Below, in pieces: positions 1 to 35,993 of a stretch of 35,993 nt of DNA (positions within the stretch are counted from its first letter, which is position 1; every line of letters begins with the position of its first letter). Made by a program: the position numbers and the translations under genes. Below the pieces are notes generated by a model. The model was not told the origin of the DNA. It ran no database searches and saw nothing but the letters and a program-made list of their open reading frames with translations. Origin of the DNA: a virus. The stretch is taken from positions 1 to 35,993 of IMG/VR virus record IMGVR_UViG_3300048672_000119, one strand, 5' to 3'.

Positions 1-828
1 ACAAGTCAATCAGATTTTTCTATTGCTGTTTCTACCAATCTCTCAATCTTCAATGTTACAGGCTCTGTTGCTGCTGAAGCTTTAGTTGCTAATACAGAAG
101 ATTATGAAGCGAACACACTGAATTATTTAGTTACTACGCTACCTTCTATCACAGTTACAAACAATCAAAAATGGGTAACAGGTAGGGCGCAAGAAACGGA
201 TGCAGAACTACGTAGTCGTTTCTATGGTTCTGTGGGTGGTCAAGGTAAGGCTACGGTAAATGCTATCTTTGCTGCCTTAACATCTACTGAAGGTGTTGTC
301 AGCGCAGTAGTAGAAGAAAACTGGACTAATGCTACAAACATTAACGGTTTACCAGCTAAGAGTATTGAGTGTACTGTTAAAGGTGGTAGTGACTTGGCTG
401 TTGCTAACACCATATGGAACACAAAGCCAGCCGGCATTCAGTTGTTTGGTAACACCTCAACAGCTATTACTGACTCACAGAATCAGACACAAACTATATT
501 CTACTCTCGCCCTGTAGACCAATATATTCATGTTCGTGTCGAATACCAGTTATATAGTGAAGAATTATTCCCTGCTGATGGTGCAACACAAATTGCTCTT
601 GCGGTGAAAGAATATGGCGATGCACTTGGTCTAAACGAAGATGTTATTCCTCAACGTATTATGGGTGCTATCTACGCTAAAGTAAAAGGTATAGGTAATT
701 TAATTGTCACTGCTGGTAAAACATCGGCACCTACAGATACACCTGTATTATCTAGTGGTATTACAACCATCGGCAGAAAAGATGAAGCCGTGTTTGATGT
801 TAGCCGTATCACAGTAATTGCGGGGTGA
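1..828 (+). CDS. Baseplate J-like protein, C-terminal part (5' end outside the window)
   Basis: The frame is open from the first base with no start, so this is the last 275 codons of a longer gene; the GTG at 232 is internal. Bases 181-222 encode GRAQETDAELRSRF, a pattern typical of baseplate J-like / Mu gp47-type proteins, followed by a region rich in beta-type residues and a C-terminal domain (VDQYIHVRVEYQLY onward). In this family the protein builds the baseplate wedge at the end of contractile tails. The stop overlaps the start of the next gene, a DUF2612-like baseplate protein, which is the usual order. The J-like identity comes from motif and context, not from an alignment. Confidence 0.8.
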   Translation, partial: TSQSDFSIAVSTNLSIFNVTGSVAAEALVANTEDYEANTLNYLVTTLPSITVTNNQKWVTGRAQETDAELRSRFYGSVGGQGKATVNAIFAALTSTEGVVSAVVEENWTNATNINGLPAKSIECTVKGGSDLAVANTIWNTKPAGIQLFGNTSTAITDSQNQTQTIFYSRPVDQYIHVRVEYQLYSEELFPADGATQIALAVKEYGDALGLNEDVIPQRIMGAIYAKVKGIGNLIVTAGKTSAPTDTPVLSSGITTIGRKDEAVFDVSRITVIAG

Positions 829-1385
829 GTATAAATACTATGTACCCAGTAAAAATAACTAACCATGTGGAGCAAGCTAAGGCTTTACTCCTCTATCAAT
901 TTAGAAATAGTCCAAATATCCAGAAAGTAGTTGAGATATTCCATACACAGATTCAGGAAGTGGAGAATGAATACTTCACTTTACTTGAATCATTAGGTAT
1001 TGATACAGCTTTTGGCTATGCTCTGGATGTGATTGGTAAAGAAGTTCAAGAGTTTCGCCAAGGCAGAAATGATGAAGATTATCGCAGTGCTATTATTACT
1101 AAAATCTTCATCAATAATTCGTCAGGTACACCAGAAGAAGTATTAGCTGCCGCTAAGCAGATCACTGGTGCTACAACAATTAAATATTCAGAACAGTATC
1201 CGGCAGCGGTTGTATTAGAGATCCTTGGTGCAGAGTATATATCAAAAGCTCCTACAATTCGTAAGACTGTGCCCGCTGCTGTCGATTTAGTATTTGAAAA
1301 GAAACTCGACTTAGGTAATGACACGATGGGTTATGCTGGCGTGGCTTACTCGTTTATAAAGAATATTGAATCTAACCCTGTGTAA
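825..1385 (+). CDS. DUF2612-like baseplate wedge protein
   Basis: A 186-residue protein starting at a GTG that overlaps the J-like stop; an ATG at 840 is an alternative start five codons in, and neither has a clear Shine-Dalgarno. The middle contains RNDEDYRSAIITKIFINNSSGT, here read as the D-x-x-[FY]-R...GT segment typical of DUF2612 phage proteins found after gene J-like proteins (a position comparable to P2 gpI). Predicted role: baseplate wedge or fibre-attachment protein. The context between a J-like protein and a fibre with the collar-type N-terminus supports this. Family assignment is by recognition. Confidence 0.7.
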   Translation: MSINTMYPVKITNHVEQAKALLLYQFRNSPNIQKVVEIFHTQIQEVENEYFTLLESLGIDTAFGYALDVIGKEVQEFRQGRNDEDYRSAIITKIFINNSSGTPEEVLAAAKQITGATTIKYSEQYPAAVVLEILGAEYISKAPTIRKTVPAAVDLVFEKKLDLGNDTMGYAGVAYSFIKNIESNPV

Positions 1386-1396
1386 AGGAAATATAG

Positions 1397-2209
1397 ATGG
1401 CAACAATTTTAACCAATACAGGGAGAACTAAGTTACTAGCGGCTACGCCGATGGTTCCTGTAACGCTTTCTCATATTGCGTTTGGTGATGGTGGCGGTAG
1501 CATTCCTAGTGTTATTGCTACACGCACTGCTCTAGTAAATGAAGTGTTGAGAGTGGGATGTAGTTTTCCTGTTGTTGATACAGCAGACCCAACTGTCATT
1601 ATGGTGAGTGGTTCCATCCCACGTACATTTGGTGGTGCTACATTACGTGAAGTAGGTTTGTTTGACAACACAGGCGCTTTGATTGCATACGGAAGTATTA
1701 ACAATGAAGTTCTGCCCGCGCCTGTAACAGAGTACGGATACACCTACACAGCTACCTTCCGTGTGAAGTTAGACAACACTACAATGGTCACTGTGATTAA
1801 CTCAGATGCGGCTGCATTTGACCACAGAGGTTTGACCTTCCGTACAGCAGCTAATGCTCACCCAGCGTCGTCTATCGACACTACTGGCGGTAGAACAGTT
1901 CAGCAGATGTTTAGTCTTGCTAAAGTGTTGTCTACATCTGGTACGCTTGTTGTTGGTGAGAATAATATTGTTACCAGCAACACTACTCAGACATTACCTT
2001 CCACTTCTGGCTTAGCTGCTGGTAGTAAAGTAGAAGTATATAAAGCATCCGGTAATGTAGTAACAGTTCAGTGTAATAACATTGCTACGGAACAAATTAG
2101 AGTCGGTAATAGTGCCGCTGATGTGGCAGATTATGATTCTTTTGTATTAGACACAAATTCCCGTTTTGTATTTACATGGACAGGAACTGTATGGGAGTGT
2201 AATTTCTAA
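1397..2209 (+). CDS. Tail fibre protein with conserved fibre N-terminal domain
   Basis: 270 residues, preceded by AAAGGAAA eight bases upstream of the ATG. The N-terminus (MATILTNTGRTKLLAA, then HIAFGDGGG and LREVGLFDNTGALIAYG) matches the phage tail-collar / fibre N-terminal domain that anchors side fibres to the baseplate. Residues about 180-270 form a separate small beta domain (TQTLPSTSGLAAGSKVEV ... FVFTWTGTVWE) that reappears in the next gene. The protein is short for a fibre, so it may be a connector carrying other adhesins. It ends in TAATG with the next gene. Confidence 0.8.
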   Translation: MATILTNTGRTKLLAATPMVPVTLSHIAFGDGGGSIPSVIATRTALVNEVLRVGCSFPVVDTADPTVIMVSGSIPRTFGGATLREVGLFDNTGALIAYGSINNEVLPAPVTEYGYTYTATFRVKLDNTTMVTVINSDAAAFDHRGLTFRTAANAHPASSIDTTGGRTVQQMFSLAKVLSTSGTLVVGENNIVTSNTTQTLPSTSGLAAGSKVEVYKASGNVVTVQCNNIATEQIRVGNSAADVADYDSFVLDTNSRFVFTWTGTVWECNF

Positions 2210-2514
2210 TGGCTGGTCAAGGTAAGGCTTCATTAGTTAGAGATAAATATAAAGTATTATCGACTAACTCAAACACTGTTGCTGGTTGGACATATCATAT
2301 CACAACAGCATCTACAATCACATTACCAAATACTTCTACGTTAAGTGTTGGTGATAAAATTACATTCACAAAGAAATTAGGTGTTGTTCCTACAATTCAA
2401 CGTTTCGGTAGTACAGTAACAATTAAGACAAGTCTGGGGACAGACTCTAGTATCTTATTTGATATTGAAGCTGAAATTATTTTTGTATGGAATGGTACGG
2501 AGTGGGAGGTATAA
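2209..2514 (+). CDS. Small tail-fibre-like beta-domain protein, paralogue of the preceding fibre tip
   Basis: 101 residues, start overlapping the previous stop (TAATG) with GGGAGTG upstream. Apart from about 20 N-terminal residues, the protein is one domain that resembles the C-terminal domain of the preceding fibre: TITLPNTSTLSVGDKITF versus TQTLPSTSGLAAGSKVEV, and IIFVWNGTEWEV versus FVFTWTGTVWE. It is probably a free-standing adhesin-tip or fibre-accessory domain produced by duplication. Function is inferred from this similarity and its position. Confidence 0.65.
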   Translation: MAGQGKASLVRDKYKVLSTNSNTVAGWTYHITTASTITLPNTSTLSVGDKITFTKKLGVVPTIQRFGSTVTIKTSLGTDSSILFDIEAEIIFVWNGTEWEV

Positions 2515-2943
2515 ATGCCTATTAGTTTAAAAGCAGCTTCTGGTGGTGGTGGTCTTCCTCGCCTTGCACCAGATCTAGATTTTCCATCTCAAATAGGTAG
2601 TCTTGGCACTAAGCAAGTAGTTATTACTAACGCCGCTACAGGACTTCGTACATTATTATCGTTGAGTGGTAAGTTTTCCATAAAGCAGTTATCTATTTCT
2701 GGATTAACTGCTAACGAAAATATTACAATACGTTGTGTTGTTGATTCTGAGGAAATTTGGAACTCAACATTCTTGTCCGGTGGTATAAATCCTCTGTATT
2801 TGATGTCTCCTGCTACAATTACATCAGGGCAAGGTTTTGCAGTATCTGAAGAAATTATGTGTAATTCTTCTTTTAGTCTGCAAATACAAACTACTACAGT
2901 AAATACTGTAACACTTCAGTACCATGTCAGGCCGATAAAATGA
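2515..2943 (+). CDS. Hypothetical tail-associated protein (Gly-rich N-terminus)
   Basis: 142 residues; the ATG directly follows the previous stop and has GGAGGT upstream. The N-terminus has a GGGGLPRLAPD stretch and the rest is rich in beta-forming, Ser/Thr/Ile residues with no signal peptide. I do not recognise the family. Its place between fibre genes and before another overlapping small gene suggests a tail or receptor-binding accessory protein. No catalytic motif is visible. Confidence 0.6.
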   Translation: MPISLKAASGGGGLPRLAPDLDFPSQIGSLGTKQVVITNAATGLRTLLSLSGKFSIKQLSISGLTANENITIRCVVDSEEIWNSTFLSGGINPLYLMSPATITSGQGFAVSEEIMCNSSFSLQIQTTTVNTVTLQYHVRPIK

Positions 2944-3272
2944 AGAAAATATTTGACAATGGTACTCACGCTATATTCACGGATGGCGAAGTTGCTGGGC
3001 CAGAAAAACATTACAGGATTACTATTCAAGCGGCAAAACTTCGGTTTACGCCAGAAGAAAGAACCAGTATTCGTCTTTTAACAACAACAAACCCTGTAGT
3101 GTTTGACTTCTATGATATATTAGACTCTGGTTTTTATGTAGACTTAAAACGTAATGAGTTTAAGCAAGGACTTCTCTATTTAAAAAGCATCGAAGTCCTT
3201 ACAGAACAACGTGTAGACCAAATACTGAATTCTCCAATATTAGAAACAGAAATTTATAGAGGTGCTTTATGA
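2940..3272 (+). CDS. Hypothetical protein in the tail region
   Basis: 110 residues, start overlapping the previous stop (ATGA). The protein is mixed alpha/beta in character, has no Cys pair, signal peptide or membrane segment, and is not a family I recognise. Tight coupling to the genes on both sides implies co-expression with the fibre module; a fibre chaperone or small structural role is possible but unsupported. Confidence 0.6.
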   Translation: MKKIFDNGTHAIFTDGEVAGPEKHYRITIQAAKLRFTPEERTSIRLLTTTNPVVFDFYDILDSGFYVDLKRNEFKQGLLYLKSIEVLTEQRVDQILNSPILETEIYRGAL

Positions 3273-3655
3273 AAGGCTATAAACCCGATGGTGCAGATTT
3301 TAACTTTGTAAGCGGTGGATTTAAATGCGCGGTAGGAATAAACGCTGACACCCCAGACACATGGGGAATTTACATGGTGAAGCAGAAAGCTGCTGGCGGT
3401 GCAACTGAAGATTTCCAAGACTGGGAGTTAGTGCATGCGTGGGAGTACGTGCAGGAGCTTATTGTAACGAAATACAAAGGCGACTTTAAAAAGATGTTTG
3501 ACGAATTCGGCGTGGCTGCCGCACCAAAATTAAAGGCCATGACAGGCGGAACATTGCCAGATATTCCAGCAGATGTTATCGGCAAGCTGTATTGGCATGT
3601 TCGCTACAAGCTGGCTTTTCGTCCTGACACGTTTGAAGTGTTTCATCAAGGATAA
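3269..3655 (+). CDS. Hypothetical phage protein, Trp/Lys-rich
   Basis: 128 residues, ATGA overlap with the previous gene and GAGGTG seven bases upstream. The protein is Trp-, Lys- and Gly-rich (e.g. DTWGIYMVKQKAAGG), soluble, without recognised motifs. It lies between the tail-fibre genes and a YiiX-like enzyme. Function unknown. Confidence 0.6.
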   Translation: MKGYKPDGADFNFVSGGFKCAVGINADTPDTWGIYMVKQKAAGGATEDFQDWELVHAWEYVQELIVTKYKGDFKKMFDEFGVAAAPKLKAMTGGTLPDIPADVIGKLYWHVRYKLAFRPDTFEVFHQG

Positions 3656-3658
3656 AAT

Positions 3659-4108
3659 ATGCAAACTGTTAGATTGATTGTCGGTAAAGGAAAGAACCCG
3701 TTTAGTTATGCAATCAAAGCAGTTACTGATAGCCGCTGGAGTCACATTGGATTAGTTGCTGGCGATTATGTATATGAGTCTGCCGCATTCAAAGGGGTTG
3801 TTAAAACCCCTATTGCTGAATTCAAAAAACGTTACAGAGGTGATTGGGAAATCATTGAGGTAAATGTTGTTGATGCTGATAGAGTGTACACAACAGCCAA
3901 ATCACTACTTGGTTGTGGTTATGATTACTTCGGTGTTTTTGGTTTAGCCTTCCGACTCAATCTATCAGTAGATAAGCGTTATCAGTGTGCGGAATACATT
4001 GCAGAATGTTTGGGTATCAGATTAGATAAATGTTACAAGGCCACCCCTGAAGGGATTTGGTTATATCTCGGTAAAACAGTAATTAAAGGAGTTAAGGGTG
4101 AGTTTTGA
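3659..4108 (+). CDS. YiiX-like permuted papain-fold hydrolase
   Basis: 149 residues with AAGGA upstream. It carries the circularly permuted papain-fold (YaeF/YiiX, C92-like) signature: an N-terminal His in RWSHIGLV (His29), then Cys110 followed by Ala-Glu in YQCAEYIAECLG. In this fold the His precedes the catalytic Cys, and enzymes act as amidases or thioesterases on lipid- or peptide-linked substrates. In a late gene block near lysis and tail genes, a cell-envelope hydrolase or host-modifying role is plausible. The fold call rests on the order and context of the His and Cys; substrate unknown. Its end overlaps the next start by 11 bases. Confidence 0.65.
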   Translation: MQTVRLIVGKGKNPFSYAIKAVTDSRWSHIGLVAGDYVYESAAFKGVVKTPIAEFKKRYRGDWEIIEVNVVDADRVYTTAKSLLGCGYDYFGVFGLAFRLNLSVDKRYQCAEYIAECLGIRLDKCYKATPEGIWLYLGKTVIKGVKGEF

Positions 4109-4397
4109 AGTATTTATGGTGAAGTTTGGACAGTGGGGGTGGGCAGGAGCTGTTGCTTTAGTCGGCTACATCTGGAACAAACAAGATAGTAAGATTAAAG
4201 ATCTAGAAACAGCTCATAAAGAGTTTATCACTTCTGAGGAAGCTAAGAAAATGGTACAAGAAATTATTGAACCAATTAGAGCTGAGCAGAAGGAGTTGAA
4301 AGTAGACTTAAAGCACGTTCTTGCCGCCGTCTTAGAGATTCAGAAAGAGATGGCGGTACAGACAGCTCTACAGAAAGAAAGAACTCAATCTAAATAA
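4098..4397 (+). CDS. Small membrane protein with one TM and a coiled coil (lysis-associated candidate)
   Basis: 99 residues from a GTG with AAAGGA upstream. Residues about 10-27 (QWGWAGAVALVGYIWNK) form one membrane segment; the rest is a charged helix (KIKDLETAHKEF ... LKVDLKHVLAAVLEIQKEM) predicted as coiled coil. Such one-TM plus coiled-coil proteins occur among holin-accessory (XhlA-like) or spanin-like phage lysis proteins. It lies about 1.1 kb before a T4-type lysozyme. The lysis role is inferred from topology and position. Confidence 0.55.
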   Translation: MSFEVFMVKFGQWGWAGAVALVGYIWNKQDSKIKDLETAHKEFITSEEAKKMVQEIIEPIRAEQKELKVDLKHVLAAVLEIQKEMAVQTALQKERTQSK

Positions 4398-4401
4398 TTT
4401 G

Positions 4402-4429
4402 TTGACAACGAATATTTCCGTGTTAAAAT
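4402..4429 (+). promoter_or_regulatory. Strong sigma-70 promoter with extended -10
   Basis: TTGACA at 4402-4407, 16-base spacer, TAAAAT at 4424-4429, and TG at 4421-4422 giving the extended -10 form TGnTAAAAT. It lies between the stop of the coiled-coil gene and the Shine-Dalgarno AAAGGAGG of the AP2-domain gene at 4454. A host-type promoter inside a late block suggests independent expression of that gene. Confidence 0.7.
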
Positions 4430-4453
4430 TAAATTTTTAACAAAGGAGGTAGT

Positions 4454-5038
4454 ATGAAACTTGTCTATGGTTGGGGAATTAATGACTCGCCGCCGAGTTA
4501 CACAAAAGTCGATGGTAAGAAGATCAAGTGCCCTTACTATTCTGATTGGCATCACGTATTGGAAAGGTCTTTGTCTGAAAAATTTAAAATTAGACAACCA
4601 ACATATGTTGGTTGCACTGTTGATTATAGATGGCAACGACTGTCTGACTTTAAGAGATGGGTAGATTCTCAACCTAACCGTGACTGGCATACTTGCCATC
4701 TAGATAAAGACATTTTGGTAGAAGGAAATAAACATTATGGTCCTGATACTTGTTGCTATGTAAGTTTTGAATTGAATATGTTCCTGACAGATAGAGGCGC
4801 TCTTCGTGGACAATACCCTGTTGGCGTATATTTCGAGAAAGACAGTGGTAAATTCAAAGCTCAAATCTGTAACCCGTTCACGGGCAAGAAGGTTAATTTA
4901 GGAAGGTTCTTAACTCCTGAAGAAGCCCACCTTGCTTGGAAAGAAAGAAAATGTGAGTATGCTGCGACGTATGCTGAATCGATGGAAGATGTGAGACTCA
5001 AGCAATCATTGCTTAACAAATTTAAACACGATAAATAG
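4454..5038 (+). CDS. HNH-like endonuclease with AP2 DNA-binding domain (homing type)
   Basis: 194 residues with an AAAGGAGG box 5 bases before the ATG. Residues 30-110 hold the pattern found in phage HNH/AP2 proteins (W..V..R ... YVGCTVDYRW ... FKRWV ... CHLDKDIL ... Y.P.TCCYVS..LN). Residues 118-166 (YPVGVYF ... LGRFLTPEEAHLAWKERK) match an AP2-type DNA-binding domain. Free-standing HNH-AP2 genes are usually selfish homing endonucleases. It has its own promoter (4402-4429) and interrupts the late gene series, consistent with a mobile passenger. The HNH catalytic core is degenerate by eye, so activity is uncertain. Confidence 0.7.
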   Translation: MKLVYGWGINDSPPSYTKVDGKKIKCPYYSDWHHVLERSLSEKFKIRQPTYVGCTVDYRWQRLSDFKRWVDSQPNRDWHTCHLDKDILVEGNKHYGPDTCCYVSFELNMFLTDRGALRGQYPVGVYFEKDSGKFKAQICNPFTGKKVNLGRFLTPEEAHLAWKERKCEYAATYAESMEDVRLKQSLLNKFKHDK

Positions 5039-5049
5039 GATGAACACTT

Positions 5050-5130
5050 ATGCTCAAAGATAAATATTGTTTTATGCCCGGTGAAGAAGAACCGCCAGAA
5101 AAAGAAGATCCACCAAAACAAGAAACTTAA
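5050..5130 (+). CDS. Possible 26-residue acidic peptide
   Basis: ATG at 5050 begins a short frame encoding MLKDKYCFMPGEEEPPEKE followed by DPPKQET and TAA. A weak AGGA lies 9 bases upstream. The peptide is Glu/Pro-rich and fills the gap between the AP2 gene and the 4-TM gene. Coding is plausible from tight packing but not proven; it could simply be leader. Confidence 0.35.
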   Translation: MLKDKYCFMPGEEEPPEKEDPPKQET

Positions 5131-5139
5131 GGAGATAGT

Positions 5140-5532
5140 ATGTCACTAATTACTTTATTGTTTATTTGCCTCATCTTTTTGTTGACTAAAGACGATGATG
5201 TTAAGCTAATGATGCTGATTAGTGGTTGCATGTTCTTCTCTGAATATTTGTTTTGGTTATCCGGTAGCCAGTTTTATTATTTTAGACATATTGTACTGAA
5301 TATATTATTGGCTATTGTTTGTTTTAAATTTAATCGTACAGATTTTAGGTGGGCGGGTATTATTTGTTTGATGTATTCTTCTGTTTTTCTTTTTGAATTC
5401 CTACACGAATACAAGTCTCCGATATACCACTACCTGCATACAATACAAATAGTGATGATGCAATTATATTTACTTGCTCTCACATACAAGAGTGAGTGGA
5501 AATTACCATGTCTAAGACAGCAGAAAATGTAA
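5140..5532 (+). CDS. Four-TM membrane protein before lysozyme (candidate holin)
   Basis: 130 residues with AAGGAGA upstream. Four hydrophobic stretches are visible (residues about 3-15, 22-45, 48-62, 70-88 and a weaker one at 98-114), separated by short charged loops; the C-terminus is basic. Its end overlaps the start of the T4-type lysozyme, so a holin or lysis regulator role is possible; the lysozyme lacks an export signal and needs one. It could also be an unrelated membrane protein that travelled with the upstream AP2 gene. Confidence 0.55.
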   Translation: MSLITLLFICLIFLLTKDDDVKLMMLISGCMFFSEYLFWLSGSQFYYFRHIVLNILLAIVCFKFNRTDFRWAGIICLMYSSVFLFEFLHEYKSPIYHYLHTIQIVMMQLYLLALTYKSEWKLPCLRQQKM

Positions 5533-5981
5533 TCATTACAGAAGAAGGGTGGTCAAGTCGTCAATATTACTGTTCGGAACAGTACGCGACGATTGGATTT
5601 GGACGTAAGGTTTCCGATAAAAAGAATACACCACTTACCAATGAAATCACCACTAAAGAAAAAGAAATAGTTTTCGTTAGAGAAAAGATTCGTGAATTAT
5701 CTTATGCGTTGATGTCACGTTATCATGCTGCTTGGAACAAATGTAATCAAGCAAGACAGGCTATTCTTATTTCTATGGCATATCAGCTTGGTCTTACTGG
5801 CGTATCTCAATTCCAAAAGATGTGGATGGCTTTAAGCAATGGGGACTTTGGCTTGGCGGCTAAAGAAATGCTCAACAGCAAGTGGGCTAAGCAAACTCCT
5901 AATCGCGCTAAACGACATGCTGAACAAATGGAACGTGGTGATGTGATTCGTTATTACCTCACTAACGGAGAGATTCCGTAA
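5508..5981 (+). CDS. T4-type lysozyme (GH24 endolysin)
   Basis: 157 residues from ATG 5508 (GTG 5496 is a weaker alternative without a good Shine-Dalgarno). It hydrolyses beta-1,4 bonds between MurNAc and GlcNAc in peptidoglycan. The catalytic triad of T4 lysozyme (E11-x8-D20-x5-T26) appears as E13-x8-C22-x5-T28 in EEGWSSRQYYCSEQYATIG, with Cys replacing Asp. The C-terminal part keeps the T4-like KWAKQTPNRAKRHAEQ and an AILISMAYQLGLTGVSQF segment. No signal peptide or SAR anchor is visible, so release depends on a holin. The Asp-to-Cys change is tolerated in T4 lysozyme and common in GH24 phage enzymes. Confidence 0.92.
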   Translation: MSKTAENVIITEEGWSSRQYYCSEQYATIGFGRKVSDKKNTPLTNEITTKEKEIVFVREKIRELSYALMSRYHAAWNKCNQARQAILISMAYQLGLTGVSQFQKMWMALSNGDFGLAAKEMLNSKWAKQTPNRAKRHAEQMERGDVIRYYLTNGEIP

Positions 5982-6078
5982 AACGCTCTATAACACATCT
6001 TAAGCCATCTTAATAACCTACCTATACATTCATACTCCCTATACAAGATAATTCATTGTAGCGCTTCCTAGAGCGTTT
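5981..6078. repeat. Perfect 10-base inverted repeat flanking the lysozyme-holin gap
   Basis: AAACGCTCTA at 5981-5990 is matched exactly by TAGAGCGTTT at 6069-6078, with 78 bases between. The left arm starts on the last base of the lysozyme stop and the right arm is 29 bases before the next ATG, so the pair brackets nearly the whole intergenic stretch. Confidence 0.6.
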
Positions 6079-6107
6079 GACCCGCTATTTTAAATAGGAA
6101 CATTCCT

Positions 6108-6323
6108 ATGGGAAAAATATTTACTAAAAGCTTCCTTACTAAGCTTAAAAAGAGTAAGACGATTTTATTCAACATGCTCTTGGCGTTCATTGGTATCTTG
6201 GAATACAACCTACATCTATTTTATGACGTTCTTGGAGAGCATTACGGGATTGTATTTGTTGTGATTGCTACGATTGGTGCTTGGTTAAGGATGATAACAA
6301 CAGATTCTATTGAGGATAAATAA
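6108..6323 (+). CDS. Two-TM membrane protein, probable holin
   Basis: 71 residues. A basic N-terminus (KSFLTKLKKSK) precedes two hydrophobic helices (residues about 19-37 and 47-61) and an acidic tail (TTDSIEDK), the layout of a class II holin. It follows the T4-type lysozyme and its stop overlaps the next start (TAATG). A holin makes membrane lesions that let the endolysin reach peptidoglycan. Proteins of this type (FNMLLAFIGILEYN ... IGAWLRMITT) are common in phages, often without proof of function. Confidence 0.6.
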   Translation: MGKIFTKSFLTKLKKSKTILFNMLLAFIGILEYNLHLFYDVLGEHYGIVFVVIATIGAWLRMITTDSIEDK

Positions 6324-7012
6324 TGACGTTAGCGGAAGAACTTTCTAAGTCAGATTATAATGGTCTAACTAATGAGCAAGTATTTGAGATTGTAAAGAAT
6401 AAAAAATACACACAACTTACTAAAATTGCTTATGGTGAAACTTTACACTTAGTTTCTATGCTTGCTCGTGGGTTGAGGGACAGAATTAACGCTTGCCTTA
6501 TACCAACACTTAGAGCTGCTTGGGTTGAGGCTTTGAGGCCGGAATATCTTTCTTCACCATCATATTCAATCAATGTTTCTCTCCCTGAAATTAAAGCAAT
6601 GCTGGATGCAGGTAAAGCTAATAATGTTTGTACCCAAGCAGAATATGACTTTATTATTCAGCTTGCCACAAAAGAGTATTACACGTTCCCTGATGTGACA
6701 CTGATTGATGTGGTTAAGATTCGCAACCCTGAATTACTTTCTGATGGATCATATACTCCGATTGTAGGTAAAGGTAGGACGGTGTTAGTTAATGTAACAC
6801 AACCACTACCTACCGAATCTTCAGTACGCATAGAAGTAAGAGAATCTTATGATGGGGTATTGTGGACTAATTGGCAACGTGTGAATCACATTCACAATGT
6901 AAAAGACACAGGGTTGTACCATTGTCAATGGCAAGGGTCGTACTTACCTTATGTTGAAATGAGAATGAAGAACGAAACATTTAACATGAGCGCTACCGCT
7001 CAGGCGGTGTGA
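6323..7012 (+). CDS. Hypothetical structural protein upstream of repeat fibre
   Basis: 229 residues, TAATG overlap with the holin-like gene. The N-terminal half is helical (residues 1-130, with NVCTQAEYDFIIQLAT); the C-terminal half (residues about 145-229) looks like a beta sandwich. I do not recognise it. Being directly before the repeat-containing fibre gene and ending 1 base before it, it probably belongs to the same distal tail structure. Confidence 0.6.
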   Translation: MTLAEELSKSDYNGLTNEQVFEIVKNKKYTQLTKIAYGETLHLVSMLARGLRDRINACLIPTLRAAWVEALRPEYLSSPSYSINVSLPEIKAMLDAGKANNVCTQAEYDFIIQLATKEYYTFPDVTLIDVVKIRNPELLSDGSYTPIVGKGRTVLVNVTQPLPTESSVRIEVRESYDGVLWTNWQRVNHIHNVKDTGLYHCQWQGSYLPYVEMRMKNETFNMSATAQAV

Positions 7013-7013
7013 C

Positions 7014-8498
7014 ATGGCATACGCTTTAAGATTTGACGGTGTAGATGACACAGTAACCATCACTACGGGTATGACTGGTAACGCCGGTACGTCTGCTTAT
7101 ACCATGCGGGTAAAGTCTGGATCTTCTGGCGTTACGAGACCAGCATCAGGGCTTGCGGCATTTATAGGTACTAATGCCAACACTAACATTAGCGGCCTTG
7201 TAATCAATAATGCCGGCAGGGTAATGATTTATACAGGGTCAACGATTCGATACGGTGGCGCGAATGGACAAATTGTATCAGGCGTTCCTTTTGACTTTAC
7301 ACTGACGCATAATGCGGACGGCACTTGGAATATTTTCGACAATTTGACAAGCACCACTCTCAGCAGTGGCACCTTTTCAACTAATACAGTTTTCGCCACG
7401 CTAAATCAATTCGGGCGAGGTTCCAGCAATTTAACTACATACCTACAGGGCGACATCGAATTTATAGAGGTAACAGGGCTTGCCAACTCTGAAAAGTGGG
7501 ACGCCAACCTATCAGGCGGTACAGGCTCAACACTGCCAACAGTCAGTGGTAATAATCAAGGCACATTGACTAATTTCACGGTACCCGATTGTTGGATATT
7601 CGACTCCACTGGCATCGCTTTTGAAGGCACATTAGGTAAAACAAGTTTAACATCTACAGCAAAAGCATTGGCTGTTTCTGCGGGTTGGCAGAGTGACATT
7701 GTTAAGTCTAATTATGTGGTTTCTTTGAAGCAGTTAGCATTAACTTTAGGTTATGTAAACGTTCTATCTAAAAATGCCTACAACATTACGCTGAAACAAC
7801 TATCTGTTACGGTTGGAGCCAATGTCTCGTTTACCGGATTGCTTGGTAAAAACGCATACACCGTATCAAGCAAAGCTTTAACTGTAAACGCCGGAGCTTC
7901 TATTTCCATAGGAAAACAGAGCCTAGGTTTATTACCTAAACCTTTAACTATTAGTTCTGGTTGGAGTGCTGGAGTACAGAAACAGTCGCTTACTTTGACA
8001 GGTAAACAAGAAGGTGTTTCTATTGGTCATTTGCTGTCAATCAGTGAACAACATCTCACCATACAGAACAAACAACTTCAATTAGTTACTGGTACTTCTG
8101 TATCGTTTTTAGGTGAACTAAACAAAACTGCTCTGAACTTATCGCCAAAGCAGTTGAGCGTACTAACAGGTACTGCTATTCCGTTAGAAGCTACTTTAAA
8201 TAAAACCTCGCTTATTCTCACACCCAAGCAGTTAGGGATTACAGCAGGAACCTCTCAATCATTTAGTGGGACATTAGCTAAAACGAGCTACAACTTGTCT
8301 GGAAAGACTTTAAGTAATGTGGCTGGGACTGTATTGACTCTACAAAAACAAGCGCTACAAATCGTTTCTAAGCAGCTTAGTATGGGTGAGGCGGTATACC
8401 CTATTGTTCCAGTAGAAAGAGTATTCACACTAACAGATAAAAATAATAGAACATATGTGTTCAAACAAACAACCAACATTTATGTAATGAACAATTAA
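7014..8498 (+). CDS. Tail fibre / adhesin with LamG-like head and about ten internal repeats
   Basis: 494 residues. Residues 1-195 resemble a concanavalin/LamG-like fold (MAYALRFDGVDDTVTI, then GDIEFIEVTG), a carbohydrate-binding type seen in phage receptor-binding proteins. From about residue 203 to 455, imperfect repeats of roughly 24-31 residues follow the pattern F-x-G-x-L-x-K-t-s/a-y/l-x-l-x-x-K-q-L-s-v-t-a-G (e.g. GTLAKTSYNLSGKTLSNVAG; GELNKTALNLSPKQLSVLTG). A short C-terminal tail ends in YVFKQTTNIYVMNN. The repeats probably form a stacked beta shaft. Adhesin function is inferred from position and composition. Confidence 0.7.
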   Translation: MAYALRFDGVDDTVTITTGMTGNAGTSAYTMRVKSGSSGVTRPASGLAAFIGTNANTNISGLVINNAGRVMIYTGSTIRYGGANGQIVSGVPFDFTLTHNADGTWNIFDNLTSTTLSSGTFSTNTVFATLNQFGRGSSNLTTYLQGDIEFIEVTGLANSEKWDANLSGGTGSTLPTVSGNNQGTLTNFTVPDCWIFDSTGIAFEGTLGKTSLTSTAKALAVSAGWQSDIVKSNYVVSLKQLALTLGYVNVLSKNAYNITLKQLSVTVGANVSFTGLLGKNAYTVSSKALTVNAGASISIGKQSLGLLPKPLTISSGWSAGVQKQSLTLTGKQEGVSIGHLLSISEQHLTIQNKQLQLVTGTSVSFLGELNKTALNLSPKQLSVLTGTAIPLEATLNKTSLILTPKQLGITAGTSQSFSGTLAKTSYNLSGKTLSNVAGTVLTLQKQALQIVSKQLSMGEAVYPIVPVERVFTLTDKNNRTYVFKQTTNIYVMNN

Positions 8499-8507
8499 GG
8501 AATTAAT

Positions 8508-8954
8508 ATGGCCGTAGGCAATTTTACTTTAGTCAACACAGGCAAAGAAGCTCTGTTGACAGATAACGCTAACCAAATTAACTGGGCTTCAGATACTATT
8601 GTAGCTGTGTTAATTGGTCCAGCATATACACCTTCTTTAGCGCACACACAATACTCTGATGTATCAGCTAACATCATTGCTGATGTCGGTTATGCTCCTG
8701 TTGTCCTGACAGGTAAGACTTCGGTATTGGCGGCAGGTAAAATTCTGTGGGACTGTGCTGATGTGAGCTTTGGTACTAACGTATCACTCACTGCCAAATA
8801 CGTAGCTTTCTTCAAACGTGCTGGTGGTTCATTGACTGGTACTGACCAATACATCGGCTATGGCGACTTGAATGATACTAACACATCAGCTACTGTCAGC
8901 TCTACCAATTCTACGTTTGCTGTGAATACAACCAACGGCCTCTTTGACGTTTAA
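8508..8954 (+). CDS. Small structural protein
   Basis: 148 residues with AAGGAATT upstream. Beta-rich, no signal peptide; contains DCADVSFGTNVSLTAKYVAF, a pattern I associate with small conserved phage structural proteins near tail fibres. It follows the repeat fibre by 9 bases and is coupled with the next two small genes. Probable virion component; exact role unknown. Confidence 0.6.
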   Translation: MAVGNFTLVNTGKEALLTDNANQINWASDTIVAVLIGPAYTPSLAHTQYSDVSANIIADVGYAPVVLTGKTSVLAAGKILWDCADVSFGTNVSLTAKYVAFFKRAGGSLTGTDQYIGYGDLNDTNTSATVSSTNSTFAVNTTNGLFDV

Positions 8955-8962
8955 GGATTGAT

Positions 8963-9271
8963 ATGATCTACATTACGAAAGACGCGGGTGAAAAGTTAGA
9001 CTACGTATTCATTCGTGCTGTAGAAGATAATATCTCTGCTGTAACATATACACAGTCTGTGGGCAGTACAATAACAGTTGTTAGCTGTACTGTCAATACA
9101 AACGTAGTGGCTGATTCTGAAGGTAACGAATATCCGGCAGGTAGAGCAGTTGTGTTGTGGGTACAAGGTGGGGTTGTAGGAACTACAGAAACTTTGACAC
9201 TGCAATACACTACTGTTGCTGGTCGTATTCTGGAAGAAGATATTCAGTTCAGAATTAACAACGGTTGTTAA
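8963..9271 (+). CDS. Small beta-rich structural protein
   Basis: 102 residues, AAGGA upstream. Starts MIYITKDAGEKLDYVF; the rest alternates hydrophobic and polar residues as in a small beta barrel, with few charged residues. Commonly such genes pair with the preceding one in phages. Likely a virion or fibre accessory protein; not assigned to a named family. Confidence 0.55.
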   Translation: MIYITKDAGEKLDYVFIRAVEDNISAVTYTQSVGSTITVVSCTVNTNVVADSEGNEYPAGRAVVLWVQGGVVGTTETLTLQYTTVAGRILEEDIQFRINNGC

Positions 9272-9288
9272 CCCAACAGGGGATTGTT

Positions 9289-9519
9289 ATGTCAGCAGAA
9301 ACTATTGTAGAGATTTATAGGACACAAGAACGTCGTGATGAACACTTCTTTGTCTCAGCTGTGACAATCTCATATTTCGGAAGAACAGCATTCATTCAAG
9401 GACTCTCTGGTACATTCACAATCAAGTGCTGGAGAGAACTCACTGAATACTTGATGTCGAAAGACATCGATCAAGTTCAATATTATAGACACGGGTTCTT
9501 ACGTACAATTTATCGTTAA
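9289..9519 (+). CDS. Small hypothetical protein at the end of the late block
   Basis: The ATG at 9289 with AGGGGA 6 bases upstream is preferred to the ATG at 9265, which overlaps the previous gene and lacks a ribosome site; this gives 76 residues. Mixed alpha/beta (AFIQGLSGTFTIKCWRELTEYL), family not recognised. It is the last gene before the terminator at 9523-9545. Confidence 0.6.
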   Translation: MSAETIVEIYRTQERRDEHFFVSAVTISYFGRTAFIQGLSGTFTIKCWRELTEYLMSKDIDQVQYYRHGFLRTIYR

Positions 9520-9522
9520 AAC

Positions 9523-9545
9523 AAAGCCCGCTTTTAGCGGGCTTT
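9523..9545. terminator. Bidirectional intrinsic terminator between convergent blocks
   Basis: AAAGCCCGC (9523-9531), loop TTTTA, GCGGGCTTT (9537-9545) followed by TT. On the plus strand it ends the late block in a T run; on the minus strand the same stem is followed by TGTTTTA, so it may also stop leftward transcripts from the 9556 gene. Confidence 0.9.
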
Positions 9546-9555
9546 TTCATTTGTG

Positions 9556-9744
9556 TTATTTACAAACCGTCACTTTCTGTTTCGTCTTCTTGTCAATAAC
9601 AATCTGACAAATCTTCTTCCTTCCGGCTCTATCCTTCATCACAACAGTCTTAACTGGTTTACCTTTCACAACAACATCTTTCTGTGCTGCTTCAGATGGA
9701 ACAGTGTATAGCATTAGAGCTAAAATTACAATAGGGATGTACAT
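9556..9744 (-). CDS. Small exported protein
   Basis: 62 residues from the ATG at 9744, chosen because GGAGGGG sits 6-12 bases upstream; a longer frame to 9828 lacks this. Residues 1-19 form a signal peptide (hydrophobic IPIVILALMLY, then a Ser-Glu-Ala-Ala cleavage region). The mature part is basic with two Cys (KKICQIVIDKKTKQKVTVCK), which may form a disulfide in the periplasm. Possibly involved in host-envelope modification or superinfection exclusion; no family recognised. Confidence 0.6.
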   Translation of the reverse strand: MYIPIVILALMLYTVPSEAAQKDVVVKGKPVKTVVMKDRAGRKKICQIVIDKKTKQKVTVCK

Positions 9745-9745
9745 A

Positions 9746-9961
9746 TCAAATCCCCTCCAATAAATATTGTTGTTCAAACTTATCGTTGTAATGTTCATTA
9801 AAATAACACAAAGCTGGATTACCGTCAAGAGTGCTTAAACGTTTATGTTCTTTTGTAGCCATCTGACTGCACACAGTACGAATACAAGCGCCTAATGTAA
9901 TAAGCTGACTATGTTCGCGGTATAAGTCCCAAGCTTGTGCTAGGATTTGTTGTTTAGTCAT
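9746..9961 (-). CDS. Small hypothetical protein, first gene of a two-gene unit
   Basis: 71 residues. The ATG at 9961 follows AAGGAGA by 5 bases; the upstream ATG at 9976 overlaps that same box and is rejected. Helical (TKQQILAQAWDLYREH), three Cys, soluble. Transcribed from the promoter at 9992-10020 together with the exported protein. Function unknown. Confidence 0.6.
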   Translation of the reverse strand: MTKQQILAQAWDLYREHSQLITLGACIRTVCSQMATKEHKRLSTLDGNPALCYFNEHYNDKFEQQYLLEGI

Positions 9962-9991
9962 GGTGTTCTCCTTCATTTATTTGTTGAGATA

Positions 9992-10020
9992 AGAATACAC
10001 ATACACAACTCTAATGTCAA
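9992..10020 (-). promoter_or_regulatory. Sigma-70 promoter for the 9961-9556 unit
   Basis: On the minus strand: TTGACA (10020-10015), 17-base spacer, TATTCT (9997-9992). It lies between the terminator of the nrd operon and the ATG at 9961. Confidence 0.75.
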
Positions 10021-10042
10021 CATTTATTTTAGACAATAAAAA

Positions 10043-10062
10043 AGCCCCGCATGAGCGGGGCT
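10043..10062 (-). terminator. Intrinsic terminator of the nucleotide-metabolism operon
   Basis: Minus strand stem AGCCCCGC, loop TCAT, GCGGGGCT, followed by TTTTTATTG. It is 4 bases beyond the nrdA stop. Confidence 0.9.
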
Positions 10063-10066
10063 AATG

Positions 10067-11761
10067 TCATTGACAACTTTCGCAGTCTTTAGATGCCGTT
10101 ACTCCAGCTTTAGAGTAAACGTAATACATACCTAGAATATTTTCATCTTCAAAACACATCTGATGTACTTCTGAGATATACTCGGGATCTTCTTCAGCAG
10201 CAAAGAATAAGTTCCAAGATTGCCATTGGTCTAAGAATTGACTACGTGAAGAAGCAGCACGAACTAAAGCGTACTGATCCATTTCAAAAGCAGTCTTAAA
10301 CACTTTCTTTTCGTGTTCATCTAACCAATCAACGCCTTGTACACTACCACGAGCGTCAATGACTTCCTGAATGTTCTTCTTATTGTAGACACCTTTCTTC
10401 TTCATCAGATTCAACAGCGTTGGATTAACACGTTCAATCTCACCACCAGCAGAAGCTTGTGTAAACGTCATAGCGGGGTCTGGGTTAATACCTTCACTAA
10501 CACCACCCATCAACAACGCAGTTGATTTGGTTGGCGCTATAGCTCTTAAATGAGTGTTACGAACACCATATCCTTTACACCATTCTGGTTCACCAAAGTT
10601 CTCAGCTAACCATTTAGAAGCTTTTTCAGATTCTTCTTTCATTGAAGCAAAGAAGTCATGGTTAAACAAGTGTGCTTCCATAGATTCGAAAGGAATCATT
10701 TCTTGCTGTAAGTAAGTGTGATAACCGCAAACACCTAAACCTAACGCTCTACTCTTTTCAGTGAATCGTACAGCTTTCTGTAATGTTGGGATATTCTTAG
10801 CTTTCTCAATGAACTCAGAAGCAATACAATCAAGGAACACTGTAGCATCAAAGATTGCTGTCGTGTCTTTCCATTCATTATATTTAGCTAAGTTCAAGCT
10901 GGATAATACACAAGTGAACGTGTGGTCTTTGTCAGCAAATAATGTGATCTCATTGCAGAGCTGACTTGTCTTAACTTCTAAACCACGGTCTTTATACATC
11001 GCAGGTCTATGACGATTTACTTTATCTGGAAAGAAGTAATAACCTTTTCCTGTAATCATCTTTACCCGAAGTGTTTCCCTGCGGCGTCTATCCAATTCGG
11101 TATCACCGCCATTCAATGCAGCAATATCCCTGTCGTAGAGATTCCAACCGATGTTTAAGCTGTCTGGGTCACTTTCCAACTTCTTGATAACTTCATCAAA
11201 GTCTCCGTGATTCATCGGAATGTATTGACCAATACTACCTCGACGTACACCACCTTGACTAACTTTCTGAGACATCAATACAAAGTCTTCCAGCACTGGA
11301 GTAATGCCGGAAGATTTACCACCACGACTAATCTTGCTACCACGAGGACGAATATCACCTAAGTATACCGCAGTACCAAAACCTTCTTGTGTAAGTACAG
11401 CATTTTCTTCCAATGATTTATAAAAACCAGAAATACTATCTTCACACACTGTACCAGAACAACTTACTGGCATACCACGGTCTGTTCCAGTATTAGCTAA
11501 GACAGGAGTGGATGGACTAAGCCATCCTTTCCACAACATCTCAAAGAATTTTTTCTCGTAATGTTCAACTAACTCAGGATGTCGTAAATGTTTTGCTGCG
11601 GTCTTAGCGATTCGTCCAGCTTGCTCACGGAAGTTCTTTGCTTGATACAAATACTTCTCTTTAAATAACTGATAACCGCCAGTGGAATAAAACTCTGGGT
11701 ATCCACCTTCATCCTGTTCTTGTTTCCGCTTATCACTCATTAATTTGTAGAAATCAGTCAT
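10067..11761 (-). CDS. nrdA: Ribonucleoside-diphosphate reductase, large subunit (class I)
   Basis: 564 residues from the ATG at 11761, which overlaps the nrdB stop (TAATG) with AAGGAGA 6 bases upstream. The enzyme reduces NDPs to dNDPs. By comparison with E. coli NrdA, C101 (VSCSGTVC), C269 (SQLCNEI) and C284 (TCVLSSLNLA) match C225, C439 and C462; Y546-Y547 match Y730-Y731; the C-terminal C560-x-x-C563 accepts electrons from glutaredoxin. E271 matches E441, but the residue matching N437 is Gln267. The protein is about 200 residues shorter than E. coli NrdA and starts close to the barrel domain, so the ATP-cone (overall activity site) appears to be absent. Confidence 0.95.
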   Translation of the reverse strand: MTDFYKLMSDKRKQEQDEGGYPEFYSTGGYQLFKEKYLYQAKNFREQAGRIAKTAAKHLRHPELVEHYEKKFFEMLWKGWLSPSTPVLANTGTDRGMPVSCSGTVCEDSISGFYKSLEENAVLTQEGFGTAVYLGDIRPRGSKISRGGKSSGITPVLEDFVLMSQKVSQGGVRRGSIGQYIPMNHGDFDEVIKKLESDPDSLNIGWNLYDRDIAALNGGDTELDRRRRETLRVKMITGKGYYFFPDKVNRHRPAMYKDRGLEVKTSQLCNEITLFADKDHTFTCVLSSLNLAKYNEWKDTTAIFDATVFLDCIASEFIEKAKNIPTLQKAVRFTEKSRALGLGVCGYHTYLQQEMIPFESMEAHLFNHDFFASMKEESEKASKWLAENFGEPEWCKGYGVRNTHLRAIAPTKSTALLMGGVSEGINPDPAMTFTQASAGGEIERVNPTLLNLMKKKGVYNKKNIQEVIDARGSVQGVDWLDEHEKKVFKTAFEMDQYALVRAASSRSQFLDQWQSWNLFFAAEEDPEYISEVHQMCFEDENILGMYYVYSKAGVTASKDCESCQ

Positions 11762-12774
11762 TACTTCTCCTTCCTTTTCCACACAAAACGTTCAGAATCC
11801 CAATTACGTTGGTACTCTCGACCTTGGCCGCTAAAGAAGTCCACGAACTGATAATTGTTCAATCCATTGTAGAACCAATCAGCGATAGGGTTGTACTTCA
11901 CATCATAAATCTTTTCGTAACCTAAGTTCGCCATGCACACATTTAAACGACTGTCTACGAAGTGTTTCAACTGAACATCTGTGATACCATCAATCTTACC
12001 TTTCTCGAATATCATATCAATGATGCGATATTCATGTTCACGGATCTTGTTGGCAATGTCCACTAGCTTGTCTTTCAATAAGTTTTGAACATTACCTACG
12101 TACAGTTCTTTCTCAAACAGCTCTTGTTTGTGTTGCTTAAATAATGCTGCACCACCTTCACTGTGCATATTCTCATCTACAGCAGAGAAGTTAATACCGC
12201 GAACTGTATTCACTACTTTGTTCTTTCCTTGTGACTGGAAATGCTTCAAGAAAGCAAACGATGAATACAATACCGCACCTTCTACCATACTGAAAGCTGC
12301 TGTAGAAATAAGTTGACCTAATTCAGAATCGTCCTCATTATCAACTAAACTCTCCACAAACTCAATACGTTCTTTCAGGATTGGGTCATTTACATAACTC
12401 AAGTAGAAGTCATCTGTATTGAGGTTCAACAACTCATTTAAACGCGCGTAGAATGGCTGGTGGACACCTAATTCGATACTACCAAACACCGTACACATCG
12501 CCTGAATCTCTGGTCGTGGGTAGCGTTTCAGCATCGTACCACACCAATGATCTGCACCAGCAAACAACTCATACAAAGTAAACAGACGCAGTACGGTAAT
12601 TACACCATGTCGTTCAGCCTCTGTCATATTGACCAGAATGTCTTGAATGTCTTTCTCTAACTTAATTTCATCCCAGAACCACAACACTTTAAGCTGTTGG
12701 TCTGCCATCTTACGGAACTGTGGGTAATGTTCCACGAAAGATAACGTTGGTGTTCTAATCTTTAATTCAGACAT
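11761..12774 (-). CDS. nrdB: Ribonucleoside-diphosphate reductase, small (radical) subunit
   Basis: 337 residues. It houses the diiron (or related) cofactor that generates the radical used by NrdA. Likely metal ligands: E69 (LYELFAG) in the place of E. coli D84, E101 and H105 (ELGVH), E165 (SMVEGAV), E201 and H204 (DENMH). Tyr109, four residues after H105, matches the radical Tyr122. The first Glu-His pair is spaced E-x3-H rather than the usual E-x2-H. Starts 8 bases inside the glutaredoxin 3' end and is co-translated with nrdA. Confidence 0.93.
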   Translation of the reverse strand: MSELKIRTPTLSFVEHYPQFRKMADQQLKVLWFWDEIKLEKDIQDILVNMTEAERHGVITVLRLFTLYELFAGADHWCGTMLKRYPRPEIQAMCTVFGSIELGVHQPFYARLNELLNLNTDDFYLSYVNDPILKERIEFVESLVDNEDDSELGQLISTAAFSMVEGAVLYSSFAFLKHFQSQGKNKVVNTVRGINFSAVDENMHSEGGAALFKQHKQELFEKELYVGNVQNLLKDKLVDIANKIREHEYRIIDMIFEKGKIDGITDVQLKHFVDSRLNVCMANLGYEKIYDVKYNPIADWFYNGLNNYQFVDFFSGQGREYQRNWDSERFVWKRKEK

Positions 12775-12976
12775 CTTTCACATCCACCTTAACACCATCT
12801 TTAAATAACTGAGGAATACCACGCAAACCTTTACTTATAATGAATCGTAATGCCTCAGCGTCTTGCCACACATCAAATTCTTTATACTCAATCCTCTTAG
12901 CTTGTAATGTTGATTTTAGTGTCTCACAAGCCTTGCAATCTTTTCCACTGAATACTACCAATCCTTCAGAATACAT
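12767..12976 (-). CDS. Glutaredoxin-like electron donor for RNR
   Basis: 69 residues from ATG 12976 (GAAGGAG 5 bases upstream; the GTG at 12982 is unlikely). Thioredoxin-fold glutaredoxin with the redox motif C14-K-A-C17 and the cis-Pro segment GIPQLFKDG. Overlaps nrdB by 8 bases, so it most likely re-reduces the NrdA C-terminal cysteines. Short, like NrdH and phage glutaredoxins. Confidence 0.88.
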   Translation of the reverse strand: MYSEGLVVFSGKDCKACETLKSTLQAKRIEYKEFDVWQDAEALRFIISKGLRGIPQLFKDGVKVDVKDV

Positions 12977-12978
12977 CT

Positions 12979-13347
12979 TCACTCCTTCAATCCTAATGCT
13001 TTAAAAAATTCTTCATTGTACCCGAACAGATACTTGACAATGTTTTCCTTACCGCGTTTCTTCCATGCCTCATCTGAACGTTCATAACCGCTGTAGACAT
13101 ACCCACCTGTCTGTTCAAGATTCGTGGTAGGTGAACGAAAGGTTTGTCCGTCAGCTAACTCTAAGCGCTCATAAGGACGGTTGACGTCCATGCCGAAAAT
13201 ATGAAGCATTGCCTTAATCAAGCGGTCATTCTCTGCGTTACAATAACCTTCACGACATACAGTGGTGTTAGCTAAATCCACTAAAGGTACATTGTAGTTA
13301 TAGTCATAATAAATATCATCAATTTTAGGGAGATCTTTCAATTCCAT
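12979..13347 (-). CDS. Hypothetical protein between thyX and glutaredoxin
   Basis: 122 residues from ATG 13347, sharing TGATG with the thyX stop. Acidic/aromatic N-terminus (IDDIYYDYNYN), two closely spaced Cys (CREGYC) and a conserved-looking C-terminal helix. Not recognised. Being inside a thyX-grx-nrdBA series, a role in nucleotide metabolism or its control is possible. Confidence 0.6.
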   Translation of the reverse strand: MELKDLPKIDDIYYDYNYNVPLVDLANTTVCREGYCNAENDRLIKAMLHIFGMDVNRPYERLELADGQTFRSPTTNLEQTGGYVYSGYERSDEAWKKRGKENIVKYLFGYNEEFFKALGLKE

Positions 13348-14054
13348 CAATGTTGCTCCGTTAATACTTTACTCAGTGAAGGAAAATACTTCAGTAAGAA
13401 TTCCTTAGCAGCATCAGCCACATCACAATGCTCATCTTGTGTTACCCCACGCTCCGTCCGTAATCCGGTGTAGTGAATCCAAGTGCGAACTGTACCATTC
13501 ATATACATAGCTGACATAGTAAGACCTTCCGGCATAAATACACGAGTGCATTCTTTTGCAGCATCACGACTGCGCCACTTCTTCACTTTAGATTGAACCA
13601 ACTGAATGACTTCTTCTTGGTCAGCATACCACTCAGCTTCTTCCTCTGACGTAAATGCTCCAGCGATTGAGTTCTGACGATTCTTCGTGTCTTGCTTACG
13701 TAGCTCTCGCAGGCAGAACATATCATCTGTTACGTCAGCATACCGTTGACTAAACTCTTGAAACTTTGCTGAGCTGTGTCGTAACGCTTGACGGCTAATG
13801 TCGCGAGGAGCTTTAATCTCTAATACAAGATTAGCCATATCAAATACAGACCAATGACCGTTACGAGCGCAGTAAGCTAACAGTTTGTCTGCTGTATCAA
13901 AATCTAATTGATTGTTTGGGTTACTAACACGAGCTTGGTAGCTGATTAAACCTTCACTATCTGGAATATAATCAACCAAAGGAACTGTAATACCGATTGC
14001 GTTTACTTCGTATTTATCGTTAAAATGTTCTACCTTCAAACTACTACTCCTCAT
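13347..14054 (-). CDS. thyX: Flavin-dependent thymidylate synthase (ThyX)
   Basis: 235 residues. Makes dTMP from dUMP using FAD/NADPH and methylene-tetrahydrofolate. Diagnostic segments: ARVSNP, GHWSVFDMANLVLEI, and ISRQALRHSSAKFQEFSQRY, where the ThyX motif RHRx7S reads R92-H93-S94-x7-S102, i.e. the third Arg is Ser. Start is uncertain: ATG 14054 overlaps the previous stop without a ribosome site, whereas a TTG at 14039 has GAGGAG 6 bases upstream and would give 230 residues. In operon with nrdBA and a MazG-like gene. Confidence 0.92.
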   Translation of the reverse strand: MRSSSLKVEHFNDKYEVNAIGITVPLVDYIPDSEGLISYQARVSNPNNQLDFDTADKLLAYCARNGHWSVFDMANLVLEIKAPRDISRQALRHSSAKFQEFSQRYADVTDDMFCLRELRKQDTKNRQNSIAGAFTSEEEAEWYADQEEVIQLVQSKVKKWRSRDAAKECTRVFMPEGLTMSAMYMNGTVRTWIHYTGLRTERGVTQDEHCDVADAAKEFLLKYFPSLSKVLTEQH

Positions 14055-14458
14055 TTCTTACGTTTATAATACGAACGTTTTACAATAGATTTCTTACGTT
14101 GTTCTGCTTTCAGCTTAGCCTTACGGTCTTGCTCTGCTTTCCACTTGTAATACTTAGCTGTACCACGACACTCCGGTTCCCAAGGTTTATCATCCCAATC
14201 GCACTTCTCTACCTCATAACCAGATGAACGATTATTGTTAGATAAAGCACTCACCGCTAATGCACCAACAGCAGCACCTGCTACACCGGCAGCAACTTCA
14301 CTACCAATGCCATCTTCTTGTGGAGCTGACTGTGTTTGAGCATCAGAAAGCTTCTGTTCGATTTCTTCTTCAGACGGTGGTGGTAGAACCACCTGTGGTT
14401 CTGGTGAACACGCCATCAGTGGTAAAGCTAACGCTAATGCAAGTAATGTTTGTTTCAT
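14051..14458 (-). CDS. Lipoprotein with glycine-zipper segment
   Basis: 135 residues, TTGGAGGA upstream. Signal peptide with lipobox LMAC (Cys17) for lipidation. After a Pro/Glu-rich stretch comes a Gly/Ala-rich hydrophobic segment (residues about 54-73, VAAGVAGAAVGALAVSAL) and a strongly basic tail (KAKLKAEQRKK ... YYKRKK). Phage lipoproteins expressed early often block receptors or protect the infected cell; an o-spanin role is less likely because the gene is in the nucleotide operon. Function is inference. Confidence 0.65.
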   Translation of the reverse strand: MKQTLLALALALPLMACSPEPQVVLPPPSEEEIEQKLSDAQTQSAPQEDGIGSEVAAGVAGAAVGALAVSALSNNNRSSGYEVEKCDWDDKPWEPECRGTAKYYKWKAEQDRKAKLKAEQRKKSIVKRSYYKRKK

Positions 14459-14460
14459 AA

Positions 14461-14646
14461 TTAATCCTCCAATACTTTTTCAATCACATCAGCAGCTAGG
14501 CCAGTGATTTCAGAAATCTCATACACGGTTAAGCCAACAGCAGCTAACCCTAGCAGAGTTTTCTTATCAACACCAACTAATTCTGTCACTGGACTAACAA
14601 TATCAGCAGCGACATCAACGACTCCACGAATTAAACTTCCGAACAT
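14461..14646 (-). CDS. Small hydrophobic protein
   Basis: 61 residues, GAGGAG 6 bases upstream. Amphipathic and hydrophobic throughout (FGSLIRGVVDVAADI; TLLGLAAVGLTVYEI), possibly membrane-associated, ending in an acidic helix. It lies immediately upstream of the lipoprotein gene, which it probably accompanies. Family not recognised. Confidence 0.6.
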   Translation of the reverse strand: MFGSLIRGVVDVAADIVSPVTELVGVDKKTLLGLAAVGLTVYEISEITGLAADVIEKVLED

Positions 14647-14656
14647 TGTACACTCC

Positions 14657-14848
14657 TCAAAACTTATCAGTTAATTCAACAAACTTCACACCATCTAACG
14701 GCAACTTTCTGCGATACCGTTTATATAGCAATGATAGCATTTGTGTATTTCTGTTGTCAACACTAACAGCCTTAATCACTCCACGAAACACACTATGATT
14801 TGTTGATACGTATTCAAAACGCCATTCAGTGATAATTGGTTCAATCAT
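14657..14848 (-). CDS. Small hypothetical protein, WYL-context unknown
   Basis: 63 residues; ATGA overlap with the MazG-like gene stop, GGAG 9 bases upstream. Basic (YKRYRRKLPLDG), beta-alpha mix, no recognised motif. The neighbours are dNTP-related, but nothing in the sequence shows a function. Confidence 0.55.
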   Translation of the reverse strand: MIEPIITEWRFEYVSTNHSVFRGVIKAVSVDNRNTQMLSLLYKRYRRKLPLDGVKFVELTDKF

Positions 14849-15204
14849 ACATTCTCCAACACTTTGCGTTCAGCCACCAAGTCACGAGTGAAAGCATCTT
14901 CTTCTGTGAACTTATCTGGAAAACGTGTCTTCAGTTTACTAATCACTCGATTCATTTCTGTTTCAAAATCTGTGTCCAGCTCATCAAACAGAATAGCCAG
15001 ATACCAAAGAATATCACCAGCTTCTTCTTTAATGTTTACAACATCTAATTCTTTGCCGTAATACTTTGCTTTCTTCAAGGCATCTTGCAACTCACCAGCT
15101 TCAGTTACACACCCATCAATAGCATGTTCAATACGGTGATTCTGTGGAAAGTAGTTCGGCGACTCTGTGCGAATTGCATCTTTGATAAATTGTTTACTGT
15201 TCAC
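14845..15204 (-). CDS. MazG-like nucleotide pyrophosphohydrolase
   Basis: 119 residues from a GTG with AAGGAGAG upstream. All-alpha NTP pyrophosphatase: E35 and E38 (VTEAGELQDALKK) plus E61 and D64 (KEEAGDILWYLA) give the metal-binding ExxE...ExxD pattern of the MazG/dUTPase superfamily. Likely hydrolyses dNTPs such as dUTP or damaged nucleotides, or lowers ppGpp, in the same operon as ThyX and RNR. Substrate not determinable from sequence. Confidence 0.82.
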   Translation of the reverse strand: MNSKQFIKDAIRTESPNYFPQNHRIEHAIDGCVTEAGELQDALKKAKYYGKELDVVNIKEEAGDILWYLAILFDELDTDFETEMNRVISKLKTRFPDKFTEEDAFTRDLVAERKVLENV

Positions 15205-15215
15205 TAATTCTCTCC

Positions 15216-15893
15216 TTATTTAATACGTCGTTTGATTCTGTAACCACTTCCCAAATTAACACCGTCGGACCTGAAAAGGAAAGAATGTTCTTTAAAACCT
15301 ACACGCGGTTCTCGAAATACATTACTTACTTCCGACAGAGTTAAAATTGAACCATCATGATATTCAAATACAGCACCTTCTTCCATCGCCTGTTGCCAAT
15401 CTGCAAGAGTCATTTCTGAAATTGGTTTGAAGGTTTGTTCTTTCTGTTTACCAGCCAAACTATCGTAAGCTGCAAACAATACATCCAGTTGCTTTGACAG
15501 TTCACCGATTCGTGTAGAGCCACCATCACCTTGTTTATAAGATTGATGACTTAACATCTTATCATTAAGAACGCGGAAAGCCTCTGCTTGTTGTTCCAAT
15601 GAATTGAAGTCAGATTGTAATGTGATCTCAGCAACAAGCTCACGAAGCATATTGATTTCATCAATATAAGCATCTACTTCTGATTGACGAATTGTTACTT
15701 CTGGGTCTTGTTCTTCGTCAACAACTTTCCAGTTGCCGCTTTTGATTTTGAAAATGATTTCACTTTCACTAAAATTAATATTAGACCACTCTGACTGTAG
15801 GTTAGTTATTTCTGGATACCCACCATCTAACATAACGACGTTATACGTGTTTCCTGTCACAGTAAACTTAAACGGATACTTTAATTCGCTCAT
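15216..15893 (-). CDS. Hypothetical protein, first gene of the nucleotide operon
   Basis: 225 residues, GAGGAGAG upstream, first after the promoter at 15939-15967. N-terminal beta domain (residues 1-60), a helical middle (about 68-150, partly coiled coil), and a C-terminal domain that contains WQQAMEEGAVFEYHDGSILT and a basic end (YRIKRRIK). I do not recognise the family. Confidence 0.6.
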   Translation of the reverse strand: MSELKYPFKFTVTGNTYNVVMLDGGYPEITNLQSEWSNINFSESEIIFKIKSGNWKVVDEEQDPEVTIRQSEVDAYIDEINMLRELVAEITLQSDFNSLEQQAEAFRVLNDKMLSHQSYKQGDGGSTRIGELSKQLDVLFAAYDSLAGKQKEQTFKPISEMTLADWQQAMEEGAVFEYHDGSILTLSEVSNVFREPRVGFKEHSFLFRSDGVNLGSGYRIKRRIK

Positions 15894-15910
15894 AATTTCT
15901 CTCCTCTAAT

Positions 15911-15931
15911 TGACACAGGAACGTGTTGTCA
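15911..15931. repeat. Imperfect palindrome downstream of the nucleotide-operon promoter
   Basis: TGACA at 15911-15915 mirrors TGTCA at 15927-15931 about a GGAACG core. It begins 8 bases beyond the -10, within the transcribed leader, where an operator could lie. The TGACA arm also reads as a second, isolated -35-like hexamer, so its role is open. Confidence 0.35.
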
Positions 15932-15938
15932 GGCTCTT

Positions 15939-15967
15939 ATTCTACACAACTTCAATTCCCGTGTCAA
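15939..15967 (-). promoter_or_regulatory. Sigma-70 promoter of the nucleotide-metabolism operon
   Basis: Minus strand TTGACA (15967-15962), 17-base spacer, TAGAAT (15944-15939). Genes from 15893 down to 10067 follow with short gaps or overlaps until the terminator at 10043-10062. Confidence 0.85.
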
Positions 15968-15981
15968 GGGTTTGTTCACTT

Positions 15982-16989
15982 TTATTGGATGTTCATTAAT
16001 AATGAACTGCGTTCTTCCTTAGACAACTCATTGACTCGACTACGGTTGTGTTTACCACAAGAGTTACATTGGTATATGGCAAACTGAGACAATCCAGTAA
16101 ATGATTTCTTATCCGTCAACGTCAAGTCAGTACTACCGCAACAAACACAGCGATGTTCAGACTTATCTTTGAAGTACATACTGACGTTAGGGTGTTTCTT
16201 ATCGTAAGGCCGTAGTTTCAAGTATACCTTCTCTAATACCTCTACGTCAATGGTGTTGTATTCGAGCATTTCCAGCCAAGCTTCTTGTTTACCAGCAACA
16301 CAGTCCACCCACAATGAAGCGCCGCTGTTCTGCATCTTTTCACCAACACCTAAATGTTTAGCTAATGTTTCCAGCTTATTAGTTGGAAAACGGAAGTTTT
16401 GCTTAGCGATATTCAGTGTATCTACTAATTTATTTGGTGGAACAATATCTAATCCATTCAACAAGAAACGTGTTTGAGCAACCTTCCAGTCAAAGTTAAC
16501 TAAGTTGTGTGCTACTAATACGTCTGCTTCAGATAACAACTTATGTAAATCTTCACACAAGCGCTTATCACAATGTTTGTCTGGGTGATAGTCATCATAG
16601 TAAGGGAGACCAATCGTAATAATGTCATCCTGACCTAACCATTTAGCACTGAACGATAACAGATAACTTGGTCTGACGTTGAATGCCTCTGGGATATTCA
16701 CCTTGTAACGTCCAAAATGGTATGATAATTCGGCACTACATTCTAGATCGAAGATAAGCACTCTAGGGCCGTCTTTAGGGGATTTTAATGTATTACCCTT
16801 TACGAACGTATTGTCTAATGTAGATAACGCCTCAGAATCGCTTACAGAGCGTTTTAGGCTACTAATATACTCGTTGACTTGGCTTTTTCCACGACCTAAC
16901 ATCTTAGCAATCGTTCTGCCTGATTGTACACCGGCAGCTAATAATTGGTCAACCTTGTCATGCCACTCTTTACGCTTTACATTAGTCAT
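15982..16989 (-). CDS. DEDD-family 3'-5' exonuclease with N-terminal HTH and C-terminal zinc ribbon
   Basis: 335 residues. Residues 10-47 form a helix-turn-helix (SGRTIAKMLGRGKSQVNEYI). Residues 76-260 are an RNase H-like exonuclease: D81-x-E83 (FDLEC), H161-N162...D167 (AHNLVNFDW) and N245...D248 (YNTIDV) supply the four acidic metal ligands. Residues 281-311 form a zinc ribbon, C281-x2-C284 and C308-x2-C311, ending in basic residues. Likely acts on DNA or RNA ends; it lies downstream of FEN-like and HNH nucleases. This three-domain order is unusual. The polymerase elsewhere has its own exonuclease domain, so this is not its proofreader. Confidence 0.8.
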   Translation of the reverse strand: MTNVKRKEWHDKVDQLLAAGVQSGRTIAKMLGRGKSQVNEYISSLKRSVSDSEALSTLDNTFVKGNTLKSPKDGPRVLIFDLECSAELSYHFGRYKVNIPEAFNVRPSYLLSFSAKWLGQDDIITIGLPYYDDYHPDKHCDKRLCEDLHKLLSEADVLVAHNLVNFDWKVAQTRFLLNGLDIVPPNKLVDTLNIAKQNFRFPTNKLETLAKHLGVGEKMQNSGASLWVDCVAGKQEAWLEMLEYNTIDVEVLEKVYLKLRPYDKKHPNVSMYFKDKSEHRCVCCGSTDLTLTDKKSFTGLSQFAIYQCNSCGKHNRSRVNELSKEERSSLLMNIQ

Positions 16990-17194
16990 TTTCCATTAAC
17001 TCCTTATGGAGAGAGCGAATCTCGTTCTCTAACGTTACAATTGTCTGTCGAAGCTCAAAGATTTCTTCGTCTTTCTCAGTAAGTCTTTCTTCGTACTCGT
17101 CTTCTAAATCTTCCGTAGCCTTCTCAACAGCTTCTTCAATTAGAATCTTTATAGCAACCTCTATATCTTCTACCGCACGAATTGGAATATACAC
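16982..17194 (-). CDS. Small coiled-coil protein
   Basis: 70 residues from a GTG (TAGTG overlap with the previous stop, GGGAGG upstream). After a short N-terminus it is one long acidic heptad-containing helix (EDLEDEYEERLTEKDEEIFE, then LRQTIVTLENEIRSLHKEL). Probably oligomerises. Overlaps the start of the DEDD exonuclease by 8 bases, suggesting it may partner it. Function unknown. Confidence 0.6.
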   Translation of the reverse strand: MYIPIRAVEDIEVAIKILIEEAVEKATEDLEDEYEERLTEKDEEIFELRQTIVTLENEIRSLHKELMEND

Positions 17195-17502
17195 TACACA
17201 TCCTCCCGTAATTTAGCTAATACACCTTCAACATTCAATTCTTCCGAGTGTTGAAGAATACTCAGAATTTCTTCTTTGTGTTCCATAAACAAATCATAGA
17301 ACTCCGCAGGGTCACAACCTGTGTATTCCACAATATCAAATAAGAAGTTATACAAAGCATCATTCAATTCATATTCAGCTTTCAATGCTACAAATTGTTG
17401 TACGTTGAACAATCGTCCTTGTAGCTCAGGAAATAGCTTATACAGAGTTCCGTTCTCTAAGAGTTCTGTAAACTCTGATGTGGTCAATTGGTAAATACTC
17501 AT
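17194..17502 (-). CDS. Hypothetical acidic protein
   Basis: 102 residues, AGGAGA upstream, helical and acidic with a Tyr/Phe-rich core (YNFLFDIVEYTGCDPAEFYD). No motif recognised. Overlaps neighbours by 1-4 bases in the nuclease-rich unit. Confidence 0.6.
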   Translation of the reverse strand: MSIYQLTTSEFTELLENGTLYKLFPELQGRLFNVQQFVALKAEYELNDALYNFLFDIVEYTGCDPAEFYDLFMEHKEEILSILQHSEELNVEGVLAKLREDV

Positions 17503-17738
17503 TTATTCTCCTGATTCTTTTGATAAGCAAGGTTGTTTGCTTCTGACATCGCTTGTTCGCACAGAACACTACCAGAAATACTTGCGATAAATATTCCTCG
17601 TTCCTTCATCTTCCACGAACCTCCAAACCAGCTTAAATCGTGGCAAGTGATTACATCACCGTCTTTGGTAGCAGCACTGACCAACCAGTAATCATTCTTA
17701 TGAGGTTCTACGGTAAAACCATATACTACTTTGTTCAT
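17499..17738 (-). CDS. Hypothetical small protein
   Basis: 79 residues, AAGGATAAG upstream and ATGA overlap. Beta-rich with Trp residues (LSWFGGSWKMKERGIF), soluble. No recognised family. Its gene is coupled to both neighbours. Confidence 0.55.
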   Translation of the reverse strand: MNKVVYGFTVEPHKNDYWLVSAATKDGDVITCHDLSWFGGSWKMKERGIFIASISGSVLCEQAMSEANNLAYQKNQENK

Positions 17739-18028
17739 TTCTTATCCTTCTCAAAATAATAAGTGACATAATATGGTGGTTCATAGACTTTACGTTTCAA
17801 CTTTAATTTACCACTGACATTGAAGAAGCCGTCTATGTGCATAATTTGTAAATTGTAATCTTCATTAATTAACGGGTGAGGTTCACGATTAATGAAGAAC
17901 TCCGCAGAGAAATAAGTCAACGGTTCATCAAACTTCATATTAACGTTATCTGATAAACCATTTAGTCCTTCGCCATTACAGAGGATTCTTACGTTTGCTG
18001 GGTCGTATATTTTTAAATATTTACTCAT
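17735..18028 (-). CDS. Hypothetical beta-rich protein
   Basis: 97 residues, AAGGAGA upstream, ATGA overlap. Predicted mostly beta with a basic C-terminal strand region (KLKLKRKVYEPPYYVTYYFE). No function recognised. Confidence 0.55.
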   Translation of the reverse strand: MSKYLKIYDPANVRILCNGEGLNGLSDNVNMKFDEPLTYFSAEFFINREPHPLINEDYNLQIMHIDGFFNVSGKLKLKRKVYEPPYYVTYYFEKDKK

Positions 18029-18564
18029 TGTTTATTCTCCTTCAGGTATTCTCTGATTTGTTCTTTACGTTTTGCTGTGTTTGAAGCGGGGACAAGTCCC
18101 GCATTTTGAAGAAATTCACGATCTTTTTTTGTCTTACAGATTTCAATAACCTGTTTCTCCGTAATCGCATCCTCATAACTCATTCCTTGTCGTTCTGCAT
18201 AACTCTTGGCCTTATGCGCTTCTGGACTGACTAACTGCAAACTGTTTGGTGGTGGAATTAAGTGTTTGATAAAATCAAGAATGTCTGCTTCGTCATTTAG
18301 CGGCACATTACCAATGATATGATCCACTTGAAGCTTACTTTTCCCCACCCAGTCTCCAGACATCGCACAATAAGCACCAGACTTAGCTCTACCTGTATAA
18401 TCTTCAGGAGGTGGTGAGCAATTCAGATTCTTGAACGTTATCTTAATTGGAGATGTATTCCAAACAGCCTTGCGCAATGATCCGCGTAGGTAGGTATAGA
18501 AACTACTCTTTGTGGGCCACAAATCAGGATACCAAAGCCAAGGTGTAAAATCATTTTCCGTCAT
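18025..18564 (-). CDS. HNH endonuclease
   Basis: 179 residues, AAGGTG upstream, start overlapping the exonuclease stop. The HNH core reads LQVDHIIGN (D81-H82), N107 in PPNSLQLV and H117 in PEAHKAKSYAERQG. A single Cys66 (CAMSG) stands where some HNH proteins have the first CxxC. It sits directly after the FEN-like exonuclease, so a replication or DNA-processing role is as likely as homing. Substrate unknown. Confidence 0.75.
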   Translation of the reverse strand: MTENDFTPWLWYPDLWPTKSSFYTYLRGSLRKAVWNTSPIKITFKNLNCSPPPEDYTGRAKSGAYCAMSGDWVGKSKLQVDHIIGNVPLNDEADILDFIKHLIPPPNSLQLVSPEAHKAKSYAERQGMSYEDAITEKQVIEICKTKKDREFLQNAGLVPASNTAKRKEQIREYLKENKQ

Positions 18565-19562
18565 TCAATCACCTTCAACTTCTTCAGCACAGCACGGATA
18601 TCAACATTGTCATCATCGAAACGCTTCATTCGAGCAAAATCAAAATACATTTGTAATGCACCAAGATAATCAGTTTCGATTTTATCTTTGTTCCATGAAT
18701 CGAACGTAAATGTATCTGCACCAAACCAGTCTAAGTACAAATCATGTATTACTTTCCAGCAAGACTTGTCATCAACACAGTCCTTCAATAAATTGAAAGC
18801 TGCTTTCTCTCCGAAACGTGGACGTTTACCTTTAACAACTTCAACTAAATCTCGTGGGTCATACGAGTCAGTACTATCACCAAAAATTGTTTGGAAATAG
18901 AGCCACATACGACCTTTACCTCTGACTTTACTCTTATCGTCAAGATAGAGTTCTCCAAAACCACAGTTGACTAGCAACTCATCTTTGTCAGGATTGTAGA
19001 GATAACCTCTGTCACATTGTCTCGCATCTTTGTCGATTGTTACCGCTACAATTACTTCACCCGACTTAGCACCATCATACATACGTTGAACTAATAAGTC
19101 ATCCGATTCTCTACCGTTTACCGTTTTAGCATTGTGATACTTGATTAGATATTCACGCACTTGGTCTAGCAGTAGTGGACGAAGTTGTTCTTTTCTCCCT
19201 GACTTGTATCTGACTGGTGCTGGAATATCTAAACGGAAGTTACCTTCACCAGAAATATATAGCTCCACTCGCTCAGTATTAAACTTAGATTTTAGATTAT
19301 TAATCTTAGCCTTCACTGTAGCGAAAGCATTCTTTGGATCTTCAGCAATCTGTGTTTCTTCCAGAACAAAATGACCTTCTTGGATTTCTAAGCCTGCTGT
19401 GAAGTCTTTGAATGCTGTTTTATGTTTGAAGTTAGCCTGTGCTTCATTAGTAGTATTTGTTGCTACGACACCTCGTTGTTCGCACGCTGCTGCCACTTGG
19501 TATGCGATTTCATCTGAGTCTAGGATCAGCAAAACCTCATTATGTTGAAATTGTCTATCCAC
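18561..19562 (-). CDS. 5'-3' exonuclease / FEN-like nuclease
   Basis: 333 residues from a GTG (TAGTG overlap with the 53-residue gene). PIN/FEN-type nuclease recognised by its ordered acidic clusters: ILDSDEIAYQVAA near the N-terminus, LYISGEGNFR, YKSGRKEQLRP (arch basic segment), NGRESDDLLV, VTIDKDARQ and FGDSTDSYDP before a helix-hairpin-like region. Comparable to T7 gp6 and the T5 D15 exonuclease; removes RNA primers or resects DNA ends during replication and recombination. Confidence 0.88.
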   Translation of the reverse strand: MDRQFQHNEVLLILDSDEIAYQVAAACEQRGVVATNTTNEAQANFKHKTAFKDFTAGLEIQEGHFVLEETQIAEDPKNAFATVKAKINNLKSKFNTERVELYISGEGNFRLDIPAPVRYKSGRKEQLRPLLLDQVREYLIKYHNAKTVNGRESDDLLVQRMYDGAKSGEVIVAVTIDKDARQCDRGYLYNPDKDELLVNCGFGELYLDDKSKVRGKGRMWLYFQTIFGDSTDSYDPRDLVEVVKGKRPRFGEKAAFNLLKDCVDDKSCWKVIHDLYLDWFGADTFTFDSWNKDKIETDYLGALQMYFDFARMKRFDDDNVDIRAVLKKLKVIE

Positions 19563-19723
19563 TAAATTTTCTCCAATTTATTCAAAAACGGTTTTGCCAT
19601 AAATTTCAACTCCACTAACAATCGACGTAAGCTGAAATTCTTAATGCGTTCTTGTTCTAACAAGTATTCAAGTTGTTTCACTTTATTTGTCAAATGCAAT
19701 AAGTGTTGGTCTTCTTTACTCAT
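19562..19723 (-). CDS. Small coiled-coil protein (53 aa)
   Basis: Read by eye: ATG at 19723, stop TAG at 19562, with GGAGA upstream. Encodes MSKEDQHLLHLTNKVKQLEY then a basic helix ending in LNKLEKI. The helix has leucine heptads and several Arg/Lys. Overlaps the start of the FEN-like gene (TAGTG) and the end of the upstream 54-residue gene. Likely real given the tight packing and ribosome site; function unknown. Confidence 0.6.
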   Translation of the reverse strand: MSKEDQHLLHLTNKVKQLEYLLEQERIKNFSLRRLLVELKFMAKPFLNKLEKI

Positions 19724-19880
19724 CAAAATTCTCCATTATAAGTTGCTCATGGATTACGTATTGATCTTCTGGGAAACACCTTTGTAGTTTAGAAAGCGTA
19801 ATAGCATCGCAGTCATACACACCAACAACACAGTCCCAACCTAACTCTGGATTAGTTACAACATACACATATTTACTCAT
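19716..19880 (-). CDS. Small hypothetical protein (54 aa)
   Basis: Read by eye: ATG at 19880 preceded by GGAGGGGAG, stop TAA at 19716. Starts MSKYVYVVTNPELGWDCVVG and ends IMENFDE. This resembles the short phage proteins of the 'YVVTxPExGWDCVxGV' type common in early regions. Overlaps both neighbours by a few bases. Confidence 0.65.
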   Translation of the reverse strand: MSKYVYVVTNPELGWDCVVGVYDCDAITLSKLQRCFPEDQYVIHEQLIMENFDE

Positions 19881-20083
19881 TTACTCCCCTCCACATATTC
19901 TGCAAATTTCAACATTGCAATTGATAGAGAACACAGCCACAAGTCTTTACTTGAATTGTCAAAGCTTCCGTAAGTTTCTTTGAACTGTGTTAACAAACGT
20001 TCCATGTAATGACGATAAAACTCTTGTTCTATTTCACTCTTATCCAACAACATCATTCGTACTGCTTTTTCTTCTGGTGTCAT
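19877..20083 (-). CDS. Hypothetical helical protein
   Basis: 68 residues from ATG 20083, which has GAGGAGA 6 bases upstream; the TTG at 20098 overlaps that box and is rejected. Highly helical (MTPEEKAVRMMLLDKSEIEQ), no recognised motif. Part of the small-gene series before the exonuclease. Confidence 0.55.
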   Translation of the reverse strand: MTPEEKAVRMMLLDKSEIEQEFYRHYMERLLTQFKETYGSFDNSSKDLWLCSLSIAMLKFAEYVEGSK

Positions 20084-20094
20084 GTGTTCTCTCC

Positions 20095-20421
20095 TCAATA
20101 AACGTGTTGAAAGCTTCGTAAAACTAATTGCTCATCTGAACCTATTAACGAGGCTAGTTTTTCTTTAGCGCGCTGTAAGTCAATATGCCAGTCAGAATGT
20201 AAGTTTGTAATATCTTCAATAGCTGGTGAAAATAACTCAACACCAATATCTAGACTGTCTGGATCAGCATCATACCAAGGTGATGCGTATTCCAAATCAA
20301 AATCTTCAATAACTTGCCATACTTGCATACCTTCATTTTCAGCTACATCGTGCAACTTTTCAAACAACTTCTTTTTGTTAACTGGAACCAACATCAACTT
20401 ACTACTAATATCAACACTCAT
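20095..20421 (-). CDS. Hypothetical protein
   Basis: 108 residues from ATG 20421, supported by AAGGGG 7 bases upstream; an ATG at 20445 lies in the terminator hairpin region and is less likely. Acidic, with DFDLEYASPWYDADPDSLDI in the middle. Not recognised. Directly downstream of the hairpin at 20447-20477, so expression may depend on read-through. Confidence 0.55.
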   Translation of the reverse strand: MSVDISSKLMLVPVNKKKLFEKLHDVAENEGMQVWQVIEDFDLEYASPWYDADPDSLDIGVELFSPAIEDITNLHSDWHIDLQRAKEKLASLIGSDEQLVLRSFQHVY

Positions 20422-20446
20422 AATTATCCCCTTATCTATAAACAAA

Positions 20447-20477
20447 AAGGGCCGGTGACATCTCTGCCCCAGCCCTT
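20447..20477 (-). terminator. Hairpin terminator or attenuator within the leftward block
   Basis: Minus strand AAGGGCTGG ... CCGGCCCTT followed by TTTG: a stem of about 9 pairs with one U-G wobble and a T tract. It separates the gene ending at 20493 from the one starting at 20421, where no promoter is evident, so it may attenuate rather than stop transcription. Confidence 0.7.
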
Positions 20478-20492
20478 GTGTTAGTCTGATTG

Positions 20493-20765
20493 TTACTTAG
20501 AAAGTTTGTTCAAGATGTCTACGCTGGTGAGATCATCTTCAACTTTAGCAACTTTCTCTTTTGCTTTGTTTAAAAGTTCCTGACCTTCGTAACGTGCTTT
20601 CAATAAATCCTTAAACACTTTAGCTTTGACAATATCTTCGTCTTGAAGTGTATTGGCAATATCATCTACGTCACTGAGTAATATATCGATCTCATTCAAC
20701 AGATTAACACCACGCTCGATGTCAACAGCAATACGTTTACGTTTTTCAATATCTTGTGGTAACAT
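20493..20765 (-). CDS. Hypothetical helical protein
   Basis: 90 residues, AGGAGAATA upstream. Almost wholly alpha-helical with coiled-coil character (NLLNEIDILLSDVDDIANTL; ELLNKAKEKVAKVEDDL). Not recognised. Last gene before the hairpin at 20447-20477. Confidence 0.55.
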   Translation of the reverse strand: MLPQDIEKRKRIAVDIERGVNLLNEIDILLSDVDDIANTLQDEDIVKAKVFKDLLKARYEGQELLNKAKEKVAKVEDDLTSVDILNKLSK

Positions 20766-20768
20766 TAT

Positions 20769-20999
20769 TTATTCTCCTAATTTGTTAATTGTAATTGTTT
20801 CCCATCCTAGTAATCCAGTGTTTAAGAAACTTTCATCATCTTCTTCCTTGATATCCTCAAATAAATCAGAAAACTTTTCTTCTACTAACTGGTTAATTTG
20901 GGCGGCGGTGAGACCATCATCTACTTCAAAAACATCCTCGTTATTGTTTCCACCGAAATCCCCACCGATATCATACTCACACCAAACTTTAATGAACAT
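20769..20999 (-). CDS. Hypothetical acidic protein
   Basis: 76 residues, AAAGGAGA upstream. Very acidic (EEKFSDLFEDIKEEDDESF) with a Gly-rich segment near the N-terminus. Acidic small early proteins sometimes mimic DNA, but nothing here proves it. Confidence 0.55.
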   Translation of the reverse strand: MFIKVWCEYDIGGDFGGNNNEDVFEVDDGLTAAQINQLVEEKFSDLFEDIKEEDDESFLNTGLLGWETITINKLGE

Positions 21000-21002
21000 T
21001 AC

Positions 21003-21194
21003 TTATTCTCCTTTTAAAAACTGTAATAATTCACAAGCGAATTCTGCTGAACCGTGTTCGTAACCTTGCCAGAAGGCATCATCGAAATTACCGCCTGAGC
21101 TGTCGTAAGCATTGAATTCCTCATCTAATGGTTTGTAGTTTTCTGCTTCCAATTCTAATCGTTTGATTAGCAGGTCTAATTTTTCTTGATTCAT
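21003..21194 (-). CDS. Hypothetical small protein
   Basis: 63 residues, AAAGGAGAG upstream. Acidic, helical at both ends, with SSGGNFDDAFWQGYEHGSAE in the middle, a form seen in small phage early proteins. Function unknown. Confidence 0.55.
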   Translation of the reverse strand: MNQEKLDLLIKRLELEAENYKPLDEEFNAYDSSGGNFDDAFWQGYEHGSAEFACELLQFLKGE

Positions 21195-21213
21195 ATTCTC
21201 TCCTTTAAATTAA

Positions 21214-21232
21214 GGGCTGCATTACACAGCCC
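21214..21232 (-). terminator. Hairpin terminator after the SSB-like gene
   Basis: Minus strand GGGCTG, loop TGTAATG, CAGCCC, followed by TTAATTTAAA. The tract is T-poor, so termination may be partial; it would set SSB-like mRNA apart from the small genes below. Confidence 0.65.
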
Positions 21233-21245
21233 GTACAACATTACA

Positions 21246-22163
21246 TCAGAATGGGATGTCTGATTCAACATCATCTACAACGCTCTGAGAAGGCTCTGGA
21301 GCCGTTTTCTTACCTGAGCCTTGTGAAGCTACAGGTTGAGCATTAGAATCGCTTGTAGAGCTTTCTGCTGCGTTTGGTGAAGCATTATCTGCCTCCACCA
21401 ACTTCTGTAACTTACTACCTTGATACTCAGGGGCAAGCTTCATCATCTGCAATACTTTACCACGTAAATATACAACAGTTTCTTCTGTAACGTTATTGTG
21501 GTCAAGGATTAAAGGTTTAACTTGTAAATCTTCTACTTCTAACGGCTTGCCTTTCACCATAGGCAGCTTAGATGCACCTTTGAAATTAACGTTATTGTAG
21601 ATGATAGGCTCGCCTTTATCGTTCTTCTTACCCGAATCAGTGCGGTTTACCTGAACATCAGCGTAGAATGCTTTACCTAACAACTGGTACACATCCATAT
21701 TATCTTCTTGTGTGACACCAAGAATGTTATCACAACCTGTTGCTTTAGCAATCTTAGTCAGAAGGCTATTTGGATGAAACGACCAAAGGCGTCCACTGAT
21801 AACATTACCATCAACATCACGAGGCGGCATACCGAGAAAATCTACACCCTTAACGTCACCCTTGAAGCTGTTGTTCAACATCAGACGATATTGTTTCTCC
21901 CCAATATCACCGCCGTAATCAACCACTTGGTCAACCAAATCAGCAAACACTACAACCTGTTGTGCAGGTTTCTTTTCGGTGACTTCACCAGTGTCCTTGT
22001 CTTCGTAAAAACGTTTCTGTGTACCGATATTTACAATCAAGCTGATACGAGCTGCTTGGTTTCCACCTTCAGGTACTGGATATTTATAAGCTACGCCGTT
22101 AGGCGCAATACCAGTGTTTTGTTTACGTTCAGATTGATTGTTTTGTTGTGGTTTATAAGCCAT
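21246..22163 (-). CDS. Single-stranded DNA-binding protein
   Basis: 305 residues; GAGGT upstream at 8 bases. The C-terminal tail is Ser/Pro/Gln-rich and ends in an acidic tip DDVESDIPF, the hallmark partner-docking tail of SSB proteins. The N-terminal 230 residues form the likely OB-type core (ISLIVNIGTQKRFYED; YRLMLNNSFKG; FYADVQVNRTDSG; VVYLRGKVLQMMKLA). Longer than E. coli SSB. It would coat ssDNA for the split polymerase and primase-helicase. The core is divergent, so the call leans on the tail and context. Confidence 0.75.
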   Translation of the reverse strand: MAYKPQQNNQSERKQNTGIAPNGVAYKYPVPEGGNQAARISLIVNIGTQKRFYEDKDTGEVTEKKPAQQVVVFADLVDQVVDYGGDIGEKQYRLMLNNSFKGDVKGVDFLGMPPRDVDGNVISGRLWSFHPNSLLTKIAKATGCDNILGVTQEDNMDVYQLLGKAFYADVQVNRTDSGKKNDKGEPIIYNNVNFKGASKLPMVKGKPLEVEDLQVKPLILDHNNVTEETVVYLRGKVLQMMKLAPEYQGSKLQKLVEADNASPNAAESSTSDSNAQPVASQGSGKKTAPEPSQSVVDDVESDIPF

Positions 22164-22216
22164 CTTAAATTACCTCATATTGATTAATATTAGCCATTAG
22201 GCTGCTTTACAAACTA

Positions 22217-22232
22217 AAATACTCTCGTATTT
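22217..22232. repeat. Small hairpin in the SSB upstream gap
   Basis: AAATAC at 22217-22222 mirrors GTATTT at 22227-22232 (loop TCTC). On the minus strand the stem is followed by TAGTTT. It may be a weak terminator for the gene ending at 22242 or a leader hairpin for the SSB-like gene. Confidence 0.4.
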
Positions 22233-22241
22233 GATAATGTT

Positions 22242-22820
22242 CTACGAAATCACTTTATTAATTTCAGCAAAATTAACAGATGGTAAGTTAATCTTACTTG
22301 GGTCACTAATCTCTTGTGGAATAAACGGTAATGACTCAGGCCATACTTCAACTAACTGACCTGTAGTGTTTACGCTTTCCAACACTTGAGTTACTTCTGA
22401 TTTGAACTTCTTGTAACCCTTTTCCCATTCATCATAAACAGCTTGTTGCTGTTTTACTGCATCAGCAACTTTCTTGTATTCGGAATAGATTTCATCATCT
22501 TCTGTGAATACATATTCCACTTTAGACTGTTTTGTGGTAAGAAGATAAATTGTCTCATTACTTTGATCATTACCGAAATTCCAGTGTTGTACTGAATCAT
22601 TTGGTAGTTGAACACTAACATAATAAGCTTTATTGATTAAGTCATCTGGTAGTAAACCTTCATACTTACCGTATACCTTCTTTTGTACTTTGATGGCTGC
22701 TTCATTTTTAGCTTTACCAACACTACCTACTTCCGGTTCAGGGTTAGACGATTTATATTTATCCAGAAAGCTATTCAAGATGGTTGTGCGCAACTCTTTA
22801 TTTAAACGTAACGACTTCAT
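22242..22820 (-). CDS. Hypothetical protein (possible nucleotide-modification-associated family)
   Basis: 192 residues from ATG 22820, where AGGAGAG gives better spacing than the ATG one codon earlier. N-terminal helix (RLNKELRTTILNSFLDKYK), a central beta region with a long helix (residues about 110-150), and a C-terminal VEVWPESLPFIP ... LPSVNFAEINKVI. That layout reminds me of Nmad5-like phage proteins, but I cannot verify it. Lies between SSB and a small gene of the same unit. Confidence 0.55.
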   Translation of the reverse strand: MKSLRLNKELRTTILNSFLDKYKSSNPEPEVGSVGKAKNEAAIKVQKKVYGKYEGLLPDDLINKAYYVSVQLPNDSVQHWNFGNDQSNETIYLLTTKQSKVEYVFTEDDEIYSEYKKVADAVKQQQAVYDEWEKGYKKFKSEVTQVLESVNTTGQLVEVWPESLPFIPQEISDPSKINLPSVNFAEINKVIS

Positions 22821-22842
22821 CATTCTCTCCTCTATTTGTTAA

Positions 22843-23040
22843 TTAATTCATGTTACCAGCTACATCGTAGCGACTCAGCAAAGCGTAAATCTTACTACGA
22901 CCACTGATTGTTGTTTCAATATTCTTACGTTTCTTCTGATAATCTGGAGAATTCGCAAAACGATTGTTACTCAAATCGTCATAGAAATTCTCGATATAGA
23001 TAAGCTGTTGTGTTAATTCAAATTGTTGTAAATCTTGCAT
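22843..23040 (-). CDS. Hypothetical helical protein
   Basis: 65 residues from ATG 23040, which has AAGGAG 7 bases upstream; the longer frame up to 23235 is a shadow of the membrane-protein gene. Helical (DLQQFELTQQLIYIENFYDD) with a basic middle. Function unknown. Confidence 0.6.
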   Translation of the reverse strand: MQDLQQFELTQQLIYIENFYDDLSNNRFANSPDYQKKRKNIETTISGRSKIYALLSRYDVAGNMN

Positions 23041-23054
23041 TGTTTTCTCCTTAA

Positions 23055-23252
23055 TTATAACCAACCCAGCACACCACCAAGAGGTGCTACGAAAATACCA
23101 ACCACTCGCAACACTTCTAATGTTGTCCATTGAGCTAATTCTGGACCGCCTACAAGAGCTACGATATTCATAATCCAACCAATCACTAAGCCGATTACCA
23201 CAGCGAAGTAAGTTAACGCTAGGCCAACAGGCCAATTTTGTGTATTACGCAT
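23055..23252 (-). CDS. Two-TM membrane protein
   Basis: 65 residues, GGGAGAG 6 bases upstream. Two hydrophobic helices (residues about 8-32 and 46-65), no signal peptide, few charges. The sequence MRNTQNWPVGLALTYFAVVIG looks like a widespread phage early membrane protein. First gene after the promoter at 23285-23312. Possible role in superinfection exclusion or membrane remodelling; unproven. Confidence 0.65.
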   Translation of the reverse strand: MRNTQNWPVGLALTYFAVVIGLVIGWIMNIVALVGGPELAQWTTLEVLRVVGIFVAPLGGVLGWL

Positions 23253-23273
23253 TTTATTTCTCTCCCTTGTTAA

Positions 23274-23297
23274 AACGTGCAGAAATTATAGCACGTT
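23274..23297. repeat. Perfect palindrome enclosing a -10 element
   Basis: AACGTGC (23274-23280) and GCACGTT (23291-23297) form a perfect 7-base inverted repeat with a 10-base loop. The loop contains the minus-strand -10 TATAAT (23290-23285), and the stem is followed on the minus strand by TTAAC. Confidence 0.7.
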
Positions 23298-23312
23298 ATT
23301 CTGTTGTGTCAA
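23285..23312 (-). promoter_or_regulatory. Strong sigma-70 promoter inside the polymerase 3' end
   Basis: Minus strand TTGACA (23312-23307), 16-base spacer, TATAAT (23290-23285): consensus at both hexamers. The -35 lies within the last codons of the polymerase C-terminal gene (stop at 23296). It starts the unit that carries the small membrane protein, the SSB-like gene and others. Confidence 0.88.
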
Positions 23313-23889
23313 CATCTTCTTGTGAAGAATTTTCATCAGCGAAATTGATGAGTTTCCAAGCACGTTCAACGTAATAGTCATAATCAACATCCCAGACAAA
23401 ATCGTTGATGTCGTTTACAACTTTACACTTCCAACCAGCCTCAATAAAGAACCTACGGTCTTCACAAGGAGTATTCACTATATGACTGAAAGTATATCCT
23501 TTCTTTTCATACTTTGCAATATCCGCAGCAGAAGAAATTGTAACTTCTTCCATTGTCAGATGGTCTACCCACACCTGTTCTTCCTTGAACTCAGTTAATG
23601 GTGGCATCACCTTCACTAAATCACCACCTGACTTAGATACGTAATAACGACAAATGTTTTGTGTCTGATGATCAACACCGTTGTCATCTACAATCACAAG
23701 CTTGCTACTGCGTGGTATCTTCGACCTCAAACAGAAATCAAAATAATTCTTATGATTTCTCATAAAGTCTTCAGGGTCTGTTCCGTGTAGAATAAATTCC
23801 TCTACAGCCATTTTAACTATAAGAGCCGAATGATTCTTGTGATTAGGTAAATCTCTCCACTCATAACGACCTTTAGCTTTGAATTTCAT
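23296..23889 (-). CDS. Family B DNA polymerase, C-terminal (thumb) part
   Basis: 197 residues; GAGGT 8 bases upstream of ATG 23889. Continues the polymerase of the 24388 gene: that protein ends NNYFSIYEEKK and this one begins MKFKAKGRYEWRDLPNHKNH, the segment that follows the palm in intact phage family B enzymes (K-x-K-G-R-x-E-W ... H-K-N). Then NICRYYVSKSGGDLVKVMPP, as in the thumb. Together the two products total 739 residues, a normal size for this family. Probably the parts assemble. Separated by an HNH gene. Confidence 0.85.
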   Translation of the reverse strand: MKFKAKGRYEWRDLPNHKNHSALIVKMAVEEFILHGTDPEDFMRNHKNYFDFCLRSKIPRSSKLVIVDDNGVDHQTQNICRYYVSKSGGDLVKVMPPLTEFKEEQVWVDHLTMEEVTISSAADIAKYEKKGYTFSHIVNTPCEDRRFFIEAGWKCKVVNDINDFVWDVDYDYYVERAWKLINFADENSSQEDVDTTE

Positions 23890-24391
23890 TATTCCATACC
23901 TCGCGTTTAAAATGATCGTCAGTGTAACCCATTTCCTTTTCTAATCGTTTACGATACTCAACAGCTTCTTTCAGTGTGTCAAAACCTGACTTATGATGAG
24001 AACCTATAAACACACGGTACTTTCCAGATTGAGTGTGTACACCTATTCCAGTAAACCCGTATTTATTTTCTTGTTTCTTTCCTACATTTCTGAGATTTTC
24101 AGACCTAGTGACTTTCCTGAGATTAGACCATTTATTGTTCAATCTATTACCATCGATGTGGTCTATATCACATTCAGGAAATTCACCATCAACGTATAAG
24201 AAAATCAACCGGTGTACATCATAAGTCTTATCTTTTACGGTATACTGCAAATAACCGTGAGTAGAACGAGCCGTACCTACGAAATCACAAGAAGTAATTT
24301 CTCCGTTACATTTCAACCTACCTATTCTCTTAAATACTCCGGTATCAGGATCATAATGAAACAATGACCTAACGAGTGTTGCGTCAATCAT
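23873..24391 (-). CDS. HNH homing endonuclease (HNH_3 + AP2) inserted in the polymerase gene
   Basis: 172 residues. An N-terminal HNH_3-type core: YDPDTGVF, then the catalytic H60 (YDVHRLIF), D77-H78 (DIDHIDGNRLNN) and N90 (WSNLRKVTRSENLRN). Residues about 110-150 (FTGIGVHTQ ... GSHHKSGFDTLKEAVEY) form an AP2-type DNA-binding domain. Its ATG overlaps the upstream polymerase stop by 4 bases and its stop overlaps the downstream polymerase start, so it is inserted without spare DNA. Such free-standing genes promote their own spread by cutting the uninterrupted target. Confidence 0.9.
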   Translation of the reverse strand: MIDATLVRSLFHYDPDTGVFKRIGRLKCNGEITSCDFVGTARSTHGYLQYTVKDKTYDVHRLIFLYVDGEFPECDIDHIDGNRLNNKWSNLRKVTRSENLRNVGKKQENKYGFTGIGVHTQSGKYRVFIGSHHKSGFDTLKEAVEYRKRLEKEMGYTDDHFKREVWNNEIQS

Positions 24392-26016
24392 TTCTTTTCC
24401 TCATAAATGCTAAAGTAGTTGTTTACATCAGAAATAACCATCTTAGCGTAAGTATCACCCTCTAACGTTAAACCAGTCATTTCTTCCCACTCTTTACATT
24501 TAGCTTCAGCTAAAGCTTCGTATTCTCTGTCAATGATAAACTCGAAACCGTCAGTATTAGCCATTAGGATTTCTACAGTCGGTAAAGAAAGCACCATCTC
24601 GATAGCTTTACACAGTAACATTTGACCATTCAGTGTGATAGTCATAGTAAACTTCGGATCGTAAAACGGACTATACTCATTGTTAGAATTCCCGTATGTT
24701 GCATTCAGAGCCAGTTTGAGCATAGCATTTTCAGCAGACTTCTTATCGAAAGATTTGCGCATGTTGTATAACGTTTCGTAAATATCACAGAATTCGATAC
24801 CCAAATGCTCTGGATAAACTTTGTTCTTAATACTTAAATTAGGGTAAAAACTAGAAACGTCAAAAGTACGAATTACTCTTTTTTCGTCAGAAACAATTAC
24901 TCGTTTTTCTACCGCAGCGTGAACACCACCAGTACCAAATACGTAGCACAACCCATCAATCACCACATTCAGAGCATCAGCAATCCGATAGTTGAACCAA
25001 TACGCTTTCTTGAATCCACCACCATCTTTCTTTGGTAACTTAGCTTTCAGTTCAATTTCTTCCACCCAACCTAGCGGATATTGTTTTAACATCTCATCAA
25101 TTTCTTTCTGAGTTGGTTTGTTCTTGAACTTGATACGCTTGGTTGTCATCAGAGCATACTTAGCAACATCACCAAGCTCGTGTTCAGGAATATCTGAAAA
25201 CACTCCTTTGGTTTCTGTAATACGCTGACGCTTCAACCATTCAAGAATAGCATTGAACTCTGGGCGCTCAAACTTGATATATGGAAAAATACAATCCACT
25301 AAATCAATATATGTACGTTTTGTCTTACGAGCTTTACCTTGGCCATCATAGCAATTGATACCGGCTTTCTCCAACTCCATAATGAAGAACTCACTACCGA
25401 TCTTAGTGTCGTTCCAGTTCAGAGCATTGAACCCATACTTCTTCTGTAAGTCTAAACGGAAGTCAATCTGAGCTTTACAGTTCTCAAAGAACTTCACTGT
25501 TTCCTTTACGTCATGGCAGTTATACTTACACAGCACGTCCATTTCTGCGTTAGTCAAGTACTTCCCAACAGGGAAAGGTAGATCTTCAATGTTGTTTGAG
25601 CGTGAATTAAACTCAATCATCTTCAAAGATGTAGCCTTTGCCTTGTTGTCGAAGTGGTTCATCTTAAACAGATCGAGCTGTTGTAATAAACGGTCTTTCT
25701 CACGAACCTGATATTGCCATTTATTATCACCATAACCTGACTGAATAACTTTCATAGCGTAATTGTAAATCTCACCAACCGTCATTGTTTTATTCTTCAA
25801 TAACTGTTGCAACACTGGCTCGTCAAAAGAAAGTGAATTGTAACCCACGAGAATACCATTCTGTCTACGAACACCACGCAAATACTCAAACATCTCGTTA
25901 CGTTGGTCTTTGCGTGAAGAAATCTCAAACAGTTTCATCTTACGTGTCTGCATGTCTGCGATACAGCACAGGTAACAGTTCGGGTAAGTTTCAAGGTCAA
26001 AAACAAACCAATTCAT
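24388..26016 (-). CDS. Family B DNA polymerase, N-terminal exonuclease plus palm part
   Basis: 542 residues, AAGGAGA upstream of ATG 26016. Proofreading exonuclease motifs: Exo I FDLETYP (D7, E9), Exo II GYNSLSFDEP (N60, D65), Exo III YNCHDV (D169). A GTGGVH box precedes Motif A FDVSSFYPNLSI (D386). Motif B is KLALNATYGNSN (K434 onward) and Motif C is ANTDG (D489), with Asn instead of the first Asp of DTD. The frame stops after NNYFSIYEEKK, before the thumb, which is encoded downstream at 23296-23889 beyond an HNH gene. The replicative polymerase. Confidence 0.93.
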   Translation of the reverse strand: MNWFVFDLETYPNCYLCCIADMQTRKMKLFEISSRKDQRNEMFEYLRGVRRQNGILVGYNSLSFDEPVLQQLLKNKTMTVGEIYNYAMKVIQSGYGDNKWQYQVREKDRLLQQLDLFKMNHFDNKAKATSLKMIEFNSRSNNIEDLPFPVGKYLTNAEMDVLCKYNCHDVKETVKFFENCKAQIDFRLDLQKKYGFNALNWNDTKIGSEFFIMELEKAGINCYDGQGKARKTKRTYIDLVDCIFPYIKFERPEFNAILEWLKRQRITETKGVFSDIPEHELGDVAKYALMTTKRIKFKNKPTQKEIDEMLKQYPLGWVEEIELKAKLPKKDGGGFKKAYWFNYRIADALNVVIDGLCYVFGTGGVHAAVEKRVIVSDEKRVIRTFDVSSFYPNLSIKNKVYPEHLGIEFCDIYETLYNMRKSFDKKSAENAMLKLALNATYGNSNNEYSPFYDPKFTMTITLNGQMLLCKAIEMVLSLPTVEILMANTDGFEFIIDREYEALAEAKCKEWEEMTGLTLEGDTYAKMVISDVNNYFSIYEEKK

Positions 26017-26025
26017 TACATCTCC

Positions 26026-27906
26026 TTAAAAATCTGATTCAAACACCTCACTCTCATCATAAGGAGGTTCTGGTTCCGCTGTGTCTGGGTCGAATGGTGG
26101 AATAGGTATTTCATCCAAAACAACTGGTTGTTGCACGTATTCAGGATTTACTTGCCTGCTCTGACTGAAGAAGTCATCTCTGTCATACACTTGTCGTGTG
26201 GCACCATCATAATACCATACACCCGCTTCACCTGTTGTCCCTCTACGACACTTCGGCATCTCTACGTATGTGCTGTTTTTTTCTATATCATCAGGACTGG
26301 TCTTATCACGATTAATTACAATATTAATGTGAGCTGACTGAACAAAGGTTCCGCTCCCTAAAGCACAATACTCAGTTGTCTTGCGAAGCTTACCATCCTT
26401 ACCCCGTTCAGGTTTCTTCGTGTGCAATACGTTAACAATACTCACACCAGACTTAACGAAGTTCTTTTCCCACGCTAAGAACTTCTCCTGCTCGTCCATC
26501 GGTAAGAAACGAACCAAGTCTGTTAATACGTCAATAATTACAATATTACAGTCGTATTGCTTTACACCACGCTCAATCAACTTCTTCAGGGATTCAATGT
26601 TACCTTCTCGGTCATCAAGAATACGGAAGCGCTCGTTATATTCATCGTCGTGAAATAGGTTCTCATTCAACGCCTTTACATCATCGCGTTGTAGATAGTT
26701 CCAAGCATCCATGCCGTCATCAAACCAATCTAGGTTTTTCTGCATGTGTAACGATAACAAATCTACAGCATACTCACCAGCGGTTGCTTCAAGAGAAATG
26801 ATTAAAGGCTTCATTCCCTCAGCGAATATCCAGTGATAGATCATATTGTTTACGTGTGTAGACTTACCGCACGATGTCGAACCTATGATGTTGACAATCC
26901 TACCGTTGGTAGAAAATGCCCGTTTCATCATCTTTTCCAACCGCCACATATAGGACGGTAATGTGATTTTCTGTGCAGTCAACACTTCTTCCACATCAGC
27001 CATAATTTCATTGGATGACTTCAAACCGGCTTCGACGTATGATTTAGCGTTGAAGAAGTCTTTAATGATCTGATCACCACTACCGTCTTCTAACAGCTTG
27101 TGCGGGTCTTTAGCTGACCAGTATACGATCTTCACTTTCTCTGACGGTAGAATCTTCAGCATATTCTCTGTAGCTTCTTTACCAGCAGCATCGTTGTCTA
27201 AACCAACATAGATTTCTTCGTAACGGTCTAAGAAGTCGTAGTTGTTCTGACACTGACTTGCCGCACTACCTTCACCGCAAGTAGGACTGACAACATGGAC
27301 ACCATACTTCTTCAGCATACCGTAAGCAGCAACCATATCACCTTCGCCACCAACAATCAACACTCGCTTACCTGCTGACTTATAGATGAACTGACCAGCT
27401 AGTTGTGAATACTTACCCGTGCGACCAACCTTACCGAATGATTTAGGTAGATAACGAATTTTGAACCCCGTTACTTTACCTTCTTCTGTCTCTGGGTAAT
27501 AGATTGATACTGGCTCACCGTATTTGTTACGCTCAACCATGTGACCAAAGAAACGTAACCATTCTGGTTGTAAGCTGCGATATGGTCGATCAGTAAAACC
27601 AATAGACTTCTTCAATTGGCCAATCTGTTCACCCGTCAATGGTTCAGCCTTGGATACTAACACAAAAGAATGTTTGTGTTTGACAATACCTTCTTCCACA
27701 CCAAGCTCTCTCGCATGACTACTGTTATGAACATGGTTAGCACCAAACCCTTGACCACAACTAAAGCAGTAACCGTTATATGTTACGTTACCCTGTTCAT
27801 CTTCTTCCTGATAAATACTCAGAGCATCAGAACTGTTACAAGGCTTCTTATCGTCAAATTCACTGGCAATACAGTGAAACGTTCTATTAATTCGATTACC
27901 ACTCAA
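26026..27906 (-). CDS. T7 gp4-like DNA primase-helicase
   Basis: 626 residues from TTG 27906 (AAGGAG 8 bases upstream; TTG 27912 is too close to that box). N-terminal zinc-binding part with Cys in TFHC, KKPC and C-F-S-C (about residues 12, 23, 47-50). TOPRIM: VLIVGGEGDMVAAYG and YVGLDNDAAGKEA. RecA-like helicase: Walker A IIGSTSCGKSTHV and Walker B NIVIIDVLTDL, then VLHTKKPERGKDGKLRKTTE with a likely Arg finger. The C-terminal tail is acidic. Unwinds DNA ahead of the polymerase and makes primers. Confidence 0.93.
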   Translation of the reverse strand: MSGNRINRTFHCIASEFDDKKPCNSSDALSIYQEEDEQGNVTYNGYCFSCGQGFGANHVHNSSHARELGVEEGIVKHKHSFVLVSKAEPLTGEQIGQLKKSIGFTDRPYRSLQPEWLRFFGHMVERNKYGEPVSIYYPETEEGKVTGFKIRYLPKSFGKVGRTGKYSQLAGQFIYKSAGKRVLIVGGEGDMVAAYGMLKKYGVHVVSPTCGEGSAASQCQNNYDFLDRYEEIYVGLDNDAAGKEATENMLKILPSEKVKIVYWSAKDPHKLLEDGSGDQIIKDFFNAKSYVEAGLKSSNEIMADVEEVLTAQKITLPSYMWRLEKMMKRAFSTNGRIVNIIGSTSCGKSTHVNNMIYHWIFAEGMKPLIISLEATAGEYAVDLLSLHMQKNLDWFDDGMDAWNYLQRDDVKALNENLFHDDEYNERFRILDDREGNIESLKKLIERGVKQYDCNIVIIDVLTDLVRFLPMDEQEKFLAWEKNFVKSGVSIVNVLHTKKPERGKDGKLRKTTEYCALGSGTFVQSAHINIVINRDKTSPDDIEKNSTYVEMPKCRRGTTGEAGVWYYDGATRQVYDRDDFFSQSRQVNPEYVQQPVVLDEIPIPPFDPDTAEPEPPYDESEVFESDF

Positions 27907-28325
27907 CTGCAATACTCCTTAACCAATTTACAATATAACCAGAAAGCACCCTTCACTTTCTCGAAGTTATCACTACGAATACCTGATAACTGGAAGTCAT
28001 ATACATTGCCGATATTCTCAGATTCTACCATTGAGAAGTAACCTCCGTGGTTATTACCATGTCCGTAACTAATATGACAGTGCTTAAACTCCTTACCGTC
28101 GTCATGTTTTAGCTCAACAACAGAACTAGAAAATGTTACTTCAAATCCAAAATATTCTAAGATGTCAAGAATCTCTTGACGTTTTTGTTCAATTGTCATT
28201 TGTTTATCCTTCTTCGTAGCCAACTTAAGTAAACACTCTAATGAACTCCCATTATTGAATTCAATATCAGTTCTTCCTTTAGACGTTACGGCACGTTGAA
28301 TAAGGAATTCATCTTCAATTGTCAT
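27903..28325 (-). CDS. Hypothetical protein before the primase-helicase
   Basis: 140 residues; ATGA overlap with the previous gene. Central His/Gly-rich segment (FKHCHISYGHGNNHGGYF) suggests a metal site, but I do not recognise the family. Its stop overlaps the primase-helicase start. Confidence 0.6.
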   Translation of the reverse strand: MTIEDEFLIQRAVTSKGRTDIEFNNGSSLECLLKLATKKDKQMTIEQKRQEILDILEYFGFEVTFSSSVVELKHDDGKEFKHCHISYGHGNNHGGYFSMVESENIGNVYDFQLSGIRSDNFEKVKGAFWLYCKLVKEYCS

Positions 28326-28513
28326 TCCACATCACTTTTATTTAAACCTCTTGTGAATAAGTAACTGGCTGATACAATTTGCACCAAACAAGTAATCATC
28401 ATACACTTCACCCATTTATCGGGATTAGCGGCTAAAGGATTTGCTAGGAAAGCACCCATTGAAATCAGCGTCAACGAGCCAATGTAAGCCATTAAAGCCA
28501 GCATAATTCTCAT
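28322..28513 (-). CDS. Small two-TM membrane protein
   Basis: 63 residues with two hydrophobic helices (about residues 3-27 and 38-54) and a short hydrophilic tail. ATGA overlap with the gene above. No recognised family. Confidence 0.6.
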   Translation of the reverse strand: MRIMLALMAYIGSLTLISMGAFLANPLAANPDKWVKCMMITCLVQIVSASYLFTRGLNKSDVE

Positions 28514-28764
28514 TCCGCGCCGCCTTGCTGTTTGTTTTTAATATCGAGAAGCATGGAGGCTGGGACTCTGAACTCATCCGGCTTCATGTTATTAAAAGCT
28601 ACCTCGAACTTGCCAAAATCCACATTATTTGAATTTCTGGAAACGTACTGCTCTATAGTTTCCATATTTTCACTTATTAGCCTTTGATTTACGGTAGTTT
28701 CAATCATGAATTGCAAAGCTGCCATTTCGCACTCGGTTAGGTAAGAAAGCTTTGACATACTCAT
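28510..28764 (-). CDS. Hypothetical protein
   Basis: 84 residues from ATG 28764, with AGGAGG 7 bases upstream; the GTG at 28767 is less likely. Helical N-terminus (LTECEMAALQFMIETTVNQR), no motif recognised. Confidence 0.55.
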   Translation of the reverse strand: MSMSKLSYLTECEMAALQFMIETTVNQRLISENMETIEQYVSRNSNNVDFGKFEVAFNNMKPDEFRVPASMLLDIKNKQQGGAE

Positions 28765-28994
28765 CACTCCACCTCCTGCCGTATGTGATGAATTTCATCC
28801 GACGGCATCCTTGAAATTATCGATTCAGCGCTACTCATCAGCTCAGTTTTGAACAACTCAACCTGCGCGACCAGTGCTAAATAATCTTCATACTTGACAT
28901 AACCACCCTGCTCATCTTCTTCCATGAAATGTGTTTCGTATCCATCCTCATAGAAATAACGCACTTCACTACCAATACTAAATCTTTTCACCAT
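28764..28994 (-). CDS. Hypothetical protein
   Basis: 76 residues from ATG 28994 (GGAGGT 5 bases upstream; GTG 28997 is rejected). Beta N-terminus, then a helix (YEDYLALVAQVELFKTELMS). It shares TGATG with the 57-residue gene upstream. Function unknown. Confidence 0.55.
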   Translation of the reverse strand: MVKRFSIGSEVRYFYEDGYETHFMEEDEQGGYVKYEDYLALVAQVELFKTELMSSAESIISRMPSDEIHHIRQEVE

Positions 28995-29167
28995 CACTCA
29001 CCTCCATCCAATTCTTTTCTCAGCTTCAACTCATGATCAATCAGATCAATCTCTGTCAACACATCATTAAGCTCTTTAGACAAATCACGGGCTGTATCAC
29101 ACCTTAATGCTCGAAGCGCCAATAGGGTCTGATTAGATAACTCTTTAATGCTGTTTATTTCCCACAT
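28994..29167 (-). CDS. Small helical protein (57 aa)
   Basis: Read by eye: ATG at 29167 with GGGGAG 8 bases upstream, stop TGA at 28994. Starts MWEINSIKELSNQTLLALRA and ends LKLRKELDGGE; alpha-helical with coiled-coil character. It fills a gap of about 170 bases between two annotated genes and overlaps the next start (TGATG), supporting reality. Confidence 0.65.
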   Translation of the reverse strand: MWEINSIKELSNQTLLALRALRCDTARDLSKELNDVLTEIDLIDHELKLRKELDGGE

Positions 29168-29169
29168 GG

Positions 29170-29403
29170 TTATTTCTCCCCAATCCTCAGTTGTTCAGGA
29201 AATCTCATACTACCACGTTCTTTCCATGTCCATTCATCTGTAGCTAAACGATGATAGATGTAAAACACCTTACCTTTACAGCTTATTTGATAAGTTTTGT
29301 ATGCACCATCGTCTACAGCAGATATGGCAGCAATTTTATACTGCTTATTCAGTTCTGTCAAGAACTTCTGTAATAATTCTGGCAAGCTGTTGAAATCAAT
29401 CAT
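29170..29403 (-). CDS. Hypothetical protein
   Basis: 77 residues from ATG 29403, overlapping the end of the membrane-protein gene by 8 bases; the longer frame to 29436 is a shadow. Mixed alpha/beta with VFYIYHRLATDEWTWKERG. No family recognised; no clear ribosome site, probably translationally coupled. Confidence 0.55.
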   Translation of the reverse strand: MIDFNSLPELLQKFLTELNKQYKIAAISAVDDGAYKTYQISCKGKVFYIYHRLATDEWTWKERGSMRFPEQLRIGEK

Positions 29404-29614
29404 TTGTATTATTCTTGTCAAACAACATTGCTGCAAAAATTAAAGTGAATACACAAGCAATCACTTCAAAGGTCCCATACCAAATATAATAACCATGTAC
29501 ATCAGGTATATCTGGATTAGGGAACGTAAAATCAAACCCTGACACAGCCATGATGATAGCAACCATCACGTTCATAATTAAAAAGAACATTGTACTATAT
29601 GCTAAATTTTTCAT
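29396..29614 (-). CDS. Small two-TM membrane protein
   Basis: 72 residues, TTGGAGAG upstream. Two hydrophobic segments (about residues 7-25 and 44-65) with a Pro/Asp-rich external loop (FPNPDIPDVHGYY). Function unknown; membrane-located early proteins often alter host envelope or exclude other phages. Confidence 0.6.
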   Translation of the reverse strand: MKNLAYSTMFFLIMNVMVAIIMAVSGFDFTFPNPDIPDVHGYYIWYGTFEVIACVFTLIFAAMLFDKNNTND

Positions 29615-30078
29615 TTCAAACTCTCCAATTCTTTTTCAATATCGGCTAGTTGCTTAGCCAATTGTTCTTTCTGCTCCAGAAGCTTTTGTGATTTCTTCTG
29701 AATCTCTTGTGACTTCAGCTGATCGTATGTGTTCTCTACATATTGGTAGATGTCGGCTGAGCCAGTGATATTAGTGACATCTGATTCTAATAGAAGACCC
29801 TTGTTGCGAATTTCTAAAAAGTCTGCGGTTGTTGGGTCTACGAGTAACACATAAGCCAACTTATCCAACCAATCTGTAACGATTTCTTGTTCTGTTTGAA
29901 TAGAAACTGGTTCCACCACTAATTCAAAATTTACGGAACCATAAAGGTCTAAACAATCTTCTAATTTTAAGGTACTACCAAATACTCTTACAACTGTATA
30001 AATATCACCCTTAACCACTTCACCATAACTTTCTGCAATACGTCTTACCTCATCACCAGCTTTAAATTTATTCATCAT
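29611..30078 (-). CDS. Hypothetical protein with C-terminal coiled coil
   Basis: 155 residues, GGAGAATA upstream, TAATG overlap. N-terminal small beta domain (residues 1-55: MMNKFKAGDEVRRIAESYGE), then a helix-rich C-terminus that ends in a long coiled coil (KLLEQKEQLAKQLADIEKEL). Function unknown. Confidence 0.6.
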   Translation of the reverse strand: MMNKFKAGDEVRRIAESYGEVVKGDIYTVVRVFGSTLKLEDCLDLYGSVNFELVVEPVSIQTEQEIVTDWLDKLAYVLLVDPTTADFLEIRNKGLLLESDVTNITGSADIYQYVENTYDQLKSQEIQKKSQKLLEQKEQLAKQLADIEKELESLK

Positions 30079-30341
30079 TATTCTCCTTTCTTAAACACAT
30101 TGCCAATCTGATGGCAGCAATTCTCGCACACTTTGATAGTGGTTGTCAACTGTTTTTTACCTGTCGGAGACATAACATCTTTATCAATGTCAATCCGACG
30201 AATGTTATCTTCAGCACCTTCGATGTTGATGTATTCCTTCCCACAAACATCGCAGTTCCAAGCTGTGCGTTTAGGGATACACTCATGTCCAACCACTTTA
30301 CGTGTGCCACGGAAGTCTACAGCTATAATTGTTGCTGGCAT
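30078..30341 (-). CDS. Zinc-finger-like hypothetical protein
   Basis: 87 residues, GGAGGAATA upstream. Two CxxC pairs, NCDVCGKEY (C30, C33) and VCENCCHQIG near the end, consistent with a single zinc-binding domain. Family unknown; a DNA- or RNA-binding or regulatory role is possible. Confidence 0.6.
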   Translation of the reverse strand: MPATIIAVDFRGTRKVVGHECIPKRTAWNCDVCGKEYINIEGAEDNIRRIDIDKDVMSPTGKKQLTTTIKVCENCCHQIGNVFKKGE

Positions 30342-30344
30342 TTG

Positions 30345-30560
30345 TTATTCCTCCACTTGAATGAAATGTTCAGACATATCAGCGCGTGTCATGTAATGTA
30401 CCGCATCAAAGTTATTTGATTGACATATGTGCGTGTAGTAAGGGTCAACATCGCTCTGACAGAATGTATAAACATGACCTTCTTTGAAAGCTAATTCAGG
30501 ATATATACCTCCCCAACAACGTTGGTCAATAAAGAAATCTTTGATACATTTAAATTTCAT
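30345..30560 (-). CDS. Hypothetical small protein
   Basis: 71 residues, GGAGACA upstream. SH3-like small beta fold suggested by MKFKCIKDFF ... FKEGHVYTF, a pattern common among phage early proteins; four Cys. Function unknown. Confidence 0.6.
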   Translation of the reverse strand: MKFKCIKDFFIDQRCWGGIYPELAFKEGHVYTFCQSDVDPYYTHICQSNNFDAVHYMTRADMSEHFIQVEE

Positions 30561-30775
30561 TGTTTGTCTCCGTAAATAATTCTGTGAAATGAGTTTAATG
30601 CTGTAAGATACCCACGTAAATATCCCTCAGCTTCAGATGTGCCAATAGTAAGGCCATTATTTTTCATGTCCTCGTACAACAGTCTTGCCTGTTCAACATC
30701 ATCGGCAAGTTCCATACCTAACCACTCTACTGCTTCTTTAAGTTCTTCATGTGTAAGTTGTGATAGTGTTGTCAT
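30557..30775 (-). CDS. Hypothetical helical protein
   Basis: 72 residues, helical and acidic (LTHEELKEAVEWLGMELADD). ATGA overlap with the DenV-like gene. No family recognised. Confidence 0.55.
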   Translation of the reverse strand: MTTLSQLTHEELKEAVEWLGMELADDVEQARLLYEDMKNNGLTIGTSEAEGYLRGYLTALNSFHRIIYGDKQ

Positions 30776-31170
30776 TTTGCTTCGCTCCCTAATCTTTCTG
30801 CTATACGTTCACGATTGATTCGTAACGCTTCTTGTGTAACAGTATACCCACCTAAGAATTTATTGTCAATACCCTCTATCAAATCTTTGCGTTCTACCTG
30901 CTGAATTTTATATCCACGACTACGCCACTCATCACATAGAGATTCATATCTGTCTGCAAGCCATATTAACTTATCAGCAAAATGAGTCATATGTCCTGTA
31001 CCAAGTGTATACTCTTGTGGCTGCTTCTTCAGACGTTTGAAGTTGTAGTAGTTGATACCTTGAGAACGCCAGTTCTTAACCATTGTGAATATTCTAGGTA
31101 GCTCACGTATTTCTGCAATCAAGTGTTGACGAGTAAGTTCTGTTGGTTCAATAACATTAATTCTGGTCAT
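30772..31170 (-). CDS. denV: Endonuclease V / pyrimidine-dimer DNA glycosylase
   Basis: 132 residues from ATG 31170, chosen because the protein then begins MTRIN as in T4 endonuclease V, whose nucleophile is the alpha-amino group of Thr2; GGAGA precedes it by 6 bases, while the upstream ATG 31194 would bury Thr. R22 and E23 (IRELPRIF) fall at the T4 positions, and TLGTGHMTHFADKL matches the T4 segment ILGAGHVTFFYDKL. It excises UV cyclobutane dimers and nicks the DNA (lyase). Confidence 0.93.
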   Translation of the reverse strand: MTRINVIEPTELTRQHLIAEIRELPRIFTMVKNWRSQGINYYNFKRLKKQPQEYTLGTGHMTHFADKLIWLADRYESLCDEWRSRGYKIQQVERKDLIEGIDNKFLGGYTVTQEALRINRERIAERLGSEAK

Positions 31171-31202
31171 CATCTTCTCCACAATCTGATTCAATGAGGT
31201 CT

Positions 31203-31230
31203 ATTCTACACGATTTGAAACGTATGTCAA
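31203..31230 (-). promoter_or_regulatory. Sigma-70 promoter upstream of denV
   Basis: Minus strand TTGACA (31230-31225), 16-base spacer, TAGAAT (31208-31203). Its GTGTAGAAT -10 context equals that of the promoter at 15939. It probably drives the long series from denV through primase-helicase to the split polymerase. Confidence 0.85.
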
Positions 31231-31251
31231 TAGCAAATTGCAGATAAAAGA

Positions 31252-31272
31252 AAGCCCCGCAGAGCGGGGCTT
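31252..31272 (-). terminator. Intrinsic terminator after the 31278 gene
   Basis: Minus strand AAGCCCCGC, loop TCT, GCGGGGCTT followed by TCTTTTAT. It separates the NTase unit from the denV promoter. Confidence 0.9.
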
Positions 31273-31277
31273 AGTTG

Positions 31278-31643
31278 TTAGGATAACGAAGTGTCTGCTT
31301 CGTCAATAGCACTTTGAATCTCTGCAACAAACTCTTTGCATTTTATCAGAGCTTTTTGTTCCTTCTGCTTCATTAAAGCTAATGCGCCATCCTGAACAGT
31401 GTCAATGTTAGCTACAATCCACTCTAATAAACACCGATTGAATGCTGCTTCTGTCTCCCAGTAGTTCTGACCACCCGCTTGATATTGACCACAACGGGTA
31501 AGCTTAATTGCCGAATGGTCAACTGAAATATCAAAACTATCACTGTTCATGCGACCACCACCACGTTTCCGCATAGTAGACCAACGCTCTGCTGTCTCGT
31601 AATTCCGTTTTGCTTCTAAATAATCTTGATATGCTTTACTCAT
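31278..31643 (-). CDS. Hypothetical protein
   Basis: 121 residues, GGAGGTTT upstream. N-terminal basic helical part (AYQDYLEAKRNYETAERWST), a central beta region (CGQYQAGGQNYWETEAAFNRC), then helices. Not recognised. Last gene before the terminator. Confidence 0.6.
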   Translation of the reverse strand: MSKAYQDYLEAKRNYETAERWSTMRKRGGGRMNSDSFDISVDHSAIKLTRCGQYQAGGQNYWETEAAFNRCLLEWIVANIDTVQDGALALMKQKEQKALIKCKEFVAEIQSAIDEADTSLS

Positions 31644-31658
31644 ATTAAACCTCCAAAT

Positions 31659-32237
31659 TCAATGAAATAGTGCTTGATTTATTAATTTATCCACAGCCTG
31701 TTGTTTAGTGCCGATGTAAAACTTACCTCTAAACCTTTCGGCAATCTTCGCAGGATGCGGATCTGTCCAATTGTAATCTGCATCAACAAACATGATTTTA
31801 GACCTTGCTGTGAGCAGGAAATCTTTAGTTGGCTGTAATTTACCAGCTTCATAATAAATACGACAAATGGATGTTGACATCAAATCTACCACTTTAAACT
31901 CATCATTTGGTTCATTTAGTTGCATTATCTGGACAGGTAACTGATATGCGTGTACATCAAAGATTCTACGTAAACAACGCATAGTTTTATACAACCCTTC
32001 TTCATGTTCAGCTTTCAGTACCACCTTATCTACACTAATACCTAAAGCTGCTGAGATCTGTTTCCTCGTAGCGTTAACCGTAATGGCATTTGAGTATAGA
32101 TAAAAATCTAAGTCTTTAGCAGGTTCACCAAAATACCAATCCCTTGGTGCCCCTCCTGCCAGCACAGCATAAGGACTAATTACTTTCAAATCCGACAGGA
32201 TTCTATCTGCTAAAACTTTCTGTGTATCTGGATTCAT
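31659..32237 (-). CDS. Nucleotidyltransferase-fold protein (Pol beta / tRNA NTase head type)
   Basis: 192 residues, AGGAGG upstream. Residues 25-47 hold LAGGAPRDWYFGEPAKDLDF: G28-G29, R32-D33 and D42-x-D44, the GG-x-x-RD ... DxD signature of class II poly(A)/CCA-adding-type nucleotidyltransferase heads. The C-terminal tRNA-binding domains of CCA enzymes are missing. No tRNA gene is visible in the window. It may modify RNA, protein or a small molecule, or be a TA-like NTase. Confidence 0.75.
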   Translation of the reverse strand: MNPDTQKVLADRILSDLKVISPYAVLAGGAPRDWYFGEPAKDLDFYLYSNAITVNATRKQISAALGISVDKVVLKAEHEEGLYKTMRCLRRIFDVHAYQLPVQIMQLNEPNDEFKVVDLMSTSICRIYYEAGKLQPTKDFLLTARSKIMFVDADYNWTDPHPAKIAERFRGKFYIGTKQQAVDKLINQALFH

Positions 32238-32249
32238 TTAAAACCTCCT

Positions 32250-32271
32250 ATAATCGTCTACAATCGATTAT
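32250..32271. repeat. Hairpin directly before the NTase ribosome-binding site
   Basis: ATAATCG (32250-32256) and CGATTAT (32265-32271), perfect 7-base inverted repeat with 8 bases between. On the minus strand the 3' arm ends right against the AGGAGG of the NTase gene. Confidence 0.5.
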
Positions 32272-32315
32272 CTGTGTTTACCTACACCAACATAGCATTT
32301 ACTCTAAATAATCGC

Positions 32316-32510
32316 TTAGAATGAACCATATGGTGTTTTAGATAGATCAATAATGTCTGCTAAGAACTTTTCTTCAAGTTGTTTCTTTTGTTTTAAAAAT
32401 AAATTAAGATTATCAAGGTCTCGCATAATATCATTACCCTCCGTCAAGACTTGAGTGATCAGTGCCACATCTTCTTTATACCGTTGCACACGTTGTTCAA
32501 TTTTGTTCAT
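32316..32510 (-). CDS. Small helical protein
   Basis: 64 residues, GGAGATTG upstream. Alpha-helical, first gene after the promoter at 32541-32569. No family recognised; the helix LDNLNLFLKQKKQLEEKFLA may be coiled coil. Confidence 0.55.
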   Translation of the reverse strand: MNKIEQRVQRYKEDVALITQVLTEGNDIMRDLDNLNLFLKQKKQLEEKFLADIIDLSKTPYGSF

Positions 32511-32540
32511 CTCAATCTCCTCATTTGTTTCAATGAATAC

Positions 32541-32569
32541 ATCTTACGCTCTTCGAGTGCTTGTGTCAA
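32541..32569 (-). promoter_or_regulatory. Sigma-70 promoter for the 32510-31278 unit
   Basis: Minus strand TTGACA (32569-32564), 17-base spacer, TAAGAT (32546-32541). Confidence 0.8.
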
Positions 32570-32603
32570 TGATTATTTTAATTTATTTGTGTTAGAAATG
32601 AAA

Positions 32604-32625
32604 AAGCCCAGCGAATGCTGGGCTT
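32604..32625 (-). terminator. Intrinsic terminator after the 32631 gene
   Basis: Minus strand AAGCCCAGC, loop ATTC, GCTGGGCTT followed by TTTC. Confidence 0.9.
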
Positions 32626-32630
32626 GTGTG

Positions 32631-32948
32631 TTACATAAATTTATATTCGATCTTCCACTTAATGTCTTTGTACAAAGAACACAGGGAAGCAAATACATTC
32701 AATAGATATACGGTAACAGGGTTCATTTTACCAACAACCACGGGAGGATAAACCAAACAATTATCTGTCCATTCACTGCCTGTTGCACGTCCATTGTCGC
32801 TGTTCTGTGTAGAACGATTGTATCTGTTGGAACCGTATTGATTATAAACAGTTTCGTAACCTTTTAGCTTGGTGTGTTCTCCAACAACTCGGAAGTCATC
32901 ACCACCTTTAGTTTTGTAGATGAATCCTACTTTGAATCGCTCAACCAT
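32631..32948 (-). CDS. Hypothetical protein, single-gene unit
   Basis: 105 residues from ATG 32948 (AGGAG 7 bases upstream; the ATG one codon earlier is also possible; 32978 is a shadow extension). Begins MVERFKVGFIYKTKGGDDFR, a small beta fold common in phage early proteins; the C-terminus is helical. It has its own promoter and terminator. Function unknown. Confidence 0.6.
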   Translation of the reverse strand: MVERFKVGFIYKTKGGDDFRVVGEHTKLKGYETVYNQYGSNRYNRSTQNSDNGRATGSEWTDNCLVYPPVVVGKMNPVTVYLLNVFASLCSLYKDIKWKIEYKFM

Positions 32949-32980
32949 CATTTCTCTCCTCTGTGTTTGTGTAGGCACCG

Positions 32981-33009
32981 ATACTACACTAATTTGTGTT
33001 TCGTGTCTA
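32981..33009 (-). promoter_or_regulatory. Probable sigma-70 promoter for the 32948 gene
   Basis: Minus strand TAGACA (33009-33004; one mismatch), 17-base spacer, TAGTAT (32986-32981). A perfect palindrome ACATAT-TTT-ATATGT (33009-33023) touches the -35 hexamer. Confidence 0.65.
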
Positions 33010-33023
33010 CATATTTTATATGT
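33009..33023. repeat. Palindrome touching the -35 element
   Basis: ACATAT (33009-33014), TTT, ATATGT (33018-33023). It overlaps the stop of the 33240 gene and the last base of the -35 hexamer on the minus strand. Confidence 0.45.
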
Positions 33024-33240
33024 TTGGATCAGTCAAAGCAGATAATGTTCGATCTAGTTCATAAGCCGTAATCAACTCACACAGTTTAATTCTAGGACAA
33101 TAACTGTAATAAGCTACAGTGAACCCCATCTGTCTAGTCATGAGAGATACACAGTGTTGAACATGGTCTAAATCCATGTCAGCAATAAGAATCTTTCTCC
33201 CATCACGAGTATTCCAGTATGTGTTCTGTGGTGTGTTCAT
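33016..33240 (-). CDS. Hypothetical small protein
   Basis: 74 residues from ATG 33240 (AAGGAGAACAG upstream; the longer frame to 33312 is a shadow). It contains YWNTRDGRKILIADMDLDHV, a pattern common to small phage proteins of the 'W-x-x-x-DG-x-x-I-x-I-x-D-M-x-x-x-H' kind. Function unknown. Confidence 0.6.
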   Translation of the reverse strand: MNTPQNTYWNTRDGRKILIADMDLDHVQHCVSLMTRQMGFTVAYYSYCPRIKLCELITAYELDRTLSALTDPNI

Positions 33241-33250
33241 TCTGTTCTCC

Positions 33251-33682
33251 TTATTTGTAAGATTCAGCCAATAAATATTCCAACATACCGATCCTTTCCT
33301 CATACTCAGCAATCCGTTTGTTAAGAATTTCTATGTGCTTAAAAGGACAATCAAATTTACTTTTCTTTATGGGGTTGGTGTATTTGGTTTTCTTTCTTTT
33401 GTTAAATTCATCAATAATTTTAGGTATACTAACATTGCTTATATCAAACCACTCACCTCTGACGTGGCAGTGCTTTAGTTTGTAATGAAAGAAAGATTCT
33501 AAATCTCTTGCTTGTTTTTGTGACTCACATGGTAAAGAGAATAGACATCTAATCTCTCCGTAATTAGCGCACTGTAAATCTATCAGTCTTTGTGGTAGGT
33601 CAGAGGTAAACCCAATCTTCACTGGTGATTTATCTGACTTATTAGATCTTACAAAGTACACTCTCCATTCTTTCTCATCCAT
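33251..33682 (-). CDS. GIY-YIG nuclease of the T5orf172 / MUG113 type
   Basis: 143 residues. A degenerate GIY-YIG fold: VYFVRS (GIY position), SPVKIGFTSDLPQRL (YIG position with catalytic Arg32), DLESFFHYKL (E62) and RGEWFDIS. Such proteins are often homing-type or DNA-cutting enzymes in phages. A C-terminal basic linker and coiled coil (HIEILNKRIAEYEERIGMLE) may bind DNA. It follows the hairpin-rich ncRNA-like region, with which it shares the promoter at 34108-34135. Confidence 0.8.
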   Translation of the reverse strand: MDEKEWRVYFVRSNKSDKSPVKIGFTSDLPQRLIDLQCANYGEIRCLFSLPCESQKQARDLESFFHYKLKHCHVRGEWFDISNVSIPKIIDEFNKRKKTKYTNPIKKSKFDCPFKHIEILNKRIAEYEERIGMLEYLLAESYK

Positions 33683-33745
33683 TACTTATCCTCATACAAC
33701 GCTGATTACTAATCTGATATAGTTATACTAATGCAGTAATATACT

Positions 33746-34101
33746 TCTCTTTTGAGAGACTACCCAAATTCAAGATAAAGAAGTCCCAACCAAACTCCAT
33801 ACAGGATTCGCGTATTCCGCTAGATAGCACCGCTGCTATCACCTGCCTAAGAAGTCTGGTGGAACCTTATCTTGATGTCTATCTTCTCTTCCGAGCCGAC
33901 TGACCCAACTCCATAAATGGAGATCAAGCTATACAATAGTTGTGATTCTGTATAGTTGAGCAAACCGCATTTCGCGCAGCTTCACAAAGCTGTCAGTATT
34001 CCCTTTGCTCTTTCAGTGAGGGATGCAGATCAATACCATACCCGCAGTATCTGCTTTAATAAGACGTTACGCTGCCGTACACTAGACCGTTCATAACGAA
34101 T
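33746..34101 (-). ncRNA. Putative structured non-coding RNA or long structured leader
   Basis: No ORF is visible on either strand over about 420 bases. Downstream of a promoter (34108-34135), the minus strand has perfect hairpins at 34025-34054 (GCAGAT/ATCTGC), 33977-33992 (CAGCTT/AAGCTG), 33929-33955 (CTATAC/GTATAG), 33909-33922 (CTCCAT/ATGGAG), 33823-33840 (GATAGC/GCTATC) and 33746-33759 (TCTCT/AGAGA), plus a long-range 8-base pair CAAGATAA (33771-33778) with TTATCTTG (33867-33874). No tRNA, tmRNA or group I intron core could be recognised. Boundaries are approximate. Confidence 0.55.
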
Positions 34102-34107
34102 AACACT

Positions 34108-34135
34108 AATCTACCACACTTCTCTCAGTTGTCAA
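34108..34135 (-). promoter_or_regulatory. Sigma-70 promoter for the hairpin-rich transcript
   Basis: Minus strand TTGACA (34135-34130), 16-base spacer, TAGATT (34113-34108). It lies just after the stop of the 34143 gene. Confidence 0.8.
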
Positions 34136-34142
34136 GAAGAAT

Positions 34143-34301
34143 TTAATCAGAACATTGTTCCAATAACTCCACCACTTCCTCAACAAACCCTTCCAATGTC
34201 TCCACATCAGAGAAATACAAAGTAATTTCTCCTGTCTGAGCATCAACATGAACAGCATCGATAAGCTCATGCACAGTAATCATGATGTTTGTAACTGACA
34301 T
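34143..34301 (-). CDS. Small acidic protein (52 aa)
   Basis: Read by eye: ATG 34301 with AGGAGG 4 bases upstream, stop TAA at 34143. Encodes MSVTNIMITVHELIDAVHVD then an acidic segment ending VEELLEQCSD-like (VVELLEQCSD). Strong ribosome site supports it. Function unknown. Confidence 0.6.
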   Translation of the reverse strand: MSVTNIMITVHELIDAVHVDAQTGEITLYFSDVETLEGFVEEVVELLEQCSD

Positions 34302-34323
34302 ATTACCTCCTACCCTTTATAAT

Positions 34324-34340
34324 AACACGGTATCCGTGTT
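34324..34340. repeat. Perfect hairpin between two small genes
   Basis: AACACGG (34324-34330), TAT, CCGTGTT (34334-34340). On the minus strand the stem is followed by ATTATAAAGGG and the AGGAGG of the 52-residue gene, with no T run, so it is more likely an mRNA structure than a terminator. Confidence 0.5.
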
Positions 34341-34367
34341 TGTCTAATAACGTTTTGGAATAAGCAG

Positions 34368-34544
34368 TTAGCTTTTCTCAACAAAAGTAATTACACCATT
34401 GTCAATAATCACATCGTAAATGTGAGATAGTGAAATCACTTCATTCATCACTGACTGCAACTGTGCTGCGTCAATGGTTTTGTCAGTATCGAAGTTACGT
34501 TTCATCCAACAGCTCTGATAAGGCCATTCTACTCGTAATTGCAT
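34368..34544 (-). CDS. Small hypothetical protein (58 aa)
   Basis: Read by eye: ATG 34544 with AGGAGGAAA upstream, stop TAA at 34368. Starts MQLRVEWPYQSCWMKRNFDT and ends ITFVEKS. Fills a gap in the early series. Function unknown. Confidence 0.6.
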   Translation of the reverse strand: MQLRVEWPYQSCWMKRNFDTDKTIDAAQLQSVMNEVISLSHIYDVIIDNGVITFVEKS

Positions 34545-34629
34545 GATCTTTCCTCCTAGTACTCACTAATACACCATAATTCTATCATGGTTATTGTTAA
34601 ATGGAAGCCGCATAGACGGCTAAACGTGG

Positions 34630-34839
34630 TTAACTAAACAAATATTCCTCAATATCACAAGTGAACAGATCACAAAGATAACTCTTAATCTCTGTCATCT
34701 CACTCCACAACTTCTTAGCTCTGTGTTTATCATCAGCTAAGATAGCTCCTGAAAGCTTAGCCACTAATCCAAGCTGTACTCTGTACATCCCTGACAGAAT
34801 GATTAATTCTTCCAATGCTTCAGCAGGAGCTTTGTTCAT
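34630..34839 (-). CDS. Hypothetical helical protein
   Basis: 69 residues from ATG 34839, TAATG with the membrane gene stop; the longer frame to 34881 is a shadow. Helical (NKAPAEALEELIILSGMYRV). A small hairpin AGCCG...CGGCT follows the stop on the minus strand at about 34607-34622. Function unknown. Confidence 0.55.
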   Translation of the reverse strand: MNKAPAEALEELIILSGMYRVQLGLVAKLSGAILADDKHRAKKLWSEMTEIKSYLCDLFTCDIEEYLFS

Positions 34840-35036
34840 TAAACTGTGTATCCTATGTGGATTAAGTATTGAGCTAAACAACTTGACATAATCACTAAAT
34901 CTAACATTTTACCCGCTGTGTTCTGAACGAAACCATGTCCACCAAAGAAAGCAACACCCCAAGTAATCCAGTTCTTAACAGACCACATACCGAATACAAC
35001 GTTAAACGCAAACCAAACAGTCATTAACTCACTCAT
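34839..35036 (-). CDS. Small membrane protein
   Basis: 65 residues, AAGGAGA nine bases upstream, ATGA overlap with the gene above. Hydrophobic segments at about residues 4-18, 24-33 and 44-60 suggest two to three membrane passes; rich in Trp/Phe (NWITWGVAFFGGHGF). Early phage membrane protein, function unknown. Confidence 0.6.
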   Translation of the reverse strand: MSELMTVWFAFNVVFGMWSVKNWITWGVAFFGGHGFVQNTAGKMLDLVIMSSCLAQYLIHIGYTV

Positions 35037-35323
35037 TCCACTTTCTCCTTCTCTAACTGCTCAATCTGTTCATCATTGTACACATCTTGATCGAAGTTGT
35101 CAATACGTAAAAGGTTACATTCTCTATTAAAGTACCAATCTCCATCAAGAACACCAAAAAGATTAGCAAACTTCATTGGTTTATCCACTCGCCAATAATC
35201 TTTTAACCTACTATCAGGCAGTTGCCCCACGAAATCACCAACTCTCACCACTTTACCAATGTTCTCTGAACAACGTCCTGCAACAACAATAGCCAAACAG
35301 CCTTTCTCAATTTTGTTATTCAT
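35033..35323 (-). CDS. Hypothetical SH3/KOW-like protein
   Basis: 96 residues, GGAGAAATT upstream, first gene after the divergent promoter. N-terminal beta motif (KGCLAIVVAGRCSENIGKVV) looks like a KOW/SH3-like fold found in many phage early proteins, followed by an acidic C-terminal helix. Function unknown. Confidence 0.6.
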   Translation of the reverse strand: MNNKIEKGCLAIVVAGRCSENIGKVVRVGDFVGQLPDSRLKDYWRVDKPMKFANLFGVLDGDWYFNRECNLLRIDNFDQDVYNDEQIEQLEKEKVE

Positions 35324-35355
35324 TTGAATTTCTCCATACGTTTGAACATACAGCT

Positions 35356-35384
35356 AATGTACACACACCTACGTCCGATGTCAA
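35356..35384 (-). promoter_or_regulatory. Leftward sigma-70 promoter of the divergent pair
   Basis: Minus strand TTGACA (35384-35379), 17-base spacer, TACATT (35361-35356). Starts the leftward small-gene unit from 35323. Confidence 0.8.
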
Positions 35385-35419
35385 GCAGAGATTTATTTTA
35401 AATTTAGATAAAAGAAGTG

Positions 35420-35448
35420 TTGACAGCATAAACAGCTTAGTTTAATCT
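35420..35448 (+). promoter_or_regulatory. Rightward sigma-70 promoter of the divergent pair
   Basis: TTGACA (35420-35425), 17-base spacer, TAATCT (35443-35448). The -10 is weaker than usual. Drives the DUF7666-like gene at 35510. Confidence 0.7.
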
Positions 35449-35509
35449 TTAACACATCGAAGCAATGGTGCTACGACAAACCCTGAATGTTTAAGCAAGG
35501 AGAATGTTT

Positions 35510-35993
35510 ATGACTACTCAAAACACTACAGAACTAACAACATACAAAATGTTTGATTCTAATTTCAAGTGCCGTGACTTCCAATATGAAGTTGGTGGCA
35601 TATATAAAACCGATAAAGTAGAAGCTTGTTCTGCTGGCTTTCATGCTTGTGAATTCCCGCTGGATTGCTTCAATTACTACAGCCCTGCGACTTCTAAGTT
35701 TGCTGAAGTTGTACAATCTGGTAAAATTTCAAAACATACTGATGACTCTAAAGTTGCGTCTGCTGAAATTTATGTCAAGTTTGAATTAACTTTACCGGAA
35801 TTTATTGGAAAAGCGGTGGACTATATTTTAGCTAAAATTGATTGGAGTAATACAGCAGCTACCAACACTGATACTCGTTCAGCAGCTACCAACACTGGTT
35901 ATCAATCGGCAGCTACCAACACTGGTACTAGCTCAGCAGCTACCAACACTGGTACTAGCTCAGCAGCTACCAACACTGGTACTAGCTCAGCAG
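35510..35993 (+). CDS. DUF7666-like protein with 9-residue tandem repeats (3' end outside the window)
   Basis: ATG 35510 has AAGGAG 7 bases upstream; 161 codons are visible and the frame runs off the end. Residues 13-110 form an N-terminal domain (FDSNFKCRDFQYEVGGIYKT; CSAGFHACEFPLDCFNYYSP; HTDDSKVASAEIYVKFEL) like the DUF7666 domain of phage proteins. From about residue 113 on it becomes repeats of the 9-residue unit AATNTGxxS, which may form a beta-solenoid. Repeat units are exact at the DNA level three times. First gene of the rightward unit; function unknown. Confidence 0.75.
   Translation, partial: MTTQNTTELTTYKMFDSNFKCRDFQYEVGGIYKTDKVEACSAGFHACEFPLDCFNYYSPATSKFAEVVQSGKISKHTDDSKVASAEIYVKFELTLPEFIGKAVDYILAKIDWSNTAATNTDTRSAATNTGYQSAATNTGTSSAATNTGTSSAATNTGTSSA
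35856..35993 (+). repeat. 27-base in-frame tandem repeats
   Basis: Units start GCAGCTACCAACACTG at 35857, 35884, 35911, 35938 and 35965, spaced 27 bases. The last three units are almost or fully identical (ending GTACTAGCTCA), the first two vary. The array continues beyond the window. Confidence 0.85.

Follow-up and report, generated by a model that had tools for sequence, protein, structure and literature searches.

A strongly folded, ORF-less stretch behind a conserved promoter in a 36-kb viral contig is a likely new candidate phage RNA

Introduction

Large structured RNAs that have so far been given no role occur in several lytic phages. Free-standing homing endonuclease genes of phages have structured leaders, which are short hairpins at the ribosome site. 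GOLLD and ROOL, which occur in phages and prophages, are large, structured non-coding RNAs whose function is unproven (PMC12286853), and ICP1, a compact lytic phage, makes an abundant ORF-less non-coding transcript of about 800 nt (PMC7567579).

Here we describe a stretch of a 36-kb viral contig (IMG/VR record IMGVR_UViG_3300048672_000119; the window, 35,993 nt, analyzed over its full length); the primase of this contig shares 59% identity with its counterpart in the Rheinheimera Barba phages. A first-pass annotation had marked an ORF-less region in front of a nuclease gene and had proposed an undescribed structured RNA, a riboswitch-like leader, or an RNA partner of the nuclease. The candidate RNA is small and has a clear promoter; the slot that it occupies is variable, and its relatives are divergent enough for comparative tests.

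Results

A stretch without genes folds strongly on the minus strand

All of the genes around the stretch are on the minus strand. The gap between them is 460 nt long, from 34143, the stop of a 52-aa ORF (34143-34301, minus strand), to 33682, the start of the next gene downstream, which encodes a 143-aa GIY-YIG protein of the MUG113/T5orf172 type (33251..33682, minus strand; PF13455, E 2.6e-11; PF10544, E 1.2e-8). Each sense frame of the gap contains 6 to 11 stops, and its longest ORF falls short of that in shuffled sequence, bearing out the earlier observation of some 420 bases without an ORF. Stop counts, together with fold statistics against shuffles and control windows, mark a predicted ORF-less structured RNA of about 356 nt at 33746..34101 on the minus strand.

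The predicted energy of the whole fold was -115.3 kcal/mol, compared with -97.2 ± 5.1 in shuffles (z = -3.5); slightly different ends for the RNA gave a z of -4.0. At -0.322 kcal/mol per nt, the RNA was lower than all other sampled 360-nt windows of the 36 kb, and control windows had a mean z of -0.22 (standard deviation, 0.93). The minus strand was far more stable than the plus strand (-115.9 versus -85.9 kcal/mol), which argues for structure in RNA rather than in DNA. The hairpin count does not exceed chance. Four non-overlapping perfect hairpins of at least 5 bp with loops of 3 to 12 bases were present (2.2 ± 1.3 in shuffles), and 51 of 300 shuffles also reached four; at least six perfect hairpins of 5 to 6 bases, as claimed earlier, was an overstatement. 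Likewise, the longest exact inverted repeat was 9, a length reached by 49 of 300 shuffles. We conclude that the stretch is a real, unusual, structured non-coding element; as a candidate phage RNA it is likely new, and its general kind is known.

Three other features of the contig were observed. A stretch at 32502-32631 that contains a terminator-like hairpin is 96% conserved in the relative L002 (see below), and part of this stretch is repeated elsewhere in the relatives. By eye, an HNH-like gene (23873-24391), flanked by a 542-aa polymerase ORF and a 197-aa ORF, may interrupt the DNA polymerase gene (23296-26016). The start of a DUF7666 protein with a tail of tandem AATNTG-type repeats occupies 35504-35993 and is cut off where the contig ends; the matching region of Barba phages encodes pentapeptide proteins.

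The stretch matches no known RNA family

A search of the whole window against Rfam 15, a check proposed in the first-pass annotation, gave nothing at the gathering threshold; the best match below it had an E value of 0.15 (20 of 49.4 bits). ARAGORN found no tRNA or tmRNA in the window, and the Rfam group I and group II intron cores gave no match up to E 10, in agreement with the earlier exclusion of these classes. The RNA is flanked by separate same-strand ORFs and hence interrupts no gene as an intron would. The GOLLD and ROOL models also failed to match the RNA up to E 10. No match to the RNA was obtained by blastn against phages and plasmids; of these searches, the one of the phage collection was the sole comparison bearing on the ICP1 transcript. 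A weak match in G004 fell within an open frame and was rejected, as was the gap at L025:4135-4489, which is stable on one strand and was judged an ordinary gap with, by eye, a terminator and a promoter.

Cargo changes at the slot in close relatives

Relatives were collected through searches with the primase and neighboring genes, which yielded L002 and L003 and later L072 to L078; an alignment of the primase against bacterial genomes gave no match. The primases of L002 and L003 are 98% and 95% identical to that of the window, and a neighboring protein is 93 to 97% identical across all three, while the RNA cannot be aligned. In L002, the slot holds an ORF-less stretch of about 375 nt with a fold z of about -4.8. 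In L003, it holds a different ORF-less stretch of 500 nt followed by an HNH gene; this stretch has no excess stability (z of about 0), though it is syntenic, and no architectural match to the window RNA was found in it. No such stretch occurs at the slot in L072 and L074, and in L076 to L078 the slot is taken by a protein-coding gene some 430 codons long (5574-6871) that is polymerase-like by eye. Judged by these sequences, the slot is an accessory site with cargo that changes among relatives.

The gene behind the RNA also varies. Searching the L002 contig, a fragment, gave no match to the GIY-YIG gene, which suggests that gene and RNA are unlinked. Distant matches (31%) lie far from the slot in the records of three of nine relatives, and a protein search of IMG/VR with the GIY-YIG protein gave no match. 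No protein partner and no known counter-defense gene was found in the neighborhood of the RNA. PADLOC returned weak partial matches only; those of the L003 nuclease fall on its HNH domain.

The promoter is conserved where the interior is not

A sigma-70-type promoter, recognized by its hexamers and its conservation in L002, lies at 34108..34135 on the minus strand (TTGACA, 34135-34130; 16-nt spacer; TAGATT, 34113-34108). It matches the consensus at 10 of 12 positions, with TG preceding the second hexamer, and its predicted start at about 34101 coincides with the upper limit given for the element earlier. The region has no excess of promoter-like sites over chance (9 found, 8.3 expected). The site is kept at L002:192-231, where 37 of 40 bases are identical (92.5%), and TTGACAAC occupies the corresponding position in both L003 and Alteromonas phage PT11-V22. 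The good sigma-70 promoter described earlier was upheld. Further matches from a scan with the promoter pattern (L009 to L013) were dismissed as chance.

At the other end, a conserved tail, AGTATATTACTGCATTAG...AGATTAGTAATCAG (33702..33745, minus strand), precedes the next gene and is partly conserved in L002 and L003; the L003 stretch keeps the TTGACAAC start and much of this tail. The interiors of the window and L002 RNAs are not significantly similar, as 332 of 2,000 shuffles aligned as well.

The window and L002 RNAs may share an order of helices

From the 5' end on the minus strand, the predicted fold opens with a hairpin, CGTTATG/CGTAACG (34065..34098; pair probability, 0.98), that follows the promoter-proximal GTTATT. 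L002 has a stem at this position in one fold; its fold with other ends differs. Next come a perfect hairpin, CAGCTT-TGTG-AAGCTG (33977..33992, minus strand), found by both fold prediction and hairpin count, and the hairpin CTATACAG/TTGTATAG (33929..33955, minus strand; pair probability, 0.93). At 33899..33922 (minus strand), the fold and inspection by eye both gave the hairpin CTCCA-TTTA-TGGAG, two bases, and GGGTCAGT. The L002 counterpart, found by eye, is CCGTA-TGCA-TACGG, two bases, and GGGTCAGT. By eye, the two RNAs agree in the succession of a hairpin (5 bp, loop of 4 bases), a two-base spacer, GGGTCAGT, and a long hairpin, a likeness that at 33899..33922 is not significant on sequence alone.

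The long element of the window RNA (33770..33875, minus strand) is an interrupted helix that pairs 33875-33851 with 33798-33770 (pair probability, 0.94 to 1.0) and closes a junction with hairpins at 33840-33823 and 33820-33810. The 8-bp pairing of 33771-33778 with 33867-33874 that had been noticed earlier exists within this longer helix. L002 has a near-perfect hairpin of similar length in its place. The window RNA ends with the 3' hairpin TCTCT-CAAA-AGAGA (33746..33759, minus strand), also found by fold prediction and hairpin count.

The shapes of the two RNAs were compared with a home-made structure-profile alignment score, which covers these two sequences only. The score for window and L002 was 143.6, compared with a maximum of 115 for permutations of the window RNA and with 109.5 and 99.1 for reversed and reverse-complemented L002. 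When sequence was ignored, the pair scored 103.5 versus a maximum of 77 for permutations of the window RNA. Against unrelated structured phage RNAs, the window RNA scored 104 ± 6.8, compared with 138 against L002. Some circular permutations of L002 approached the score of the pair (maximum, 142.2), as small rotations would be expected to. MAFFT and profile alignments of the two RNAs gave no trustworthy alignment of columns. L002 was the one relative found to have a matching architecture. We take the score and the likeness seen by eye as moderate evidence, from two sequences, for common descent of the RNAs with near-complete turnover of sequence.

A motif in L003 points to a separate multi-copy RNA of jumbo phages

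The end of the L003 stretch, CTATCACCCTA...CAGATCCGTCCAAAATTTGAGG, is common to a 450-nt ORF-less stretch of Alteromonas phage PT11-V22. A motif, CAGATCCGTCyAAAATTTGAGG, is shared by the Barba-like phage (L003:3503-3525) and PT11-V22 (L026:6024-6046), and about 20 nt of it recur in an unannotated RNA of jumbo phages, at positions that differ between copies; it looks like a moving hairpin module. Matches from a scan with the L003 motif at L028 to L030 lay within coding DNA and were attributed to chance.

The jumbo-phage RNA is about 450 nt long and ORF-less. The copy in Serratia phage BF (L035:12001-12491; others are in L036 to L040 and L047 to L069) shows, by eye, a TATAAT that resembles a promoter element and a hairpin with a T-run that resembles a terminator. 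Matches occur in BF, GAP32, CBB, 121Q, PBECO4, Munch, XaC1, and others, spanning Asteriusvirus, Mimasvirus, Eneladusvirus, Munch, and XaC1, and in the six genomes that were searched whole, four or five roughly evenly spaced copies were present in each. Covariation is strong. In the 5' domain, 71 cells had both sides of a pair changed, compared with 19.5 in shuffles, and pairing was 99%, compared with 28 to 46% when the sequences were slid. The BF copy, the one compared with Rfam, matched no family, and literature searches turned up no description of the RNA.

Neither nhmmer nor covariance models built from the jumbo-phage RNAs gave a match in the window RNA; the best unfiltered scores of models R1 and R2 in the window region were -0.3 and 2.5 bits. 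Covariance models of both domains likewise gave no match in the window, L002, L003, or PT11-V22, and on this evidence the jumbo-phage RNA is a separate family from the window RNA.

Discussion

The fold statistics, the conserved promoter, and a counterpart in L002 that is structured, about as long, and apparently similar in helix order all speak for the proposal of an undescribed phage structured RNA. The explanation that we tentatively prefer is a stand-alone structured RNA, with its own minus-strand promoter, that would act as RNA and be read through into the next gene. The slot lies in the presumed early region. Transcription from the promoter, probably early in infection, would yield a compact structured RNA about 360 nt long that functions as RNA and keeps its helices while the sequence turns over. 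Because no terminator-like site was found on the minus strand between the RNA and the GIY-YIG gene, transcription probably continues into that gene. The most likely mode for a stand-alone RNA would be to engage a component of the host or of its defenses, and action on a host component would account for both the kept fold and the fast change of sequence. Early timing, accumulation of the RNA, action in trans, and turnover driven by conflict with the host are all points that we infer. We regard as unlikely the bolder proposal of an early RNA effector against host defense in which nearly every base has turned over and the fold has been kept, beside neighboring proteins more than 90% identical. 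If an RNA of this kind does act on host defense, RNA effectors would join protein counter-defense as cargo of phage early regions.

Nearly as likely as a stand-alone RNA, and quite possible in its own right, is a long structured 5' leader with no separate life that controls or stabilizes the transcript of the next gene or genes, for example by hiding a ribosome-binding site until the right moment. The missing terminator fits such a leader, and in the window, L002, L003, and PT11-V22 alike the ORF-less stretch leads into a gene on the same strand; moreover, regulated leaders are known for homing-type nuclease genes of phages. Yet the downstream gene differs from phage to phage, and about 60 nt, including the partly conserved tail, separate the window RNA from the GIY-YIG gene. 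The earlier suggestion of a riboswitch-like leader of the nuclease is weak. The window and L002 have no conserved interior sequence, contrary to a ligand-binding leader, and this turnover and the changing downstream gene argue against a riboswitch; a co-transcribed leader of whichever gene follows is possible because no terminator intervenes.

The stretches may instead be three unrelated insertions that by chance share a slot flanked by conserved ends, the stability of the window RNA being functionless and the stretch a mobile-element leftover or a degraded gene. The chance-level similarity of the window and L002 interiors, an L003 stretch that is neither unusually stable nor similar, and homing-type nuclease genes at the slot in the window and L003 are all consistent with this, but stable same-strand folds in both the window and L002 and their apparently shared helix order would be unexpected for leftovers, and we consider such an origin doubtful. 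A guide or scaffold RNA for the adjacent GIY-YIG nuclease, also suggested earlier, is highly improbable. Adjacency and a common strand speak for it and nothing more, whereas the L002 slot comes without a GIY-YIG match and the L003 slot with an HNH gene, and the distant matches are confined to three of nine records. MUG113/T5orf172 proteins are not known to take RNA guides. The suggestion is thus unsupported, and a stand-alone RNA stays our preferred, if tentative, reading.

The jumbo-phage RNA resembles the window RNA in being an ORF-less structured phage RNA, and its 20-nt motif occurs in the relative L003. This conserved family, present in several copies per genome, occurs in E. coli jumbo phages that are well studied; it may merit more attention than the window RNA and is directly testable in the laboratory. 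Among known systems, the leaders of homing endonuclease genes are likewise structured and upstream of a GIY-YIG gene; the window RNA differs from them in its length of about 360 nt and in a nuclease gene behind it that is not conserved. GOLLD and ROOL, which often, but not universally, lie near tRNA genes, are like the window RNA structured phage non-coding RNAs without a proven function, from which it is set apart by its size, the absence of nearby tRNA genes, and the absence of an Rfam match. The ICP1 transcript is longer and lies by the lysis cluster, and it shares with the window stretch the property of being an ORF-less element of a phage genome.
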